This document shows positions 1 through 64,000 of a DNA stretch of 64,000 nucleotides, piece after piece; position 1 is the first letter of the stretch; every line of letters begins with the position of its first letter. The DNA is from an uncultured Clostridia bacterium (lineage in GTDB: Bacteria; Bacillota; Clostridia; Christensenellales; Borkfalkiaceae). The stretch lies in contig CANQFA010000002.1 in assembly GCA_947597925.1 (NCBI GenBank), positions 62,001 to 126,000 of the forward strand, given 5' to 3'. The notes under the pieces are model-generated. The model was not told the origin of the DNA. It did not search any database and worked only from the letters and a program-made list of their open reading frames with translations. A program made the translations under genes and the position numbers.

Positions 1-1
1 G

Positions 2-373
2 GAGGACCTCTTTCACCTGCACCGCGGCGGCAGAGTCTCTGCGGCGACGGCGGTCGTGGGCAGCATGCTCAAGATAAAACCCGTCCTGCATGTCGACGGA
101 GAGGGGCACCTCATCGCCATCGGCAAGGCAATGGGCAGGAAGAAGTCCATCTCGGCCATCGCCGAAAAATTTCGGGAACTTCAGGAGCTCGGCCCGGATG
201 ACCCCGTCTTCTTCAGCCACGGCGACTGCGCGGGGGATGTAAATTTCCTGCTCGAACTTCTCAAAGACGACCTCGCGGGAAGGAGGGTGGAGGTCGCGGA
301 CATCGGCCCCGTCATCGGCACCCATTCGGGCGCGGGCACCCTCGCCATCTTCTTCCTCGGAAAGCATCGGTAA
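2..373 (+). CDS. DegV family fatty-acid-binding protein, C-terminal part (5' truncated by window)
   Basis: The window opens inside this gene; 123 codons and the stop remain. The visible part begins with a glycine/arginine turn (residues HRGGRVS) and the MLKIKPVLHV segment typical of the C-terminal half of DegV proteins, and ends with the GPVIGTHSGAGTLAIFF segment that closes the fatty-acid pocket in the family. DegV proteins bind a fatty acid and, as FakB, present it to the FakA kinase; whether this one does so cannot be judged from a fragment. A second, complete DegV gene lies at 60841-61710. A terminator follows 10 nt after the stop. Confidence 0.85.
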   Translation, partial: EDLFHLHRGGRVSAATAVVGSMLKIKPVLHVDGEGHLIAIGKAMGRKKSISAIAEKFRELQELGPDDPVFFSHGDCAGDVNFLLELLKDDLAGRRVEVADIGPVIGTHSGAGTLAIFFLGKHR

Positions 374-382
374 TGCCGAAGA

Positions 383-416
383 CTCCTCTGCGAATTTGCG
401 CGGAGGAGCCTTTTTT
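383..416 (+). terminator. Rho-independent terminator after the DegV gene
   Basis: Ten-base-pair stem (383-392 with 399-408, one G-U pair), six-nucleotide loop, then a run of six T at 411-416. Confidence 0.85.
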
Positions 417-418
417 GC

Positions 419-447
419 TTGACGGAAAGTGCGGAAACGTGTATACT
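419..447 (+). promoter_or_regulatory. Sigma-A-type promoter for the malic enzyme gene
   Basis: TTGACG (419-424), 17-bp spacer, TATACT (442-447). It starts directly behind the preceding terminator and 22 nt before the malic enzyme start codon. Confidence 0.75.
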
Positions 448-468
448 TCATCATGTAAGGAGACAGCC

Positions 469-1641
469 ATGGACTACAGAAAAGAATCCCTGAAATTACA
501 TGCAGAGTGGAGAGGAAAGATAGAGGTCACCCCCCGCGTGGAGGTGGACTCCCGCGAAAAACTCTCCCTCGCCTATACCCCCGGCGTCGCAGAGCCCTGC
601 CTCGCCATTCAGCAGGACCCCGAAAAGAGCTTCGAGCTCACCCGCCGCTGGAATACGGTGCCCGTCATCACGGACGGAACTGCCGTCTTGGGCCTCGGCG
701 ACATCGGCCCCGAGGCGGGCATGCCCGTGATGGAGGGCAAGTGCGCCCTCTTTAAGGCATTCGGCGGCGTCGATGCCATCCCGCTCTGCATCCGCTCCAA
801 GGACACCGACGAGATCGTGCGTACCATAGAGCTCCTCGCGGGCTCCTTCGGCGGCATCAATCTCGAGGACATCGCCGCGCCCCGCTGCTTCGAGATCGAG
901 CGGCGGCTCATCGAGGACCTCGATATCCCCGTCTTCCACGACGACCAGCACGGCACCGCAGTCGTCACCGCGGCCGCTCTCCTCAACGCCCTCAGACTCG
1001 TCGGGAAAAAGATAGAGGGCTTCCGTGCCGTCATCAACGGTGCGGGGGCGGCGGGCATCGCCATCGCGAAATATCTCCTCAAGATGCAGGCGGGGGACAT
1101 CATCCTCTGCGACAGGCAGGGCATCCTCTGCGCGGGCGACGGGAAGCTCACGGCCGCCAAGGAGGAGATCGCGCAGCTGACCAACCGCGAAAAGAAGACG
1201 GGCACCCTCGCCGACGCCATGCGGGGAGCCGACGTCTTCATCGGCGTCTCGGGCCCCAACTGCGTCACCAAGGAGATGATAAAGAGCATGGCAAGGGATG
1301 CCATCGTCTTTGCTTGTGCCAACCCGACCCCCGAGATCTCGCGCGAAGACGCCCTTGAGGCGGGTGCGGCGGTCGTCGGCACGGGCTCCTCGGAAAAGCC
1401 CAACCAGATCAACAATGTTCTCGTCTTCCCCGGGCTCTTCCGCGGCGCGCTCGACGTGAGGGCCTCGAAGATAAACTTCGAGATGATGTACGCGGCCTCC
1501 GAGGCGATCGCCTCCTGCGTGGGAGAAAAAGAGCTCACGCGGGACTATATCCTGCCCTACGCCTATGACCTCGCCGCACACGAGAAGGTGGCAAAGGCCG
1601 TCGCCGAAGCCGCGAGAAGGACAAAGGTAGCAAAACTCTGA
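469..1641 (+). CDS. Malic enzyme (NAD(P)-dependent, short bacterial form)
   Basis: Oxidative decarboxylation of malate to pyruvate with NAD(P)+ in the cytosol. The 390-residue protein has the short bacterial layout. Near the N-terminus is YTPGVAEPC, followed by GLGDIGPEAGMPVMEGK and the metal/substrate region FHDDQHGTA. The nucleotide-binding loop is INGAGAAGIAI, then GVSGPNCVT and ANPTPEI. I chose ATG 469 because AAGGAG sits at 457-462 and a promoter ends at 447. The frame is open back to 373, but that stretch holds the upstream terminator. It stands alone between two terminators. Cofactor preference cannot be told from sequence alone. Confidence 0.93.
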   Translation: MDYRKESLKLHAEWRGKIEVTPRVEVDSREKLSLAYTPGVAEPCLAIQQDPEKSFELTRRWNTVPVITDGTAVLGLGDIGPEAGMPVMEGKCALFKAFGGVDAIPLCIRSKDTDEIVRTIELLAGSFGGINLEDIAAPRCFEIERRLIEDLDIPVFHDDQHGTAVVTAAALLNALRLVGKKIEGFRAVINGAGAAGIAIAKYLLKMQAGDIILCDRQGILCAGDGKLTAAKEEIAQLTNREKKTGTLADAMRGADVFIGVSGPNCVTKEMIKSMARDAIVFACANPTPEISREDALEAGAAVVGTGSSEKPNQINNVLVFPGLFRGALDVRASKINFEMMYAASEAIASCVGEKELTRDYILPYAYDLAAHEKVAKAVAEAARRTKVAKL

Positions 1642-1648
1642 AATTTCG

Positions 1649-1681
1649 CGCCGTACCCTCGGACATGGGTGCGGCGTCTTT
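1649..1681 (+). terminator. Probable terminator after malic enzyme
   Basis: Ten-pair stem (1649-1658 with 1667-1676, one wobble), eight-nucleotide loop, followed by TCTTTC. The T tract is weak. Confidence 0.55.
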
Positions 1682-1788
1682 CGTCCCGCGAGAAAATTTT
1701 CCTTTGCAAAAGCCCGCGGAGAGGGGAGAGCCCTTGCCCGCGCGCGTGAAAAAGTTTTTCTCTTCGGGCAAAAATTCCGTCAAAACCG

Positions 1789-1817
1789 TTGACGAACGGA
1801 CGAAAATCGGCTAAAAT
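1789..1817 (+). promoter_or_regulatory. Sigma-A promoter for prs
   Basis: TTGACG (1789-1794), 17-bp spacer, TAAAAT (1812-1817), about 50 nt before the prs start. It would drive prs and, by readthrough, pth-mfd. Confidence 0.8.
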
Positions 1818-1866
1818 AGTATCGGCGCGGGAAAGCGCCCCAATATACGAGGGAGGAATATCCAAG

Positions 1867-2814
1867 GTGATCACTCACGGAAACGAAATCAAGCTGTTCG
1901 CGGGCAACTCCAACCGTCCCCTTGCGGAGGCAATTGCCAAGAAGCTCAATACGAGCCTCGGCGATGTCGAAGTCACGAAATTTTCGGACGGCGAGACGTC
2001 GGTGCACATCGGCGAGACGGTGCGCGGCAAGGACCTCTTCATCATCCAGTCCACCTGCACCCCCGTCAACGACAACCTGATGGAACTGCTCATCATGATC
2101 GATGCCGCCAAGCGCGCTTCGGCGGGGCGCATCACGGCGGTCATGCCCTATTTCGGGTATGCCCGTCAGGACAGAAAGGCGCGTTCGCGCGATCCCATCA
2201 CGGCAAAGCTCGTCGCCGACCTCCTCACGGGAGCGGGCGCCGACCGCGTGCTCACCATGGACCTCCACGCCGCCCAGATACAGGGATTTTTCAATATCCC
2301 CCTCGACAATCTGCTCGGCGGGCCCACCCTCTATAACTACTATGCCCAGAAGCTCGACGAGGACTATATCGTCGTCTCGCCCGATGTGGGCAGCGTCAAC
2401 CGCTCGAGAAAGGTCGCCGAGCGCCTCGGCTGCCCCATGGCCATCATCGACAAGCGCCGTCCCAAGGCAAATGTCATGGAGGTCATGAATATCATCGGCA
2501 ACGTGGAGGGCAAGAAGTGCCTCCTCGTCGACGACATGATAGACACGGCGGGCACCATCGTGCAGGGCGCCGAAGCCCTCGTGAATGCGGGTGCCAAGGA
2601 GATCAAGGCCTGCTGCACGCACGCCGTCCTCTCGGGTCCCGCGGTGGAGCGCCTGAAAAATTCGCCCATCGACGAGCTCGTCATGCTCGACACCATCCAG
2701 CTTCCCCCCGAGAAGAGGCTCGATAAGATAAAGATCCTCACGACGGCGGATATCTTCGCGGCTGCCATCGAAAATGTCTACCTCGACAGGCCGATGAGCA
2801 AGATCTACGACTAA
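1867..2814 (+). CDS. prs: Ribose-phosphate pyrophosphokinase (PRPP synthetase)
   Basis: Makes PRPP from ribose 5-phosphate and ATP for nucleotide, histidine and tryptophan synthesis. At 315 residues it has the usual length. Visible motifs are the N-terminal [14 protein letters not shown], the catalytic flexible loop [13 protein letters not shown], the [11 protein letters not shown] segment and the PRPP-binding loop [12 protein letters not shown]. The likely start is GTG 1867, with GGGAGG at 1851-1856 (a long 10-nt gap); the longer open frame begins with the TTG that is itself the promoter -35 box. A terminator stem follows and pth begins 45 nt downstream. Confidence 0.95.
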
Positions 2815-2822
2815 AGCCTCGG

Positions 2823-2852
2823 GAAGCCGCCCTCGCGGCTTCCTTTATTTTT
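2823..2852 (+). terminator. Terminator between prs and pth
   Basis: Perfect 8-bp stem (2823-2830 with 2835-2842), tetraloop, then CTTTATTTTT. The pth start codon follows only 7 nt after the T tract. Confidence 0.75.
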
Positions 2853-2859
2853 GAACGCT

Positions 2860-3423
2860 ATGACCCTCATTGTCGGACTCGGCAATCCCGAAGAAAAATA
2901 TGCAAAGACCTTTCACAACCTCGGCTTCCTTGCGGTCGGGGATTGTGCCGCGCTCCTCGGGACAAAATTCAAGAAAAAAGAGTGTGAGGCGAGCGTCGCC
3001 GAGGCCTATCTCGGCGGCGAAAAGATAATCCTCGCCCGTCCGCTCACCTACATGAACGCTTCGGGGCGCGCCGTAAATCAGCTCATGAAGAAGTATAAGG
3101 TGGCGCCGCACGAGCTCATCGTCCTCTACGACGACTACGACCTGCCGAAAGGGCACGTCCGCGTCCGCCCGCAGGGGAGCGCGGGGACGCACAACGGCAT
3201 GCGTTCGGTCATCGCCGAGACGGGGGTGAGCGAATTTGCGCGCATCCGCATCGGCATCCGCGACGAAGAGGTGCAGATCCCGCTCATCAACTATGTCCTC
3301 TCCGAGGTGAGGCGGGAAGACTATAACCTCTTCGTGTCCGCCTGCCGCCGCGCCGCCGAGGCCGCGGTCGCACTCGCGGGCGGGGAGAGCATCGACCTTG
3401 TCATGACGAAGTATAACGGATGA
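2860..3423 (+). CDS. pth: Peptidyl-tRNA hydrolase
   Basis: Frees tRNA from stalled peptidyl-tRNA. The protein opens with VGLGNPEEKYAKTFHNLGF, containing the conserved Asn of GLGNP and the catalytic His of the FHN segment. It continues with RPLTYMNASG, YDDYDLP and a GSAGTHNG substrate-binding region; about 187 residues is normal. ATG 2860 gives MTLIVGLGNP at the family position; a TTG three codons earlier is also possible. No Shine-Dalgarno is visible and the prs terminator lies immediately upstream. The stop overlaps the mfd start by 4 nt (ATGA), so the two are translationally coupled. Confidence 0.95.
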   Translation: MTLIVGLGNPEEKYAKTFHNLGFLAVGDCAALLGTKFKKKECEASVAEAYLGGEKIILARPLTYMNASGRAVNQLMKKYKVAPHELIVLYDDYDLPKGHVRVRPQGSAGTHNGMRSVIAETGVSEFARIRIGIRDEEVQIPLINYVLSEVRREDYNLFVSACRRAAEAAVALAGGESIDLVMTKYNG

Positions 3424-6400
3424 GTTTCTTTTCCTTTGAAGCGCTGGGCGGGGAATTTACCGCACTCGGCGAAGATCTTGCCCGCGGCATCCCCGTGGCG
3501 GCCTATGGGGTAGACGATCCCCGCAAATATCTCATTTGCTCGCTTGCTCCGCAGCGGGCTCTTTACATTTGCGCCGATTCTCTCTCCGCAAAGCGCGCGG
3601 CAGACGCTATCTCCGCGCTCGGCGGGAAAAAGGTCGTCCTCCTGCCCGCCAAGGACGAGGTGCTCACCTACCGAAAGGCCCTCTCAAAGGACGCACTCTA
3701 CGCCCGTCTCGCCGCCCTGCACGCGTGGAGCCGTGGGGCCGACGTGCTGGTCACCGATATCGAGGCCATCATCCAGCTCGTCCCCAAGCGCCTTCCCGTC
3801 TTCTCCCTCAGGGTGGGGGAGGAGTGCAATATGCACGAACTCGTGGAGGCGCTCGCGGAGGCGGGCTACTCGCGCGAATACACCGTGGACGGCAGAGGGG
3901 CCTTTTCCGTGCGCGGAGATATCCTCGACATCTGGCCCGTCAACCTCGAGCACCCCGTGCGCATCGACTTCTTCGACGATGAGGTGGAGGCGGTCAAGCC
4001 CTACGACGAGGTGACGGGGGAGCGCCTTCCGCAGGAGAGCGGCGCAGAGATCCTCGCGGCGACCGACATCCTCCTCGCGGAGGGAGAAGAGACCCTCCTC
4101 GCCGCCGTCCTCGAGGCAGAGACGCGCGCGGCAAAGGATGCCGCCGCATATGCCCGCATGGATCAGATCCGCGGAGAGATCCTCGAGAGCGGCTGCCGCT
4201 CCTCCTTCCTCTTCCCCCTTCTCGAAAATGCAGGCTCTGTCTTCGACCTTCTCGGCGAGGGCGTGACCATCTTTTTCGACGAATGCAAGCTCATCCGCGA
4301 CAAGCTCACGGGACTTCGCTCGGAGCACCATGAGCGCTTCAAGGCCCTCCTCGCGGGGGGAGAATGCATGCACTTTTCGGAGAGGCAGTACCTTCCCGAA
4401 GAGGCCCTTGCCCGTGTGCGCGACTATCCCTGCGCCGCCCTCATGGCCTTTCTGGGAGATGTCGGCTTCTTCACGCCCATGGCGCTCCGCCACTTCACTT
4501 CGGCGCCGCCGCGGCAATATGTCAACTCCTTTCCCGACCTCTACAGCGACCTCCGCATCTGGCGGCAGACGGGCTACCGCACCCTGCTCTATGCGGGCAC
4601 GCGGGAGCGCGCGGAAAAGCTCCGTGACATGCTTTACGAAGAGGGGATCGCGGACACGGTATGCCCCGAGAAGCTCGAAGACTTAAAAGGGGTCTCCGTC
4701 CTTTCCGACGAACTCGAGCACGGCATGCTCCTCCATGAGTGCAAGCTCGCCGTCATCGGCACCCGCGACCTCTACACCAAGGCGCCGAAGGCCAAGCACA
4801 TCCGCCGAAAGCGCGGCGACCTCTTCGTCGCACCCGAGGTGGGCGACTACGCAGTCCATGAGACCCACGGCATCGGGCGCATCACGGGCACCGACAAGAT
4901 CGAGACGACGGACGGGATCAAGGAATACATCGCCATCGAATACGCGGGCGGCGACAAGCTCTATGTCCCCGTCGAGCAGATGGACGTCCTGTCCAAATAT
5001 GTGGGGAGCGAGCATCCCGCCCTCTCGAAGATCGGGGGCGCCGAGTTCGAGCGCGTCAAGGCGCGCCTTCGGGCCTCCCTCAAGAAGATGGCCTTTGACC
5101 TTCGGCAGCTCTATGCCGAGCGGCAGGAGAAGAAGGGATATGTCTTTCCCTACTTCACCGAGGAGATGGAGGAGTTCAACGCGGCCTTTCCCTATGAGGA
5201 GACGGCGGACCAGCTCCGCTCGGAGGAGGAGATCGCCGAGGACATGTGTTCGGGAAAGGTCATGGACCGCCTCCTCTGCGGCGATGTGGGATTCGGCAAG
5301 ACGGAGGTAGCCCTGCGCGCCGCCTACCGCTGCATTCTGGCGGGCAGACAGGTCGCCCTCATGTGTCCGAGCACCGTTCTCTCCGAACAGCACTTCCGCA
5401 CGGCCGCCGAGCGCATGTCCCCCTTCGGCGTGCGCGTGGAATGCCTCAACCGCTTCCGCACTGACCGCGAGATCGCTGTCATCCTCACCAAACTCGACAG
5501 AGGGGAGGTGGACCTCCTCATCGGGACCCACCGCCTGCTCTCCAATGACGTCGTCTTCCGCGACCTCGGTCTCCTCATCCTCGACGAGGAGCAGCGCTTC
5601 GGGGTGGAGCACAAGGAGAAGATAAAGAATATCAAGCGGGACGTCGACTGCCTCACGATGACGGCGACACCCATCCCGCGCACCCTCCATCTCTCTCTTT
5701 CGGGTATCCGCGATATCTCCACCATCTCCACGCCGCCCGTCGCCCGCCTGCCCGTGCAGACCTATGTCGCCGAGGAGACGGAGACCCTCATCCGCGACGC
5801 CTGCATCCGCGAACTCTCGCGGAAGGGGCAGATCTTCCTCCTCTATAACCACGTGGAGACCATACGGGAATTTGCCGACCGCATCGCCGCCATCGTGCCC
5901 GAGGCGCGCGTCGCCGTCGCCCACGGCAGGATGGACCGCGCCTCCCTCGAGAAGAATGTCTTTGGCTTCTACCGCGGGGAGAGCGACCTCCTCGTCACTA
6001 CGACCATCATCGAGAACGGCATCGACCTGCCCAATGCAAATACCCTCATCGTCATCGATTCCGACCGCCTCGGCATCTCCCAGCTCTATCAGCTCCGAGG
6101 CAGGGTGGGGAGGGGTACCCGCCTCGCCCACGCCTACTTCACCTACAAGCCCGCGCGCATCATGACGACGACGGCCGCCGAGCGGCTCAAGGCCATCATG
6201 CAGTTCACCGAGCTCGGGTCGGGCTTCCGCATCGCCATGCGCGACCTTGAGATCAGGGGCGCGGGCAATGTCCTCGGCGCCGAACAGCACGGACACATGG
6301 ACAAGGTGGGCTATGAGCTCTATGCCAAGCTCCTCAAGGAGGAACTCACGGGGGAACACTTCGAGTCGGTCGATCTCGACATCAAGGCGACCGCCTTTAT

Positions 6401-6815
6401 CCCCGAGACCTACGTGGAGTCCAATGCGGGGCGCATGGATTGCTACAAGCAGATCGCCGAGATCCGCAGTGTCGCCGACTATAAGCGGGTGTGCACCTCC
6501 ATGGAGGAGCAGTACGGCCCTCTCCCCGAACCTACCTTTAACCTCCTCGTCATCGCACTCATGAAGAGCTATGCCTCCCGCCTCAAGGTCAAAAAACTTT
6601 CGGTGGGGCCCAAGGGCGGCGGCATCGAATTCCGCGAGCTTGCGGCGCTCTCACACGGCGGGCTGACGGCCGCACTGGAGCACTGGAAGGGAAGGGTGAG
6701 CCTCGAGATGACGAGCGCGCCCATCCTCCGCTTCCCCGCGGCGGGCAGCGGCGGAAAGACCCTCGTCGCCATGACGAAATTTTTGAAGGAAGCCTCGGCA
6801 AAGCCGCGCGCATGA
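3420..6815 (+). CDS. mfd: Transcription-repair coupling factor
   Basis: Removes RNA polymerase stalled at DNA lesions and recruits UvrA. The 1131 residues show the full domain order. A UvrB-like N-terminal region is followed by a CarD-like RNA-polymerase-interaction domain around residues 461-530 (GDYAVHETHGIGR). Superfamily 2 translocase motifs come next: Walker A GDVGFGKTE near 621, DEEQRFGVEHKE, TATPIPRTL, and motif VI region QLRGRVGRG. The C-terminal TRCF domain closes the protein. It overlaps pth by 4 nt, the common pth-mfd arrangement of Bacillota. Confidence 0.97.
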   Translation: MSFFSFEALGGEFTALGEDLARGIPVAAYGVDDPRKYLICSLAPQRALYICADSLSAKRAADAISALGGKKVVLLPAKDEVLTYRKALSKDALYARLAALHAWSRGADVLVTDIEAIIQLVPKRLPVFSLRVGEECNMHELVEALAEAGYSREYTVDGRGAFSVRGDILDIWPVNLEHPVRIDFFDDEVEAVKPYDEVTGERLPQESGAEILAATDILLAEGEETLLAAVLEAETRAAKDAAAYARMDQIRGEILESGCRSSFLFPLLENAGSVFDLLGEGVTIFFDECKLIRDKLTGLRSEHHERFKALLAGGECMHFSERQYLPEEALARVRDYPCAALMAFLGDVGFFTPMALRHFTSAPPRQYVNSFPDLYSDLRIWRQTGYRTLLYAGTRERAEKLRDMLYEEGIADTVCPEKLEDLKGVSVLSDELEHGMLLHECKLAVIGTRDLYTKAPKAKHIRRKRGDLFVAPEVGDYAVHETHGIGRITGTDKIETTDGIKEYIAIEYAGGDKLYVPVEQMDVLSKYVGSEHPALSKIGGAEFERVKARLRASLKKMAFDLRQLYAERQEKKGYVFPYFTEEMEEFNAAFPYEETADQLRSEEEIAEDMCSGKVMDRLLCGDVGFGKTEVALRAAYRCILAGRQVALMCPSTVLSEQHFRTAAERMSPFGVRVECLNRFRTDREIAVILTKLDRGEVDLLIGTHRLLSNDVVFRDLGLLILDEEQRFGVEHKEKIKNIKRDVDCLTMTATPIPRTLHLSLSGIRDISTISTPPVARLPVQTYVAEETETLIRDACIRELSRKGQIFLLYNHVETIREFADRIAAIVPEARVAVAHGRMDRASLEKNVFGFYRGESDLLVTTTIIENGIDLPNANTLIVIDSDRLGISQLYQLRGRVGRGTRLAHAYFTYKPARIMTTTAAERLKAIMQFTELGSGFRIAMRDLEIRGAGNVLGAEQHGHMDKVGYELYAKLLKEELTGEHFESVDLDIKATAFIPETYVESNAGRMDCYKQIAEIRSVADYKRVCTSMEEQYGPLPEPTFNLLVIALMKSYASRLKVKKLSVGPKGGGIEFRELAALSHGGLTAALEHWKGRVSLEMTSAPILRFPAAGSGGKTLVAMTKFLKEASAKPRA

Positions 6816-6878
6816 GCTTCGGAGTCGGACTTTTTTCGTAATTTTATCAATTTTTCACCGAAACAGGCGGAGAAAGGA

Positions 6879-6907
6879 TTGCACTTTTCGGCGAATTGGT
6901 TTATAAT
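6879..6907 (+). promoter_or_regulatory. Sigma-A promoter for the lipoprotein-uppP operon
   Basis: TTGCAC (6879-6884), 17-bp spacer, TATAAT (6902-6907). The 60-nt leader contains a GCGCGC-rich imperfect inverted repeat at about 6922-6942. Confidence 0.85.
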
Positions 6908-6969
6908 AGAGAGAGTTATGGAGCGCGCATACGCACGCGCGCTATGAAAAAAGCAATCGGAGTACAGCT

Positions 6970-9081
6970 ATGAACAGAAAACAGAAAGCAGCTTCCGTCG
7001 CGCTCGCCGCACTCTTTGCCTGCGGTGCGCTCGCCGGCTGCGATGCTCTCACGACCATCGATTCCGAAAAGGATTACGCACAGGTCATCGCGGAAGTCAA
7101 CCTCCTCAATCACGAAGATTTTGCGGAGGGCGGCAAGTTCGCACAGTATAAGGACGCCGTGTCCACCGTCGAGATCTCCAAGCGCGATCTCGTGGCGAGC
7201 TATGTCTCGAGCGGGTACAGCCTCCAGCAGCAGTACGGCATGAGCTACAGCCAGATCTTCCCCACCCTCGCACAGTCCCTCGCCAACCGCGAGCTCTATG
7301 TGCAGTATGCCAAGGTAGACTTCCTCGCCACGGGCAACGAAGAGGGTAAGACCTATTCCGTCGAAGACTATAAGAAGGCGACGGAGGGCGACATGAGCGA
7401 CACCGAGCGCGAAGTGGCGGGCATCGGCTATTTCCTCGAGGAAGAGGAAAAGGCAAAGGCCGTGTACGACCTCCGCAAGTCCATCAATACCAACATCGAC
7501 TCCATCGAGGAGGACATCATCAAGGTCGAAGAGGATACGGACAGCTACACTCCCGACTCCGACGTGAGGACGCTTCCCTCGGGCGCCGAGACGGAGAATG
7601 AGGACTACTATCCCGAGACCTACGCCATCTGGACGGGCAAGGAGGGGGATTCCGCACTCGGCGAATACGAGAAGCTCCCCGGCTCCACCCGCACGACGCG
7701 CAGAAAGGCGTACATCCGCTATCTCGCCAACCTCCGCGCCAATTCCCTCATCAACAAGTCGGAAAATGCCTCCGACATCGAGGAGACGGACTATTTCGAC
7801 AACCAGCTCAAATCTTCCTATTCCGCAAAGCTCATCGAGAAGATGACGGACAAGCTCGAGAAGGAAGTGGAGAAGGACCTCAACGCGGCGTGGGCGACAG
7901 ACGAATTTAAGGACGCGCTCGCCAACGACGCCAATACCTATGCGACCGACCGTGCCGCCTTCGAGCAGGCCCTCGACGGCATGAGCGATACCTCCTTTGT
8001 CCTCGCCTCGCCGACGGACAGCACGACACAGGAAAATGACGCCTACGGGTTCGTCATCAATATCCTCCTTCCCTTCTCCGACCTGCAGACGCAGGCGCTC
8101 GGCGAAGTCTCCGCCGACTACGGCGACGAGAAGGGCAACCACTTCGCGGCGCGCGCACGCCTCCTCGAGAAGATCACGGCGACCGACCTCCGCGGCACGT
8201 GGTTCACGGGCAAGACGGACTACTCCTTCAAGGCCGCAGACGACGCCTTCACGAACGGTGATGCGGGGCGCGACCGCCTCTTCTTCGAGCACAGTTTCGA
8301 GAAGAGCGACAAGTACGAGGAGATGGAGAAGTACTTCGGCAAGTATACCTATAACGGCACCGTCACCGAGACGGACGCAAGCGGCAAGGCGAAGTACACC
8401 CTCACGCCCGCAAAGATAGGGATCGACGGCTTCCTCACCGAGATGAAAAACTACCTTGCCTTCGCGATGAAGGACTATGGCGCGGGAGCGATGGAGACCA
8501 TCACGGAAAAGCCCGCCGACTATTATGCGCCCGCGACCTTCTATAAGGACAACGGCGAAGTGGACTACAGTAAGTTCGTCTATGAGATGGGCAAGCTCAC
8601 CTACTTCGAACAGAATGGCTACGACGCCAATAAGCTCTTCGTGAAGGGCTCCGCGGAAAATATCGCACTCTCCGTCATAAACGAGCTCTCCTTCGCGTAC
8701 AATACGGATACAGGCGGGCTCAACAGCTACCTCGGCTACTCCATCTCCCCCTATAAGACCAACTATATGTCGGAGTTTGAGTATGCCGCACAGCTCGTCG
8801 TAAAGGAGGGCGCGGGCAGCTATGCCGTCGTTCCCACCGATTACGGCTGGCACATCATCTACTGCACCTTCTCCTTCGCCGATGCCGCGCAGCCCTTCGA
8901 CTTCAACTATGAAGAGAAGGACGACGAGGGGACCTTCTCCGCCCTCTACTTCGAGGCGCTGAAGTCCGATGCCGTGAGCACGGCGGCCGGTAACAAGCAG
9001 TCAAAGGCCATCTCGACCTATTCGGACGCTTGTTCGACCATCTACGAGGGACGCTTCAAAGATCTCATGAATCTCGTTTGA
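6970..9081 (+). CDS. Large PrsA/SurA-like lipoprotein with a degenerate parvulin-type C-terminus
   Basis: A 703-residue exported lipoprotein. The lipobox LAGC puts the lipidated cysteine at residue 24. The mature part is rich in charged, helical segments. Near the C-terminus, YAVVPTDYGWHIIYCTFSF resembles the last strand of PpiC/parvulin foldase domains (pattern FGYHII), so I infer a cell-surface chaperone or foldase of the PrsA/SurA type. It is about twice as long as PrsA and its parvulin core is not clearly recognisable, so isomerase activity is doubtful. Start ATG 6970 has CGGAG 8 nt upstream. uppP overlaps its stop by one base, so the two are co-transcribed. Confidence 0.65.
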   Translation: MNRKQKAASVALAALFACGALAGCDALTTIDSEKDYAQVIAEVNLLNHEDFAEGGKFAQYKDAVSTVEISKRDLVASYVSSGYSLQQQYGMSYSQIFPTLAQSLANRELYVQYAKVDFLATGNEEGKTYSVEDYKKATEGDMSDTEREVAGIGYFLEEEEKAKAVYDLRKSINTNIDSIEEDIIKVEEDTDSYTPDSDVRTLPSGAETENEDYYPETYAIWTGKEGDSALGEYEKLPGSTRTTRRKAYIRYLANLRANSLINKSENASDIEETDYFDNQLKSSYSAKLIEKMTDKLEKEVEKDLNAAWATDEFKDALANDANTYATDRAAFEQALDGMSDTSFVLASPTDSTTQENDAYGFVINILLPFSDLQTQALGEVSADYGDEKGNHFAARARLLEKITATDLRGTWFTGKTDYSFKAADDAFTNGDAGRDRLFFEHSFEKSDKYEEMEKYFGKYTYNGTVTETDASGKAKYTLTPAKIGIDGFLTEMKNYLAFAMKDYGAGAMETITEKPADYYAPATFYKDNGEVDYSKFVYEMGKLTYFEQNGYDANKLFVKGSAENIALSVINELSFAYNTDTGGLNSYLGYSISPYKTNYMSEFEYAAQLVVKEGAGSYAVVPTDYGWHIIYCTFSFADAAQPFDFNYEEKDDEGTFSALYFEALKSDAVSTAAGNKQSKAISTYSDACSTIYEGRFKDLMNLV

Positions 9082-9893
9082 TGCAATTTTGGGAATGGAT
9101 CCTGAAGTCATTTTTACTTGGTACGGTGCAGGGACTCACAGAGTTCCTGCCCGTTTCATCTAGCGGACATTTGCTCCTTCTGGAGCGTGTCCTCGGGTAT
9201 GCACCGCAGGGCGGAAGTCTCACTTTCGTCAACATCATGCTCCACTTCGGCACCCTGCTCGCCGTCGTCTTCGTCTTTCGAAAGGACCTCCTCGCCCTTT
9301 TCCGCCCGCCCTTTCGGGAGCTCTTTATGCTCCTCTCGGCGACGATCCCCGCCGCACTCGTCGGCGTCCTGTGGGAGGAGAAAATCGACGCGCTCTTTGC
9401 GGGAGAGAGGGGACTTTTCTTCCTCTTTCTCCTCTTCGGCGTGACGGCCGTCCTCCTCCTCGGAGCGGAGATCGCCGCGCATCGGAAGAGGACCCCCTTC
9501 GGCCGGAAGGCGGGGATGGCGATGGGGCTCATGCAGGCGGTCGCCGTGCTCCCCGGACTCTCAAGGAGCGGCTCCACGATCGCCGCGGGTATCTTCGCGG
9601 GCGCCGATGCCGAGCGCGCCTCCCGCTTCTCCTTCCTCATGAGCATCCCCATCATCGCGGGCGGCGCCTGTATGGGCCTTCTCGGCGCCCTCACGGATGG
9701 GACCGCCCTCTCGGATCCCATGGAGATCTGGGGCATCCTCACGGGAATGGCGGCGGCTGCTGTCTCGGGCTATCTCGCTCTCCGCCTCATGCTCCGCGTC
9801 GTGAAGCGGGCAAACTATAAGTGGTTCGCCCTCTACCTCCTCCTCTTGTCCCTCACGGGGCTGTGGCTCAATTGCCTCGGCATCCTCGTCTGA
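9081..9893 (+). CDS. uppP: Undecaprenyl-diphosphatase (BacA/UppP)
   Basis: Integral membrane phosphatase that recycles undecaprenyl diphosphate to the lipid carrier used for peptidoglycan. At 270 residues it shows both signature motifs: the first is GLTEFLPVSSSGH, the second LPGLSRSGST, with the catalytic Glu and His/Ser/Arg residues, plus about eight hydrophobic helices. ATG 9081 shares its A with the stop codon of the lipoprotein gene (TGATG), which implies translational coupling; the longer frame back to 9030 runs inside the neighbour and is ignored. Confidence 0.96.
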   Translation: MQFWEWILKSFLLGTVQGLTEFLPVSSSGHLLLLERVLGYAPQGGSLTFVNIMLHFGTLLAVVFVFRKDLLALFRPPFRELFMLLSATIPAALVGVLWEEKIDALFAGERGLFFLFLLFGVTAVLLLGAEIAAHRKRTPFGRKAGMAMGLMQAVAVLPGLSRSGSTIAAGIFAGADAERASRFSFLMSIPIIAGGACMGLLGALTDGTALSDPMEIWGILTGMAAAAVSGYLALRLMLRVVKRANYKWFALYLLLLSLTGLWLNCLGILV

Positions 9894-9899
9894 AATATG

Positions 9900-9929
9900 G
9901 GAGACCGTGCATAGTTTGCGGTCTCCTTT
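9900..9929 (+). terminator. Possible weak terminator after uppP
   Basis: Perfect 8-bp stem (9900-9907 with 9919-9926) and an 11-nt loop, but only TTT follows; readthrough into the small downstream gene is likely. Confidence 0.4.
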
Positions 9930-9957
9930 CGCATGCTGAGAGAAGGAGGTAACAGCT

Positions 9958-10113
9958 ATGCAGCTCAATTGCGGAGATATCTGCCCCAAGACGGGCGCCT
10001 ATCGGGTCGTGGACCGCAGCGGTCGCGTGGTAGGCACGGTGTATGTGGGCGAGGGCGAGACGATGCCCCCCACGCAGGTCGCCGACTGCCACTACGAATC
10101 GGAGAACGACTGA
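9958..10113 (+). CDS. 51-residue Cys/His protein with GDICPKTGAY and GETMPPT motifs (YjzC-like?)
   Basis: A short gene with a strong Shine-Dalgarno (AAGGAGG, 9943-9949) and ATG 9958. The protein starts MQLNCGDICPKTG, continues with a basic RVVDRSGRVVGTVYV strand, and ends in GETMPPTQVADCHYESEND. Cys5 and Cys9 (C-x3-C) plus Cys45-His46 could hold one metal ion. The pattern G-D-x-C/A-P-x-x-G-x-Y, later G-E-x-x-P-P-T, recalls small YjzC-type proteins of Bacillota, but I cannot prove homology. The function is unknown. It sits between uppP and a shared terminator. Confidence 0.7.
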   Translation: MQLNCGDICPKTGAYRVVDRSGRVVGTVYVGEGETMPPTQVADCHYESEND

Positions 10114-10149
10114 AAAAAACGGAGATTGCCTCGGCAGTCTCCGTTTTTT
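10112..10149. terminator. Bidirectional terminator
   Basis: Twelve-base stem (10119-10130 with 10133-10144, one wobble) flanked by A7 on the left and T6 on the right. It serves the small gene on + and the aldo/keto reductase on -. Confidence 0.85.
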
Positions 10150-10184
10150 GCTTTCTGTTATGATGTTATCGCGCGAATGGGGGT

Positions 10185-11237
10185 CTATCTCAGGATCTCC
10201 TCGACGGCGCGCACTTCCTCCTCGGTAAAGTTGGGGTCGACCTGCATATTCTCGAGCACCTGCGCGGAGGAGGATGCGCCGATGATGACCGTCGCCACCG
10301 CCTTCTGGCGGAGGACCCATGAGAGGGCGAGCGCCGAGAGGGTCTGCCCGCGCCCTGCGGCAAATTCGCGGAGACGGCCGAGCCTTTGGAGCATGGCGGG
10401 GGTGAGGAGGTCCTCCTTCAGCGTCTTCGTCTTGTGCATGCGGCTGTCCGCGGGGACGCCGTTTGCATAGCGGTCGGTGAGGAGACCCTGCTCGAGAGGG
10501 GAGTAGACGGCGAGCCCGAAGCCTTCCCTCTCGGCATAGGCGGGCAGTCCGTCCTCCTCGATATGTCGGTCGAGCAGATTATAGCGGACCTGATTGAGGA
10601 CAAAGGGGGTCTTCAGTTCGCGGAAGACGGCGATGGCCGCCTCCGTCTGCGCACGGGAATAGTTGGAAATGCCTACATAGAGCGCCTTTCCCTGCATCAC
10701 GATGCCGTGCAGGGCGAGGCAGGTCTCCTCGATGGGCGTCGCGGGGTCGGGGCGATGGTGGTAAAAGATGTCCACATAGTCGAGCCCCATGCGCCTTAAG
10801 CTTTGGTCGAGGGAGGCGGTGAGGTATTTCTTGCTCCCGCCGTCTCCGTAGGGGCCCTCCCACATGGGATAGCCCGCCTTGGTGGAGATGCACATCTCGT
10901 CGCGGTAGGGGGCGAGGCCCTCCTTCAGGATGCGCCCGAAATTTTCCTCTGCCGAGCCGCTGCGGGGGCCATAGTCATTGGCGAGGTCGAAGTGGCAGAT
11001 GCCGTTGTCAAATGCCGTGTACAGGGTGTCGCGCATGATCTCAAAGGAGTCCACGCTGCCGAAGTTCTGCCAGAGCCCGAGCGAGACCTCGGGGAGGCGA
11101 AGCCCGCTCCTTCCCGCCGCGCGGTAAGTCATCCCCTTGCGGTAGCGCATGGGGTCGGGAAGTCTCCCGCGGTTTGCGAGGAGATGGCGATAGGTCTCCT
11201 CATCGAGTTCTCTGCCGCTCACGAAGCGATCTTTCAT
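10185..11237 (-). CDS. Aldo/keto reductase, YghZ/MgrA type (L-glyceraldehyde 3-phosphate reductase-like)
   Basis: NADPH-dependent carbonyl reductase of the aldo/keto reductase superfamily. The opening MTYRAAGRSGLRLPEVSLGLW followed by the NFG segment is typical of the YghZ/Kv-beta branch, which reduces L-glyceraldehyde 3-phosphate and methylglyoxal. The catalytic tetrad is visible: Asp84 and Tyr89 (FDLANDYG), Lys120 (STKAGY) and His160/161. At 350 residues it has about 30 extra residues before the usual start. I keep ATG 11237 because a GGAGG lies 9 nt upstream and a clear promoter ends about 27 nt before it. Substrate is inferred from family only. Confidence 0.9.
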   Translation of the reverse strand: MKDRFVSGRELDEETYRHLLANRGRLPDPMRYRKGMTYRAAGRSGLRLPEVSLGLWQNFGSVDSFEIMRDTLYTAFDNGICHFDLANDYGPRSGSAEENFGRILKEGLAPYRDEMCISTKAGYPMWEGPYGDGGSKKYLTASLDQSLRRMGLDYVDIFYHHRPDPATPIEETCLALHGIVMQGKALYVGISNYSRAQTEAAIAVFRELKTPFVLNQVRYNLLDRHIEEDGLPAYAEREGFGLAVYSPLEQGLLTDRYANGVPADSRMHKTKTLKEDLLTPAMLQRLGRLREFAAGRGQTLSALALSWVLRQKAVATVIIGASSSAQVLENMQVDPNFTEEEVRAVEEILR

Positions 11238-11263
11238 CTCATGTTCCTCCTTCGGACACAATG

Positions 11264-11292
11264 ATTGTATCACATTCCGAAGAAAAATGCAA
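11264..11292 (-). promoter_or_regulatory. Sigma-A promoter for the aldo/keto reductase
   Basis: On the minus strand TTGCAT (11292-11287), 17-bp spacer, TACAAT (11269-11264); predicted leader about 20 nt. Confidence 0.75.
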
Positions 11293-11346
11293 GCCCACGC
11301 GCGAAAAAAGGAACCGAGCGGAGGCAGGGCTGCATACGATGAGAAT

Positions 11347-11793
11347 ATGGAGACGAAGACGGAAAAGGGGAGTGTGCGGCTGCTTGCGCCACTGTATGCG
11401 GGACGGAAGGGCATCTTGCGGGCGGCCCTGCAATATGTCTATCAGGCCGTGCGGCTTGGGAAGGGGGAGGAGGCTGCCGCCTTCGCCGCGCTTGCGGGAG
11501 TCAAATTCCGCGACTTCGAGAGGTTGGGCGCCCTCCTTCTGGAGCTCGGCGCCGACCCCGTCTTTACGGCGTGCCCGCCCTATCCCGTCTCCTATTTCTC
11601 CTGCGCGGGGGTGGACTATGCGAAGTCCCTGCCCGCCATGCTCTCCTCCGACCTTGCGATGGAGGAAGGGCTCTCCGAGGAAATTTTTGCCGCGGCCGAG
11701 GCACTTCCCGCCCACCGCTCGGCTCTTGCAGAGATGGGCGCGCACTGTCTGTCGGCGAAAGAGACCCTCTCGGGTCTCGGCGCATTGACATAA
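11347..11793 (+). CDS. Ferritin-like (manganese-catalase-type) protein that lacks the expected metal ligands
   Basis: The 148-residue protein shows the outline of a clostridial ferritin-like family: ILRAALQYVYQAVRLG, a second helix GVKFRDFERLGALLLELGAD, then PVFTACPPYPVSYF. In relatives as I remember them, the helices carry Glu in the first segment and an E-x-x-H pair in the second. Here the matching residues read Ile and K-F-R-D, so the di-metal centre seems lost. ATG 11347 gives METKTEKG; there is no good Shine-Dalgarno, and a CATACGAT box ends 6 nt upstream. It is divergent from the reductase. A structural or regulatory role is possible but unproven. Confidence 0.6.
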   Translation: METKTEKGSVRLLAPLYAGRKGILRAALQYVYQAVRLGKGEEAAAFAALAGVKFRDFERLGALLLELGADPVFTACPPYPVSYFSCAGVDYAKSLPAMLSSDLAMEEGLSEEIFAAAEALPAHRSALAEMGAHCLSAKETLSGLGALT

Positions 11794-11823
11794 AACGATG
11801 GCACCATGTCCGAGGTGAGCGCC

Positions 11824-12555
11824 TCAATTCGGCGGGTCGTTCTTCTCGGGGAGAAATTTCCAATAGCGCACGGGCATGTATCCGCGCATCTGCTTCAGCC
11901 GCTCCCGTGAGGGGATATTGACCGTTTTGTAGTATTCCCGCCAGAGCGCCTGCCACGCCTCTTCGTCCGCGGAGAGCACGACTTCGGCCTGCCCAAGGGG
12001 CGCGGTAAAGAGCTTCGTCCCATCCGAGACGGCCGCCTTTTGCCGCTTGGTGTCGTGGATGACGAAGGGATACCCCTTGAGCCGCACCAGAAAATGGCGG
12101 GCGAGGAGGTCCACGATGTCGGCATCGGGCGCGCAGGGAGCATAGAGCGCGCCGCTCTCGCACTCCATGAAGCGGAGGAAGCCATGCATGCGGTGCACCT
12201 CGAAGTTGACGCGGCGGATGCAGGCATCGGCGGCGGCGACGGCGTCCTCGGCGAGCATGCCGCGCACGGGCTTTCCCGCCTTAGCGAGGAATTTGAAATA
12301 GTTGAGCGCCACGGTGTCGCGGTCCTCTTCGCCGCTCCGAAGGAGGGTATCGAGGTCGGACATGCTGTCCTTGTCGAGCTCGAGGAGGCGCTTTTTCGCC
12401 TTCTCCGCCCTCCGCTTGTCGGTGCAGACAAAGACAGTCTTCTGCGAAAGGGAGAGCTGCGCCCTGCCCGAGGTCAGCACGGCGTCGTCATCCGAAAAGG
12501 CATAGAGCAGGGCGGTGAGGAAGGCATCTTTGCTGCCGTCGTAAAAGTAGATCAC
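11824..12555 (-). CDS. TIGR03915-type probable DNA metabolism protein
   Basis: Partner of the radical-SAM protein encoded just upstream. The 243 residues start VIYFYDGSKDAFLTALLYAF and carry RVNFEVHRMHGFLRF and HDTKRQKAAVSDG, hallmarks of the TIGR03915 family always found beside TIGR03916. The pair is annotated as involved in DNA modification or repair, without a proven reaction. The GTG start overlaps the radical-SAM stop by 4 nt (GTGA), so the two are strictly coupled. The longer open frame to 12684 is not used. Confidence 0.88.
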   Translation of the reverse strand: MIYFYDGSKDAFLTALLYAFSDDDAVLTSGRAQLSLSQKTVFVCTDKRRAEKAKKRLLELDKDSMSDLDTLLRSGEEDRDTVALNYFKFLAKAGKPVRGMLAEDAVAAADACIRRVNFEVHRMHGFLRFMECESGALYAPCAPDADIVDLLARHFLVRLKGYPFVIHDTKRQKAAVSDGTKLFTAPLGQAEVVLSADEEAWQALWREYYKTVNIPSRERLKQMRGYMPVRYWKFLPEKNDPPN

Positions 12556-13811
12556 AGTTCCCCCGTGCGCACCGAGCGTGCGCGTTCCGTCTCGGCGTAG
12601 GAAAAGAGGTCGAGCTGGACGGCGTTTTCCGCCCGCTCGCCCGCGGTGAGAAGTCCGCGGATCTCCCGCTCCGCCGCGCCGCAAAATTTTCCGTTCGCGG
12701 TGATAAAGTGCCTCGCGCGCTTGAGGACGACGCGCATCTTTTTGAGTGCGGAGAAATCGAGTGTGGTATATTTGCGCGCCTCGGTGATCTTATAGGCGCT
12801 CCGTGCGCCGATGCCGGGCACGCGCAGAAGCACCTCGAGGGGCGCGCGGTTGACCTCCACGGGAAAGAGATGGAGATTGCGGAGGGCCCACGCACACTTG
12901 GGGTCGAGGTCGAGGGGAAGGTCTTCTCCCTCTTCCACGAGCTCCTCGACCGAAAAGCCGTAGAAGCGGAGGAGCCAATCGGCCTGATAGAGGCGGTGCT
13001 CCCTGCACGCCCCCGCGGCCGCGGGCTCATCGGGAAGGATGCCGTCGTGCACGAGGGGGACATAGGAGGAGTAATAGACCCGCTTAAGCCCCGCATTGCG
13101 GTAGAGCCCCTCGGAGAGGCGGAGGATCTTGCCGTCCCGCTCGGGACTTGCCCCCACGATCATCTGGGTGGTCTGTCCCGCAGGGAGGAAGTGCCCTTTC
13201 TTCCTCTCCGCCTTAAATTCGGCGCGCTCCCTTTGCAGGCGGAGCATGGGGACGAGGAGGCTCTCGCGGCTCTTCTGGGGAGCGAGGAGCTTCAGGCTCT
13301 CCTCGGAGGGCAGTTCGATATTGTAGCTCATGCGGTCGGCATATTTCGCCGTCTCGTGCACGAGGAGGGGATCGGCGCGCGGAATGCCCTTCACATGGAC
13401 ATATCCGAAAAATTTATACTCCGTGCGCAGCTTCTTCACGACCTCGAGGAGACGCTCCATGGTGTAGTCGGGCGAGATGTGCACCGCCGAGGAGAGGAAG
13501 AGCCCCTCGATATAGTTGCGCTTGTAGAAGTCCATCACGAGCTCGCAGATCTCTTGGGGCTCGGCGGTCGCGCGGGGGACGTCTGCTCCCGCACGGGACA
13601 TGCAGTAGCGGCAGTGAAAGATGCAGTCATTGGAGAGGAGGATCTTCAGGAGGGAGATGCACCGCCCGTCGGGCGTGAAGGAATGGCAGCACCCCGCCGC
13701 ATAGCCGTTCCCGATGCCGCCTTCATTTTTTCTCCCGCTCCCCGAGGAGGAACAGGAGACGTCGTATTTCGCGCTCTCCGTCAGGATGCGTAGCCTGTCT
13801 TCCGAGATCAT
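12552..13811 (-). CDS. Radical SAM protein with C-terminal helix-hairpin-helix (TIGR03916, putative DNA modification/repair)
   Basis: A 419-residue [4Fe-4S] radical-SAM enzyme. The cluster motif is C63-x3-C67-x2-C70 (CIFHCRYC), preceded by a conserved Cys/Gly-rich segment YAAGCCHSF. A helix-hairpin-helix (LLRVPGIGARSAYKI) around residues 320-345 suggests DNA binding. Family knowledge assigns it, together with its TIGR03915 partner, to an uncharacterised DNA modification or repair role. ATG 13811 begins MISEDRLRILTE, has GGGAG upstream and lies just downstream of a perfect promoter; the 45-codon upward extension crosses that promoter and is rejected. Confidence 0.9.
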   Translation of the reverse strand: MISEDRLRILTESAKYDVSCSSSGSGRKNEGGIGNGYAAGCCHSFTPDGRCISLLKILLSNDCIFHCRYCMSRAGADVPRATAEPQEICELVMDFYKRNYIEGLFLSSAVHISPDYTMERLLEVVKKLRTEYKFFGYVHVKGIPRADPLLVHETAKYADRMSYNIELPSEESLKLLAPQKSRESLLVPMLRLQRERAEFKAERKKGHFLPAGQTTQMIVGASPERDGKILRLSEGLYRNAGLKRVYYSSYVPLVHDGILPDEPAAAGACREHRLYQADWLLRFYGFSVEELVEEGEDLPLDLDPKCAWALRNLHLFPVEVNRAPLEVLLRVPGIGARSAYKITEARKYTTLDFSALKKMRVVLKRARHFITANGKFCGAAEREIRGLLTAGERAENAVQLDLFSYAETERARSVRTGEL

Positions 13812-13830
13812 ACCCACTCCCTTTTGGGAC

Positions 13831-13859
13831 AGTATACCATTTTTTCGCAAAAATGTCAA
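13831..13859 (-). promoter_or_regulatory. Strong sigma-A promoter for the radical-SAM pair
   Basis: Minus strand TTGACA (13859-13854), 17-bp spacer, TATACT (13836-13831). The expected start point leaves a leader of only about 13 nt. Confidence 0.88.
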
Positions 13860-13903
13860 ACGTTTGTTCTCCATTTTGCAAACTTTTGTTCGGAAAATTT
13901 TTC

Positions 13904-13932
13904 TTGCGCTCCCGTGCGGAGTATGGTATAAT
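13904..13932 (+). promoter_or_regulatory. Sigma-A promoter for the two-component operon
   Basis: TTGCGC (13904-13909), 17-bp spacer, TATAAT (13927-13932), divergent from the radical-SAM promoter with 44 bp between the -35 boxes. Confidence 0.8.
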
Positions 13933-13993
13933 GGAGAGGATTTCACGAGATTTTCACCCTGTCTTTAGGGGAATATGACTTGAGGAGCGTATA

Positions 13994-14680
13994 ATGAGGC
14001 GGAAAGGTGAGAAGATGAAGATCCTGATCGTAGACGACGAGGCGATGATCCGCGCCGTTCTCCGCGAATATGTGGAGTTCGAGGGCGGGGAGGCGGACGA
14101 GGCGCAGGACGGCATGGAGGCCGTCAGGAAGTGTCGCGAGACCGCCTACGACGCCGTGCTCATGGACATCATGATGCCCAAGCTCGACGGCTTTTCCGCA
14201 GTGCGGGAGATCCGCAAGTTTTCCGCCGTGCCCGTCATCATGCTCTCCGCCCGCGGCGAGGAGTATGACAAGCTCTTCGGCTTCGAGATAGGCTCCGACG
14301 ACTATGTGACCAAGCCCTTTTCTCCCAAGGAGGTCATGGCGCGCATCCATGCCGTCATCCGCCGCGGAAAGGCGCCCGAGAGCGAGGTCTATGACTTCGA
14401 GGGGCTCCGCGTGGACGTGACGGGCAGGACGGTCGCAGTCGACGGGGTGCGGGTGGAACTCACGCCCAAAGAATATGAACTCCTCTTCTATTTCGTGCAG
14501 AATGCGGGCGTCGCACTGACGCGGGAGCGCCTCCTCAACAAGGTGTGGGGGTACGACTTCTACGGCGACGACCGCACCGTGGACACCCACGTCAAGATGC
14601 TGCGGGGCAATCTCGGAAAATATCGCAAATTCATCGTCACCCTGCGCGGCCTCGGCTATAAGTTCGAGGTCGAGAAGTAA
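13994..14680 (+). CDS. OmpR-family response regulator
   Basis: A receiver domain followed by a winged-helix DNA-binding domain. With the ATG at 13994 the acidic pair is Asp14-Asp15 and the phosphoacceptor Asp58 (LMDIMMP), with Lys in VTKPF. The C-terminal half has LTPKEYELLFYFVQNAG and the DNA-recognition part TVDTHVKMLRGNLGK. I choose 13994 because GAGGAG (13982-13987) lies 6 nt before it; ATG 14015 gives the textbook MKILIVDDE start but a poorer Shine-Dalgarno. The histidine kinase follows after 11 nt. The gene order suggests it controls its own operon, including the exported protein. Confidence 0.94.
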   Translation: MRRKGEKMKILIVDDEAMIRAVLREYVEFEGGEADEAQDGMEAVRKCRETAYDAVLMDIMMPKLDGFSAVREIRKFSAVPVIMLSARGEEYDKLFGFEIGSDDYVTKPFSPKEVMARIHAVIRRGKAPESEVYDFEGLRVDVTGRTVAVDGVRVELTPKEYELLFYFVQNAGVALTRERLLNKVWGYDFYGDDRTVDTHVKMLRGNLGKYRKFIVTLRGLGYKFEVEK

Positions 14681-14691
14681 GGGGCGCGGGG

Positions 14692-16116
14692 ATGGCGCGC
14701 GGAAAGAAGAAGGCATTGAGGACGGGCAGGAGCCTGAACCTCATTTTGTGGTGCTGTTTTACCCTCTTCGCGCTCATCCTCCTCATCCTCTTCATCACGC
14801 TGCAGACCCTCTTCGTCTCGGGAGGATACCGCGCGCAGACGGTCGAACTTCTGAGGCGGGCAAGCGGGGAGATGGAGGACCTTTTGACCGACGCGGACGC
14901 CCTCGATGCCTCTCTCCGCATGCAGCTCACCGAGGTGGGGGAGCGGTACGATGTGACCTTTCGCTTTCTCACGCTGGACGGGCGAAGCGCCTTTTCGGAT
15001 GCGGGGTATGAGCTCTATCCCGAGATCGCCGAGGACCTCAAGGGCCGTCTCTCGGCGCAGGGGGAGCGCACCGTCACCATCCGCGAGGAGGACCTCCTCG
15101 CCTATGCCTCCCTCGTCGAGAAGGGGGGCGAAACCTACTTTCTCTATCTCTCGAGCTCGCTCGCCCGCCTCGAACCCTTTGAGAGCGGACTACTGTGGCT
15201 CTCCCTCGCCATCGCACTCTTTTCCGTCGTCCTTGCCTTTGCGGTGAGCGGCGCCGTCTCCCTCCTCATCACGAAGCCCGTGACCGAGGTCACCGACCGC
15301 GCCAAGGCCCTCGCGCGGGGCGAATATGGGGAGGAGGAACACAGGGACTACTATTGCCTCGAGATGGCGGAGCTCTCCGACGCCCTCGACTATGCCCGCC
15401 GCGAGATCGGAAAAAGCGACGCCATGCAGCGGGAGCTCATCGCAAATGTCTCGCACGACTTCAAGACTCCGCTCACCATGATCAAGGCATATGCCTCCAT
15501 GATCCGCGAGATTTCTGGAAGCAATGAGCAAAAACGGAATACCCATGCCCAGATCATCATCGACGAAACGGACCGTCTCACAAATCTGGTCAACGACGTT
15601 TTAGACCTCTCCAAACTGCGCGCGGGGGTGGGAAAGGAGCTCCCCGTGCACTTCGACCTCTCGGAGGAAGTCACGGCCCTTCTGGAGCGCTTCCGCTACC
15701 TCGAGGAGACGGAAGGGTATACCTTTGAAAAGGACATTGAGGCGGGGATCACCGTCTTTGCGGCGCGGGAACGTATCCTGCAGGTCGTCTATAACCTCGT
15801 GGGTAATGCCGTGAACTATACGGGAGAGGACAAGCGGGTCGCCATCCGTCTCTTCCGCACCGCGGCAGGATGCCGCCTCGAGGTGGAGGACACGGGACAG
15901 GGCATCCCCGAAGAGGAGCGCGCCACCATCTGGGACCGCTACTACCGCTCGAGCGAGACGCACCGCCGTCCCGTGGGCGGCACGGGGCTCGGGCTCTCCA
16001 TCGTAAAGAGCATCCTCATCTCGCAAAAATGCCCCTTCGGCGTCCTGTCCGAAGAGGGAAAGGGAAGTATTTTCTGGGTGGAATTCATCGACGAAACAGA
16101 GGAGGACAAGGTATGA
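14692..16116 (+). CDS. Sensor histidine kinase (HAMP, HisKA, HATPase)
   Basis: A 474-residue membrane kinase. Transmembrane helix 1 is at about residues 17-40, then an extracellular sensor domain of about 120 residues, then helix 2 at about 164-190 leading into a HAMP linker. The phosphorylation box is SHDFKTPLT near residue 254. The ATP domain shows NLVGNAVNYT, EDTGQGIPEE and GGTGLGLSI. The extracellular sensor has no domain I recognise. It partners with the upstream regulator, and its stop overlaps the next gene by 4 nt (ATGA), so the exported protein downstream may take part in sensing or be the main output. Confidence 0.94.
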   Translation: MARGKKKALRTGRSLNLILWCCFTLFALILLILFITLQTLFVSGGYRAQTVELLRRASGEMEDLLTDADALDASLRMQLTEVGERYDVTFRFLTLDGRSAFSDAGYELYPEIAEDLKGRLSAQGERTVTIREEDLLAYASLVEKGGETYFLYLSSSLARLEPFESGLLWLSLAIALFSVVLAFAVSGAVSLLITKPVTEVTDRAKALARGEYGEEEHRDYYCLEMAELSDALDYARREIGKSDAMQRELIANVSHDFKTPLTMIKAYASMIREISGSNEQKRNTHAQIIIDETDRLTNLVNDVLDLSKLRAGVGKELPVHFDLSEEVTALLERFRYLEETEGYTFEKDIEAGITVFAARERILQVVYNLVGNAVNYTGEDKRVAIRLFRTAAGCRLEVEDTGQGIPEEERATIWDRYYRSSETHRRPVGGTGLGLSIVKSILISQKCPFGVLSEEGKGSIFWVEFIDETEEDKV

Positions 16117-17471
16117 AAAGAGGGCTTATTGCGCTGTTTTTCGCACCCATGTTCCTTTTTTCCGCTGCGCCCCTCGCGGCGAATGCAAAGTCGGAGGAGT
16201 GGCGGGGCGGCTCCGTGGTGACGGGCGCCGTGCCCATCGGGGAGGGGCTCCTTCTCGAGCAGCAGAGCATCACCTTGCACATCGGCAGCCTCCCGGGCGA
16301 GGCGTCCTACGACGCCTATGTCCGCTCGGAGTATGTCCTCTCCAATCCCTCGGAGGAGGAAAAGTCCCTGCACGTCCTCTTCCCCTGCGGCACCGCGCCG
16401 CAATACGAGCACGGCAACTTCGGCGCGGAATGCTGTGAGCTGACGGCGGACGGGGAGCGGGTAGAGGCCTCCCTGCGCCATACCTTTGTGGGGTACTATA
16501 ACCCCTCCCTGAATGTCGAAAATGTGCTCATGCAGTGCGAAGGGGAGCGGACGGACGACTTCTACTTTCCCGACCTTGCCGTCCATGAACATATCTATAC
16601 CTTCGACCTTCCCGAGGAGGCGCTCGGAGACAGCGGGCGGCGGTATCTCACCTTCGTCCTCACCTTTGACTGCGACCCCATAAGGACGCGCATCATGGCC
16701 TCTCGCCGCATGTACACCGAGATCGTGGACGGGCGCATGCGGGCGAGTTTCGACGTCGAGGCGGGCAAAAACGAGATCATCCTCGCCGTCGCGGGGGAGG
16801 ACGTAAAGGGAATGGACTACGGCGTCTTCTCCGACCGCGGCAGCAGCGAAGAGGTACAGGCGGGCACCATTGCAGAGACAGACAAACAGTGCACCTTCGG
16901 CGAATATGCCATGCGCACCTATCCCGAGGAGACTGCCATCTCCCCCGAGGACTGGTGTTGCGGGTTTATCACCATGCTCACGCGCAGTACGAGCGGCGCC
17001 ATCGTCTATGCCGTCCCCGATTCCCTGCGCGAGGAAGCCTTTATGCCGTGGTATGAGTATTCTCTCACCCTGCCCGCGCACGGCACCCTCGTGCATGCGG
17101 TGAAAGAGCCCATCTATCCCGCCCTCGGCGAGGGGAAATTTGTCTACGTCTACCTCCTTTCGCCCCTGCGGCGGTGGGGGAGCGGAAAGGTAGAGGTCAC
17201 CCTCGAGACGCCCTACTACCTCGCGCACAGCACCCTGCACTTCAAAGAGGACGGAGGGGTCTACACCCTGCAGAGGGGCAGCTTCCCGCTCGGCGAACTC
17301 GTGGTGACACTAACGGAGTCGGAGCGCACCTATCTCGAGCTCGCGGCGCCAAAGCCCGCACCCATCCCCGCGCCTCTCCTCGGTGCCTACATCGTCCTCG
17401 GCATCCTCGGGACGGCGGCGGTCGGCGCGGCGATCTGGGGGATCGTCGTGCTCGCGCGCAGAAAGAAATAA
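16113..17471 (+). CDS. Exported, C-terminally membrane-anchored protein of unknown function in the two-component operon
   Basis: A 452-residue protein with a cleavable signal peptide (residues 1 to about 25, ending AANA), a long extracellular part rich in beta-strand patterns, and one C-terminal helix (about 421-445, GAYIVLGILGTAAVGAAIWG) followed by ARRKK, giving an outside ectodomain. Four cysteines (the adjacent pairs ECCEL and WCCGF) are notable. I recognise no domain. ATGA overlap with the kinase and GGAGG upstream make translational coupling clear. It could be an accessory sensor, a cell-wall target or an effector of the two-component system. Confidence 0.85.
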   Translation: MKRGLIALFFAPMFLFSAAPLAANAKSEEWRGGSVVTGAVPIGEGLLLEQQSITLHIGSLPGEASYDAYVRSEYVLSNPSEEEKSLHVLFPCGTAPQYEHGNFGAECCELTADGERVEASLRHTFVGYYNPSLNVENVLMQCEGERTDDFYFPDLAVHEHIYTFDLPEEALGDSGRRYLTFVLTFDCDPIRTRIMASRRMYTEIVDGRMRASFDVEAGKNEIILAVAGEDVKGMDYGVFSDRGSSEEVQAGTIAETDKQCTFGEYAMRTYPEETAISPEDWCCGFITMLTRSTSGAIVYAVPDSLREEAFMPWYEYSLTLPAHGTLVHAVKEPIYPALGEGKFVYVYLLSPLRRWGSGKVEVTLETPYYLAHSTLHFKEDGGVYTLQRGSFPLGELVVTLTESERTYLELAAPKPAPIPAPLLGAYIVLGILGTAAVGAAIWGIVVLARRKK

Positions 17472-17489
17472 TTTCACCGCGGAGAATGC

Positions 17490-17518
17490 TTGCATTCCGC
17501 GCCGCGATGTGCTATAAT
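17490..17518 (+). promoter_or_regulatory. Sigma-A promoter for the TM1266-ABC-galK operon, with a dyad over the -35
   Basis: TTGCAT (17490-17495), 17-bp spacer, TATAAT (17513-17518). A dyad GAATGC-TT-GCATTC (17484-17497) covers the -35 and could be a regulator site. Confidence 0.78.
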
Positions 17519-17525
17519 GAGATGA

Positions 17526-17629
17526 ACCTGAACGGAAAGGGTTTCTGACCGCAAAGGGGCATCATGAAGAGAATGAGGCGAGTTCTATCGCCATGTCTCC
17601 CTTTGCCCTGCGGCAGGGGGAGATTTTTT
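17526..17629 (+). promoter_or_regulatory. Structured leader ending in a terminator that contains the Shine-Dalgarno (candidate attenuator/riboswitch)
   Basis: About 105 nt lie between the predicted start point and ATG 17630. A small hairpin GGCGA-TCGCC (17577-17592) is followed by a 12-pair stem (17596-17607 with 17612-17623) and six T (17624-17629) that touch the start codon. The only Shine-Dalgarno, GGGGGAG, lies in the 3' arm. Termination and translation block would therefore act together on the five genes below. I could not assign a known riboswitch class. An in-frame ATG at 17564 with AAAGGGG upstream offers an alternative reading as an N-terminal extension. Confidence 0.6.
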
Positions 17630-17884
17630 ATGGAAAAAGAGGACTTTCGCATCGCCGCACTCTCCGTCATCGTGGAGGACCGCTCCGCGGCGGAGAGGGT
17701 GAATACCCTGCTCTCGGAATACGGAGACTATATCGTGGGGAGGATGGGCATCCCGTACCGCGAGAAGCACGTCTCCGTGATCTCCGTCGTCCTCGATGCG
17801 CCGCCCGCCGTCGTCAATGCGCTCTCGGGCAAGCTCGGCAGCGTCCCTTCGGTCACCGCAAAGGCGCTCTTTGCAAAGGTCTGA
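17630..17884 (+). CDS. TM1266-family regulator (iron-only hydrogenase system regulator type)
   Basis: An 84-residue ACT-like protein. IAALSVIVEDR, LLSEYGDYIVGRMGIPYREKHV and ALSGKLGSVPSV match the TM1266 family (TIGR03959), named from hydrogenase-maturation loci, though the biochemical role is not established. No hydE/F/G gene is in this window. Start ATG 17630 fits the family N-terminus (MEKEDFRIAA); a start at 17564 would add 22 Arg/Pro-rich residues. The ABC transporter gene follows 30 nt later, so this regulator may respond to, or belong with, that uptake system. Confidence 0.85.
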   Translation: MEKEDFRIAALSVIVEDRSAAERVNTLLSEYGDYIVGRMGIPYREKHVSVISVVLDAPPAVVNALSGKLGSVPSVTAKALFAKV

Positions 17885-17914
17885 ACTGAGATATTTATCA
17901 TAAGGAGATATATT

Positions 17915-18976
17915 ATGAAAAAATTCTTACTCGCCGTGATGCTCTTTGCCGCGGCCATCCTGCCCGCCGCTATGACGGCATGCACCCCCGAGACGCCCGC
18001 CTCCGAATCCGCCGTGCTGAGCGTCTATGCCCCCGACGGCGCTCCCGCGCTCGCCCTCGCAAGCCTCATCGGCAATCAGTCGGCGGCGCCCGCTTCGGAA
18101 GAAGCTGCTGCCTATCGCTTCGATTTCCATGTGATAGATGCCTCCACGATCGAGGGGAAGGTCTCGGGAGAGACGCCCGACGCCGATTTCTGCATCCTGC
18201 CCCTCAATACCGCCTCCGACCCCCTCGGGGAACTCGGCACGGAAAAGACCTATCAGATGCTCGGCACGGTGACGTGGGGCAACATGTACTTCCTCACCAC
18301 GGGGACCAATCCCGCGCTCACGAAGGAGAACCTCAAGGAGACGCTGACGGGAAAGAAGGTGGGCGTCGTCCAGCTCAAAAATGTCCCCGGCCTCACCCTG
18401 CAGGCCACGCTGAAGGACTACGACATCCCCTACACGGTCATTGAGAGCGCGCAGGCGGAGGGGGAGGCGGACAAGGTCAATCTCGTCGCCTTTACGCCCG
18501 ACAACGTGACGCCCGCCGCGGGTTGCGACTACTATCTCGTCCCCGAGCCCGCCGCAAGCCTCAAGATCAAGATGACGGCGGACAAGCCCGCGCACTTCAT
18601 CGATGGGGGAGACCTGCAGGCGCTCTACGGAGAGGGCGGTTATCCGCAGGCCGTGATGATCGCAAAGAAGTCGGTGATCTCGCAATATCCCGCCGCCGTC
18701 GCCGAAGTCATGACCTTGCTCGAGGGCAGCGCCGACAAACTCAAGTCGCTCGAACCCTCCACCGTCATCGCACTTCTTGCGGGATATCGTACGGAAGGGC
18801 TGACGCCCGCCTTTACCGAGGCCAACCTGACAAAGGAGGTCATCGCCCGCTGCGGCATCCGCTTCGTCGCCGCAAAGAATTGCAAGAGCGAAGTCAATGC
18901 CTTCCTCGAAAAGCTCACCGCGATCAACGAAAAGGCGGCAAAAGTCCTCCCCGATGCCTTCTTCTATGGCGCGTAA
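17915..18976 (+). CDS. ABC transporter substrate-binding lipoprotein, NitT/TauT-like
   Basis: A 353-residue extracytoplasmic binding protein. The signal ends at AMTAC (lipidated Cys23). The ligand domain begins with LSVYAPDGAPALALASLIG, as in the SsuA/NMT1-like family that binds sulfonates, nitrate or thiamine precursors; residues such as GKKVGVVQLKNVPGLTLQATL fit the second lobe. AAGGAG lies 9 nt before ATG 17915. It is the first of three transporter genes (binding protein, permease, ATPase). The ligand cannot be deduced; co-transcription with galactokinase hints at carbohydrate metabolism but the protein family does not. Confidence 0.85.
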   Translation: MKKFLLAVMLFAAAILPAAMTACTPETPASESAVLSVYAPDGAPALALASLIGNQSAAPASEEAAAYRFDFHVIDASTIEGKVSGETPDADFCILPLNTASDPLGELGTEKTYQMLGTVTWGNMYFLTTGTNPALTKENLKETLTGKKVGVVQLKNVPGLTLQATLKDYDIPYTVIESAQAEGEADKVNLVAFTPDNVTPAAGCDYYLVPEPAASLKIKMTADKPAHFIDGGDLQALYGEGGYPQAVMIAKKSVISQYPAAVAEVMTLLEGSADKLKSLEPSTVIALLAGYRTEGLTPAFTEANLTKEVIARCGIRFVAAKNCKSEVNAFLEKLTAINEKAAKVLPDAFFYGA

Positions 18977-19724
18977 TTCCAAAAAATTTAACTTCCGGGT
19001 CTCCCTTCTTTCGGTGCTCCTCCTGTGGCTCGCATGGCTTGTTGCGTACTATTTTGTGCGCAACGACTATGTCTTGCCCTCCTTTTGGGGGACGATGGGA
19101 GCCCTCTTCGAGACGCTCCGCGGCGCCGCATTCTGGCGCGCTTTCGGCGGGACGATGCTGCGCACACTGTACGCCTTTCTGATCTCCGTGGGAGGGGGCG
19201 TCCTGCTCGCAACTGCGGCCTCTCTTCGGACATGGGTGCGGTCTTTTCTGTCTCCCATCATCTCCGTGCTCCGCACCGTCCCCACGCTGGCCATCATCCT
19301 CATCCTGCTCTTATGGACGACACCGCGCATTGCGCCCGTCATCGTGACGGTGCTCGTGCTCCTGCCCGCGGTCTATGCCGCGGCGCTTGCCGCAGCCGAT
19401 GAGACGGCGGAGAGATACGGGACCCTCCTCTCCTCCTTCCGCGTCCCCGCGGCGAGGCGCGCCTTCGGGGTCTACCTTCCCTGCGTCGCGCCCGAAGTTT
19501 TGTCGCAGGCGGGCTCCTTTTTCTCCATGGGGCTCAAGATAACCGTCTCGGGTGAGGTACTCGCAAATACCTTCCTAAGCCTCGGCGGCCTCATGCAGGA
19601 GGCCAAGATGTTCGTCGACATGCCCACTCTTCTCGCGCTCACCTTGGTCACCGTCCTGACGGGATTTGCGCTGGAGGGTCTGTGCCTGATTCTGAAAAAA
19701 CTTCTCGTGAGGTGGCGCGCATGA
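18966..19724 (+). CDS. ABC transporter permease, NitT/TauT-like
   Basis: A 252-residue inner-membrane permease with about six helices. The cytoplasmic EAA-like loop is AADETAERYGTLLSSFRVPA followed by LPCVAPE, which contacts the ATPase. ATG 18966 (MARNSKKFNF) overlaps the binding-protein stop by 11 nt; the frame is open to 18897 but lies inside the previous gene. Start codon overlaps at both ends of this gene show tight coupling. Confidence 0.9.
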   Translation: MARNSKKFNFRVSLLSVLLLWLAWLVAYYFVRNDYVLPSFWGTMGALFETLRGAAFWRAFGGTMLRTLYAFLISVGGGVLLATAASLRTWVRSFLSPIISVLRTVPTLAIILILLLWTTPRIAPVIVTVLVLLPAVYAAALAAADETAERYGTLLSSFRVPAARRAFGVYLPCVAPEVLSQAGSFFSMGLKITVSGEVLANTFLSLGGLMQEAKMFVDMPTLLALTLVTVLTGFALEGLCLILKKLLVRWRA

Positions 19725-20410
19725 GACTGAAAAATGTGAGAAAATGTTACGGCGACACTGTGGCGCTCGACGGCATCGACCTCACGCTCGAGAGGGGGAA
19801 GATAACGGCAGTGCTCGGCGAGAGCGGCGCAGGCAAGACGACCCTCCTCAATGTCCTCGCTCGCACGACCGACTTCGAGGGCACGCTCGAGGGAGAGATG
19901 CCGCCCTCCTATCTCTTTCAGGACCCCATCCTCCTGCCTCACCTCACCGTAGAGGGCAACTTAAAGCTCGTGCTTCCCAAGGAAAAGTGGCAGGAAATCG
20001 ACCCCATGTTGCAAAAAGTGGGGCTCGGCGGCATGGGAAAGCGCTACTCCGCAAAGCTCTCGGGAGGGGAGAGACAGCGGGCGGCCATTGCCCGCGCCTT
20101 CCTCTTTCCGCATGAACTGCTCCTCATGGACGAGCCCTTTTCCTCCCTCGACCTCGCCCTGAAAGACAGTCTTCTGAAACTCGTCGCGGAGCTTTGGGAG
20201 AGGCGCGGCTCCACCATCGTCTTCGTCACGCACGACGTCCACGAGGCCGTCCTGCTCGCGCACCGCGCCGTCGTCCTGAAGAAGGGCCGCATCGCCGCCG
20301 ACTTCGAGATAGCGGGGGCGGTCCCGCGCGACTTCTTCGGCCATCTCCCCGTGGAAGATGCGCTTGTCCGCGTGCTCATGGGCGCGGAGAGTGGGGACCG
20401 AGGACCATGA
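19721..20410 (+). CDS. ABC transporter ATP-binding protein, NitT/TauT-like
   Basis: A 229-residue ATPase. Walker A is GESGAGKTT, the signature LSGGERQRAAIARAF, Walker B LLLMDEPFSSLD and the switch His VTHDVHEAV. The start ATG 19721 overlaps the permease stop (ATGA); the longer frame from 19682 starts inside the permease and is not used. It energises the transporter formed with the two preceding genes. Confidence 0.95.
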   Translation: MRLKNVRKCYGDTVALDGIDLTLERGKITAVLGESGAGKTTLLNVLARTTDFEGTLEGEMPPSYLFQDPILLPHLTVEGNLKLVLPKEKWQEIDPMLQKVGLGGMGKRYSAKLSGGERQRAAIARAFLFPHELLLMDEPFSSLDLALKDSLLKLVAELWERRGSTIVFVTHDVHEAVLLAHRAVVLKKGRIAADFEIAGAVPRDFFGHLPVEDALVRVLMGAESGDRGP

Positions 20411-21564
20411 AGGAACTTTCGGCAAAATTTCAAGCCCTCTTCGGGGCGCCCGCCGCGCGCATTGCATCGGCCGCGGGTCGGGTCAATCTCCTCGGCGAAC
20501 ATGTCGATTACTGCGGGGGAAAGGTCCTGCCCGCCGCGCTCACCCTCACCTGCCGCGCCGCCTTCCGCAAAAACGGCACGGGCATCTGCCGCATCGCCGC
20601 GACGACTCTCCCCGAGGCAGGCATCGTCGAATTGGACCTCGCCCGCACGGAGGCTTACCGCGATCTCCCGTGGGGGAATTATCAGGCGGGAGTCGCCCAT
20701 GTCATGCGGGAAGAGGGGTACCGCCTCACGGGGTGCGACATCCTCTATGACTGCAATGTGCCCTTCGGCGCGGGACTCTCCTCGTCGGCGGCCATCGAGG
20801 TCGTCACCGCCTATGTCCTCGCCGTCGCGGGCGGAAACTCCGTCGACCCCGTCGCCCTCGCAAAACTTTCGCAGCGCGCGGAGAATGAATACTGCGGCGT
20901 CGCATGCGGCATCATGGACCAGTTCGCCGCCGCAAAGGGGAGGGCGGGCCATGCCATCCTCCTCGACTGCGCCGCGCTGCACTACGAATATGTCCCGCTT
21001 GAGCTCAAGGACTGCGTCCTCGTCCTCACGAACAGCAATCGGCCGCACAGGCTTGCGGAGAGCGTATACAATGACCGCCGCAGGGAGACGGAGGAGGCGC
21101 TGCGGCTGCTTCGGAGCGTCCTGCCCGTATCCCGTCTCGCGGAGGTCTCGCCCTCGGAGCTCGATGCGCATAAGGACATGCTCCCGCCCATCCTTTACCG
21201 CCGCGCAAGGCATGTCGTCACCGAATGTGAGCGCGTCACCGCAGGCGCCGCCGCCCTGAAGAGAGGGGACCTACTTGCCTTCGGGAAGCTCCTCAATGCC
21301 TCGCACATCTCCCTTCGCGACGACTATGAGGTCACGGGAAGGCCGCTCGACGCCCTCGCCGAGGCCGCTTGGAGCTCTCCCGCCTGCCTCGGCTCCCGCA
21401 TGACGGGCGCAGGATTCGGCGGCTGCACCCTCTCCCTCGTTAGAAGAAGCGGCATTGCACGGTTTGAGGAGACGCTGACGGCGCGTTATGCGGCCGAATT
21501 CGGCCATGCGCCCGCCTTTTACCTCGCCTCCGCGGGAGACGGCATCACCGAGGAGGAAGTGTAA
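20407..21564 (+). CDS. galK: Galactokinase
   Basis: ATP-dependent phosphorylation of galactose in the Leloir pathway. The 385 residues carry the GHMP signature: RVNLLGEHVDYCGGKVLPAA (galactokinase motif), FGAGLSSSAAIEV (phosphate loop) and MTGAGFGGCTLSLV. The Asp base is likely in CGIMDQFAAAKG. ATG 20407 overlaps the ABC ATPase stop by 4 nt. There are no galT or galE neighbours, and pairing with a NitT/TauT-like transporter is unusual. Some GHMP relatives phosphorylate galactosamine or arabinose, so the substrate should be tested. Confidence 0.9.
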   Translation: MKELSAKFQALFGAPAARIASAAGRVNLLGEHVDYCGGKVLPAALTLTCRAAFRKNGTGICRIAATTLPEAGIVELDLARTEAYRDLPWGNYQAGVAHVMREEGYRLTGCDILYDCNVPFGAGLSSSAAIEVVTAYVLAVAGGNSVDPVALAKLSQRAENEYCGVACGIMDQFAAAKGRAGHAILLDCAALHYEYVPLELKDCVLVLTNSNRPHRLAESVYNDRRRETEEALRLLRSVLPVSRLAEVSPSELDAHKDMLPPILYRRARHVVTECERVTAGAAALKRGDLLAFGKLLNASHISLRDDYEVTGRPLDALAEAAWSSPACLGSRMTGAGFGGCTLSLVRRSGIARFEETLTARYAAEFGHAPAFYLASAGDGITEEEV

Positions 21565-21590
21565 TACAGCTTGGAAAGGATCTCCTTATT

Positions 21591-21637
21591 TTCCATGCAA
21601 AAGGGGAACGCCGACGGCGTTCCCCTTTTGCATGGAA
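21591..21637. terminator. Perfect 47-nt palindrome: bidirectional terminator
   Basis: Two 23-nt arms (21591-21613 and 21615-21637) are exactly complementary around a single central A. The core is GGGGAACGCC with A4/T4 flanks. It separates galK (+) from the HTH gene (-). Confidence 0.88.
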
Positions 21638-21646
21638 CTTATCAGA

Positions 21647-21895
21647 TCATTTGAAATCGATGTCGAGCTCCTCACTCGTAAAGGCGGGGTCTGAGAAGAA
21701 CTCCTGCGGCGTGACCTCGAGGGTGCGGAGCAGGATGAGCAGCGTGCGCAGATAGATGTCCTTATTTCTGTTCTTGCGGATACTGCGGTAGGTCTCATAG
21801 GAGATGGCGGCGCGGTTGCACAGGGTGTAGACGCCCATCTTCTTCTCCTTTCGGAGCGTTTCCAGTTTCTCGGCGAGGAATTCATTCAATACCAT
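21647..21895 (-). CDS. Small XRE/Cro-type HTH regulator
   Basis: An 82-residue DNA-binding protein. The helix-turn-helix covers LAEKLETLRKEKKMGVYTLC, RAAISYETYRSIRKN and YLRTLLILLRTLEVTPQEFF. The gene starts at ATG 21895 and faces the 22002 gene; an 11-bp inverted repeat in the 100-nt gap suits self-regulation and control of the divergent gene. There is no sensor domain, so it is probably a simple repressor. Confidence 0.85.
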   Translation of the reverse strand: MVLNEFLAEKLETLRKEKKMGVYTLCNRAAISYETYRSIRKNRNKDIYLRTLLILLRTLEVTPQEFFSDPAFTSEELDIDFK

Positions 21896-21910
21896 ACCTT
21901 TAGTTTAGCA

Positions 21911-21950
21911 AAAATCACCACCAAAATATCTGTGTTACAGTGGTGATTTT
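21911..21950. promoter_or_regulatory. Candidate operator: inverted repeat AAAATCACCAC / GTGGTGATTTT
   Basis: Eleven-base arms (21911-21921 and 21940-21950) separated by 18 bp. The right arm ends 1 bp before the + strand -35 box; the left arm lies just upstream of a TAAACT -10-like box (21907-21902) for the minus-strand HTH gene. Confidence 0.6.
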
Positions 21951-21951
21951 C

Positions 21952-21980
21952 TTGACTTTCTCGATTTGTGATGTTATAAT
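21952..21980 (+). promoter_or_regulatory. Sigma-A promoter for the 22002 gene
   Basis: TTGACT (21952-21957), 17-bp spacer, TATAAT (21975-21980). Confidence 0.82.
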
Positions 21981-22001
21981 GGGGCAAAGAGGGGAAGTAC
22001 G

Positions 22002-22547
22002 ATGACCGAAGAGGTGCGGAAAAAATTGTTTGATTGCATGGAACGTCTTCGCGTTAACTCTGCGTCCGACTGGAAATTTACCGACCTTCGGTATGAAATA
22101 GCTCCCTGTCCGCCCGCCTGCGAGGCCGTCCTCGAGCGCGCCGCACGGTGTCGGAGGGAGGGGAAGTACGACGAAGCCCTCTCCTGCTGTATCGACATCT
22201 TCCGAAGGGAGATGTACTTTCATCTCGACGTCATGCGGGAGATGTGCAGGGCGCTCATCTGCGACGGCGAACTCCTCCTCGCCTTTTACCTGCTCACCGC
22301 ATCCGTCCATGAACTCGTGAGAAGGATGGGTCCCTGCCCCGTCCCGCAGGTGCCCTCTGTCCCATGGGCGCAGCTCGACGACATCCTCCGCCTTGAGCGG
22401 GCATGCGCGGACCTCGTGAAGACGCGCGACCTCAGGGCATTCTGCGCCTATGCGGCTCCGATCGCCGAGGATCCCTACTATGTGCCCGCCTGCGACCTTC
22501 TCTCCCTCCTCCTGCAGGCAGAAGAGATCGCCCGCCTCATGAAATGA
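22002..22547 (+). CDS. Hypothetical cytoplasmic protein, possibly regulated by the divergent HTH protein
   Basis: A 181-residue protein with no domain I can name. It has nine cysteines, several in pairs (CPPAC, SCC), a helical repeat-like middle (AARCRREGKYDEALSCCIDIF) that looks like a single TPR hairpin, and no signal or membrane segment. It has its own strong promoter and starts 106 nt from the divergent HTH regulator. The function is unknown. Confidence 0.75.
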   Translation: MTEEVRKKLFDCMERLRVNSASDWKFTDLRYEIAPCPPACEAVLERAARCRREGKYDEALSCCIDIFRREMYFHLDVMREMCRALICDGELLLAFYLLTASVHELVRRMGPCPVPQVPSVPWAQLDDILRLERACADLVKTRDLRAFCAYAAPIAEDPYYVPACDLLSLLLQAEEIARLMK

Positions 22548-22580
22548 AAAAAGTAAGAGAATACGCTCGCATTCTCTTAC
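22541..22580 (-). terminator. Terminator of tRNA-Thr (minus strand)
   Basis: Ten-pair stem (22553-22562 with 22571-22580) followed on the minus strand by TTTTTTCATTTC. The tail overlaps the stop codon of the gene on the other strand. Confidence 0.8.
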
Positions 22581-22586
22581 TCCATG

Positions 22587-22662
<76 letters not shown>

Positions 22663-22677
22663 ATCAATTCCTCATAT

Positions 22678-22706
22678 AGTATAGTAAAATCCGCGTATTT
22701 CGTCAA
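22678..22706 (-). promoter_or_regulatory. Sigma-A promoter for tRNA-Thr
   Basis: Minus strand TTGACG (22706-22701), 17-bp spacer, TATACT (22683-22678). The tRNA 5' end is 15 nt downstream of the -10. Confidence 0.85.
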
Positions 22707-22725
22707 GCGATAATGCGCGGATTTT
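22686..22725 (-). terminator. Probable dapB terminator overlapping the tRNA promoter
   Basis: Inverted repeat AAAATCCGCG / CGCGGATTTT (22686-22695 and 22716-22725) with a 20-nt loop that contains the tRNA -35 box. The T tail is only four long. Confidence 0.5.
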
Positions 22726-22787
22726 TGAAATTCGCAAAAAGAAAATTTCACCCGCCGCCAAAAAGGGGGAGGGAAATTTCCGAAGTG

Positions 22788-23540
22788 TCAGCCGAGCACG
22801 TCGCCGAGCAGGTCGTCCATATCGTAGAGCCCCGCGCTCCGTCCGAGCATCCAGCGGGCAGCGCGAAGGGCGCCCTTTGCAAAGACCTTGCGGCTGCGGG
22901 CGGAATGAGAGAGGGTGATGACCTCGTCTTCCCCCGCAAACATCACCTCGTGTTCGCCCACGAGATTGCCGCCACGCACGGAGTGGATGCCGATCTCCTC
23001 GGCCTTTCGCGCGCCCACCGGACCGTGCCGACCGAAGACGGCAGTCTTTTTCTCCTCGGAGGCGCTGCGGATGCACTCCGCGAGCATGAGCGCGGTGCCC
23101 GAGGGAGCATCCTTTTTGAGGTTGTGGTGCCGCTCTATGATCTCCGCGTCGAAGTCGGTGAGCACGGCGGCCGCCTTCTTTACGAGCATCTCGAGGAGAT
23201 TGATCCCCACCGAGAGATTGCCCGTCTTGAAGATGGGGACATGGGCCGCATAGCTCTTCACGCACTGCTCCTCTTCGGCGGAATATCCCGTCGCGGCGAG
23301 CACACAGGGAAGGGCGTGCCGTGCAGCATAGGCGAGGCGCCAACGAATGCCCTCCGCCGCAGAGAAGTCGATGAGCACATCGGCCTCCTCCACGACTTCA
23401 TCAAAGGAGGTATAGACGGGGAAGGCGGCGGGACGGGGAAAGAGGTCGACGCCCGCGACGACGGTCTCGCCCGCTTCGGCGGCCGTCTCGGCAACGATGG
23501 TGCCCATCTTCCCGGAGGCACCGCAGAGAAGGATCTTCAT
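22788..23540 (-). CDS. dapB: 4-hydroxy-tetrahydrodipicolinate reductase
   Basis: Third gene of the asd-dapA-dapB operon; reduces the dapA product on the way to diaminopimelate and lysine. The 250 residues show the nucleotide fold GASGKMGTIVAE and the signature ERHHNLKKDAPSGTAL with the catalytic His and Lys. The start ATG 23540 overlaps the dapA stop by 4 nt (ATGA). The 185-codon upward open frame runs through dapA and is ignored. Confidence 0.96.
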   Translation of the reverse strand: MKILLCGASGKMGTIVAETAAEAGETVVAGVDLFPRPAAFPVYTSFDEVVEEADVLIDFSAAEGIRWRLAYAARHALPCVLAATGYSAEEEQCVKSYAAHVPIFKTGNLSVGINLLEMLVKKAAAVLTDFDAEIIERHHNLKKDAPSGTALMLAECIRSASEEKKTAVFGRHGPVGARKAEEIGIHSVRGGNLVGEHEVMFAGEDEVITLSHSARSRKVFAKGALRAARWMLGRSAGLYDMDDLLGDVLG

Positions 23541-24424
23541 GATATGTACTCCTTGCGAAAGGTCTCTATGGCGGAGAGGAGCTCCGCACGGTGTGCAGGT
23601 TCGAGAGAGGTGAGGGGGGCACGCGGAAGCCCTGCACGGAAGCCGAGGAGGTTCATGCCCTCCTTGACGGGAATGGGGTTGACCTCGGCAAAGCAGGCGC
23701 GGGCGACGGGGAGGAGGAGGTCGGAGAGACGGGCCGCCTCTTTGAGTTTCCCTTCCGCAATGAGACGGGTGAGCGCCTTGACTTCGGCGGGGAAGAGATT
23801 GGAGACGACGGAGATGACCGCACTTCCTCCCACCGCGAGGATGGGGAAGTTGAGGGCATCTTCGCCCGAGTAGAGCTCTATTTTTCCGCGGATGCGCCGC
23901 ATCGTCTCCATGACCTGCGCCATGTTGCCGCTCGCCTCCTTGATCCCGACGAGAGAGGGGATCTCCGCGAGCCGCTCTGCAGTCTCGGGCAGCAGGTTGA
24001 CGCCCGTTCTGCCGGGGACATTGTAGGCGATGAGGGGAAGGGGCGAGGCCGCCGAGATCGCCTCGTAATAGGCGAGAAGGCCAGCCTGCGTGCACTTATT
24101 GTAGTAGGGCGTGACGGCGAGAAGTCCGTCGGCGCCGAGACGCTCGGCCATGCGTGCATTTTCCTCGGCATGGGGGGTGGAGTTGCTCCCCACACCCACG
24201 ATGACCTTTGCCCTCCCATGCACCGTCTTGACGGCGAAGGAAATGGTTTCCTCACGCTCTCTTTCGGACATGGTGGCGGGCTCGCCCGTCGTACCGAGCA
24301 CGACGAGGGCATCGACGCCGCCCATAAGCTGCGCCTCTATGATCTCTCCGTAGCTCTCGAGATCGACGCCGTCCTCCTTGAATGGGGTGATGAGCGCCGT
24401 CGCGCATCCCTCTAAAAATGCCAT
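23537..24424 (-). CDS. dapA: 4-hydroxy-tetrahydrodipicolinate synthase
   Basis: Condenses aspartate semialdehyde with pyruvate. It is 295 residues, the normal length for this aldolase-type barrel. GTTGEPATMSEREREE, YNVPGRTGVNL (catalytic Tyr) and VGIKEASGN (Schiff-base Lys) are visible. The first seven residues MAFLEGCATALITPF follow the family pattern. It lies 36 nt after asd, which makes its substrate. Confidence 0.97.
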   Translation of the reverse strand: MAFLEGCATALITPFKEDGVDLESYGEIIEAQLMGGVDALVVLGTTGEPATMSEREREETISFAVKTVHGRAKVIVGVGSNSTPHAEENARMAERLGADGLLAVTPYYNKCTQAGLLAYYEAISAASPLPLIAYNVPGRTGVNLLPETAERLAEIPSLVGIKEASGNMAQVMETMRRIRGKIELYSGEDALNFPILAVGGSAVISVVSNLFPAEVKALTRLIAEGKLKEAARLSDLLLPVARACFAEVNPIPVKEGMNLLGFRAGLPRAPLTSLEPAHRAELLSAIETFRKEYIS

Positions 24425-24460
24425 AATTTCCTCCTTACACGTCTCCGCTCAAGCTGCGGA

Positions 24461-25537
24461 TCAGTCGAAATAGCCGTATGCGGCGAGCAGTTCGGCGAGG
24501 AGCACCGCCCCGCCCGCGGCGCCGCGCAATGTATTGTGCGAGCAGCCGATAAATTTCCAGCCGAAGGGGTCCTCGCGGAGCCGTCCCGCGGAAACGGCCA
24601 TGCCGCCCTCGAGCATTCTGTCTTGGCGGGGCTGCGGACGGTCGTCCTCCTCGAAATAGTGGAGAAACTGTTTGGGCGCGGAGGGGAGCCCGAGGCGCTG
24701 CGGCTCTCCCGAAAACTCCCTCCAGGCGGCGAGGATCTCCTCCCTCTGCGGTTTTTCGCGGAAGGAGACGAAGACGGCCGCGGTGTGCCCGTCGGAGACG
24801 GGGACGCGCAGACATTGCGCCGAGATGCGAGGTCCCTCTGCGGGGACGATGACGCCGCCCTCGAGCCTCCCCCAGATCTTCAGGGGTTCCCGCTCGCTCT
24901 TTTCCTCCTCCCCGCCGATATAGGGGATGATGTTGTCCTCGATCTCGGGCATGTTGCGGAAGGTCTTTCCCGCTCCCGAGATCGCTTGATAGGTGCAAAC
25001 TTCGACCCGCTCTATTCCATACTTTTTCAGGGGATGGAGGAGGGGGACATAGCTCTGCAGCGAGCAGTTGCTCTTGACGGCGATGAAGCCTTTTTTCGAC
25101 CCCAGTCTCCTCTTTTGCGCCTCGATAACGGCGAGATGCTCGGGATTTATCTCGGGGATCACCATGGGGACATCGGGCGTATGGCGGTGGGCGGAATTAT
25201 TGGAGACCACGGGGATCTCCGCCCGCGCATAGGCCTCCTCGAGGGCCGCCGTCTCCGCCTTCGGAAGATTGACCGCACAGAAGACGAAGTCGACTTTTCC
25301 CTCAAGGACGGCGGGGTCCGCGGCGTCGAGCATGCGCATATTTTTCGCATAGGCGGGGATGGGTCCTGCCATTGCCCAGCGGCCCGAGACGGCCTCTTCA
25401 TAGGTCTTTCCCGCGCTCCTCCCGCTTGCGAGCAGGGCGACGGGCACGAAGAAGGGATGATGTTCGAGGAGGGTAACGAAGCGTTGTCCGACCATGCCGG
25501 TCGCACCCACGATCCCCACCCGGTAAGATTTTTTCAT
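24461..25537 (-). CDS. asd: Aspartate-semialdehyde dehydrogenase (archaeal/yeast-like long type)
   Basis: NADPH-dependent reduction of aspartyl phosphate, the branch point toward lysine and homoserine. The 358 residues have the Rossmann start VGIVGATGMVGQRF, catalytic Cys in KSNCSLQSYV, and the C-terminal GGAVLLAELL. I use ATG 25537 (MKKSYRVGIVG), which has GGAGGT 5 nt upstream; a longer frame begins in the promoter. The Shine-Dalgarno lies in a CCTCCGCGGAGG palindrome, so initiation may be modulated by that hairpin. It is first in the asd-dapA-dapB transcript. Confidence 0.95.
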   Translation of the reverse strand: MKKSYRVGIVGATGMVGQRFVTLLEHHPFFVPVALLASGRSAGKTYEEAVSGRWAMAGPIPAYAKNMRMLDAADPAVLEGKVDFVFCAVNLPKAETAALEEAYARAEIPVVSNNSAHRHTPDVPMVIPEINPEHLAVIEAQKRRLGSKKGFIAVKSNCSLQSYVPLLHPLKKYGIERVEVCTYQAISGAGKTFRNMPEIEDNIIPYIGGEEEKSEREPLKIWGRLEGGVIVPAEGPRISAQCLRVPVSDGHTAAVFVSFREKPQREEILAAWREFSGEPQRLGLPSAPKQFLHYFEEDDRPQPRQDRMLEGGMAVSAGRLREDPFGWKFIGCSHNTLRGAAGGAVLLAELLAAYGYFD

Positions 25538-25574
25538 AGGGACCTCCGCGGAGGGGTCCTCCGCTTTCCCCACA

Positions 25575-25603
25575 ATTTTACCATAGGGCGGGGGAAAAAT
25601 CAA
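25575..25603 (-). promoter_or_regulatory. Sigma-A promoter for asd-dapA-dapB
   Basis: Minus strand TTGATT (25603-25598), 17-bp spacer, TAAAAT (25580-25575). Confidence 0.78.
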
Positions 25604-25623
25604 CATAAAAGCGTCGATTTTCA

Positions 25624-25652
25624 TTGAAATTTTTCGCGGGATGTGTTACAAT
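25624..25652 (+). promoter_or_regulatory. Sigma-A promoter for the DUF624-to-HEAT operon
   Basis: TTGAAA (25624-25629), 17-bp spacer, TACAAT (25647-25652), back to back with the asd promoter. Confidence 0.8.
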
Positions 25653-25705
25653 AGCAGTTGACGAATACAGGCGGACGCCCACGCCCGCCCGCACGGAGGA
25701 AAGCA

Positions 25706-26980
25706 ATGGCCCTCTCTGACAAAAAAACGCTGATCGCACGCCGCCTCGCGGGGAAAGAACGGACGGAGGAGCATGCCCGCTCCATGAAGATAGACGGGCG
25801 CGCCTCCCTCGTCTGGGAACTCATCAAGCGGCGGTTCTGGCGCATCGTGCTCGTCAATCTCATCATGCTCGCCTTTTGCCTGCCCCTCATCGCTGTCGTC
25901 GTCGTCCGCTGGACGCGCGTCTATGCGCAGGGGCTCTCGGCCGTCTTCAGCGCGGGGCTCGGCCTCTCGCCCTGCCCGCTGCCGAGCATTGCGGGCGCCG
26001 CGGAGTACGGCGTCCTCCTCCTCGACCTCTCCTTCTTCGCCCTCCTTATTCCCGCACTCGCCCTTGCGGCCATCGGCATCGCGGGCGGCGTGCACCACAT
26101 GCGTGTGCTCATCCGCACCGAGGGCATCTTTCTCCTCGGCGACTTCTGGCAGGGGGTGAAGCGCAACTTCCTTCAGACGCTCGAGGCCATGCTCTTTTTC
26201 GGCATCGTGCTCTATGTCGTCCGCATCCTCGCCGACGTCGCACAGTACCATGTCGCCCTCGGCGATCCCGCTTCGGGATGGCTCATCACATCCGAAGTCC
26301 TCGGCTATCTCATCCTGTCCGTCGCCCTCCTCGTCGCCATGTGGATGGTCTCCATCGGCGATGCCTATAAGCAGGGACCTATCTCCCTCTTTGTGAGCGC
26401 CGTCGCCGTCACCTTCCGCACATTGCCCTTTACCGTGCTCTTCGCGGCGATCGCCTCCATTCCCGTCTTGCTCTCCCTCTTCGGCGGGGCCTTCTTCGGG
26501 ATGATGGGAAGTTTCCTCCTCTTCCTCTTCGGCATCTGTTATGCTCTCCTCGTGTGGATGGCCTACTCGCAGTGGGTCTTTGACCGCTATCTCGGCGCCG
26601 ATGCCGAGACCGTCGCCGCGGCGGCGGAGCGGCGCGAAGGGGCCTCGGAGGAGCCCGCAAGACCCAGAAAACCCGAGGAGCCCGTCATCGACTACAAGAC
26701 GCACGTCCTCCTCTCGGGCAAGTCCACCCTGCTCTCCCGCGCCCTCCTTCCCATCGACGAGGGCAACGACCCCGTCCCGCTCACCGCGCTTGACAGGGCC
26801 ACGCTGAAGGGGGCAGAGGAGCGCCGCGCCGCCATCCTCTCGGAATGCGCAGGACATGCCGCCGCACATGCGAAAGATCCCGCCATCGCGGAGTACAATC
26901 AGATCTTCGAGGAGCGCGAGAAGTCCCTCCCGTCCAAGAAGAAAAAGCGCACCAAAAAGCCCAAGATGTTGGGAAAGTGA
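25706..26980 (+). CDS. DUF624/YesL-like multispanning membrane protein
   Basis: A 424-residue protein. About five to six hydrophobic helices follow a basic N-terminus; WRIVLVNLIMLAFCLPLIAVV and LLGDFWQGVKRNFLQTL correspond to the YesL/DUF624 pattern. The last 110 residues are cytoplasmic, charged and end in a lysine-rich tail (PSKKKKRTKKPKM), longer than typical YesL. ATG 25706 has GGAGGA 5 nt upstream. It leads a five-gene operon with a methyltransferase, Hsp33, a TPR and a HEAT-like protein. YesL proteins often sit near carbohydrate genes, but here the role is unclear. Confidence 0.78.
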   Translation: MALSDKKTLIARRLAGKERTEEHARSMKIDGRASLVWELIKRRFWRIVLVNLIMLAFCLPLIAVVVVRWTRVYAQGLSAVFSAGLGLSPCPLPSIAGAAEYGVLLLDLSFFALLIPALALAAIGIAGGVHHMRVLIRTEGIFLLGDFWQGVKRNFLQTLEAMLFFGIVLYVVRILADVAQYHVALGDPASGWLITSEVLGYLILSVALLVAMWMVSIGDAYKQGPISLFVSAVAVTFRTLPFTVLFAAIASIPVLLSLFGGAFFGMMGSFLLFLFGICYALLVWMAYSQWVFDRYLGADAETVAAAAERREGASEEPARPRKPEEPVIDYKTHVLLSGKSTLLSRALLPIDEGNDPVPLTALDRATLKGAEERRAAILSECAGHAAAHAKDPAIAEYNQIFEEREKSLPSKKKKRTKKPKMLGK

Positions 26981-26988
26981 GGTCCACC

Positions 26989-27711
26989 TTGCAGGCATAC
27001 GACACGCTTGCCGAATGGTTCGAATATCTGAACGACGACTGCGGCTATCCCAAATGGTCGCAGTATTTTCTACGCGGGCTCAGGGAGCTCGGCGCAGGAG
27101 AAAGGGGCCTCGAGCTCGGCTGCGGAAGCGGATATTTTTCCCGCGCGCTCACGAGGGAGGGTTTCCGCATGACCGCGGGCGACCTCTCTCAGCCCATGCT
27201 CTCGAAGGGGGCGCGGCTCGCCGCGGAGGAGGGGATCAACGTGGAGTTTCTCCGCCTCGATGCACGTCGCTTTTCGGTGCGGAAAAAGTATGATTTTGTC
27301 CTCGCCGCAAACGACGTCTATAACTATCTCCCGCCCGAGGCCCTCGCGGGCGCCTTCCGCTCTGCGGCCAATGCCCTCAGAAAGGGCGGCATTTTCTGGT
27401 TCGATGTGAGCTCTCCATGCAAGCTCAGGGGAAAAGTTGCGGATACTGTCTCCGTGGACGATCGCGACGAGGTGACCTACCTCGCCTTCAACCGTCTCCT
27501 CGAGGACCATGTGGAGATGGAGGTCTCCCTCTTCGTACGGGGAGAAGACGGGCGATATACCCGCAGCGACGAGACGCATGTGCAATATCTCCATGAAAAG
27601 GAGGCGATCGAGGAGGCGCTCGCGGGCTTCGAAGTCTTGCGCGAAGAGGGCCATCTCGGCGGACCGTGGGAGGGGAGTGACCGATGGAACTTCATATGCA
27701 GGAAAGTGTGA
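26989..27711 (+). CDS. Class I SAM-dependent methyltransferase
   Basis: About 240 residues with the SAM-binding motif LELGCGSGYFSRAL (motif I), the acidic motif II GDLSQPML and post-I DFVLAANDVYNY. The substrate is unknown. The start is uncertain: TTG 26989 gives MQAYDTLAEWF at the family position with GTGAGG 6 nt before it, while GTG 26977 would overlap the DUF624 stop. The end overlaps hslO by 28 nt. Confidence 0.85.
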   Translation: MQAYDTLAEWFEYLNDDCGYPKWSQYFLRGLRELGAGERGLELGCGSGYFSRALTREGFRMTAGDLSQPMLSKGARLAAEEGINVEFLRLDARRFSVRKKYDFVLAANDVYNYLPPEALAGAFRSAANALRKGGIFWFDVSSPCKLRGKVADTVSVDDRDEVTYLAFNRLLEDHVEMEVSLFVRGEDGRYTRSDETHVQYLHEKEAIEEALAGFEVLREEGHLGGPWEGSDRWNFICRKV

Positions 27712-28559
27712 TCTATAAGACGCTCATCTGGGACGATACCGTCTCCCTCGCCCTCCTCGACACCACGCATGCCGTGCGCGAGGCGGCCCTTCGGCACCGC
27801 CTTACCCCTGTGGCGGCGGCCGCCCTCGGCAGGACGCTCACAGCGACCGCATACCTCTGCAGCTGGCTCAAGAGCGAGGAGAGCGGCATTGCCGTGACCT
27901 TCGACGGCGGCGGCGCGGGAGGGAAAATTTTCGCCGCGGGCGACGGGGCTCTGCGCATCCGCGGATTCTGTGAGCACCCCGAAGCCGACCTTCCGCCGAG
28001 AGCGGACGGAAAGCTCGACGTGGGAAATTTTACGGGCAAGTCGGGCACCCTCACCGTGGTGCGCGACGACGGCGAGGGCATCCCCATCGTGGGGACGAGC
28101 GAGCTCATCTCGGGAGAGATCGCGGAGGACTTCTCCGCCTATTTCCTCACGAGCGAACAGCGCCCCACCGCCATTGCCCTCGGCGTGAAGTACGGAGACG
28201 GCGTGATCTCGGCGGGCGGACTCTTCCTGCAGCCCCTGCCCGGCGCGGGCGAGGATACCCTCTCCCGCATTGAGGAGACCATGCGCGGCTACACTTCCTT
28301 TTCCGACCTCCTCATGAAGGAGGGGGCAGAGGGCATCCTCGGGCGGTTTACGGAGGAGGCTCCTTCCGTTCGCCCCGTGCGCTTTGCCTGCCGCTGCTCG
28401 CGAGAGCGGGTCATGGACCTCCTTCGCTCGCTCGGAAGAGAGGAGGCGGAGGCCATCCTCCGGGAAGAGGGGGAGATCCGCGTCCACTGCCATGAATGCA
28501 ATACCGACTATCTCTTCGGCGCGGAGGACCTCGGCGCCCTGTTTGGAGACAAGACATGA
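27684..28559 (+). CDS. hslO: Hsp33 redox-regulated chaperonin
   Basis: Chaperone activated when oxidants release zinc. The four zinc cysteines are present as C236-x-C238 and C269-x2-C272, the full Hsp33 set. The N-terminal substrate domain includes LTPVAAAALGRTLTATAYL and GGLFLQPLPGA. The length of 291 residues is typical. ATG 27684 has GGAGGGGAG upstream; an in-frame ATG at 27696 is the alternative. It overlaps the methyltransferase and is coupled by ATGA to the TPR gene. Confidence 0.95.
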   Translation: MELHMQESVIYKTLIWDDTVSLALLDTTHAVREAALRHRLTPVAAAALGRTLTATAYLCSWLKSEESGIAVTFDGGGAGGKIFAAGDGALRIRGFCEHPEADLPPRADGKLDVGNFTGKSGTLTVVRDDGEGIPIVGTSELISGEIAEDFSAYFLTSEQRPTAIALGVKYGDGVISAGGLFLQPLPGAGEDTLSRIEETMRGYTSFSDLLMKEGAEGILGRFTEEAPSVRPVRFACRCSRERVMDLLRSLGREEAEAILREEGEIRVHCHECNTDYLFGAEDLGALFGDKT

Positions 28560-30196
28560 AAGAACTGAAATTCGACGACGATTTCCTGCTCGACAGCGCC
28601 CGCAAGCGCTTCGACGAGGGCGATCTCATGGGCGCGCTGACCATCCTCAATAAGCGCGAGCTGCGAAACGGCGCCTCGCCCGACGGCTATGCGCTCTATG
28701 CCGACGTCTATGAGGAGATGGAGCTCTGGCCGCTTGCGGCGGATGCGTGGTTCCGCTTCCTCGATACTTGCGCGCGGGAAGAGTTTTACGACGGCTACGA
28801 GGGGCTCGCCATCGCCTTTATGAACATGGGCAATCGTGCGCAGTCCGACTTCTATTTCCGCCTCGCGGTCTCGGAGAGCGACCTTCCCGACTTCGACGAC
28901 TTTCCCGCCGCGCCCGCTTCCCCCAAGCGGCTTCGCCTCGTGCACGATGCCGATGCCGCGAAGTCTGCCGCCACCCTCATGTCCTCCGGCATCGCCCTCC
29001 TGAATGACGGCAACATCGCCGGCGCACGCGAAGTTTTTCGCGAGATCTCCACATCGGACGAGAAATATGCCACGAGCATGGGACTCGTCGCCCTGTGCTC
29101 GCTCATGCTTGGCGACGAAGAGGAGGCCGAGCGTCTGAGCAAGGAGGCCGCCGAGCGCTTTCCCGAAAACGTGCAGGTGCTCGTTTCCTACTGCGCCGTC
29201 CTCGGTGCGAAGGGGGACAAGGAAACGGCGAGAAAGGTGGCAAAGCACCTCGCCACCCTCGAGAATGTCCAAATCGACGACGACCTCTACCGCATCGCGA
29301 CGGCCCTGTGCGAGACGGGGCTACACGAGGAGGCATACGAGAAGCTCGAGCTCCTCCGAAAGCGCCTTCCTTATGATGAAAATATCCTGTGGTTCTGCGC
29401 CGTTGCGGCATACCATGTCCAAAAGACGGAGGTCGCGATAGACTGTCTCGAGACCCTGACCACGATCTTTCCGCGCAAGGAAGTCGCCCTCCGCTACCTC
29501 TATAAACTCCGCCGTCTGCGCGATGAGGGAGAGCCCCTTTCCATGAACTATTTTTACCGCCTCACCGAGGAGGACTACCGCGCGCTTGCCGCCGACTTTC
29601 TCGCCTGGAGCAAGATGGACACGGAGGACCTCGAGGAGGCGGCCCAAAAGCCCGCCTTTGCCGAGGCCTTCCGCCTTGCCTTCGACGAGACGGAGGGGCG
29701 CGATCTGAAGATGCAGCTCCTCGCCGTGAAGACTGCCGTGCGCGGCCGCGCCGATGCCCTCGTCCGCTCCGTCCTCCTCGACCGCGGGACGGCGGAATCG
29801 GTCAAGGTCGCCGCCCTCCACGACCTCATCTGCCGCAACGAGGAGGACTCCTACGGCATCGTTCTCCTCGACGTCTACCGCGAGGTCTTCGTGCACGAAC
29901 TGCGCATCGAGGGCGCAAAGCGCGCCGCCTTCCTCACGGCCTTTGCCGACGTCTATTCCCGCTTTGCCCTCCTCGGAGAGACGAGCGAGGAGAAGCTCTG
30001 CAATGCGGGTGAAGACGTCTATCTCGGGCTCATCGAGGCGGAGGCCTATCCGCTCCTCGACGCGCGTGCGGAGGTGGCGGCCACCATCTACCGCGAGGCA
30101 CACATCAAGCACGGCGAGCGCACCATCGCCGGCATCTGTGCCCTCTTCGAGGCGGATGCGGAGATCGTCAAGCGCATACTCAACTTTGTCATGTGA
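28556..30196 (+). CDS. Tetratricopeptide-like repeat protein
   Basis: A 546-residue helical repeat protein. Visible repeat-like hairpins include FDEGDLMGALTILNKRELRN, GYALYADVYEEMELWPLAAD and AREVFREIST. The C-terminal half loses clear repeats but stays helical. There is no signal or membrane helix. It is translationally coupled to hslO (ATGA), and the HEAT-like gene follows after 7 nt. The conserved block hslO-TPR-HEAT suggests a protein-quality-control or scaffold role; that is inference. Confidence 0.75.
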   Translation: MKELKFDDDFLLDSARKRFDEGDLMGALTILNKRELRNGASPDGYALYADVYEEMELWPLAADAWFRFLDTCAREEFYDGYEGLAIAFMNMGNRAQSDFYFRLAVSESDLPDFDDFPAAPASPKRLRLVHDADAAKSAATLMSSGIALLNDGNIAGAREVFREISTSDEKYATSMGLVALCSLMLGDEEEAERLSKEAAERFPENVQVLVSYCAVLGAKGDKETARKVAKHLATLENVQIDDDLYRIATALCETGLHEEAYEKLELLRKRLPYDENILWFCAVAAYHVQKTEVAIDCLETLTTIFPRKEVALRYLYKLRRLRDEGEPLSMNYFYRLTEEDYRALAADFLAWSKMDTEDLEEAAQKPAFAEAFRLAFDETEGRDLKMQLLAVKTAVRGRADALVRSVLLDRGTAESVKVAALHDLICRNEEDSYGIVLLDVYREVFVHELRIEGAKRAAFLTAFADVYSRFALLGETSEEKLCNAGEDVYLGLIEAEAYPLLDARAEVAATIYREAHIKHGERTIAGICALFEADAEIVKRILNFVM

Positions 30197-30203
30197 GGGA
30201 AAG

Positions 30204-31022
30204 ATGAAACTCTTCGACTTCGATGCACTCTTCGAGAAAAAGCTCTCGGAATACATCTCCAAAGCCCCCGCACGCTACGATGCGGAGGGGTGGGAGCGCG
30301 CCATTCCCAAGCTCTACGACCGCTTCGGCGATACGCCGATCCCCGCCGTGGGCTGCACGCCGCGCGAATTTTATGCCCGCATGACCCCCGCGGAGCTTGT
30401 CGAGGCACTCGTCTCCCACCGTGAGCAGGGCGTCGCCGTGTCCGACTTTCTCCTCCGCGCCCTCGAGGAGCGTGCGCGCAAAGAGGACCTCTTGCCCCTC
30501 CTTGCGCGGGAAGATGACCTCGCTGTGACGGCCGCCTCTCTCATTGGACCCGACGAGCGCGCCTTCCCCGCCTATCTTTCCATGCTCGAGAGGGGAGCGG
30601 GGGTGCAGAATGCCGCCATGGAGCAGCTCCTCGCGGGTGCCGAGCAGGCGAAGCCCCTCATCCTCGCGGCGCTGAAGGAGGGAAAATGCCGCGAGCATCT
30701 CCTCGAGCTCCTTGCCCACACCGCGGCGGGCGACGACGAGGTGCTGGACATCCTCCTCCGCGATCTCAGGGAGAGCGGAGAGGAGGCGGCCGCGGCGGAC
30801 AGACTTGCCGCCTACGGCGACGAGCGCGCCCTTCCCGCCCTCAATGAACTCATCGTGCGCGAGGACATCGGATACCTCGCCTATCGCGAACTCAAGTACG
30901 CCATCGAGGCCCTCGGCGGAGAGCCCTGCGAGCGGGACTTCTCGGAGAGCACCGACTACCTCGACTTCGTGCAGAGGCAGGCGGAGACCCTCGAGGCGGC
31001 GGAAAAGAAAAAGGACGAATAG
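30204..31022 (+). CDS. HEAT-like alpha-solenoid protein
   Basis: A 272-residue helical protein. DDLAVTAASLIGPDERAFPA, AAMEQLLAGAEQAKPLILAAL and AAADRLAAYGDERALPALNE look like HEAT/PBS-lyase-type repeats. The C-terminus ends in an acidic-lysine tail (AAEKKKDE). It is the last gene of the operon; GAGGGA precedes ATG 30204. I do not know the partner. Confidence 0.72.
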   Translation: MKLFDFDALFEKKLSEYISKAPARYDAEGWERAIPKLYDRFGDTPIPAVGCTPREFYARMTPAELVEALVSHREQGVAVSDFLLRALEERARKEDLLPLLAREDDLAVTAASLIGPDERAFPAYLSMLERGAGVQNAAMEQLLAGAEQAKPLILAALKEGKCREHLLELLAHTAAGDDEVLDILLRDLRESGEEAAAADRLAAYGDERALPALNELIVREDIGYLAYRELKYAIEALGGEPCERDFSESTDYLDFVQRQAETLEAAEKKKDE

Positions 31023-31080
31023 ACTTCTTCCGCGGCGCGGCCTCACAGCCCATGACAGGAAATCTATAAAATGGAAAAAA

Positions 31081-31116
31081 GGGCGTCCTCGCATTGAAGT
31101 GAGGGCGCCCTTGTCA
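31081..31116 (+). terminator. Probable terminator of the DUF624-HEAT operon
   Basis: Twelve-pair stem (31081-31092 with 31099-31110, two wobbles) with a 6-nt loop. The T tract is poor (TTGTCATATT) because it doubles as the -35 region of the spoIVA promoter. Confidence 0.6.
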
Positions 31117-31142
31117 TATTCTTCCTTCCGTCCGCATAAGGT
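31113..31142 (+). promoter_or_regulatory. Sigma-E-like (mother-cell) promoter for spoIVA
   Basis: GTCATATT (31113-31120) and CATAAGGT (31135-31142), with 16 nt between ATA and CATA. This matches the sigma-E pattern known from Bacillus, where spoIVA is a sigma-E gene. Confidence 0.6.
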
Positions 31143-31169
31143 AGTTTCAGAGAAATTGCGGAGGCGGTT

Positions 31170-32636
31170 ATGGACACTTTCAGCGTTTACGAAGACGTGG
31201 CGACCCGCACGGGCGGCGATATCTTTATCGGCGTCGTCGGACCCGTACGCACGGGCAAGTCCACGTTCATCAAGAAGTTTATGGAGGAGCTGGTGCTTCC
31301 CTCCGTGGAGGGGGGAAAGAAGCAGCGCTATCTCGACGAATTGCCGCAGTCAGCGGCGGGGCGCACGGTCATGACCACGGAGCCCAAGTTCGTGCCCGAG
31401 GAGGCGGCGGAGATCAAGGTAAAGGATGCCGTCGCGCGCGTCAGGCTCATCGACTGTGTGGGCTTTCCCGTAGACGGCGCCGCGGGATTCGAGGAGGACG
31501 GCGAGCCCCGTCTCGTCCGCACGCCCTGGAGCGAGACGCCCATGTCCTTCGTGGAGGCGGCAGAGGAGGGGACCCGCCGCGTGGTGCGCGATCACGCCAC
31601 CATCGGCATCGTCGTCACGACGGACGGGAGCTTCTCGGGACTGGGGCGCAAAGAGTATGAAGCGGCGGAGGAAAAAGCGGTCGCCGAGCTCAAGGCGATC
31701 GGCAAGCCCTTTGTCATTCTCATCAATTGTGTGGCACCCATGTCCGCGGAAGACCTTCGCGTACAGCTCGAGGAGAAGTACGGTGTGCCCGCCATTGCGG
31801 CGAGTTGCGAGGCCCTCACGGGAGAAGAGATCTCGAAAATTTTGGAGCGCATCCTCTATGAATTTCCCGTCGTCTCCATCGACGTGGATATCCCCGACTG
31901 GATGCGTGTGCTCGACGCCTCGTCGCCCGTCATCTCCGAGCTTCTCGCAGGCATCCGCACCCTCGCGCCGTCCATCAAAAAGCTCTCCGACTGCGCCCTC
32001 CTCGACACCCTGTTCGAGAGCAGCGAGCGCCTGATGCCGCCCGCCGACATGCGGCTCGATGCCGCCACGGGGAGGGCCTCCTGCACCATCCTTCCCCGCG
32101 AGGGGACCTTCCTGAAAGTCCTCGGCGAGGAATGCGGCGAAGTGCTCGGGAGCGAATATGACCTCATGCGCTACGTCCTGCGCCTCGCGGAGGCAAAGGA
32201 GGTCTATGCGCGGGTGGGGCAGGCCTTTTCGGATGCGCGGGAATACGGCTACGGCATCGTGCCGCCCGACCCCCTCGAGATGAGCCTCGAGGAGCCCAAA
32301 CTCGTGAAGAAGGGGGGACGGGTGGATGTCAACCTGCACGCCAATGCGCCGAGCTATCACATCATCCGCGTCGACGTGAGCGGCGAGGTGCACCCCGCGC
32401 TCGGCAATGTAGAGCAGAGCGAGGCCTTTGTCAGGACACTTTCGGAGAATCTCGCCGCCGAGCCCGAGCGGGCGTGGAATACGAGCATGTTCGGGCGCAC
32501 GCTCAAGGAGATGCTCGGCGAAGAGCTCACCGTGAAGAACCGCTCCATGCGCGAAAACGTGCAGAGCAAGATGCGCCGAACCGTGACGAGGATCGTCAAC
32601 GAAGGGAAGGGAGGCGTCATCTGCATCCTTCTATGA
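31170..32636 (+). CDS. spoIVA: Stage IV sporulation protein A
   Basis: ATPase that polymerises on the forespore surface and anchors the spore coat. The 488 residues have Walker A GPVRTGKST at 24-32, followed by MTTEPKFVPEEA and RLIDCVGFPVDGA (Walker-B-like), the conserved TRRVVRDHATIGIVVTTDGS and the hydrophobic C-terminal GGVICILL that contacts SpoVM. It is full length with no lesion, so the organism probably sporulates. GGAGG lies before ATG 31170, and the upstream promoter is sigma-E-like. Confidence 0.97.
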   Translation: MDTFSVYEDVATRTGGDIFIGVVGPVRTGKSTFIKKFMEELVLPSVEGGKKQRYLDELPQSAAGRTVMTTEPKFVPEEAAEIKVKDAVARVRLIDCVGFPVDGAAGFEEDGEPRLVRTPWSETPMSFVEAAEEGTRRVVRDHATIGIVVTTDGSFSGLGRKEYEAAEEKAVAELKAIGKPFVILINCVAPMSAEDLRVQLEEKYGVPAIAASCEALTGEEISKILERILYEFPVVSIDVDIPDWMRVLDASSPVISELLAGIRTLAPSIKKLSDCALLDTLFESSERLMPPADMRLDAATGRASCTILPREGTFLKVLGEECGEVLGSEYDLMRYVLRLAEAKEVYARVGQAFSDAREYGYGIVPPDPLEMSLEEPKLVKKGGRVDVNLHANAPSYHIIRVDVSGEVHPALGNVEQSEAFVRTLSENLAAEPERAWNTSMFGRTLKEMLGEELTVKNRSMRENVQSKMRRTVTRIVNEGKGGVICILL

Positions 32637-32638
32637 AA

Positions 32639-32666
32639 ATAAGACCCGACGGAAGTCGGGTCTTAT
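32639..32666. terminator. Terminator between spoIVA and the TSCPD gene
   Basis: Perfect 12-pair stem (32639-32650 with 32655-32666) and GGAA loop, between converging genes. Confidence 0.75.
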
Positions 32667-32667
32667 G

Positions 32668-32913
32668 TCAGTTTTTACAGTAGGGTTCGAGGGCGAGGGC
32701 GAGCTGATCGGGACAGGAGGTATTCTGGCGGCAGCGGATGCCCTTCAGGAGCGGAACGATCTCATCGGGCGTGTGACCCTCTACGAGCCGTGCGATCCCC
32801 TGCAGATTCCCGCTGCATCCTCCTATGAATTTGAGATTGTGGATGCGGTTTTTCTCATCGAGATCGAAGACGATCTGCTTGGAACAGGTGCCTTTCGGCG
32901 AATAAGTTATCAT
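32668..32913 (-). CDS. TSCPD domain protein (TIGR03905 family)
   Basis: An 81-residue protein that ends with the name-giving TSCPDQLALAL segment and contains GGCSGNLQGIARLVEG. It resembles the C-terminal domain of B12-dependent ribonucleotide reductases as a free-standing protein. Five cysteines (GTCSK, GGCSG, RCRQ, TSCPD, YCKN) may bind metal. AAGGAGG precedes ATG 32913. The function is not established; the gene follows the DUF4364 gene on the same strand. Confidence 0.9.
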   Translation of the reverse strand: MITYSPKGTCSKQIVFDLDEKNRIHNLKFIGGCSGNLQGIARLVEGHTPDEIVPLLKGIRCRQNTSCPDQLALALEPYCKN

Positions 32914-32949
32914 GACGTACCTCCTTGGGTGATTTCCTTATCGCATGGG

Positions 32950-33474
32950 TCAGTCCACGAGGGTCTCGTAGACGACGGAGTAGAGTTCGGACGCCTTGTC
33001 CTCCCACTTCTTGTAGATGTTGCTCGCCGTCTTCTTGTCCTGCACGACAAACTTGAGCTCGAGCATGGGCTGCAGGGGGGCAAGGATGCGCAGGAACACG
33101 GTATAGGAGCCGTCCTTATTCTGATAGTAATCGGACTTGCACTCCTGTCGCATGCGAAACTTCGCCCCGTTGGTCTTGACGAAGCGGGAGATATCTTCCC
33201 GCACGCTCAGCGGAATGCGGATATAGAAGTTCGCGAGGGAATCCCTTCCCTCGGGCGTGATGACATAGAGGGGCTCTTCATTTCCCGGGACTTCGCAGAT
33301 GAAGCCGTCGTTGATGAGCTTGGGGAGGAGCGTCTTGCAGTCGACGTATGTGATCCAGCTGTTGTAGCCCGAGCACATCTCATTCAGGGTGCGCTCCGAG
33401 AGCGGGCTCTCCATCTTGTCGAAGACGAAGAGGATGATGAGCTTGTTCTGGGGGATGTCGCCTTTGATCTGCAT
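32950..33474 (-). CDS. DUF4364 family protein
   Basis: A 174-residue putative winged-helix protein. KLIILFVFDKMESPLSERTL, WITYVDCKTLLPKLINDGFI and YVITPEGRDSLANF match DUF4364, a Clostridia-wide predicted transcriptional regulator. ATG 33474 (MQIKGDIPQNK) is preceded by GAAAGGAAA. The open frame extends another 127 codons upstream across the promoter and is not used. Confidence 0.88.
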   Translation of the reverse strand: MQIKGDIPQNKLIILFVFDKMESPLSERTLNEMCSGYNSWITYVDCKTLLPKLINDGFICEVPGNEEPLYVITPEGRDSLANFYIRIPLSVREDISRFVKTNGAKFRMRQECKSDYYQNKDGSYTVFLRILAPLQPMLELKFVVQDKKTASNIYKKWEDKASELYSVVYETLVD

Positions 33475-33574
33475 AGGATTTCCTTTCGTATGATTTTTGG
33501 AAACCCCCGTTCCTTCGCCGTAAGGGAGGTCCTTCGCGCGGGAGTGGATCGGTGCAGTCATCGGGGGGAAATAC

Positions 33575-33603
33575 ATTATAACACGCCCTCCCTTTGTTTG
33601 CAA
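33575..33603 (-). promoter_or_regulatory. Sigma-A promoter for DUF4364-TSCPD
   Basis: Minus strand TTGCAA (33603-33598), 17-bp spacer, TATAAT (33580-33575); leader about 95 nt. Confidence 0.8.
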
Positions 33604-33677
33604 CCTTTTTCGGGGAAAAACCTCGGTAAATTTTTTCGGAAATTTCCCGCCCCCGCCGCCGAAGGGGAGGCAAACGC

Positions 33678-33706
33678 TTGAAATTGCGTCCGAGGTGTGA
33701 TATAAT
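33678..33706 (+). promoter_or_regulatory. Sigma-A promoter for the 33725 gene and Nudix gene
   Basis: TTGAAA (33678-33683), 17-bp spacer, TATAAT (33701-33706). Confidence 0.82.
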
Positions 33707-33724
33707 GAAGAAAAGGAGGGCGGT

Positions 33725-34432
33725 ATGCAGGACGAATACGAAAGCATCGAGCGGGCATTTGCCGCGATAGGAGAGCTCACGGAGGGAAAATTTGTCACGG
33801 CGGATACCGCCATCACGGAGATCCTCCGCCGCATTGCCGCCAGCAAAAAGCTCACCGAGCTCTTTACGGCGGTCGTGAGCGGGTATGACTATGCGCGTGC
33901 CCGCCGCACCTATCTCCGCTTCGAGGAGGGCGCCGCACACGGCGTCGCCTACCTCCCCACGGGACGCGCCGAGATCCTCGCCTTCGTCTTCTGCCTCTTT
34001 GTGGAATTCGATGCGGGCAGCATGCGCTTCGGCGATTTCCTCCTCCGCTATTTCTATGTAGACGGCAGTTACACGGCGAGCTATCTCGTCTTTCTGGAGC
34101 GCATGGTGGTGCCCTTCCGCGACATCCTGCGCGACTGCTTCCCCGCGCCCGACAAGGTACAGCGGGCAGAGGCCCTGCGCAAGGAAGAGGAGCTCTTCGG
34201 GGCGGTCGCCGAGCGCATCCCCGCCGAGAGGCTTCGCGTCGCACGGTTCGAACTCCGCGAAGAGGAGCGGACGAATGTCGAGCGCATCCTCACCGAGATG
34301 TCCGCCGCGGCCGCACGGCAGGACGGCAGCGAACTTGCGGCCCTCGCCGCGGGATACCGCTATCTCCTCCGCTATTTCGGAGGGGAAGACGGAGAGGCGC
34401 TGACCCTCTTCGCCCTCATTGCAAAGATTTGA
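33725..34432 (+). CDS. Hypothetical helical protein upstream of a Nudix hydrolase
   Basis: A 235-residue cytoplasmic protein with no domain I recognise. It is largely helical with hydrophobic stretches such as EILAFVFCLFVEFDAGSMRF that are too polar for membrane helices. GGAGGGCGGT precedes ATG 33725 and a strong promoter drives it. The Nudix gene starts 3 nt after its stop, so the two are one operon. Confidence 0.75.
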   Translation: MQDEYESIERAFAAIGELTEGKFVTADTAITEILRRIAASKKLTELFTAVVSGYDYARARRTYLRFEEGAAHGVAYLPTGRAEILAFVFCLFVEFDAGSMRFGDFLLRYFYVDGSYTASYLVFLERMVVPFRDILRDCFPAPDKVQRAEALRKEEELFGAVAERIPAERLRVARFELREEERTNVERILTEMSAAAARQDGSELAALAAGYRYLLRYFGGEDGEALTLFALIAKI

Positions 34433-34435
34433 GAG

Positions 34436-34969
34436 ATGGAATTCGAAGAAAAGACGATATCGGAGCGGGAGATCTTCCGCGGGAAGGTCGTCCGCCTCAG
34501 GGTAGATGAAGTGCGTCTCCCCGACGGCAGCACTTCGCGGCGGGAGATCGTGGACCATCCGGGCGGCGCCTGCGTGCTCGCGGTGCGGGAGGGGAAGGTC
34601 CTCCTCGTCCGCCAATACCGCTATGCCTACCGCGAGGAGCTCCTCGAGATCCCCGCGGGCAAGCTCGAGGAAGGGGAGGACCCCATGTGCGCGGCGGCGC
34701 GCGAACTCAGCGAAGAGACGGGGCTTTCCGCAGGGAAGATGACCCTACTCCGCGTCCTCTATCCCACCCCGGGGTACTCCTCGGAGAAGATCTATATCTA
34801 TGAGGCGGAGGAGCTCGAGGAAGGGGCGCGCCATCCCGACGCGGGAGAATTTCTGAGCGCCGTCTCCATCCCTCTCGAAGAGGCGTATGCCATGGCGGAC
34901 GAAGGAAAGATCCGCGACGCCAAGACCCTCATCGCCCTCGCCGACTACCGCCTGCGCCATCTAAGGTAA
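34436..34969 (+). CDS. Nudix hydrolase, ADP-ribose pyrophosphatase type
   Basis: Hydrolyses ADP-ribose or related nucleotide sugars. The full Nudix box runs from Gly75 to Leu97 (GKLEEGEDPM, then REL-EET-G-L spacing), preceded by EEKTISEREIFRGKVVRLRVD and VRQYRYA, typical for the NudF branch; the PGYSSEKIYIYEA motif after the box supports ADP-ribose. It is 177 residues, and starts 3 nt after the upstream gene. Confidence 0.92.
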   Translation: MEFEEKTISEREIFRGKVVRLRVDEVRLPDGSTSRREIVDHPGGACVLAVREGKVLLVRQYRYAYREELLEIPAGKLEEGEDPMCAAARELSEETGLSAGKMTLLRVLYPTPGYSSEKIYIYEAEELEEGARHPDAGEFLSAVSIPLEEAYAMADEGKIRDAKTLIALADYRLRHLR

Positions 34970-34982
34970 AGAAAAAAGAGAG

Positions 34983-35010
34983 ACCTCCCCGTGCAATCGC
35001 ACGGGGAGGT
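34983..35010. terminator. Terminator between the Nudix gene and the small membrane gene
   Basis: Perfect 12-pair stem (34983-34994 with 34999-35010), AATC loop. The A-rich left flank makes a good T tail on the minus strand. Confidence 0.8.
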
Positions 35011-35038
35011 TTGCGTAGGGAATCCAATTCGGAAGGCG

Positions 35039-35236
35039 TCAGTTGTTGGTGCAGCCGCATCCGCCGAGACCGAGGCTGCCCGCAATGGACGAGAGGGTCC
35101 CGTTCTTGCACAGGGTATAGGCGAGGGCCACGAGAAGGGGCCAGCCGAAGCCCGTGAGCGCTCTCGAGTTGAGCACGTTCGTGGACCCGAGGATGAGCGC
35201 GATGATGAGAATCCAAAGGCAGCTGTTGCTGTTCAT
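35039..35236 (-). CDS. 65-residue hydrophobic protein with C-terminal GGCGC tail
   Basis: A small membrane peptide: polar NSNSC start, helix LWILIIALILGSTNVL, a second hydrophobic stretch GWPLLVALAYTLC, and a glycine/cysteine end GSLGLGGCGCTNN. AAGGAGG lies before ATG 35236. Upstream on the minus strand is CATATGATA with AC 17 nt before it, similar to a late mother-cell (sigma-K) pattern. Small hydrophobic Cys/Gly proteins are common among spore-coat components, but the link is only suggestive. Confidence 0.7.
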   Translation of the reverse strand: MNSNSCLWILIIALILGSTNVLNSRALTGFGWPLLVALAYTLCKNGTLSSIAGSLGLGGCGCTNN

Positions 35237-35345
35237 GGTGTTTCCTCCTTGAATTGCCGCAGAGTATGTAATTTTCGGTCCTGCGGTGTTCTATCATATC
35301 ATATGGACGGCGCGCGAAAAATGTTCGCAAACTCCGTTCATTCGG

Positions 35346-35374
35346 TTGCCAAACGTGCGAAAGTTTGGTATAAT
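35346..35374 (+). promoter_or_regulatory. Sigma-A promoter for the ECF-S/coaX/hom operon
   Basis: TTGCCA (35346-35351), 17-bp spacer, TATAAT (35369-35374). A leader of about 110 nt follows, in which I see only small hairpins and no known riboswitch. Confidence 0.82.
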
Positions 35375-35492
35375 AAATACGTCGCCGCCTTGGCGGGAGG
35401 GGCACTTCGGGCTCCATCCCATTGGGCGAGGACAAAAAATTTTTTCTGCGGATACCCTACGACAGGGAGGGATCCGACGGAGGTACAACTTC

Positions 35493-36167
35493 ATGGTAGC
35501 GGCAAAGTTCTTTTCCGCAAAAAACATCGCCTATTTCGGCGTGCTCCTCGCGCTCGTCATCGTGCTGCAGACCTTCGGCGGCACGCTCACGATCGGACCC
35601 GTACAGCTCAACTTTACGCTCGTCCCCATCGTCGTCGGCGCGATCCTGCTCGGGCCCGTCGCGGGCGCCCTTTTGGGGCTCGCATGCGGCATCGTGGTCC
35701 TCATTCAGGTCATCCTGATGATGTCTCCCTTCTATGCCGTGATCTGGACGGAGGCGCCCGTCATCACCACCCTCGTCTGCACGGTAAAGACGACCGTCGC
35801 AGGCCTCGCCGCGGGGCTTCTCTACCGCCTCATTGCAAAGAAGAGCACTCTTGCGGCAGTCTTTGCGGCCTCCGCCGTCGTGCCCATCCTCAATACGGGC
35901 ATCTTTATCCTCGGCTGTCTCTGCATGAACGGCGCCATCGCGGCCTTTCAGACACAGCTCGATTTGGGCGGGATGAATGTCTTCGTGTTTATCGTCGTCA
36001 TCCTCGTCACGTGGAACTTCTTCATTGAGTTCGCGATCAATCTCCTGCTCTCGCCCGCCATCCACCGCGTGGTGACCGTCACGGAGAAGTACATCATGAA
36101 AAAATACAGTGCAAAGCGGGAGCCCGCAGTCGAAGCGGCTGCGGCACCCGACGGGAAGCAGTCATGA
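35493..36167 (+). CDS. ECF transporter S component (probably pantothenate)
   Basis: A 224-residue substrate-binding membrane subunit of an energy-coupling-factor transporter, with about six helices. LVIVLQTFGGTLTIGPVQLN and LTLVPIVVGAILLGPVAGALLG-like segments (here FTLVPIVVGAILLGP) and the conserved Gly/Pro loops are S-component features. The ligand is inferred as pantothenate because coaX overlaps by 4 nt. GGAGGT lies 8 nt before ATG 35493; the frame to 35286 is leader. ECF ATPases and T subunit are not in this window. Confidence 0.85.
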   Translation: MVAAKFFSAKNIAYFGVLLALVIVLQTFGGTLTIGPVQLNFTLVPIVVGAILLGPVAGALLGLACGIVVLIQVILMMSPFYAVIWTEAPVITTLVCTVKTTVAGLAAGLLYRLIAKKSTLAAVFAASAVVPILNTGIFILGCLCMNGAIAAFQTQLDLGGMNVFVFIVVILVTWNFFIEFAINLLLSPAIHRVVTVTEKYIMKKYSAKREPAVEAAAAPDGKQS

Positions 36168-36940
36168 TCATCTGTATCGATATCGGCAATACCAATATCA
36201 AATATGCCGTCTTCGACGGGGAACTCAAGGTCTCCTTCCGCGTCGCCACCGACCTCAAGCGGACGAGCGACGAATACGGCGCACAGCTCCTCGCCATGCT
36301 CTCCGTGGCGGAGATCAGGCGCGAAGACGTGACGGGCGGCATCTTCTCCTCCGTCGTCCCCAGCCTCGATTACACCATCTCGCACATGCTCGATGTCTAC
36401 CTCGGGATCTGTCCCAAGCAGGTGGGCCCGGGGCTCAGGACGGGACTGAAGATCCTGGCGGACAACGCTCGGGAAGTGGGCGCCGACCGCGTCGTCAACA
36501 ATGTCGCCGCCATCAAAAAGTACGGCACGGAGAAGCCCATCATCGTCGTCGACTTCGGCACCGCGACCACCTTCAATGTACTAAAGGAAGGCGCGTTCAT
36601 CGGCGGGGTCATCGCCCCGGGCATCAAGGGCTCGCTCGACAGCCTCGTAAACGGCACCGCCAAGCTCCCGCGCGTGGAGATCGAGGCGCCCCCGAGCGTC
36701 ATCGCCACAAATACCGTCACCAATATGCAGGCGGGCATCGTGTTCGGCTTTGCCGGTCTCGTCGACTATCTCATCAAGAAAATCAAAAAGGAGCTCGGGA
36801 CAGACGCCCTCACCATCGCGACGGGAGGATTTTCCGAAGTCATGGCGAAGGAGACGAAGTGCATCGACGTCGTCGACAAGATGCTGACACTCAGCGGGCT
36901 CAAATTACTGTACGATCTCAATTTGGAGGAAGCAAAATGA
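36164..36940 (+). CDS. coaX: Type III pantothenate kinase
   Basis: Phosphorylates pantothenate, the first step of CoA synthesis, insensitive to CoA feedback. The 258 residues begin IICIDIGNTNIKYAVF (phosphate loop) and contain VDFGTATTFNVL and GGVIAPGIKGSLDSL. It overlaps the S component (ATGA) and hom (ATGA), making a compact uptake-and-trapping unit. Confidence 0.97.
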   Translation: MIICIDIGNTNIKYAVFDGELKVSFRVATDLKRTSDEYGAQLLAMLSVAEIRREDVTGGIFSSVVPSLDYTISHMLDVYLGICPKQVGPGLRTGLKILADNAREVGADRVVNNVAAIKKYGTEKPIIVVDFGTATTFNVLKEGAFIGGVIAPGIKGSLDSLVNGTAKLPRVEIEAPPSVIATNTVTNMQAGIVFGFAGLVDYLIKKIKKELGTDALTIATGGFSEVMAKETKCIDVVDKMLTLSGLKLLYDLNLEEAK

Positions 36941-38220
36941 AGAAAGTGGGAGTATCCATCCTCGGACTGGGCACCGTGGGCGGCGGGACATACCGCATCC
37001 TCACGGAACATGCGGAGTTTTTCCGCCGCACGCAGGAGGTCGACCTCGTCATCGAGAGCGTCCTCGAGCAGGACGGCCGCAAGACAGAGGCGCTCGGCGT
37101 TCCCGCGGAAAAGGTCGCCCAAAATATTGCGGAGGTCGTCCTCGATCCCGATGTCAATGTCGTCGTGGAGTGCCTCGGCGGCGTCAACGAGGCGCGGGAA
37201 TATGTGCTCGACGCCCTCAACGCGGGGAAGACGGTGGTCACTTCCAATAAGGAGCTCTTCTGCAAATTTTCCCATGAGCTTGAGCGCGCGGCGAAGCGGC
37301 ACAATGCGGGCCTCTTCTTCGAGGCGAGCTGCGTGGGCGGGGTACCCATCATCCGCACCCTCCTCGACGGCGTGCAGTCCAATGAGATCTCCCGCATCAT
37401 GGGCGTCATCAACGGCACGACCAACTTCATCCTCTCCGAGATGACGGAGAAGGGGAGCAACTATGCAGATGCGCTCGCGCGTGCCCAGCAGCTCGGCTAT
37501 GCCGAAGCGGACCCCGCCGCCGACGTGGAGGGATTCGATGCCGCCTATAAGCTCTCCATCCTCTCCTCGCTCGCCTTCCACACCAAGGTCCCCTATACAA
37601 AGGTCTTCCGCGAGGGCATCACGAATATCTCCCGCGAGGACATCGAGGATGGCGACTCCCTCGGCTATGTCCTGAAACTTCTCGCCGTGGGCAAGCGCTC
37701 GTCCGCGGGCGTCGAGGTGCGCGTGCATCCCGCCTTCGTGCGCAAGGACCATCCGCTCGCCTCGGTGGGAGGGAACTATAACGCCGTCTTCGTCACGGGC
37801 GACTCGGTGGGGGATGTCATGCTGTACGGGCAGGGCGCAGGCGCGCTCCCCACGGGTAGCGCCATCGTCTCCGACATCATCTTTGCCTCGACGCACGGGG
37901 AGATGCGCTACTCCACCTTCAAAAACGGCGCTGCTCCCGAGAAGGATATGAAGTTCCTCTCCGACTTCCGGAGCGCCTACTACCTCCGCCTCACCGTGGA
38001 CGATGAACCGGGCGTGCTCGCCAAGCTCTCCTCCATCCTCGCCAAGTACAATATCTCCATCGTGGAGCTCATCCAGCGCACGGCAAAGGGGGAGGCGGGC
38101 AAGGCGACACTGGTGCTCGTCACCCACGAGACGCACGAGCTCGCCGTGAAGAATGCCGTCGCCAAGCTCAATGCGACAGGCCTCGCCCGCGTGGAGTCGG
38201 TGCTCCGCGTCGCCCTCTGA
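36937..38220 (+). CDS. hom: Homoserine dehydrogenase with C-terminal ACT domain
   Basis: Reduces aspartate semialdehyde to homoserine for threonine and methionine. The 427 residues show the nucleotide motif GLGTVGGGTYRIL, catalytic region VINGTTNFILSEM and an ACT domain at the end (LRLTVDDEPGVLAKLSSILAKY), likely threonine-sensing. GGAGGA lies 6 nt before ATG 36937. Transcription with coaX is unusual; it shares the pathway with asd at 24461-25537. Confidence 0.96.
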   Translation: MKKVGVSILGLGTVGGGTYRILTEHAEFFRRTQEVDLVIESVLEQDGRKTEALGVPAEKVAQNIAEVVLDPDVNVVVECLGGVNEAREYVLDALNAGKTVVTSNKELFCKFSHELERAAKRHNAGLFFEASCVGGVPIIRTLLDGVQSNEISRIMGVINGTTNFILSEMTEKGSNYADALARAQQLGYAEADPAADVEGFDAAYKLSILSSLAFHTKVPYTKVFREGITNISREDIEDGDSLGYVLKLLAVGKRSSAGVEVRVHPAFVRKDHPLASVGGNYNAVFVTGDSVGDVMLYGQGAGALPTGSAIVSDIIFASTHGEMRYSTFKNGAAPEKDMKFLSDFRSAYYLRLTVDDEPGVLAKLSSILAKYNISIVELIQRTAKGEAGKATLVLVTHETHELAVKNAVAKLNATGLARVESVLRVAL

Positions 38221-38235
38221 TTTATCCCAAATAGC

Positions 38236-38261
38236 AAAAGGACCCTTCCGGGTCCTTTTTT
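38236..38261 (+). terminator. Terminator of the hom operon
   Basis: Ten-pair stem AAAAGGACCC / GGGTCCTTTT (38236-38245, 38250-38259) with TTCC loop and T6. Confidence 0.9.
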
Positions 38262-38262
38262 G

Positions 38263-38376
38263 TTACGTGTCATTCCGAACGCATCCCTTACGTCATTCCG
38301 AACGCGTCTCTTACGTCATTCCGAACGCAGTGAGGGATCTCAAGCCCGAGATTTCCCCCTTCGGTCGTCGAAATGA
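38263..38376. repeat. Three tandem TTACGTCATTCCGAACGC units ending in a long imperfect hairpin
   Basis: Units begin at 38263, 38288 and 38311 (24-25 nt spacing). The third continues as GCAGTGAGGGATCTC, a six-nucleotide loop, then GAGATTTCCCCCTTCGG and CGAAATGACG, so unit three and 38347-38377 form an imperfect inverted repeat. The sequence type (GTCATTCCGAACG...) is a widespread intergenic repeat of gut bacteria as I remember it. No open reading frame is present. Confidence 0.75.
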
Positions 38377-38489
38377 CGAAAAGGCGCCTTGCTGTCCCCT
38401 TGAGGGGAAAGTGGCGCGAAGCGACGAAAGGGGTGTGTTCTCCTCCCAAGTCTCAAAAACGCTCGAAAACCCCTCAAAACAGCCTTTTT
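38377..38489. other. Gene-free stretch with further repeat-like pieces
   Basis: Between the tandem repeat and the dyad there is no gene. It holds GTCCCCTTGAGGGGAAAG (a short dyad CCCCTT/AAGGGG-like) and a CGCGAAGCGACG piece followed by polypurine and CCCTC runs; these look like remnants of interspersed elements. No promoter is evident. Confidence 0.5.
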
Positions 38490-38520
38490 GCATAGTATTA
38501 TGTCGCGCATAATACTATGC
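38490..38520. repeat. Perfect dyad GCATAGTATTATG-N5-CATAATACTATGC
   Basis: Thirteen-base arms (38490-38502, 38508-38520). Together with the T-run before it, the left half is nearly identical to 42814-42839 in front of thrS, so it is a repeated element. Confidence 0.75.
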
Positions 38521-38523
38521 AGA

Positions 38524-38561
38524 TGAAAAAATATCGGGGCCTCGGAAGGTCCGAAGCTCCG
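38524..38561 (-). terminator. Terminator of the leuS-38567 transcript
   Basis: Twelve-base stem with one mismatch (38535-38546 with 38550-38561), followed on the minus strand by ATATTTTTTC. Confidence 0.7.
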
Positions 38562-38566
38562 ACTTT

Positions 38567-39253
38567 TCAGTTTTCTTTCAGCCTCTCGCGGAGGGCGGCG
38601 AGGAGTTCATCTTCCTCTATCTCGTAGTCCGAGGTGAGCGCCGCGATCTCGTGGGGAAGCTCCTTGAGCTCGGGCGGAGCATCTTCGGGGAGGGGCGCGA
38701 GGAGTCCCTCTTCCGAGAGGATGCCCTCACGGAGAGGCCCGCGCAGGGCGAGCAGTTTCAGGCAGTCCTCCACGACGGTGGAAAAGGCGATCTTGCGGGA
38801 CTCGCTGTCGTCCATGCCGCAGTACTTGATGAAGCCGTCCACGACGAAGAAGAGGTCCATCTTCTCCTCCTGTTCGAGGTCGAAGCGGGAGGAGCGCAAG
38901 GGGATGCAGAGGGGTTCGCCCTCCGCCACTCTTCCGCCGTGCTCCTCGAAATAGCCGAGGATCTCGGTGACGGCGTTCATGCCGCCCTCCTTCCCGCCGA
39001 TGCCCGAGGCCGTCGCGGGGAGGTCCCGAAGGAGGGGAAAATTGTCCTCCAGAAAGTGCATGAGCACGGGCGGACAGCCGCCCTCTTCCTCGTGCGTGAA
39101 GATCCACACGCCGTCATAGTCGCCCGCGGGAAAGGGGAGCGCGGGGTCATGCCACACGACCTCTGCATCCGCGCCGATGAGCTTTTCCGCTTCTCTTGCG
39201 AGTTTTCGTTCGGGGGAGCCGTCATCGCCCCCCGTGAGAAAGAGGATCTTCAT
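38567..39253 (-). CDS. Putative flavodoxin-fold protein downstream of leuS
   Basis: A 228-residue protein starting MKILFLTGGDDGSPERKLAR, followed by YDGVWIFTHEEEGGCPPVL, a layout like NADPH-dependent FMN reductases or flavodoxin-like folds in which the second strand leads into a glycine loop (TASGIGGKEGGMNAVTEIL). The last 80 residues are acidic and helical without a clear fold. It begins 1 nt after the leuS stop and shares its transcript. Flavin binding is inferred from the pattern only. Confidence 0.6.
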   Translation of the reverse strand: MKILFLTGGDDGSPERKLAREAEKLIGADAEVVWHDPALPFPAGDYDGVWIFTHEEEGGCPPVLMHFLEDNFPLLRDLPATASGIGGKEGGMNAVTEILGYFEEHGGRVAEGEPLCIPLRSSRFDLEQEEKMDLFFVVDGFIKYCGMDDSESRKIAFSTVVEDCLKLLALRGPLREGILSEEGLLAPLPEDAPPELKELPHEIAALTSDYEIEEDELLAALRERLKEN

Positions 39254-39254
39254 A

Positions 39255-41684
39255 TCAGCCGACGATGAGATTGACGAGCCGCCCGGGGACGACGACGCAC
39301 TTTTTGACCGTCTTGCCCTCGAGGCGCGCCTTGACTTCGGGGAGGGCGAGGGCAAATGCCTCGATCTCTTCGTTTGTGTACGAGGCGGGGATCATGGCCT
39401 TGCAGACGATCTTCGAGTTGATCTGCACGGCATATTCCTTCTCGTCGAGGATGAGCGCGGCGGGGTCCTCTTTCGGATATTCCTGTTCGAGCAGGAAGCC
39501 CTTTCCGCCGATCTGCTCCCAGAGCTCCTCCGAGAAATGGGGGGCGCAGGGTGCGAGGAGGAGGATGAGGTCCTTCACGGTCGCCTGCAGGAGGGTCACA
39601 TTCTTTTCGGGAAGCCCGTCGTACTTGCAGACGGCATTCACGAGCTCCATGAGGCGGGCGACGGCGGTATTGAAGGAGAAGGCCTCCATATCCTTGGTCA
39701 CGCGCTGAATGGCGAAGTTGCGCGCATAGTTGAGCGCCTTTTCCTCGGCGCCGAAGGGCTCCTCTTTGGCCGCCCTTTCGCTATAGACCTTGAGGACGGT
39801 CTTCTCCACGCGGTCTAAAAATCTCGCGACCGCCTTGATGCCGTCGTCATTCCACGGCCCGCCCTCGGTATAGGAGAAGCCGAACATGAGGTAGAGACGG
39901 AAGGCGTCCGAGCCGTATTCGTTGACATAGTCGTCGGGCGAGACGACATTCCCGTGCGATTTGGACATGCGGTTTCCGTCGGGCCCCAAGATGACCCCCT
40001 GATGCACGAGGCGGCGGAAGGGCTCATCGAAGTCGAGATAGCCCATATCGCGGAGCGCCTTGGTGAAGAAGCGGGCATAGAGGAGGTGCATGCAGGCATG
40101 TTCCGCGCCGCCCACATAGGTATCCACGGGGAGCAGGCGGTCCACCGCCTCCCGCCCGAAGGGTTCCTTTTCATTCTCGGAGTCGGCATAGCGCAGATAG
40201 TACCAGCTCGAGCAGACGAAGGTATCGAGGGTGTCGGGATCGCGCTCGGCCGCGCCGCCGCAGACGGGGCAGGTCGTGTGCATGAAGCCCTCATGCTTCG
40301 CGAGGGGAGATTTCCCGTCGGGGCGGAACTCCACGTCGTAGGGAAGGCGGACTGGGAGGTCCTTTTCGGGGACAGGCACGGCGCCGCAGTGCGGGCAGTG
40401 GATGACGGGAATGGGCGCACCCCAATAGCGTTGGCGGGAGACGAGCCAGTCGCGGAGGCGGTAGTTGACCTTCTTTCCGCCCTTGCCGAGAATGGAGAGA
40501 TGAGTCGCGATCGCGTCGCGTGCCTCTTCGCCCACGAGCCCGTCAAATTGCAGGGAACCGCGCACGATGCCGTCCTCCGTATAGGGGAGCTCGGTCTCGC
40601 CGCCCTGTTTCTCGATGACCTTGACGATGGGAAGGCCGTATTTCGTCGCGAAGGCATAGTCCCTCTCGTCGTGGGCGGGAACGGCCATGACGGCGCCCGT
40701 GCCGTAGCTCGCGAGCACATAGTCGGCGAGATAGATGGGGATCTTCTTTCCGGTGAGGGGATGGATGGCATAGGAGCCTGTGAAGACGCCCGTCTTCTCG
40801 CGGGTGGAGGAGAGGCGCTCTATCTCATTTGCGCGCGAGGCATAGTCGATGTATGCCTCCACGGCCTCCTCCTGCGCGGGCGTCGCCAGTTTGCGGGCGA
40901 GGGGATGCTCGGGCGCGAGGACGACATAGGTCACCCCGAAGAGGGTATCGCAGCGCGTCGTGTAGACGCGGAAGGATTCCCCGCTCTCCGTCTCAAAGGC
41001 TATCTCGCAGCCCGTGGACTTTCCGATCCAGTTGCGCTGCATGTTCTTGGTCTTCTCGGGCCAGTCGAGGCCGTCGAGCCCCGAGAGGAGCTCCTCGGCA
41101 TATTCGGTGATGCGGAAGAACCACTGCGTGAGATTTTTCCGTACGACGGGGGTGCCGCAGCGCTCGCAGACCCCCTCGGTCACCTGCTCATTGGCGAGCA
41201 CGGTGTTGCAGGAAGGGCACCAGTTGACGGGCGCCTCCTTGCGGTAGGCGAGGCCCTTCTTGTAGAGCTGCAGAAACATCCACTGCGTCCACTTGTAGTA
41301 GTCCTCTTCGCACGTCTTGATCTCGGCGGACCAGTCGAACATGGCGCCCATCGCGCGGAGCTGCTCCTCCATCGTGGCGATATTTTTCTCCGTGGAGTCC
41401 TTGGGATGCACGCCCGTCTTGATGGCGTAGTTCTCGGCGGGCAGACCGAAGGCATCGAAGCCCATGGGCTGGAAGACCTCGTAGCCCTGCATGCGCCTGA
41501 AGCGGGCATAGCTGTCGGCGGGACCGTAGTTATACCAATGTCCCACATGGAGCTTTGCGCCCGAGGGATAGGAGAACATCTCCAGCACATAAAATTTCGG
41601 CTTTCCCGATTTCTTGTCGTAGTGATGGAGCTTCGCCTTTTCCCAGCGCTGCTGCCATTTTTTTTCGATCGATCTCAGATCCAT
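39255..41684 (-). CDS. leuS: Leucyl-tRNA synthetase
   Basis: Charges tRNA-Leu. The 809 residues show the class I HIGH-type motif as [16 protein letters not shown], the editing-domain region and the catalytic lysine loop [11 protein letters not shown] 41684 ([18 protein letters not shown]) has GGAGGTT upstream; the extra 293-codon frame is not coding. The leader is only about 40 nt, so no T-box is present, unlike thrS. Confidence 0.97.
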
Positions 41685-41729
41685 CCCAACCTCCCGCGCG
41701 CCGTATGAGGTGCACGCACTTTTCTCACG

Positions 41730-41758
41730 ATTATACCGCATTTCGGGGATAAAGTCAA
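41730..41758 (-). promoter_or_regulatory. Sigma-A promoter for leuS
   Basis: Minus strand TTGACT (41758-41753), 17-bp spacer, TATAAT (41735-41730). Confidence 0.85.
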
Positions 41759-41840
41759 GCGAGAACACCATATATTCCGAAATTCCCGCCCGCTTGCCCG
41801 CCGAAAGGGGGAAAATTCTTCCCGCGCGCCCTTTGCGTAA

Positions 41841-41866
41841 ATAAAACCCGCGGGGAAGCATACAAT
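41841..41866 (+). promoter_or_regulatory. Sigma-E-like promoter for the YtxC-like gene
   Basis: CATACAAT (41859-41866) equals the textbook sigma-E -10 sequence; ATA of TAAATAAA lies 15 nt upstream. It ends 7 nt before the GTG start. Confidence 0.5.
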
Positions 41867-41873
41867 ATCTATC

Positions 41874-42560
41874 GTGGAAGAAATCACGGTCTCGGACGGG
41901 CGCGCCCGCAGCGCCTTTATCACCTATCTCTACAATGCGGTGGCGGCGGACCGCAGCGCGGACAGCGAGATACTCTTTTCGGAGGACCGCGCCGCCCTCC
42001 GTCTCAGGAGCGAGGGAGGGCTCCCGCCCGCCCTTTTGGGACGGCTCACGGAGAAGATCGCAGAGGTCATCGGGGTGGGCTATAAGTATTCCTTTCTCTT
42101 CTCGCGGCTGAAGACCTGCCTGCCGAGGCGGGAGAAGCGCTTTCTCTGCGCCGCTCTCATCGCCGCCGACCGTGAGGGGGACTTCGCCTACATCCGAAGA
42201 TATGTCGAGGCCGCCTCCGAGATCTGCGTGGACGGTGTGTATACCTTCCGCCTCGAGGCCCTCCGCAAGAAGTGGCTGCGCATCCTCGAGTATATCCCCG
42301 CCGCCTTCTCCTCCGCCGACCTCTGCAAGTTCTGCGAATTCCTCGTGGGGGAGAGCGACCGCAAGATCTATGTGCGCGGAAATGCCGTCTTCGGAGAAAA
42401 TTTCGCCCCGCTCAGGAGGAGCCGCCTCACGGGCACGGAGGACGTGGAGACGGAGATCATGCTCTCCGATGCGGGCTTTGTCTTCTGTCTCGGTGACGTG
42501 GGGGAGGACGTCGAAAAATTTCTGCAAAAATATTACGCCGAACGGGCGATATTCTCTTGA
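41874..42560 (+). CDS. Possible YtxC-like sporulation protein
   Basis: A 228-residue protein without membrane helices. The segment [20 protein letters not shown] resembles the conserved FR-containing helix of YtxC family proteins, and overall length and helical content agree, but the match is weak. GTG 41874 is the first usable start; there is no Shine-Dalgarno and the sigma-E-like -10 box ends just 7 nt before it, so the mRNA may be leaderless or the true start is later. The thrS promoter -35 lies in its last codons. Confidence 0.5.
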
Positions 42561-42585
42561 CAAATTCTTGAATTGAGCGTAAAAT
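42557..42585 (+). promoter_or_regulatory. Sigma-A promoter for T-box-thrS
   Basis: TTGACA (42557-42562), 17-bp spacer, TAAAAT (42580-42585); the -35 box overlaps the upstream stop codon. Confidence 0.85.
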
Positions 42586-42591
42586 CTGAGG

Positions 42592-42799
42592 TACTTAAAG
42601 ACAAGTAGCGCCGCATGCGCTTCCCCAGAGAGGGGGCCCTTGGCTGGAAGGTTCCTGAAGGGCGGCGGTGGCGAAACCGCTTTATTTTATCTCAAAACCT
42701 AAAAAGAGCGGCCCTCTTCGGAGGGCAATTAAGGTGGAACCGCGCAAAGTCTTTGCGTCCTTAAATTTCCCCGAAAGGGGCGATTTGAGGGCGCTTTTT
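42592..42799 (+). ncRNA. T-box riboswitch (threonyl)
   Basis: The antiterminator core AAGGTGGAACCGCG (42731-42744) is the T-box consensus. Upstream, AGTAGCGCC and AGAGAGG belong to stem I, and the GCGAAACCGC segment supplies a candidate specifier ACC (Thr). The terminator is the stem 42759-42772 with 42777-42790 and T5 (42795-42799); its 5' arm TCCTT also pairs with AAGG of the T-box, giving the switch. Uncharged tRNA-Thr should allow thrS transcription. Confidence 0.9.
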
Positions 42800-42813
42800 G
42801 ATGATTTTGCATG

Positions 42814-42839
42814 TTTGCACAGTATTATGTCAGGCATAA
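42814..42839 (+). repeat. Second copy of the AGTATTATGTC-N2-GCATAA element
   Basis: Differs from 38487-38512 at about four positions over 26 nt. It lies between the T-box terminator and the thrS Shine-Dalgarno; its right arm is degenerate. Confidence 0.65.
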
Positions 42840-42881
42840 ACGTCTCAAAGACACGCAATTCACCCCAAAAAGGAGTATCTT

Positions 42882-44837
42882 ATGAACATCACACTGAAAA
42901 ACGGAGATGCGCTCTCCGTCGAGGAAGGCGCGACCGCCTTCGAGGCCGCACTCGCCATCTCGGAGGGGCTTGCCCGCGCCGCCGTCGCCGCAAAGGTAAA
43001 CGGCACGCTCGTCGACCTCTCCCATCCGCTCGCGGAGGGGGACAGCCTCGAGATCGTCACCATGAAGGACGCGGAGGGGCTCGAGGTCTACCGCCACACC
43101 TGCGCCCATGTGCTCGCGCAGGCGCTCAAGACCGTCTTCCCGACCTGCAAGCTCGCCATCGGGCCCGTCATCGAAAACGGCTTCTACTACGACGTGGACT
43201 TCAAGACGCCCATCACCATGGAGGACTTCGCCAAGATCGAGGCGGAGATGAAGAAGATCGTCAAGGCAAATCTGCCCATCGAGCGCTTCACCCTCCCGCG
43301 CGCCGAGGCCGTCGCCCTCATGCGCAAGTACGAGGAGAGCTATAAGGTGGAGATCATCGAGGACCTTCCCGAGGACGCCGAGCTCTCCTTCTACAAGCAG
43401 GGCGCCTTCGTCGACCTCTGCCGCGGGCCGCACCTTCCCTCCACGGGAAAGATCAAGGCCTTCAAGCTCACCCAGCTTGCGGGTGCCTATTGGAGAGGGG
43501 ACGAGAAGAGGAAGATGCTCACCCGCATCTACGGCACGGCATTTCCCAAGAAGGAGGAGCTCGAGGAGTACCTCGTCCGCCTCGAGGAGGCCAAAAAGCG
43601 GGACCACAATAAGCTCGGACGCGACCTCGGCATCTTCATGACGAGCGATGTCGTCGGGCAGGGGCTGCCCATCCTCATGCCGAAGGGGGCGAAGATGCTG
43701 CAGATCCTCTCCCGCTTCGTCGAGGACGAGGAGGCAAAGCGCGGCTTCATGATCACCAAGACGCCCAACATGGCCAAATCCGACCTCTATAAGATCTCGG
43801 GGCACTGGTCGCACTACCGCGACAAGATGTTCATCCTCGGAGAGATAGACGAGAGCGGCGAGCCCGTGGAGAAGGGGGAGGAGATCATGGCGCTCCGTCC
43901 CATGACCTGTCCCTTCCAGTATCAGATCTATAAGAACGGGCTCAAGTCCTACCGCGACCTTCCCTGCCGCTATTCGGAGACGGCGACGGAGTTCCGCAAG
44001 GAGGCCTCGGGTGAGATGCACGGCCTCATCCGCGTCAGGCAGTTCACATTGTCCGACGGCCACATCATCTGCACCAAGGAGCAGGTAGAGGGGGAGTTCA
44101 AGCGCTGTCTCGACCTCTCCTACTATATCCTCGACTGCCTCGGCATGCGCGGCGACGTCTCCTTCCGCTTCTCCAAGCGCAAGAAGGGCTCCGATAAGTA
44201 CATCGACGACGACGAGGCGTGGGACTCCACCGAGGCCATGATGAAGGTCATTCTCGACGACCTCGGACTCACCTATGTCGAGGCGGAGGACGAGGCGGCC
44301 TTTTACGGCCCCAAGCTCGACGTGCAGATCAAGAATGTCTTCGGCAAGGAAGATACCCTCATCACCATCCAGATCGACTTCGCGGCGGGGCACTCCTTCG
44401 GCATGGAATATGTCGACGCCGACGGCGTGAAGAAGACGCCCTACGTCATCCACCGCAGTTCCATCGGCTGCTATGAGCGCACGCTCGCCTTCCTCATCGA
44501 GAAATATGCGGGCGCCTTCCCGCTCTGGTTCGCGCCCGTGCAGGTCAAGGTGCTCCCCATCACCGACCGCGCCGCGGACTATGCCGTCTCCCTCGTGGAG
44601 GAGCTTGCCATGCTCGGCATCCGCGCCGAGGCCGACCTCAGAAACGAGAAGATAGGCCGAAAGATCGTGGACGCCGAAAACGAGAAGGTGCCCTATAAGC
44701 TCGTCGTGGGCGACAAGGAGGTGGAGGAGGCGACCGTCTCCGTGCGGAAGCGCAGCGAAGGGGACATCGGCTCCATGAAGAAGGAGGACTTCTTCGCCCG
44801 CGTCAAAAAGGAAAACGACGACAAAGTCATCTTTTAA
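42882..44837 (+). CDS. thrS: Threonyl-tRNA synthetase
   Basis: Class II synthetase of 651 residues with TGS domain (1 to about 60), the editing/SAD domain (HTCAHVLAQAL and CRGPHLPSTG), catalytic core with GHWSHYRDKMF, LRPMTCPFQ and SSIGCYERTLAFLIE, and the C-terminal anticodon-binding domain. AAGGAG lies 7 nt before ATG 42882. Controlled by the T-box leader. Confidence 0.98.
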   Translation: MNITLKNGDALSVEEGATAFEAALAISEGLARAAVAAKVNGTLVDLSHPLAEGDSLEIVTMKDAEGLEVYRHTCAHVLAQALKTVFPTCKLAIGPVIENGFYYDVDFKTPITMEDFAKIEAEMKKIVKANLPIERFTLPRAEAVALMRKYEESYKVEIIEDLPEDAELSFYKQGAFVDLCRGPHLPSTGKIKAFKLTQLAGAYWRGDEKRKMLTRIYGTAFPKKEELEEYLVRLEEAKKRDHNKLGRDLGIFMTSDVVGQGLPILMPKGAKMLQILSRFVEDEEAKRGFMITKTPNMAKSDLYKISGHWSHYRDKMFILGEIDESGEPVEKGEEIMALRPMTCPFQYQIYKNGLKSYRDLPCRYSETATEFRKEASGEMHGLIRVRQFTLSDGHIICTKEQVEGEFKRCLDLSYYILDCLGMRGDVSFRFSKRKKGSDKYIDDDEAWDSTEAMMKVILDDLGLTYVEAEDEAAFYGPKLDVQIKNVFGKEDTLITIQIDFAAGHSFGMEYVDADGVKKTPYVIHRSSIGCYERTLAFLIEKYAGAFPLWFAPVQVKVLPITDRAADYAVSLVEELAMLGIRAEADLRNEKIGRKIVDAENEKVPYKLVVGDKEVEEATVSVRKRSEGDIGSMKKEDFFARVKKENDDKVIF

Positions 44838-44843
44838 TAAAAA

Positions 44844-44869
44844 TGCGCCCCGACATCCGTCGGGGCGCA
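44844..44869 (-). terminator. Terminator for the minus-strand lipoprotein gene
   Basis: Eleven-pair stem (44844-44854 with 44859-44869); its T-rich tail lies on the minus strand (TTTTTATTAAAA). Confidence 0.7.
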
Positions 44870-44898
44870 AAGTTTATTGGTATCGCAATTTTTTCAAG

Positions 44899-44934
44899 AG
44901 GCCCCGACAGAATTTGTCATCGGGGGTCTTTTTT
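44899..44934 (+). terminator. Terminator for thrS
   Basis: Imperfect stem (44899-44909 with 44915-44929) followed by T6 on the plus strand. The T run overlaps the stop codon of the facing gene. Confidence 0.65.
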
Positions 44935-46603
44935 ACTTTCCGAGGTCGAGGATATAGTCGAGCCCGCCGAAGATCAGCGTCGCCTTGGCCTTTTTGGGCG
45001 CCTCGTAGCCTTGCGCCTTCTCCAGCCTGTCGTTGACCTTCAGGATGAGGCTGTTGTCGAGGGTGACGTTCTGCTCGGTATATTCCCCCTCGGTGGGGTT
45101 ATATTTGATCTTGGTATCGAGCTCCATGGAGACGAGCTTGCCCGCCGTCATGACGACGGTAAATTGGGCGTCCTTCACGGTGTGGTCCACCCCGTTGAAG
45201 TAGTTCTCCACGGTGAGGACGCCCTGCGCGGGATTGCTGTTCAGGATCCCCACGATGCGCTCCATCATCTCCACGACGGCGTCGTCGCTCAGATAGACGG
45301 TATAGGTGTCCGTCGTTCCCTCCGTCTTCTTGCTGAGGCAGTCCGTCTTTTCCGCCGCGACGGCGAAGACCTCCGTCATGAAGTCGAACCGCGTGTCGGC
45401 GGTGACGCCCTCGGCATTCTCATAGGTATTGCTGCCCTTGCGGGAGACGAGATAGGTCCCGAACTCGTCGTCCGTCACGTTGCCGTAGGTGTACTTATAG
45501 GTCTCCTTGCCGTCCGTCTCGTGATGGCTGTGGTATTCGTAGGAATTGTTGAAGTGCGTGAAGCCCGTCTCGTCGGTGCGTTTATAGAGGCGGGATTGAT
45601 AGGTATCCTTGGTCGCCTTCACGTTCCAGCCGGGGTCCATCTCGTTGAGGGCCTCGAGGTCGAGGGAATAGACGGTCTCCTGCTTTACGGCCTTGAGTGC
45701 GCCGTCTATCTTGGAGAGCTCCGCTGCGATCTCCGCCTTGTCGGTGACAAATCCGGTGACGGAGGGGATGGAGACGGCGGCGCTGCTTGTCTTCATCTCA
45801 TAGGAGAGGTCGAGCGTCACATCCGCCGACGATACGGGGATGGAGACGGAGGCATTGAGGGTGTAACCCGTGAGCGCCTTGCCCGTGAGCTCGAATTTGA
45901 AGTCGATGCCCGAGACGGGGTTGGTGAATTGCACGCCCTTGAGGCTGATGCTCGTATCCATCCTGCCGATGAGCCCGCAGATGGTGTTGAGGACGGCGTT
46001 CTCCGAAGAGAGTCTGAGCTTTGCGATATATCCGCTTCCGTCCTTTCCGATCTCCGTGATCTCGTCCGCCGAGAACGACTCCACGAGGGATTGGAAGGGG
46101 AGGTTGATGAGCCGCAGCTCGGTGTCCCGATAGTCGGTGATGACTTTCTTCACGGCGCCCTTGTCATTCATCTTCACGGTGATGCGGGAATCGCCCGAGG
46201 AATAGATGTATTCGGTGGAGTCATAGAGCAGGATACCGCTCGTGACGCGCTTGAAGCGGAGGTCCTCCGTCTCACGGTTATAGCGGTAGTTGCAGGTGTA
46301 GACGGCGTTGGCGTTGGGCGACCGGAGGGCACCCACGTTGATGTTCCCCGAGAGCTTCAGGACGAAGTCATAGTTCTGCTCGGCAGCGGCCGCCTGTGTT
46401 TGAATGGCGGAGACGACGTCTGCCGCCGTCGGCATAATAGACGCGGGAGGCGTGTCGCCCTCTGCGGGCGGTGTGTCATCCTCTGCGGGCGGCGTGGGCG
46501 TATCGGGGGTGGGGGCGGGGTTGCCGCAAGCGCACAGACAGAGGCCGAGGGCCATCGTCAGGCACAGGAGCAGCGCAAAGATCGTGCGAATGGTGTGTTT
46601 CAT
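44933..46603 (-). CDS. Large lipoprotein of unknown function, partner of the membrane XRE protein
   Basis: A 556-residue lipoprotein. The signal ends in LCLCACG, so the lipidated residue is a cysteine near 26. A Pro/Thr-rich spacer with repeated TPPAE-D units leads to a domain rich in beta strands and polar residues, including a His/Asp/Lys patch (HSHHETDGKETYKYTYG). I recognise no family. It starts 13 nt after the stop of the membrane-bound XRE gene, with AAGGAG before ATG 46603, so the two are one operon. It may sense an extracellular signal for the XRE protein; that is inference. Confidence 0.8.
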   Translation of the reverse strand: MKHTIRTIFALLLCLTMALGLCLCACGNPAPTPDTPTPPAEDDTPPAEGDTPPASIMPTAADVVSAIQTQAAAAEQNYDFVLKLSGNINVGALRSPNANAVYTCNYRYNRETEDLRFKRVTSGILLYDSTEYIYSSGDSRITVKMNDKGAVKKVITDYRDTELRLINLPFQSLVESFSADEITEIGKDGSGYIAKLRLSSENAVLNTICGLIGRMDTSISLKGVQFTNPVSGIDFKFELTGKALTGYTLNASVSIPVSSADVTLDLSYEMKTSSAAVSIPSVTGFVTDKAEIAAELSKIDGALKAVKQETVYSLDLEALNEMDPGWNVKATKDTYQSRLYKRTDETGFTHFNNSYEYHSHHETDGKETYKYTYGNVTDDEFGTYLVSRKGSNTYENAEGVTADTRFDFMTEVFAVAAEKTDCLSKKTEGTTDTYTVYLSDDAVVEMMERIVGILNSNPAQGVLTVENYFNGVDHTVKDAQFTVVMTAGKLVSMELDTKIKYNPTEGEYTEQNVTLDNSLILKVNDRLEKAQGYEAPKKAKATLIFGGLDYILDLGK

Positions 46604-46616
46604 ATCATTTCTCCTT

Positions 46617-47501
46617 TCAGATTTGCGAAATTGATTTTTTCATTTCCTTCAGCCTTCCGATCTCGGCAGGGAGGCAGAAGGGGAAGGTGACGACTCCGAC
46701 GACCATTGAGACGAAGAGCCCCACGAAGAAGAGGAACAGGGAGAGGAGCGCCGACAGGATGCACAGGGCGAGCTTTACGGTGAGGAGAAAGATGATCCCG
46801 CCGAGGTCGAGCGTGAAGATGACCCCGGGGAGTCTGAAGGAGCGGCAGAAGAAGAGCAGGAGGTCGAGCGCATAGCTCGTCCAGAAGCACTGCGAGACAA
46901 ACATGAACATCGCGGCGGCGATGCCGATGGAGACGAGGCAGACGGGGTCCTTGGCCACGATCGCGGTAAGGATGCCGGGGACGGCGATCAGCACCGCGAC
47001 GAGGGTGGCGACGACCATGCTGAGGCGGAACTGCTTCTGTTCCTTCTTGTAGGCGGTCTGCCTTCTCTCCGTCTCCTCCTTGTCGAAGCACTCCTTGCAT
47101 ACGATCCTCTGCGCCCGTCCGCGCGTCGCGGGGTACACATGATAGTCCCCGCTTTGCTCGATGGGCTTCTTGCAGGCGTCGCAATACCCTATGATGATGG
47201 TGGGCGTCCCGACAGCCGCCGCGACACTTGCCGCGACAGCAGCTGCCGCCGCGGCCGCGACCTCCTCCGTGGACTCGGCGTGCGCCTCATGCTTCTGCGG
47301 ATCGCCGCCGAAGAATTCATCCGCGCTGATCCCGAAGAGCTCGGTGAGCCGCTGAAGGGTGGCGAAATCGGGCTCTGCGTTCCCGTTTTCCCATTTGGAG
47401 ACAGCCTGCGCCGTCACGTTGAGCTTGGTTCCGAGCTCCGCTTGCGTCCACCCGAGACGCTTTCTGTTGGCGGCAATGACTTTGCCGTATTTTGTTGCCA
47501 T
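46617..47501 (-). CDS. Membrane-anchored XRE regulator with zinc-ribbon-like domain
   Basis: A 294-residue protein of four parts. Residues 1-65 are a complete Cro/C1-type helix-turn-helix (TQAELGTKLNVTAQAVSKWE). An Ala-rich linker (about 80-97) precedes a C-x2-C ... C-x2-C region (CDACKK and CKECF, about 107-140), likely zinc-binding. Then come about five transmembrane helices. AGGAGG precedes ATG 47501. Its promoter is covered by two TAGGT-N6-ACCTA sites. It could move or release its DNA-binding domain in response to the membrane or to the downstream lipoprotein. Confidence 0.85.
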   Translation of the reverse strand: MATKYGKVIAANRKRLGWTQAELGTKLNVTAQAVSKWENGNAEPDFATLQRLTELFGISADEFFGGDPQKHEAHAESTEEVAAAAAAAVAASVAAAVGTPTIIIGYCDACKKPIEQSGDYHVYPATRGRAQRIVCKECFDKEETERRQTAYKKEQKQFRLSMVVATLVAVLIAVPGILTAIVAKDPVCLVSIGIAAAMFMFVSQCFWTSYALDLLLFFCRSFRLPGVIFTLDLGGIIFLLTVKLALCILSALLSLFLFFVGLFVSMVVGVVTFPFCLPAEIGRLKEMKKSISQI

Positions 47502-47650
47502 AAGACTTCCTCCTGCATTTTTTATTTTTGTGAAAATTATATCATGCGGCGGCGGAAAATGCTATGCGTTCCGCTCAACCGTTGGTTGAATGGGTAGAAA
47601 TTTCATTGAATCGAGGCAAACATCCCGCCTCGGCGGAGTTTCCGCATACT

Positions 47651-47717
47651 TAGGTCAAAAGACCTACATACTATAATTATATTAGGTTATTTGACCTATG
47701 TCAAGACTTTTGACCTC
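47651..47717. promoter_or_regulatory. Operator array: two TAGGT-N6-ACCTA palindromes 32 bp apart plus a half-site
   Basis: Sites at 47651-47666 and 47683-47698 share arms TAGGT/ACCTA; 47710-47717 has the half-site TTGACCTC. The second palindrome fills the spacer of the minus-strand promoter and the first covers its start point. Confidence 0.7.
47676..47704 (-). promoter_or_regulatory. Sigma-A promoter for the XRE-membrane/lipoprotein operon
   Basis: Minus strand TTGACA (47704-47699), 17-bp spacer, TATAAT (47681-47676); leader about 165 nt, containing a TCAACC-GTT-GGTTGA dyad (47574-47588) and no gene. Confidence 0.85.
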
Positions 47718-47737
47718 AAAACATGTAAAATTTCAAT

Positions 47738-47935
47738 ATGCCTTATGTGGAAGTGATTCGCCAACTGATGGACGAGCATGAACTCAGCCAAGAGGGGCTT
47801 GCAAAGATCCTGGGGGTCAATCAAACGACCGTGAGCCAATGGTTGCTCGGGAGGAAGAAGCCGGGGTACGACAGTATCCGCCTGCTCTATGAGAAATTCG
47901 GTGTCTTGCCGAACAGCCTGTTCGGGATCGACTGA
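47738..47935 (+). CDS. 65-residue XRE/Cro-type HTH protein
   Basis: Little more than a helix-turn-helix: MPYVEVIRQLMDEHELSQEGLAKILGVNQTTVSQWLLGR, then a C-terminal helix and GVLPNSLFGID. It is divergent from the XRE-membrane gene across the operator array, the layout of an autoregulated repressor. There is no Shine-Dalgarno; TAAAAT (47726-47731) ends 6 nt before the ATG, as in leaderless repressor transcripts. Confidence 0.85.
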   Translation: MPYVEVIRQLMDEHELSQEGLAKILGVNQTTVSQWLLGRKKPGYDSIRLLYEKFGVLPNSLFGID

Positions 47936-47996
47936 CGGGCCTTTGCGCGCAGCGGAAAATTTTTGCAAAAATTGCCTCTTTTGCGGCGGAAAATCG

Positions 47997-48025
47997 TTGA
48001 CAAAGCCCGAAAAATCTGCTATTCT
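47997..48025 (+). promoter_or_regulatory. Sigma-A promoter for infC-rpmI-rplT
   Basis: TTGACA (47997-48002), 17-bp spacer, TATTCT (48020-48025). Confidence 0.82.
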
Positions 48026-48032
48026 ATTTTGG

Positions 48033-48157
48033 TAAAGCAGAGGTCAACCCTTCTCCCCGCATCGGGCACGCGTCCGACGGGTCGACATTCTTTCGGCATC
48101 AGGCGCCTTTGCGCGCTCTTTCCGACGGGTTGCTCTCTGCAACCCGTCTTATTTTTT
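48033..48157 (+). promoter_or_regulatory. L20-type leader with transcription terminator before infC
   Basis: The leader contains GACGGGTT twice in essence: CCGACGGGTCG at 48073-48083 and CCGACGGGTTGC at 48122-48133. The second forms a 10-pair terminator (48124-48133 with 48139-48148, then TTATTTTTT). The first copy can pair with the terminator's 3' arm instead. This fits the ribosomal-protein-L20 autoregulated leader known upstream of infC in Bacillota. Confidence 0.75.
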
Positions 48158-48166
48158 CGGAGGCTT

Positions 48167-48679
<513 letters not shown>

Positions 48680-48718
48680 GACAAAAAATTCGGAAACATA
48701 ATATTGGAGGATAAAGCA

Positions 48719-48919
48719 ATGCCCAAACAGAAATCGCACAGCGGTTCGAAGAAGCGCTTCTGGCTCACCGGCTCGGGAAAGGTCAATCGTCCCCACGGCG
48801 GCAAGAACCATAAGGCAGAAACGAAGAACAGGAAGAGAAAGAGAACTCTCCGCCAGACGACCCTCGTCTCCGAGACGCAGGCCAATACCGTCAAGAGAAT
48901 GATCCCTTATAAGGACTGA
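48719..48919 (+). CDS. rpmI: 50S ribosomal protein L35
   Basis: A 66-residue basic protein with the L35 signature KSHSGSKKRFWLTGSGKVNR and KNRKRKRTLR. GGAGG is 8 nt before ATG 48719. Second gene of the infC-rpmI-rplT operon. Confidence 0.98.
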   Translation: MPKQKSHSGSKKRFWLTGSGKVNRPHGGKNHKAETKNRKRKRTLRQTTLVSETQANTVKRMIPYKD

Positions 48920-48933
48920 AGGAGGAGCTGTAA

Positions 48934-49284
48934 ATGCGTATCAAGAGAACAGTCAATGCAGTCAAAAAGCGCAGAAAGATCTTAAAGCTCGCCAAGGGCT
49001 ATTTCGGGTGCAAGAGCAAGAATTACCGCATCGCCCGTCAGGCGGTCATGAAGTCCCTTCAGTATGCCTATGTGGGCAGAAAGCGTCGTAAGCGCGACAT
49101 GCGCAGCCTCTGGATCGCCCGCATCAACGCAGGCGCCCGCATCAACGGGATCTCCTATTCCCGCCTCATGCACGGGCTCGAAGTCGCCGGGATCACGCTC
49201 AACCGCAAGGTCCTTGCCGATCTCGCCGTCACCGACGCCGCAGCCTTTGCCGCGCTCTGCGAAAAGGCGAAAGCCGCCCTTTAA
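48934..49284 (+). CDS. rplT: 50S ribosomal protein L20
   Basis: A 116-residue 23S-binding protein and probable autoregulator of this operon via the leader at 48033-48157. [31 protein letters not shown] and [16 protein letters not shown] are conserved. AGGAGG precedes ATG 48934. Confidence 0.98.
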
Positions 49285-49290
49285 GCAAAC

Positions 49291-49317
49291 AAAAGCCTTT
49301 CCGAGAAAGGCTTTTTT
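49291..49317 (+). terminator. Terminator of infC-rpmI-rplT
   Basis: Eleven-pair stem (49291-49301 with 49305-49315), CGA loop and T6. The next start codon is at 49321. Confidence 0.85.
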
Positions 49318-49320
49318 GTC

Positions 49321-50064
49321 ATGACGGTCATCAGATCGAAGCAAAATCCCATCGTAAAGGAGCTCGCCTCGCTCAAGGAAAAGAAGGGCAGACGGGAGAG
49401 GGGGACCTTTCTCGTCGAAGGCGGCAAGATGATCCGTGAGTGTCTCGCTTGCGGCATGGAGGTCGTGCGCCTTGCCCTCCTCGAGGGAGAAGAAGCGCCC
49501 TTCCTGCAGAACGCGGAGATCCCCTGCGTCTTCCTCGGAGAAGATGCCTTTCGGGCGATCTCCGATGAGAAGACCCCGCAGGGCATCGCCGCCGAGGTGC
49601 GCATTCCCGAGGCCCCGCTTATGCCGCCCGAGGGGAGCTGTCTCTTTCTGGACGGCGTGGCGGATCCCGCGAACGTCGGAGCCATCCTGAGGACGGCGGC
49701 CGCGGCGGGCTACAGAGAGATCTACCTCGCCGACTGCGCCGATCCCTATGCGCCCAAGAGCGTGCGGGCGAGCATGAGCGGCGTCTTCTATGCCGATATC
49801 ATGCGCGGGACGCGGGAAGAGATCCTGCATGTGCTTGCGGACATCCCCGTGATCGCGGCGGATATGGGCGGGCAGGACATCTTCGCATTTTCCCCGCCCG
49901 AAAAGTTCTGCCTCTGCATCGGCAACGAGGGCAACGGGCTCTCCGCCGAGGTTCGCGGACGGGCGGACTTCACCGTCGGCATCCCCATGGCGGGGCGCGT
50001 CGAGAGCCTCAATGCCGCCGTCTCCGCGGGGATATTGATGTATCTATTAAAGAAAGGAGTTTAA
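49321..50064 (+). CDS. TrmH-family (SpoU) rRNA/tRNA 2'-O-methyltransferase
   Basis: A 247-residue SPOUT enzyme. Signatures are DGVADPANVGAILRTAAAAG (motif 1), CIGNEGNGLS (motif 2) and IPMAGRVESLNAAVSAGI (motif 3). The N-terminal substrate-binding domain begins MTVIRSKQNPIVKELASL. The start ATG 49321 lies 4 nt after the T tract of the L20 terminator, so expression must come from readthrough. yebC follows 2 nt after its stop. Confidence 0.95.
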   Translation: MTVIRSKQNPIVKELASLKEKKGRRERGTFLVEGGKMIRECLACGMEVVRLALLEGEEAPFLQNAEIPCVFLGEDAFRAISDEKTPQGIAAEVRIPEAPLMPPEGSCLFLDGVADPANVGAILRTAAAAGYREIYLADCADPYAPKSVRASMSGVFYADIMRGTREEILHVLADIPVIAADMGGQDIFAFSPPEKFCLCIGNEGNGLSAEVRGRADFTVGIPMAGRVESLNAAVSAGILMYLLKKGV

Positions 50065-50066
50065 TT

Positions 50067-50807
50067 ATGTCAGGTCACAGCAAATGGCACAATATACAGG
50101 CAAAGAAGGGGAAGGCGGATGCCGCGAGAGGGCGCCTCTTCACCAAGATCGGCAGGGAGATCGCCGTCGCCGCAAAGGGCAACCCCAATCCCTCCACCAA
50201 CTCCAAACTCGCCGACGTCATTGCCAAGGCAAAGGCGGCGAATATGCCCAATGACAACATCGAGCGCTCTATCAAGAAGGCGGCGGGCGAACTGGGCGAC
50301 AGAGATTTCAAAGAGCTCACCTACGAAGGATACGGCGCGGGCGGGGCGGCGGTCATCATCACCACCCTCACCGACAACAACAACCGTACCGCGGGGGATA
50401 TCCGCGCCATCATGTCCAAGTGCGGCGGCTCCCTCGGCACCACGGGCAGCGTGTCCTATATGTTCGAAAACAAGGGGCTTATCGTCGTCGAGGCGAAGCC
50501 CGGGCTCACCGAGGACGAAGTCACCGAGATGGCAATCGAGGCGGGCGCCGACGACGTCGTGCCCGTAGAGGACGCCTTCGAGGTCTATACCTCCGCGGCG
50601 GCCTTCTCCGAGGCGAGGAAATATCTCGAGGAAAAGGGCCTCACCTTCCTGCAGGCGGAGCTCACCATGATCCCGCAGAATAAGATCGTCCTCGAGGGCG
50701 AGAAGCTCGAGCTCTTCCTGAAGATGCTCGACAAGCTCGAGGAAAACGACGACGTGCAGGACGTCTATCACAATGTCGACCTTCCCGAAGAGGAAGACGA
50801 GGACTGA
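50067..50807 (+). CDS. YebC/PmpR-family regulatory protein
   Basis: A 246-residue protein with the opening MSGHSKWHNIQAKKGKADAA and ERSIKKAAGE, TYEGYGAGGAAVIITTLTDN. YebC-type proteins bind DNA in some bacteria and relieve ribosome stalling at polyproline in others. AAAGGAG lies 8 nt before ATG 50067, coupled to the TrmH gene. The acidic end LPEEEDED is normal for the family. Confidence 0.96.
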   Translation: MSGHSKWHNIQAKKGKADAARGRLFTKIGREIAVAAKGNPNPSTNSKLADVIAKAKAANMPNDNIERSIKKAAGELGDRDFKELTYEGYGAGGAAVIITTLTDNNNRTAGDIRAIMSKCGGSLGTTGSVSYMFENKGLIVVEAKPGLTEDEVTEMAIEAGADDVVPVEDAFEVYTSAAAFSEARKYLEEKGLTFLQAELTMIPQNKIVLEGEKLELFLKMLDKLEENDDVQDVYHNVDLPEEEDED

Positions 50808-50821
50808 AAAACAACATCATG

Positions 50822-50849
50822 AAAAAAGACGGGATATCCCGTCTTTTTT
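50822..50849. terminator. Bidirectional terminator between yebC and rtcB
   Basis: A perfect 28-nt palindrome: A6-GACGGGAT / ATCCCGTC-T6. Confidence 0.9.
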
Positions 50850-50861
50850 GTATTGCGGAAG

Positions 50862-52046
50862 TTATTCGATCCCCGCCTTGAAGTTATACACGGGCTTTAT
50901 CATCCGCTCGATCTCCACGGTGGGGGAGATGAGCCGCGCGATCTCCTCGGCGGGCTTGTAGACCATGGGTGATTCGTCGAGGGTGCTCTCATTGACCGTG
51001 GAGGAGTAGATGCCCTCCATCTCCGTGCGGAACTCCTCCACCGAGAAGAGCTCCTTTGCCTCGCTCCGCCTGCAGATGCGCCCCGCACCGTGGGGAGCCG
51101 AGAAGTTCCAGTCCTCATTTCCCTTGCCGACGGCGAGGAAGCACCCGTCCCGCATGTTCATGGGGATGATGACCCGCTGTCCGCGGTGAGCCGAGATGGC
51201 GCCCTTGCGCAGGATGCCGTCTTCGCCGAGGTAGTTGTGCATCGTCTCAAAGGTGGAAAATTTGTGCACCTTCAGAAATTTCACGATCTCCTCGAGCATG
51301 CGCATGCGGTTGAGGGAGGCGAACTGCGTGCACAGGGCGAGGTCATAGAGGTAGTCCTCCATGTCCTGCCCGTCGAGATAGCACATGTCGGCGGGGATCT
51401 TGGAGCGGGAGGCATATTCCCTGTTCACGGCGGCGAGGGCATCGGGGATGAGGTCGGGCCGCCCGAGACGGTTGTACTCCGCAATGGCCGCCTGCCGCGC
51501 CTCCTCCGCACAGTTTTTACAGCGGTCCACCGCGAGCTTTGCATAGATCTTCGCGACCTGCAGGCCGAGGTTGCGCGACCCGCTGTGGATGACGAGATAG
51601 GCATTCCCGTCGTCGTCGCGGTCCATCTCGATGAAGTGATTGCCCCCGCCGAGCGTGCCGAGGGAGCCGTAGAGCCGCTCGAGGTCGCGGAGCTTCGGAA
51701 AGCAGCGGAGTTTCTTTACGAGGGACTCCGCGCGCGTGTCCTTCCGCACCGCGCTCCCCGCGGGGATGTGCTCGCGGATAAAGGCGTCGAGGTCGGGGAG
51801 GGAGACGTCGATGCGCCCGAGTTCGCCGACGAGCATGCCGCAGCCGAGGTCGACGCCGAGGACATTGGGAATCACTTTGTCCCCGAGTACGCCGGTAAAG
51901 CCCACGACGCAGCCCGTCCCGCAGTGCACGTCTGGCATGATGCGGATGCGCTTCCCCTCAAAGGCGGGCGACCGCACGAAGGCGTAGACTTCATTGACCG
52001 CCTCCGGTTCGATGTTTTCCGTAAAGATCCTGAGATCGTAATTCAT
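50862..52046 (-). CDS. rtcB: RNA-splicing ligase RtcB
   Basis: GTP- and Mn-dependent RNA ligase joining 2',3'-cyclic phosphate or 3'-phosphate ends to 5'-OH. The 394 residues have the metal sites PDVHCGTGCVVG and GVDLGCGM, GTLGGGNHFIE, HSGSRNLG and the guanylylation region SAPHGAGRICRRSEA. This is the shorter, about 400-residue branch. AAGGAGG precedes ATG 52046. No archease or RtcA is seen in the window. Confidence 0.95.
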   Translation of the reverse strand: MNYDLRIFTENIEPEAVNEVYAFVRSPAFEGKRIRIMPDVHCGTGCVVGFTGVLGDKVIPNVLGVDLGCGMLVGELGRIDVSLPDLDAFIREHIPAGSAVRKDTRAESLVKKLRCFPKLRDLERLYGSLGTLGGGNHFIEMDRDDDGNAYLVIHSGSRNLGLQVAKIYAKLAVDRCKNCAEEARQAAIAEYNRLGRPDLIPDALAAVNREYASRSKIPADMCYLDGQDMEDYLYDLALCTQFASLNRMRMLEEIVKFLKVHKFSTFETMHNYLGEDGILRKGAISAHRGQRVIIPMNMRDGCFLAVGKGNEDWNFSAPHGAGRICRRSEAKELFSVEEFRTEMEGIYSSTVNESTLDESPMVYKPAEEIARLISPTVEIERMIKPVYNFKAGIE

Positions 52047-52070
52047 AGGTACCTCCTTTGTTTGCGCGGA

Positions 52071-52096
52071 AAGAAAAAGGACAGCTTCCGCTGTCC
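52071..52096 (-). terminator. Terminator after the NudC-like gene, before rtcB
   Basis: Seven-pair stem GGACAGC / GCTGTCC (52079-52085, 52090-52096) with TTTTTCTTT on the minus strand. rtcB begins 25 nt further on, so it depends on readthrough or on a promoter I do not see. Confidence 0.7.
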
Positions 52097-52164
52097 GTTT
52101 TCCGCATGGAAATTCCCCTCGAAAAATGCGTAAAATGGGGGAATGGGGTGCGAAAATCGCGCTT

Positions 52165-52656
52165 TTACTTCTTTCGGCCGAGCTCTCCTATGGCGCAGGA
52201 GAGGAAGTACTCCGCCGTGGAATTTTTACGGATGATCTCCTTTGCCTCGTCGGGATCGCACCAGCACACCGTGTCGAGCTCCTCATTCGTCACGATCTCG
52301 CCGTCGTCGCAGGTGACGAAAAATCCGAGCATGAGGATATCCTTTTCTGCATGATAGCGGGAGCCGAGATATTTCCAGTTGACGGCGGTGAGGCGGGTCT
52401 CCTCGCGGAGTTCGCGCGGAATGGCCTTTTCGGCGCTCTCGCCCTTCTTGATATAGCCCGCTATGAGCTTGTAGTCGTCGTCACCCACATGCTTCGCAAG
52501 GAGGATCTTGCGGTCGGAGCGGCGCACGACGACCATGGACACCGCCACGGGGAAGAGGGGAAACTTGAAACTCCCGCATTTTTCGCAATAGGGCACGAGC
52601 CCCTCGGCTTCGAGAAGGCGCAGGGTTAGCTTTTCACCGCAATCTCTGCAATACAT
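52165..52656 (-). CDS. Nudix hydrolase with N-terminal zinc ribbon (NudC/NAD+ diphosphatase-like)
   Basis: A 163-residue protein. Cys3-x2-Cys6 and Cys24-x2-Cys27 form a zinc ribbon, followed by a Nudix box at Gly67-Leu89. The box reads EETRL where Gly is usual before the last hydrophobic (EExGU), a slight deviation. NudC removes NAD caps from RNA or cleaves NADH; the lack of the NudC N-terminal domain makes the true substrate uncertain. The start ATG 52656 has AAAGGAGG upstream; the 28-codon extension crosses the promoter. Confidence 0.88.
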   Translation of the reverse strand: MYCRDCGEKLTLRLLEAEGLVPYCEKCGSFKFPLFPVAVSMVVVRRSDRKILLAKHVGDDDYKLIAGYIKKGESAEKAIPRELREETRLTAVNWKYLGSRYHAEKDILMLGFFVTCDDGEIVTNEELDTVCWCDPDEAKEIIRKNSTAEYFLSCAIGELGRKK

Positions 52657-52687
52657 GGTCTGTTCCTCCTTTGACGGTTTTGCAATC

Positions 52688-52716
52688 ATTATATTCCCTA
52701 TTTGCGAAAAAGTCAA
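52688..52716 (-). promoter_or_regulatory. Sigma-A promoter for the NudC-like gene
   Basis: Minus strand TTGACT (52716-52711), 17-bp spacer, TATAAT (52693-52688). Confidence 0.85.
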
Positions 52717-52822
52717 ACGTTTTTTATTGTTTACTCTCAATGTATGATTTTCACAAAATCACGCGCAGGGACACGCGGCGCGCGTACTTTGGATTTCCTT
52801 ACGGAAAAAGGGCGCCGTACAC

Positions 52823-52852
52823 TTGACAGCGCGGGCGCGGATATGATATAAT
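52823..52852 (+). promoter_or_regulatory. Sigma-A promoter for purA operon
   Basis: TTGACA (52823-52828), 18-bp spacer, TATAAT (52847-52852). Between 52743 and 52850 a 35-codon frame exists but I see no ribosome-binding site for it. Confidence 0.82.
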
Positions 52853-52895
52853 AACCAAGTGTTTTGCCGCAGGCCTTGCGGCGCAAGGAGGACAT

Positions 52896-54173
52896 ATGCT
52901 GACTTCCATTTGCGGGATCAACTGGGGAGACGAGGGAAAGGGCAAGATGGTCGACCTCTTCTCCGAGGACTATGACATCGTCTGCCGCTATCAGGGCGGA
53001 AACAACGCGGGGCATACCGTCATCAATGAGCGGGGAAAGTTCATCCTCAACCTGCTCCCGTCGGGCATCCTGCGCGAAAATGTCGTCAACGTGCTCGGCA
53101 TGGGCATGGTCATCGACATCCGCCACCTCACCGAGGAGATCGCCCATCTTCGCGAAAAGGGCGTGAAGATCTCCCCCGAAAATCTCAAGATAAGCGACCG
53201 CGCCGAGATCACCATGCCCTATCACGTCCTCATGGACTGCCTCGAAGAGGAGCGGCTCGCCGACAAGAAGTTCGGCTCCACGCGCAGGGGCATCGCGCCC
53301 GCCTATGCCGACCGCTTCATGAAGAAGTCCTTCCGCATGGGTGAGCTTCTCTATCCCGAAGTCCTCCGCGAGAAGGTAAAGGAGATCGTGGCGTGGAAAA
53401 ATCTCACCGTGGCAAGGGGATACGGCGCGCAGCCCATCTCCGAAGAGGAGACGCTCGACTACCTCCTCTCCTACGGCGAGGCGCTCAAGCCGTATATCTG
53501 CGACGTGGGGCTCTACCTGACCGGCGCCGCGAAGGCGGGCAAAAATATCCTCTTCGAGGCCCAGCTCGGCGCCCTCAGGGATATCGACTACGGCATTCTG
53601 CCCTATACCTCCTCGTCGCTCACGCTTGCCGCCTATGCCCCCCTCGGGGCGGGCGTCCCCAACCTTCGCCTCGACAAGTCCATCGGCATCATGAAGGCCT
53701 ACTCCACCTGCGTGGGCGAGGGGCCCTTCACGGCGGAATATTTCGGCGAAAAGGCGGAGGCCCTCCGCAAGGCGGGCGGAGAATTCGGCGCCGCGACGGG
53801 CAGACCGAGAAGGGTGGGTCCCTTCGACGCCGTCGCCTCGGCCTACGGCATCCGCTGTCAGGGCGCCGACGAACTCGTGCTCACCAAGCTCGATATCCTC
53901 TCCATCTACGAGGAGATCGAGGTCTGCACCGCCTATGAGCTCGACGGGAAGCGCCTGCACGACTTTCCGTACCCCGACCTTCTGGACCGCTGCAAGCCCG
54001 TCTTCGAAAAGGTCAAGGGCTGGCACACGGACATCTCGAAGTGCAGAAAGAAGGAACAACTCCCCCAAGCGGCGCTCGACTACATTGCCTACATCGAAGA
54101 TCTGTGCGCATGCAAGATCACCTATGTGGCGGTCGGGCCCGAGCGCGACGCCGTCATCCGCATGGACGGCTGA
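52896..54173 (+). CDS. purA: Adenylosuccinate synthetase
   Basis: GTP-dependent conversion of IMP and aspartate to adenylosuccinate. The 425 residues show NWGDEGKGKMVD (phosphate loop), QGGNNAGHTVINE (catalytic His), FGSTRRGIAPAYADR and the C-terminal LTKLDIL. AAGGAGG is 6 nt before ATG 52896. It heads a six-gene operon. Confidence 0.97.
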   Translation: MLTSICGINWGDEGKGKMVDLFSEDYDIVCRYQGGNNAGHTVINERGKFILNLLPSGILRENVVNVLGMGMVIDIRHLTEEIAHLREKGVKISPENLKISDRAEITMPYHVLMDCLEEERLADKKFGSTRRGIAPAYADRFMKKSFRMGELLYPEVLREKVKEIVAWKNLTVARGYGAQPISEEETLDYLLSYGEALKPYICDVGLYLTGAAKAGKNILFEAQLGALRDIDYGILPYTSSSLTLAAYAPLGAGVPNLRLDKSIGIMKAYSTCVGEGPFTAEYFGEKAEALRKAGGEFGAATGRPRRVGPFDAVASAYGIRCQGADELVLTKLDILSIYEEIEVCTAYELDGKRLHDFPYPDLLDRCKPVFEKVKGWHTDISKCRKKEQLPQAALDYIAYIEDLCACKITYVAVGPERDAVIRMDG

Positions 54174-54182
54174 GGAGGAATC

Positions 54183-55025
54183 ATGAGAACTTTTTATAAA
54201 TATCACGGGCTCGGAAACGACTATATCTTCTTCGACTGCCTCGAAGAGGGCTTCCCGACCCCCAAAAAACTTGCAAAACAGCTGTCCGACCGCCACTTCT
54301 CGGTGGGGGGAGACGGCATCGTGCTCATCCTGCCCAGCGAAGTCGCCGACGTGCGCATGCGCATGTTCAATGCCGACGGGAGCGAGGGCAACATGTGCGG
54401 CAACGCCATCCGCTGTGTCGCGAAATATCTCTATGAAGTGCGCGGGATGCACCAAAGCCGCTTCTCCGTCGAGACGAAGGCGGGGATAAGGATCCTCTTC
54501 GTCCATACACAGAGGAGGTCGGGCGAGGTCTATGCCCTCACCGTGGACATGGGCGCGCCCGTCTTCGAACCCGACGCCATCCCCGCCCTCTTCGAGGGGG
54601 ATTCCGTGGTGGCACAGCCCCTCATCGTGGGGGAGGAGACCTACCGCGTGACCTGCCTCTCCATGGGCAATCCCCACTGCGTCGTCTTCGGCGAGGATCC
54701 CGACGGGCTGGACCTCGGGAAAGTGGGTCCGCTCTTCGAAAATCATCCCGCCTTCCCTGCCCGCATCAATACCGAGTTTGTCCTCCCCATGGGGCGCAAC
54801 GAGCTCAGGATGCGCGTCTTCGAGCGGGGGAGCGGAGAGACCATGGCCTGCGGCACGGGCGCATGCGCGGCGGCAGTCGCCTCCGTCCTCAACGGCTATT
54901 CGGACAAGGGCGCCGAGATCACGGTGCATCTGAAGGGGGGCGACCTCGCCGTCCGCTACACGGACAACGGCGTCCTCATGAAGGGTCCCGCGGAGTTTGC
55001 TTTCCGCGGAGAAGTGGAGATCTGA
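54183..55025 (+). CDS. dapF: Diaminopimelate epimerase
   Basis: Converts LL- to meso-diaminopimelate. The 280 residues carry both catalytic cysteines, in NMCGNAIRC and [14 protein letters not shown], and the opening [19 protein letters not shown] precedes ATG 54183, 9 nt after purA. Works directly after DapL, encoded three genes later. Confidence 0.97.
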
Positions 55026-55047
55026 TTCCGAAATGGGAGAGGTGCAT

Positions 55048-56649
55048 ATGACGAAATATATCTTTGTGACGGGCGGTGTCGTCTCGGGACTCGGAAAGGG
55101 CATCACGGCGGCCTCGCTCGGGCGCCTTCTGAAGATGCGCGGCTATAAGGTCGCCTCGCAGAAGCTCGACCCCTATATCAACATCGACCCCGGGACCATG
55201 AGTCCCTATCAGCACGGCGAAGTCTTCGTCACCGAGGACGGCGCGGAGACCGACCTCGACCTCGGCCACTACGAGCGCTTCATCGACGAGGACCTCAATA
55301 AGTTCTCCAACCTCACGACGGGCAAGGTCTACTGGAACGTGCTCACCAAGGAGCGCGCGGGGGAATACCTCGGGCAGACCGTGCAGGTCATTCCCCACAT
55401 CACGAACGAGATCAAGTCCTTCATCTATCAGGTGGGCAAGATCTCGAAGGCGGATATCGTCATCACCGAGATCGGCGGCACGACGGGCGATATCGAGAGC
55501 CAGCCCTTCCTCGAGGCCATCCGTCAGGTCGCCCGCGAGGTGGGCAGGGACAACTGCTGCTTCATCCATGTGACCCTCGTGCCCTATATCTCAGGCTCGT
55601 GCGAGTTCAAGAGCAAGCCCACCCAGCACTCCGTCAAGGAACTGCAGGGCATGGGCATCTTCCCAGATATCATCGTGGCGCGCGTCGATGCACCCATGCC
55701 CGCCTCCATCCGCGAGAAGATCGCCATGTTCTGCAACGTGGCGCCCGAGTGCTGCATCGAAAATCTCACCGTGCCCGTCCTCTACGAGGCGCCCCTCATG
55801 CTCGAGAAGAGCGACCTCTCGACCACCGTGTGCAAGATCCTGCACCTCGATCCCATGGAGATAGACCTCAGGGAATGGGAGGAGATGCTCGCCCGCATCC
55901 ACGCGCGCAGCAAGCAGGTGACCATTGCCCTGTGCGGCAAATATGTCCAGCTCCACGACGCCTATCTCTCGGTCGCCGAGGCCCTCGCCCACGGCGGCTA
56001 CGAGACGGATGCCAAGGTGGAGATCCGCTGGGTGGACACCGAGAAGCTGACCGAGGCCAATGTCGCCTACGTCCTCGAGGGAGTAGACGGCGTCCTCATC
56101 CCGGGCGGATTCGGCGTGCGCGGCATCGAGGGAAAGGTCGCGGCGTGCAAATATGCCCGCGAGAAGGGCATTCCCTATCTCGGGATCTGCCTCGGCATGC
56201 AGGTCGCCGTCATCGAATACGCGAGGAATGTGCTCGGCATCCCCGATGCCAACTCCTCGGAGTTCTTCCCCGAGGGCAAGCACTCCGTCATCGACCTCAT
56301 GCCCGACCAATACGGCGTGAAGATGGGGGGCACCATGCGTCTCGGCGCATACCCCTGCGCCGTGCACGGCAAGAAACTGAAGGAAGCGTACGGAAAGGAC
56401 CTCATCGCGGAGCGCCACCGTCACCGCTTCGAGTTCAATAATGACTACCGCGAGGCCTTCGAGGCGGCGGGCATGACCATTGCGGGCACCTCGCCCGACG
56501 GCACGCTGTGCGAGGCGGTGGAGATCGACACCCATCCCTTCTTTGTGGGCGTGCAGTTCCACCCCGAGTTCAAGTCCCGCCCCAATGCGGCGCACCCGCT
56601 CTTCCGCGAATTCATCCGCGCGGCGACCGTCTATCACGGAGAAAAATAA
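55048..56649 (+). CDS. pyrG: CTP synthase
   Basis: Makes CTP from UTP and glutamine. The 533 residues have the synthetase start [34 protein letters not shown], and the class I glutaminase Cys in GICLGMQ and His in VQFHPEF. I use ATG 55048, with GAGAGG 5 nt upstream; ATG 55033 is an in-frame alternative. Confidence 0.97.
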
Positions 56650-56655
56650 GCCGCC

Positions 56656-57843
56656 ATGGAAATCAACCGTCATTTTCTCGGACTCAAGGAGTCCTACCTC
56701 TTCGCGACCGTAGGCTCCAAATTTTCCGCCTATCAAGCGGCGCATCCCGACAAGAAGGTCATCAAGCTCTCCATAGGAGATGTGACCCTCCCGCTCGCGC
56801 CCGCCGTCATCTCCGCGATGCACGCCGCCGTGGACGAGATGTCCCGCCGCGAGACCTTCCGCGGATACGGCCCCGATGCGACCTGCTACGGCTATCCCGC
56901 CCTCATCGACTCCATCCGCGGCCACTATGCGCGGCGCGGGGTCACCTTTGAAGCGGGGGAGATCTTCATCTCGGACGGCGCGAAGTCCGACCTCGCCAAT
57001 ATCCTCGACCTCTTCGCACGGGAAAATACCGTCCTCGTGCCCGACCCCGTCTATCCCGTCTATGTGGACACCAATGTCATGGCGGGGAGAAAAATTCTCT
57101 ATGCCGACGCGACGGCGGAAAACGGCTTTCTGCCCCTTCCCGACGAGGGGACGGAGGCCGACCTCATCTATCTCTGCTCGCCCAATAACCCCACGGGCGC
57201 CTGCTATGACCGCGCAGGGCTCAAGGCGTGGGTGGACTATGCGAACCGCCGCGGCGCCGTCATCCTCTTCGATGCCGCCTACGAGGCCTTCGTGCAGGGG
57301 GAACTTCCCCACTCCATCTACGAGGTAGAGGGGGCGCGGGAGTGCGCCATCGAGTTCTGCAGCTATTCCAAGACGGCGGGCTTTACGGGCGTGCGGTGCG
57401 GCTATACCGTCGTCCCGAAGGAGCTCAAGCGGGGCGGCGTGCAGCTCGGAAAGCTTTGGGCGCGCAGACAGTCCACCAAGTTCAACGGCGTCTCCTATAT
57501 CTCTCAGATGGGGGCAGCGGCCGTCTTCTCGGAGGCGGGCGAGAGGGAGATCGCGAAAAATCTCTCCTATTACCGCGAAAACGCCGCGGTCATCGGGCAG
57601 ATGCTCGACCGCCTCGGCATCTTCTATACGGGCGGAAAACATTCGCCCTACGTCTGGATGAAGTGCCCGAAGGGCATGGACAGCTGGACCTTCTTTGACT
57701 ATCTCCTCGAAAATGCCAATGTCGTGGGCACGCCCGGCTGCGGCTTCGGCAAAAACGGTGAGGGATTCTTCCGTCTGACCGCCTTCGGGACCAAGGAAAA
57801 TACCCTCGAGGCGTGCCGCAGGATAGAGGACCTCCTCAGATGA
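56656..57843 (+). CDS. dapL: LL-diaminopimelate aminotransferase
   Basis: PLP enzyme that turns tetrahydrodipicolinate directly into LL-diaminopimelate, bypassing succinylated or acetylated intermediates. The 395 residues include GYGPDATCYGYP, SPNNPTGACYDR and the PLP lysine in CSYSKTAGFTGVRCG. It is 6 nt after pyrG and coupled to malQ (ATGA). With dapA, dapB and dapF in this window it defines the DapL route. Confidence 0.95.
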   Translation: MEINRHFLGLKESYLFATVGSKFSAYQAAHPDKKVIKLSIGDVTLPLAPAVISAMHAAVDEMSRRETFRGYGPDATCYGYPALIDSIRGHYARRGVTFEAGEIFISDGAKSDLANILDLFARENTVLVPDPVYPVYVDTNVMAGRKILYADATAENGFLPLPDEGTEADLIYLCSPNNPTGACYDRAGLKAWVDYANRRGAVILFDAAYEAFVQGELPHSIYEVEGARECAIEFCSYSKTAGFTGVRCGYTVVPKELKRGGVQLGKLWARRQSTKFNGVSYISQMGAAAVFSEAGEREIAKNLSYYRENAAVIGQMLDRLGIFYTGGKHSPYVWMKCPKGMDSWTFFDYLLENANVVGTPGCGFGKNGEGFFRLTAFGTKENTLEACRRIEDLLR

Positions 57844-59333
57844 CGCCGCTGCCGCGAAGTGCAGGGGTGCTCTGCCATATCTCCTCTCTTCCCGGGAAGT
57901 ACGGTATCGGAAATCTCGGGGACGGCGCGCGGTTTGCCCGCATACTTGCGGAAAACGGCGTGCGCTATTGGCAGATCCTCCCGTTGGTGCAGACGGGCTA
58001 TGGGGACTCTCCCTATCAGTCGGTCTCCTGCACGTCGGGCAATCCCTACTTCATCGACCTCGACAGACTGCGCGAGATGCGCCTTCTTACCCATGCGGAG
58101 CTGCGCGCCGTGCGGGCGCGCTACAGGGGGGAGCGCGATGTCGACTACGCGAAGCTCTACGAGGAGCGCTACGCGACCCTCCGCCTCGCCTTTTCCCGCT
58201 TCTCTTCGGAGGATGAGGACTTCCGCGCCTTTGTCGAGAGGGGAGAATATGAGGACTATGCCCTCTTCATGACCGCAAAGACGGTCTATGGCGGGCGCCT
58301 CTGCGATTGGGACAGGCCCCTGATGCGGCATGCGCCCGAGGCGGTGGAGGCCCTCCGCAACGACTATCGCGGGGAGTACCTCTTCTGGCAGTTCGTGCAA
58401 TATCTCTTCCGCATGCAGTGGGACGAGCTGCACGCAAGTTGCCGCGCGATGGGGCTGGGCATCATCGGCGACCTTCCGCTCTATGTCGCCTGTGACAGCG
58501 CGGACGTATGGGCTCACCCCGAGCTCTTCAAGCTCGACCGCAGGAGACGGCCCACCAAGGTAGCGGGGGTCCCGCCCGACTATTTCTCGGCGACGGGACA
58601 GCTCTGGGGCAACCCCATCTATGACTGGGCGGCGCATAAAAGGGAAAATTTCGCGTGGTGGCATGCCCGCATCCGTGCGGCACTCGAGACCTATGACCTC
58701 GTGCGCATCGACCACTTCCGCGGCCTCGACCGCTACTACGAGATCGATGCCGACGCGGAGAACGCCGTGCGGGGAGAGTGGAAAAAGGCGCCCGGGAATG
58801 CGCTCTTTGCGGAGGTGGAGAAAGGGCGCATCATTGCCGAAGACCTCGGCATCCTCGACGACGGCGTGCGGAGACTGCTCAAAAAGACGGGCCTTCCCGG
58901 CATGAAGGTCCTCCTCTTCGCCTTCGACGGAAACAGGGAAAACGACCATCTTCCCGCCAACCTCAGAGAGCACACCGTCTACTACACGGGAACGCACGAC
59001 AACGACACGGTGATGGGCTATGTGCAGGGCCTCTCGGCAGGGGACCGCGCCCGCCTCATCGGTCGCGTAAAGGCCGCCCTGCGGGAGGCAAAGATCCCGC
59101 CGCACATCGGAAACGCGGGGGAGGGTATGGCGACCGCACTCATCCGCCTCGCGCTCTCGTCGCGGGCCTATCTCGCCGTCATTCCCATACAGGACATCCT
59201 GGGGCTCGGAAACGAGGCCCGCATGAATGAACCGGGGACGTCGGGAAAGAACTGGCGTTTCCGCCTGACACGGCAACCTTCCGCCCAAGCTATGGGCAGG
59301 TTGAATAAAATGATAAAACAATATGGGAGGTAA
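57840..59333 (+). CDS. malQ: 4-alpha-glucanotransferase
   Basis: Transfers alpha-1,4 glucans between maltodextrins. The 497 residues belong to GH77: GDLPLYVACDSADVWAHPELF (partly), RIDHFRGLDRYYEI with the nucleophile Asp, AEDLGI with the acid/base Glu and TGTHDNDTV. It overlaps the dapL stop by 4 nt. Its presence in a purine-lysine-CTP operon has no obvious metabolic reason. Confidence 0.95.
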   Translation: MTPLPRSAGVLCHISSLPGKYGIGNLGDGARFARILAENGVRYWQILPLVQTGYGDSPYQSVSCTSGNPYFIDLDRLREMRLLTHAELRAVRARYRGERDVDYAKLYEERYATLRLAFSRFSSEDEDFRAFVERGEYEDYALFMTAKTVYGGRLCDWDRPLMRHAPEAVEALRNDYRGEYLFWQFVQYLFRMQWDELHASCRAMGLGIIGDLPLYVACDSADVWAHPELFKLDRRRRPTKVAGVPPDYFSATGQLWGNPIYDWAAHKRENFAWWHARIRAALETYDLVRIDHFRGLDRYYEIDADAENAVRGEWKKAPGNALFAEVEKGRIIAEDLGILDDGVRRLLKKTGLPGMKVLLFAFDGNRENDHLPANLREHTVYYTGTHDNDTVMGYVQGLSAGDRARLIGRVKAALREAKIPPHIGNAGEGMATALIRLALSSRAYLAVIPIQDILGLGNEARMNEPGTSGKNWRFRLTRQPSAQAMGRLNKMIKQYGR

Positions 59334-59337
59334 CTTT

Positions 59338-59946
59338 ATGGCAAACGAAAAGGCGGGCTTCTTTCAGGAATTCAAGAAGTTCATCATGCGCGGCAACGTG
59401 CTCGACATGGCAGTCGGCGTCATCATCGGCGGTGCCTTCAGCGCGATCGTCACGGCGCTCACCAACCAGATCCTGATGCCCATCATCAACTGGTTCCTCT
59501 TCCTGATCACGGGAGGCAGGGGGCTCGAGAACATCTACACCTACCTGCATCAGGCGACCATGTTAGATGAAGCGGGCGAGACGGTCATCGACCTTGCGAA
59601 CTCCATCTACATCGACTGGGGCGCATTCCTCACCGCGATCATCAACTTCCTGCTCATCGCGATCGTGCTCTTTGTCATCATCCGCGCGATCAACGCCGTA
59701 CACGAGGGCGCAGCGAAGCAGAAGTCGAAGTACGATCCCCTCACCAAGGAAGAGGTGACCGCGCTCCGCAAGGAGGGCAAGTCCTCTGCCCAGATCGTCG
59801 AGGCGGCAGCCGCGAAGCAGGCGAAGCTCGACGAAGAGGCGGCGGCAGCTGCCGCAGCCGAGGCCGCAAATGCTCCCGCGCCCGCTCCCACGACGGAGGA
59901 GCTCCTCGCCGAGATCCGCGACCTTCTGAAGGAGCAGAAAGCGTAA
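59338..59946 (+). CDS. mscL: Large-conductance mechanosensitive channel with long Ala-rich tail
   Basis: Pentameric channel that opens under hypo-osmotic stress. FKKFIMRGNVLDMAVGVIIG is the MscL N-terminus; two transmembrane helices and the cytoplasmic bundle follow. At 202 residues it is about 60 longer than usual: an Ala/Glu-rich coiled segment (EAAAAKQAKLDEEAAAAAA) is added before a terminal LLAEIRDLLKEQ helix. GGGAGG lies 8 nt before ATG 59338. Last gene of the purA operon. Confidence 0.95.
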   Translation: MANEKAGFFQEFKKFIMRGNVLDMAVGVIIGGAFSAIVTALTNQILMPIINWFLFLITGGRGLENIYTYLHQATMLDEAGETVIDLANSIYIDWGAFLTAIINFLLIAIVLFVIIRAINAVHEGAAKQKSKYDPLTKEEVTALRKEGKSSAQIVEAAAAKQAKLDEEAAAAAAAEAANAPAPAPTTEELLAEIRDLLKEQKA

Positions 59947-59968
59947 ACGCCGAAAGGTTTTATAATTC

Positions 59969-60000
59969 GGGCGGTCCGACTCCATGGCGGACCGCCCTTT
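59969..60000 (+). terminator. Terminator of the purA-mscL operon
   Basis: Ten-pair stem GGGCGGTCCG / CGGACCGCCC (59969-59978, 59988-59997) followed by TTT only. Confidence 0.65.
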
Positions 60001-60112
60001 GCCGTCTTCCGCAAGGCCTTTTTCGGCGCCATGTGAAAGATTTGAGTCTGTCCGCAGGGCACGCCGAGGCGCGGGAGTCACACTTTTTCGAGCGGCGGGA
60101 TACTATGATGGT

Positions 60113-60784
60113 ATGCGCATCTCATTCGCGACGAGCGGAAGTCTCGAGGACTTTTCGAAAAATTACACGGGCGGCGCCGACCTCATCCTCTTCTCCTTTC
60201 AGGCATTGGGAGAGGTGAGCTACGAGCGCGAGCTCAAGGGAGAGACGAGTCTCTTCGAAGATGTTGCCCTCCTCTCAAAGGCGTCAGAAGGGGTCGTCAT
60301 GTGCGGCTGCTATACCGACGCGCGCGGCATCCGCCGAAAGTCGGTGGTGGTCGCCGAGAAGGGGAGGATCCTCGGCGTCTCCGACATGGTCAACCGCATC
60401 GACGGCGGCGACTATCGCTGCGGCGCGGGCATCAAGATCTTCGACACGGGCATCGGGAAATTGGGCGTCATCGTCGCGGAGGACCTCTATTTCCCCCGCG
60501 TCGCCGAGACGCTCTCGGTGTGCGGCGCCGAGCTTGCGGTCTGCATCTTCGAGGAACTCGACGAGAGTTTGGAGCAGATCCTCATGCGCGCACAGGCCTT
60601 TTGCTTCGGCATCCCCATGTGCATGTGCGCATACGGATACGCGCAGGCGGCGGATATCGGCGGAAAGCTCCGCTACGCCTCCCCCAAAAACGGCTGTGTC
60701 TATGAGTTCGAGCGCGAGCAGGAATTTCACCTCGTCGAGACCCGCCAGCGCGGCTTCTACCGCAAGAAAAAGACGGGATTTTGA
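60113..60784 (+). CDS. Nitrilase-fold protein lacking the catalytic Glu, Lys and Cys
   Basis: The 223 residues follow the carbon-nitrogen hydrolase fold; IKIFDTGIGKLGVIVAEDLY then FPRVAETL lines up with the family pattern in which ICYD-RFPE surrounds the active Cys. Here C-Y is A-E. The usual catalytic Glu (FPE in the first strand) is FSFQ and the Lys of K-x-H-L is SDMV. So all three triad residues appear lost and it is probably non-catalytic. ATG 60113 has no Shine-Dalgarno; TACTAT ends 6 nt before it. Single gene before a shared terminator. Confidence 0.7.
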   Translation: MRISFATSGSLEDFSKNYTGGADLILFSFQALGEVSYERELKGETSLFEDVALLSKASEGVVMCGCYTDARGIRRKSVVVAEKGRILGVSDMVNRIDGGDYRCGAGIKIFDTGIGKLGVIVAEDLYFPRVAETLSVCGAELAVCIFEELDESLEQILMRAQAFCFGIPMCMCAYGYAQAADIGGKLRYASPKNGCVYEFEREQEFHLVETRQRGFYRKKKTGF

Positions 60785-60817
60785 AAAAAATCGCCCCTCC
60801 CGCACGCGGGAAGGACG
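60784..60817. terminator. Bidirectional terminator
   Basis: Twelve-pair stem with wobbles (60792-60803 with 60806-60817), A7 on the left (T tail for degV on the minus strand) and GTTTTC on the right. Confidence 0.75.
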
Positions 60818-60840
60818 ATCGTTTTCTTTCGGACAAGTTT

Positions 60841-61710
60841 TCAGCGGAGCTCTCTCGAGCAGGCGACGGCCAAAGCTCCGGGGCCGATATGGCAGGAGAC
60901 CGAGAGCGAGAGGGGATCCGCAAAGGTGACCTTGACATTGGGGAAGGCGGCTGCGAGCTCCGTGCGGAACTTTTCGGCCTCCTCGTAGTTCTGCGTATGT
61001 GCGACCGCGACCGTCATCTCGCCCGCCTCGACATACTCCTTGAAGCGGGTCTCGAGGTCGCTCTTTATGGCGGCGACCATCACTTCCTTTGCCTGTTTGA
61101 GGGTATGGACCCGCTTGAAGGCGTCGAGCTTTTCCCCCTGGATCTGCAGGACGGGCTTGATGCGCAGGAGGGTCCCGACGAGTGCGGCGGCGGGGGTCAG
61201 CCTCCCTCCCTTCTTGAGATATTTCAGGGTGTCGAGTGAGATGTAGATGCTGCTGTCGAACTTCGTCTTGAGGAGGATCTCGCGGATCTCCGCGGCCGAT
61301 TTCCCCTGCTTGACGAGGGTGAGCGCGTCGAGAACGCTCTGTTTCTGCGTGATGGAAATGCGCTGGTTGTCCACGACCTGCACGCGCCCGCCGTATTCTT
61401 TTGCCAGGTTTTCCGCGGTGTGACAGGACTCCGAGAGCCCGCTCGACATGGGGATATGCACGATCTCGCTTCCGTCCGCGAGGAGCTTTTCCCAGAGCTC
61501 GGTCACATAGAAGGTCGAGGGCTGCGAGGTAGAGACGTTCGCATCGCCCTGCAGGTACTCGTAAAAACGAGGTTGCGTGAGGTTGATGTCCTCAAAGAAC
61601 TCTTCACCGTTGATCAAAAAGGGCATCGGGATGACGGAGATTCCCAGTTTCTCCCCATCCGCTTGGGTGATGCCGCTGTTCGAGTCGGTGACGATCTTGA
61701 CATTCGCCAT
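60841..61710 (-). CDS. DegV family fatty-acid-binding protein
   Basis: A 289-residue complete DegV protein: VKIVTDSNSGITQADGEKLG, the fatty-acid loop SSGLSESCHTAENLA, LKKGGRLTPAAALVGTLLRIKP and the closing SCHIGPGALAVACSR. It likely supplies an acyl chain to a FakA-type kinase not seen here. GGGAGAG precedes ATG 61710. The DegV gene at the left window end is a relative, not a copy. Confidence 0.95.
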   Translation of the reverse strand: MANVKIVTDSNSGITQADGEKLGISVIPMPFLINGEEFFEDINLTQPRFYEYLQGDANVSTSQPSTFYVTELWEKLLADGSEIVHIPMSSGLSESCHTAENLAKEYGGRVQVVDNQRISITQKQSVLDALTLVKQGKSAAEIREILLKTKFDSSIYISLDTLKYLKKGGRLTPAAALVGTLLRIKPVLQIQGEKLDAFKRVHTLKQAKEVMVAAIKSDLETRFKEYVEAGEMTVAVAHTQNYEEAEKFRTELAAAFPNVKVTFADPLSLSVSCHIGPGALAVACSRELR

Positions 61711-61742
61711 AGTAACTCTCCCAAATTGTTGATATACTTTGC

Positions 61743-61771
61743 ATTATACACATTTTTTCTCGCTTTGTCAA
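61743..61771 (-). promoter_or_regulatory. Sigma-A promoter for degV
   Basis: Minus strand TTGACA (61771-61766), 17-bp spacer, TATAAT (61748-61743). Confidence 0.88.
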
Positions 61772-61809
61772 GAGATTGAACGACGTTTGAAAAAATAATT
61801 TAAGACCAA

Positions 61810-61838
61810 TTGACAACGGGCGCCCGTTGCGTTATAAT
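61810..61838 (+). promoter_or_regulatory. Sigma-A promoter for nfnAB with a 16-bp palindrome in the spacer
   Basis: TTGACA (61810-61815), 17-bp spacer, TATAAT (61833-61838). CAACGGGCGCCCGTTG (61814-61829), a perfect palindrome, occupies the space between the boxes. Confidence 0.88.
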
Positions 61839-61865
61839 AGTTTTGAAATATACACGAGGTCGGTT

Positions 61866-62702
61866 ATGGTACGCATCGTAAAGAAGGAAAAACTTGCGCC
61901 GCTCGTCTACCGCATCGAGGTAGAGGCGCCGCTCGTGGCGCGTCACGCGCTTGCAGGACAGTTCGTCATCGTCCGCGCGGGGGAAGAGGGAGAGCGCATT
62001 CCCCTCACCGTGGCGGGCTGTGACAGGGAGAAGGGGCTCATCTCGCTCATCTTTCAGGCGGTGGGCGGGTCCACGTATGCCCTCGCCGCAAAGAGGGAAG
62101 GGGAGTTTCTCGCCGATGTCGCAGGGCCTCTCGGCAGGCCGTCTGCGGTCGAGGGGATCGGCCGCGCCGCCGTCGTGGGCGGGGGAGTGGGGTGCGCCAT
62201 CGCCCTGCCCGTGGCCGCCCGTCTCCACGAGTTGGGCGCGCGGGTCGTCTCCGTCGCGGGATTCCGAAGTCGCGAATATGTCCTCCTCGAGCGGGAGTTC
62301 GGGGCCGTCTCCGACCGCCTGATCGTCACGACGGACGACGGGTCATATGGGGAGAAGGGCAATGTCTGCGTTCCCCTCGCCCGCCTGCTCAGAGAGGAGA
62401 GGTTCGACGCCGTCTTTGCCGTGGGGCCCCTCGTCATGATGAAGTTCGTCGCGGAGACCACCCGACCCTTCGGCATCAAGACCATCGCGAGCATGAATCC
62501 CATCATGATCGACGGCACGGGCATGTGCGGCTGCTGCCGCCTCTCTGTAGGCGGTGAGACGAAGTTCGCCTGCGTGGACGGACCCGAGTTCGATGCGCAC
62601 CTCATCGACTTCGACGAGGCCATCGCGCGCTCCCGCACCTATGCGGAATTCGAGCGGGTCGCGCGGGAGAAAAATTGCAACCTTCTGAAGGGGGTAGAGT
62701 AG
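61866..62702 (+). CDS. nfnA: NADH-dependent ferredoxin:NADP+ oxidoreductase, subunit A (NfnA)
   Basis: Small subunit of the electron-bifurcating Nfn complex. The 278 residues show a ferredoxin-reductase FAD domain, NAD domain with VVGGGVGCAIALPVA, and the [2Fe-2S] cysteines in GTGMCGCCRLS and FACVDGPEFDAHLIDFD. GAGGT lies 5 nt before ATG 61866. nfnB begins 3 nt after the stop. The palindrome in its promoter suggests redox- or metabolite-dependent repression. Confidence 0.9.
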   Translation: MVRIVKKEKLAPLVYRIEVEAPLVARHALAGQFVIVRAGEEGERIPLTVAGCDREKGLISLIFQAVGGSTYALAAKREGEFLADVAGPLGRPSAVEGIGRAAVVGGGVGCAIALPVAARLHELGARVVSVAGFRSREYVLLEREFGAVSDRLIVTTDDGSYGEKGNVCVPLARLLREERFDAVFAVGPLVMMKFVAETTRPFGIKTIASMNPIMIDGTGMCGCCRLSVGGETKFACVDGPEFDAHLIDFDEAIARSRTYAEFERVAREKNCNLLKGVE

Positions 62703-62705
62703 ACG

Positions 62706-64000
62706 ATGTCTGTGAATATGAGTGAAACGAGGCACCCCATGCCCGTGCAGGACCCTTCGGAACGCATCCGAAACTTCTCCGAAGTCGCCCTCGGCTACGA
62801 CGAGGAGACCGCCCGCGAGGAGGCCCGCCGCTGCATCCGCTGCAAGGCGAAACCGTGCGTCTCGGGCTGTCCCGTGGGCGTCGATATCCCCGCCTTTTTG
62901 GCCCTCGTCGCAGAGGGGAAGTACGAGGAGGCCTACGCGGTCATCCGCAGGGCAAATGCTCTCCCCGCCGCAACAGGCAGAGTGTGCCCGCAGGAGACGC
63001 AGTGCGAGGCAAAGTGCACGCGGGGCATCCGCGGAGAGCCCGTCGCCATCGGCAGGATCGAGCGCTTCGTCGCCGACCGCCATCGGCACAATGCAGAAAA
63101 GAAGGAACCGCCCGCGGGGAAGCGGGTCGCCGTCATCGGCTCGGGTCCCGCGGGACTTGCCTGCGCGGGAGAACTCGCGGCGCGGGGATTCCGCGTGACC
63201 GTCTTCGAGGCGCTCCATCTCTTCGGCGGGGTGCTCGTCTACGGCATCCCCGCATTCCGCCTGCCCAAGGAGGTCGTGCGGCGGGAGGTGGAGGCCCTCC
63301 GCGAGGCGGGCGTGGAATTTGTGTGTGATGCCGTCATCGGCCGCTCGCTCTCCGTGGAGGAACTCTTCGGAGAGGGGTACGAGGCCGTCTTCCTCGGCAC
63401 GGGCGCAGGACTTCCCCGTTTCATGGGCATCCGCGGCGAAAATGCCGTGGGCGTCTTCTCCGCCAATGAATTTCTGACCCGCATCAACCTCATGAAGGCA
63501 TATGAAGAGGGGAGCGCGACGCCCGTCTATCCCGCAAGGGAGACCATTGTGGTGGGCGGCGGCAATGTCGCCATGGACGCCGCGCGGTGTGCGCGGAGGC
63601 TGGGGGCGCGGGTGACCGTCGTCTACCGCCGCTCGGAGGAGGAGCTCCCCGCGCGCAGGGAGGAGTATCTCCACGCCAGGGAGGAGGGCATCGCCTTCCG
63701 CTTCCTCACCAATCCCGTCGAGGTGCTGACGGAGGAGGGCAAGGTCTGCGGCCTGCGCTGCACGGAGACCGAGCTCGGCGAACCCGATGCCTCGGGACGC
63801 CGCCGTCCCGTTGAAAAGGCGGGGAGCGCATTTACCCTCGCGGCGGACTGCGTCATCATGGCGCTCGGCACCTCGCCCAATCCTCTCCTCAAGGAGGCGG
63901 GATTCCAAACGGGGAAGCACGGAGAGATCCTGACCGACGAAGAGGGCCGCACCTCCCTTCGCGGTGTCTATGCGGGAGGAGATGCCGTCACGGGCTCCGC
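62706..64000 (+). CDS. nfnB: NfnB / GltA-like subunit (3' truncated by window)
   Basis: About 431 codons are present and the frame is open to the window end. The N-terminal domain has two cysteine sets for [4Fe-4S] clusters (CIRCKAKPCVSGCPVG and VCPQETQCEAKC), then the FAD motif VIGSGPAGLACAGELAARG and the NADPH motif VVGGGNVAMDAARCARRLGA. The context right after nfnA argues for NfnB rather than glutamate synthase small subunit. ATG 62706 is the first start; ATG 62718 (MSETRHP) is an alternative. Confidence 0.9.
   Translation, partial: MSVNMSETRHPMPVQDPSERIRNFSEVALGYDEETAREEARRCIRCKAKPCVSGCPVGVDIPAFLALVAEGKYEEAYAVIRRANALPAATGRVCPQETQCEAKCTRGIRGEPVAIGRIERFVADRHRHNAEKKEPPAGKRVAVIGSGPAGLACAGELAARGFRVTVFEALHLFGGVLVYGIPAFRLPKEVVRREVEALREAGVEFVCDAVIGRSLSVEELFGEGYEAVFLGTGAGLPRFMGIRGENAVGVFSANEFLTRINLMKAYEEGSATPVYPARETIVVGGGNVAMDAARCARRLGARVTVVYRRSEEELPARREEYLHAREEGIAFRFLTNPVEVLTEEGKVCGLRCTETELGEPDASGRRRPVEKAGSAFTLAADCVIMALGTSPNPLLKEAGFQTGKHGEILTDEEGRTSLRGVYAGGDAVTGS

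Follow-up and report, generated by a model that had tools for sequence, protein, structure and literature searches.

A family of membrane-embedded XRE regulators with exchangeable lipoprotein partners in uncultured Clostridia: a candidate two-gene regulon

A gene pair in an uncultured clostridial genome appears to represent a membrane-embedded one-component regulator with a dedicated two-gene regulon, namely itself and one exchangeable surface lipoprotein. Comparing sequences within the genus, the family and the class, we rate this reading somewhat better than even. The regulator is perhaps an activator; its signal, the direction of its control and its contact with the lipoprotein are matters that we infer. 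The window, to which all coordinates refer, is a stretch of 64,000 nucleotides from a source genome of 1.6 Mb that is 94.9% complete.

Results

Domain structure of the regulator

The regulator gene (46617–47501, minus strand) encodes 294 amino acids, comprising an XRE domain (residues 1–65), an alanine-rich linker, a CxxC-x24-CxxC ribbon (residues 105–140) and a membrane domain (residues 160–281). Pfam HTH_3 matches residues 9–63 with an E-value of 2.8e-15 and 56.5 bits against a cut-off of 23, which lies above the gathering score and makes the protein a member of the XRE (Cro/C1) HTH family. The cysteines of both pairs (C107/C110 and C135/C138) are invariant in 20/20 rows of the family alignment. 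Strands are predicted for the ribbon region with a pLDDT of about 92, and 3 of 20 members match Zn_ribbon_6, weakly. The AlphaFold2 model of the regulator has a mean pLDDT of 84. Taken together with family hydropathy, it gives hydrophobic helices at about 161–183 and 187–206, a short amphipathic stretch at 209–220 and a 45-residue hydrophobic run at 236–281; on this reading there would be about four membrane helices, with very short loops between them. The original prediction of an XRE N-terminus, two CxxC knuckles and membrane helices on one protein therefore agrees with the HTH_3 match, the invariant cysteines and the hydrophobic C-terminal half. It had counted about five helices; multiple helices are indeed present, and their number is nearer four by model and hydropathy.

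Throughout the family, the XRE domain, the CxxC/CxxC ribbon and the membrane domain are each kept in a single copy, and in the family alignment the FW/P/IF/G/K/P residues of the membrane domain are invariant. No Pfam or NCBIfam model for the membrane domain is common to most members, any one model matching at most 3 of 20 at E ≤ 0.01, and a sequence search of this domain against solved structures gave nothing below E 0.7. With a DNA-binding domain and hydrophobic helices on one chain, the protein has the structure by which a transmembrane transcription regulator (TTR) is recognized; that it acts on transcription from the membrane is predicted from the conservation of its operator.

The partner lipoprotein and its pairing with the regulator

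The partner lipoprotein gene (44933–46603, minus strand) is co-directional with the regulator gene and starts 13 bases past its stop codon. The product has 556 amino acids, with a lipobox-like LCAC at residues 23–26 and a type A head domain at residues 66–540. As had been proposed, it is a large lipoprotein of no known family (best Pfam E 0.13, best NCBIfam E 0.97); a sequence search against solved structures again yielded nothing below E 0.7, and an AlphaFold2 model built from six sequences was unusably poor (mean pLDDT 44.8). Terminator-like hairpins are found at 44844–44869 (both strands), between the lipoprotein gene and thrS, and at 48124–48148, ahead of infC, both gene names being read from translations. 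Rfam detected no RNA family in 46500–48250.

Within the genus, the profile of the ribbon and membrane domain matches 27 of 103 genomes. The type A lipoprotein occurs in 12 genus genomes, and the membrane domain is present in 9 of those 12 versus 18 of the 91 others (Fisher p 2e-4, genome kinship ignored). These counts follow the removal of signal-peptide matches: five of 17 genomes and an extra stretch in G003 were dropped from the type A search (model positions 1–94, at most 24.5 bits), and 34 of 47 genomes from a second lipoprotein search (positions 1–109, at most 34.7 bits). A lipoprotein adjoins the regulator in 17 of the 27 genomes with a membrane domain, type A in 6 and type B or MBG-repeat in 11; of these 11, two are cut by a contig end and one (G019) has another lipoprotein in between. 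The partner is unlinked in five more (G009, G054, G061, G093 and G008), and in the last five (G070, G023, G014, G085 and G063) no partner lipoprotein was found.

We also assembled a wider set of 72 loci, 66 of which entered the operator count given below and 68 the lipoprotein count; the window locus is not among them, and at least 20 come from genomes already in the genus set. A lipoprotein start within 150 bases downstream was found by one script at 40/68 of these loci versus 4/431 control ORFs, a control rate that is lowered by the inclusion of possibly non-genic frames. When the 28 misses were reread by eye, a step applied to the regulator loci only and not to the controls, six more lipoproteins (L229, L234, L244, L250, L262 and L274) came to light, for a total of 46/68; L262 and L274 have a type B head and no readable lipobox. 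At 22 of the 68 loci no lipoprotein lies directly downstream even after this reading. L235 and L277, where a type B protein is encoded ahead of the regulator, were left out of the pairing count. Regulator–lipoprotein adjacency is above background and is not rare among homologues, so the pairing originally proposed for the window holds more widely.

Several type B regulator loci (among L047, L048, L051, L052 and L056) have dehydrogenase-like and undecaprenyl phosphate translocase-like neighbors, families that were checked for L051 only. In a genome without the membrane regulator, a 208-residue protein with a zinc ribbon and a bacterial PH domain is encoded directly before a type B lipoprotein (L189:211–837). 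In G098 (L056:3981–4449) an XRE domain directly abuts the end of a type B lipoprotein match, through either a deletion or an assembly fault.

The membrane domain is present in 97 of 398 family genomes and 13 of 18 genera at E ≤ 1e-6. In a class-wide sample, 3 of 391 genomes had it at E ≤ 1e-10, all of them from Borkfalkiaceae. Distant matches with 25–32% identity fall in records named Acholeplasmatales, Erysipelotrichaceae, Bacilli or Mollicutes. Same-genus relatives bear isolate names of the form Lapin-... (rabbit, judging by the name), and many more distant loci have herbivore-gut sample names.

Exchange of lipoprotein heads

We collected 52 lipoproteins, of which 21 have a type A head, 18 a type B head and 9 DUF5050, the type A and B classes being derived from iterated profile searches within this same set; the remaining four are truncated, by a contig end or by masked sequence. 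MBG or Listeria-Bacteroides repeats are present in several of the lipoproteins. Among those added by eye, L229 and L234 are DUF5050 proteins and L244 has BspA-type leucine-rich repeats. When the type A and type B profiles, both shallow, were compared, only residues 1–36, the signal peptide, aligned. At least three head kinds, unalike in sequence, seem to be carried on one conserved regulator–operator chassis.

Among the labeled rows, the three main kinds change at least 13 times on a tree of 72 regulator membrane domains, a quick tree in which 22 of 69 inner branches are drawn open. Six loci had been labeled "none" on this tree though a lipoprotein was found upstream or downstream, and with three of these labels corrected the count becomes 14. 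Head kinds also cluster along the tree: in a four-state test, 0 of 200 label shuffles gave as low a count, so head exchange is not free. The regulator chassis appears to be stable while the lipoprotein head changes within such limits.

A candidate composite operator at a near-fixed distance from the -10

The candidate operator of the regulator is a composite element, TTCAA…CAAC-N5-GTTGA (47575–47610, minus strand), made up of a perfect palindrome, TCAACCAACGGTTGA, at 47575–47589 and a left half-site, TTCAAT...TTCTA, at 47595–47610. The first base of the putative P2 -10 hexamer TATAAT (47536–47541, minus strand) is 40.5 bp from the palindrome center, and the best -35 of P2 has 3 mismatches. An alignment of ortholog intergenic regions has two conserved blocks, one containing the TAGGT palindromes described below and the other near the XRE start. 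On the gene strand this second block reads TTCAA..AAATTTCTA....TCAACC...GGTTG, and it recurs in other neighborhoods upstream of XRE-ribbon-membrane genes that are about 40% identical.

A strict form of the operator pattern matched 16 times in 101 genus genomes, and in all cases (16/16) an XRE-ribbon-membrane gene begins no more than about 130 bases downstream; the reversed pattern, used as a control, had no match in the 101 genomes. Of 21 genus promoters, 17 have 40.5 bp and two have 39.5 bp between the palindrome center and the first base of TATAAT; G048 and G014 lack this spacing. Those 21 promoters represent 20 of the 27 membrane-domain genomes plus G098, leaving out G003 (no HTH), G019, G022, G023, G041, G062 and G070. 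In the wider set, an operator was found at 39.5–41.5 bp in 48 of 66 upstream regions, compared with 0.12 expected from shuffles (approximate dinucleotide shuffles, as in our other sequence shuffles), under a rule that tolerates one mismatch at most in each of two parts, the 8 core bases and TATAAT; 36 of the 66 had zero core mismatches and 18 had no operator by the same rule. The site profile consists of a strong palindrome, CAAC-N5-GTTG, with a weaker copy 20 bp upstream.

The -35 elements of these own promoters have at least 3 mismatches in 32/48 and at most 2 in 16/48, where random expectation is about 85% and 15%; because of this excess of better matches, we describe the own-promoter -35 as weak rather than absent. 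The element at 47575–47610 is predicted to be the XRE protein's own operator. A regulator with a dedicated operator at its own promoter had been expected from the start, and the 16/16 strict matches and the near-fixed spacing at 48/66 loci support this for the TTCAAC-type element.

The TAGGT palindromes and the small HTH protein

The original prediction had assigned this role to a different element. Further upstream is a putative promoter, P1, with the form TTGACA-17-TATAAT (47676–47704, minus strand; -35 at 47699–47704, -10 at 47676–47681), a 12/12 match to the sigma-70-type consensus. Its 17-bp spacer is filled by a TAGGT-N6-ACCTA palindrome, O2 (47683–47698). A second copy, O1 (47651–47666), is just downstream of the expected P1 start, and a degenerate third, O3 (47702–47717), is near the start of a small HTH gene (47738–47935, plus strand, 65 amino acids) that diverges from the regulator gene. 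O1 and O2, 32 bp apart, are the only two exact copies in the window, versus 0.01 expected in shuffles. The filled spacer, the second copy 32 bp off and the divergent 65-residue HTH gene had thus all been described correctly. The palindromes had also been taken for the XRE protein's own array, and this assignment is not supported.

The location of the palindromes, within a consensus promoter aimed at the XRE gene, does speak for binding by the XRE-membrane protein. However, with at most one mismatch the palindrome occurs in 101 genomes only at five loci, all with the small HTH gene, and at a single isolated position in G072, and XRE homologues elsewhere carry the TTCAAC element instead. The regulator, the lipoprotein, the small HTH gene, P1 and the palindromes are conserved together in four other genus genomes. 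At E ≤ 1e-12, 19 of 103 genomes contain a homologue of the small HTH protein, and 14 of these homologues lie outside a window-type locus. Of the eight among these 14 that were fetched, seven show a TTGACW-17-TATAAT-like promoter that is divergent, with one or two -10 mismatches in two cases (the L037 row, which has a wrong start, was left out of this count). In the seven spacers there is an inverted repeat of the AGGTC or AAGTC type, which is clear in L283, L284, L286, L288 and L289 and imperfect in L287 and L290; L285 has no palindrome. Because the palindrome tracks the small HTH gene and related repeats recur at its homologues, the array most likely belongs to the small HTH protein, with O1 and O2 as its probable operators, and we consider recognition by the XRE protein very improbable. 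The 65-residue protein is likely a repressor of P1 and of itself.

This small HTH family resembles a portable cassette, in which the HTH gene and its divergent repeat-bearing promoter stand before unrelated genes (L283, L284 and L286–L290), some of them encoding small membrane proteins.

Operator sites at unlinked partners, and natural losses

The exact sequence TCAAC-N5-GTTGA was found at 48 sites in 18 of the 20 genomes listed. Twelve are at promoters, 8 of the regulator family and 4 of partner lipoproteins. Another 31 are all inside an ORF of at least 100 amino acids (mechanically called, so that some may not be genes), and none of these has a TATAAT 20–75 bp away on either strand. The last five were read by eye: L194–L197 are inside genes, and L193, in a genome without the regulator (G102), is at a gene boundary with no visible promoter.

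A zero-mismatch core lies upstream of the promoter of the unlinked partner lipoprotein in G009, G054 and G061 (type A) and in G093 and G008 (DUF5050); such a core is present in 101 of 5000 random 330-base pieces. It was the operator search that picked out the two unlinked DUF5050 lipoproteins. The -35 is perfect in four of these five promoters, and the operator, read by eye, is reversed in orientation at the G009 and G054 lipoprotein genes.

Three genomes (G102, G012 and G045) have a type A lipoprotein and no membrane domain. None has a zero-mismatch core before the lipoprotein, with a single one-mismatch match in G045, and the genes are instead preceded by ATGGTTG-N4-YAACCAT palindromes. We noted these palindromes at type A lipoprotein genes without the membrane regulator at L118, L119 and L122; at L118 a different small HTH gene diverges from the lipoprotein gene.

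In G003 the regulator has lost its HTH. Its ribbon and invariant membrane residues persist, as does the lipoprotein, and no operator core lies upstream even when one mismatch is allowed. In this single case, HTH and operator seem to have been lost together while the membrane part and lipoprotein stayed without DNA binding, which would mean that DNA binding is not always needed.

Discussion

Under the mechanism that we propose, XRE dimers would bind the two palindromes, which should face the same side of the DNA since they are 20 bp apart, and would act on the promoter as activators from about -52. The membrane domain would sense the condition of either the surface lipoprotein or the envelope. 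A regulator with almost no outside loops is poorly suited to sense the outside by itself, and the lipoprotein found next to it at most loci would be the obvious outside part, reporting on itself so that its own synthesis is adjusted. The exchangeable head would set what is sensed or bound, and exchange of heads is as expected in that case. In the window's branch of the genus there may be a second, separate upstream layer, with P1 held by the 65-residue HTH protein through O1–O3. Activation of its own promoter is suggested by an operator that lies upstream of the core promoter at a near-fixed distance, combined with a weak own -35. A fuller statement, that this is a modular surface-control system of uncultured gut Clostridia in which an XRE regulator measures its own exchangeable lipoprotein through its membrane domain and activates or tethers its gene, is one that we offer tentatively and regard as rather doubtful.

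Against the reading that we favor stand the 5 of 27 genus genomes without a partner lipoprotein, the 22 of 68 wider loci with none directly downstream, the 18 of 66 upstream regions and 2 of 21 genus promoters that do not follow the operator rule, the persistence of membrane domain and lipoprotein in G003, and the clustering of head kinds. The perfect -35 at four of five trans lipoprotein promoters counts against an activator, which would not need it, and leaves room for autorepression of a machine or for tethering. In the former case, the ribbon-membrane protein and the lipoprotein would form an envelope machine for transport, assembly or adhesion, with the XRE domain merely limiting its amount and no outside signal involved. 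We think this unlikely. It would account for G003, where the ribbon-membrane protein, its invariant membrane residues intact, and the lipoprotein persist without an HTH, for the restriction of promoter-linked sites to the regulator gene itself and the lipoprotein, and for trans promoters whose consensus -35 does not look activator-dependent. It sits poorly with an operator placed upstream of the core promoter at a near-fixed distance, not over it, a placement unusual for a repressor, and with the weak -35 of most own promoters.

Improbable in our estimation is a protein that is not mainly a transcription factor and that holds the lipoprotein gene at the membrane, coupling transcription, translation and export. 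Such a tether would suit a membrane-embedded binder whose promoter sites are at genes for membrane or exported proteins, precede both weak and strong promoters and are reversed at the G009 and G054 lipoprotein genes, but at own promoters the operator keeps a near-invariant 40.5 bp from the -10, which speaks for contact with RNA polymerase. Since XRE and lipoprotein genes are both abundant, and XRE matches are many across genomes, a common XRE gene might merely happen to adjoin a lipoprotein gene, by chance or as an annotation artefact. This is hardly credible, being contradicted by the pairing (40/68 versus 4/431), by the operator (48/66 versus 0.12) and by the trans operators in five genomes.

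The membrane-embedded regulator with its own gene and one lipoprotein gene as targets, which we favor, would be a compact natural test case, with one regulator, one operator near-fixed from the -10 and one partner gene. The family itself supplies natural variants (HTH lost, gene unlinked, head changed), and it offers a handle on the large surface lipoproteins of gut bacteria. The operator has predictive use for partner genes, having led to the two unlinked DUF5050 lipoproteins.

Comparison with known systems

Cro/cI-type XRE repressors (P22 c2, 434, C.Esp1396I, ImmR) have the HTH_3 fold in common with the regulator, and they are soluble. A Foldseek search gave 446 matches, none at E ≤ 0.001; the 50 of 446 listed are mostly HTH proteins with about 56–66 aligned columns, and no match to the membrane part is among them. 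MqsA and the CxxCG_CxxCG_HTH antitoxins likewise have CxxC pairs and an HTH on one chain and match weakly, far below cut-off. The domain order of MqsA is the reverse of that found here, and the regulator differs further in having a membrane domain and no adjoining toxin gene. We rejected an MqsA-type antitoxin as a candidate identity (21.1 bits against a cut-off of 30, residues 6–53 only, with a lipoprotein and not a toxin as partner). RodZ is similar in combining an XRE-like domain with a membrane helix, but it has a single helix and a cytoskeletal role.

Membrane-bound one-component regulators as such are already known. TTRs of the ToxR and CadC type have DNA-binding and membrane parts on one chain, as the regulator does, and TTRs with HTH domains, and some with at least two membrane regions, have been reported (PMC10269533, Demey et al. 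2023). How transmembrane regulators act on their targets from the membrane is described there as poorly understood, and the words XRE and lipoprotein were not found in the main text of that article. In the open-licence PubMed Central literature we found no account of a family that combines an XRE-ribbon-multipass protein with an exchanged lipoprotein partner, and it is this form that we have not found described. ToxR and CadC have winged helices, and their large periplasmic sensor is part of the same polypeptide, whereas the regulator described here has an XRE domain, a CxxC ribbon, several helices and no outside domain, together with a separate, exchangeable lipoprotein.
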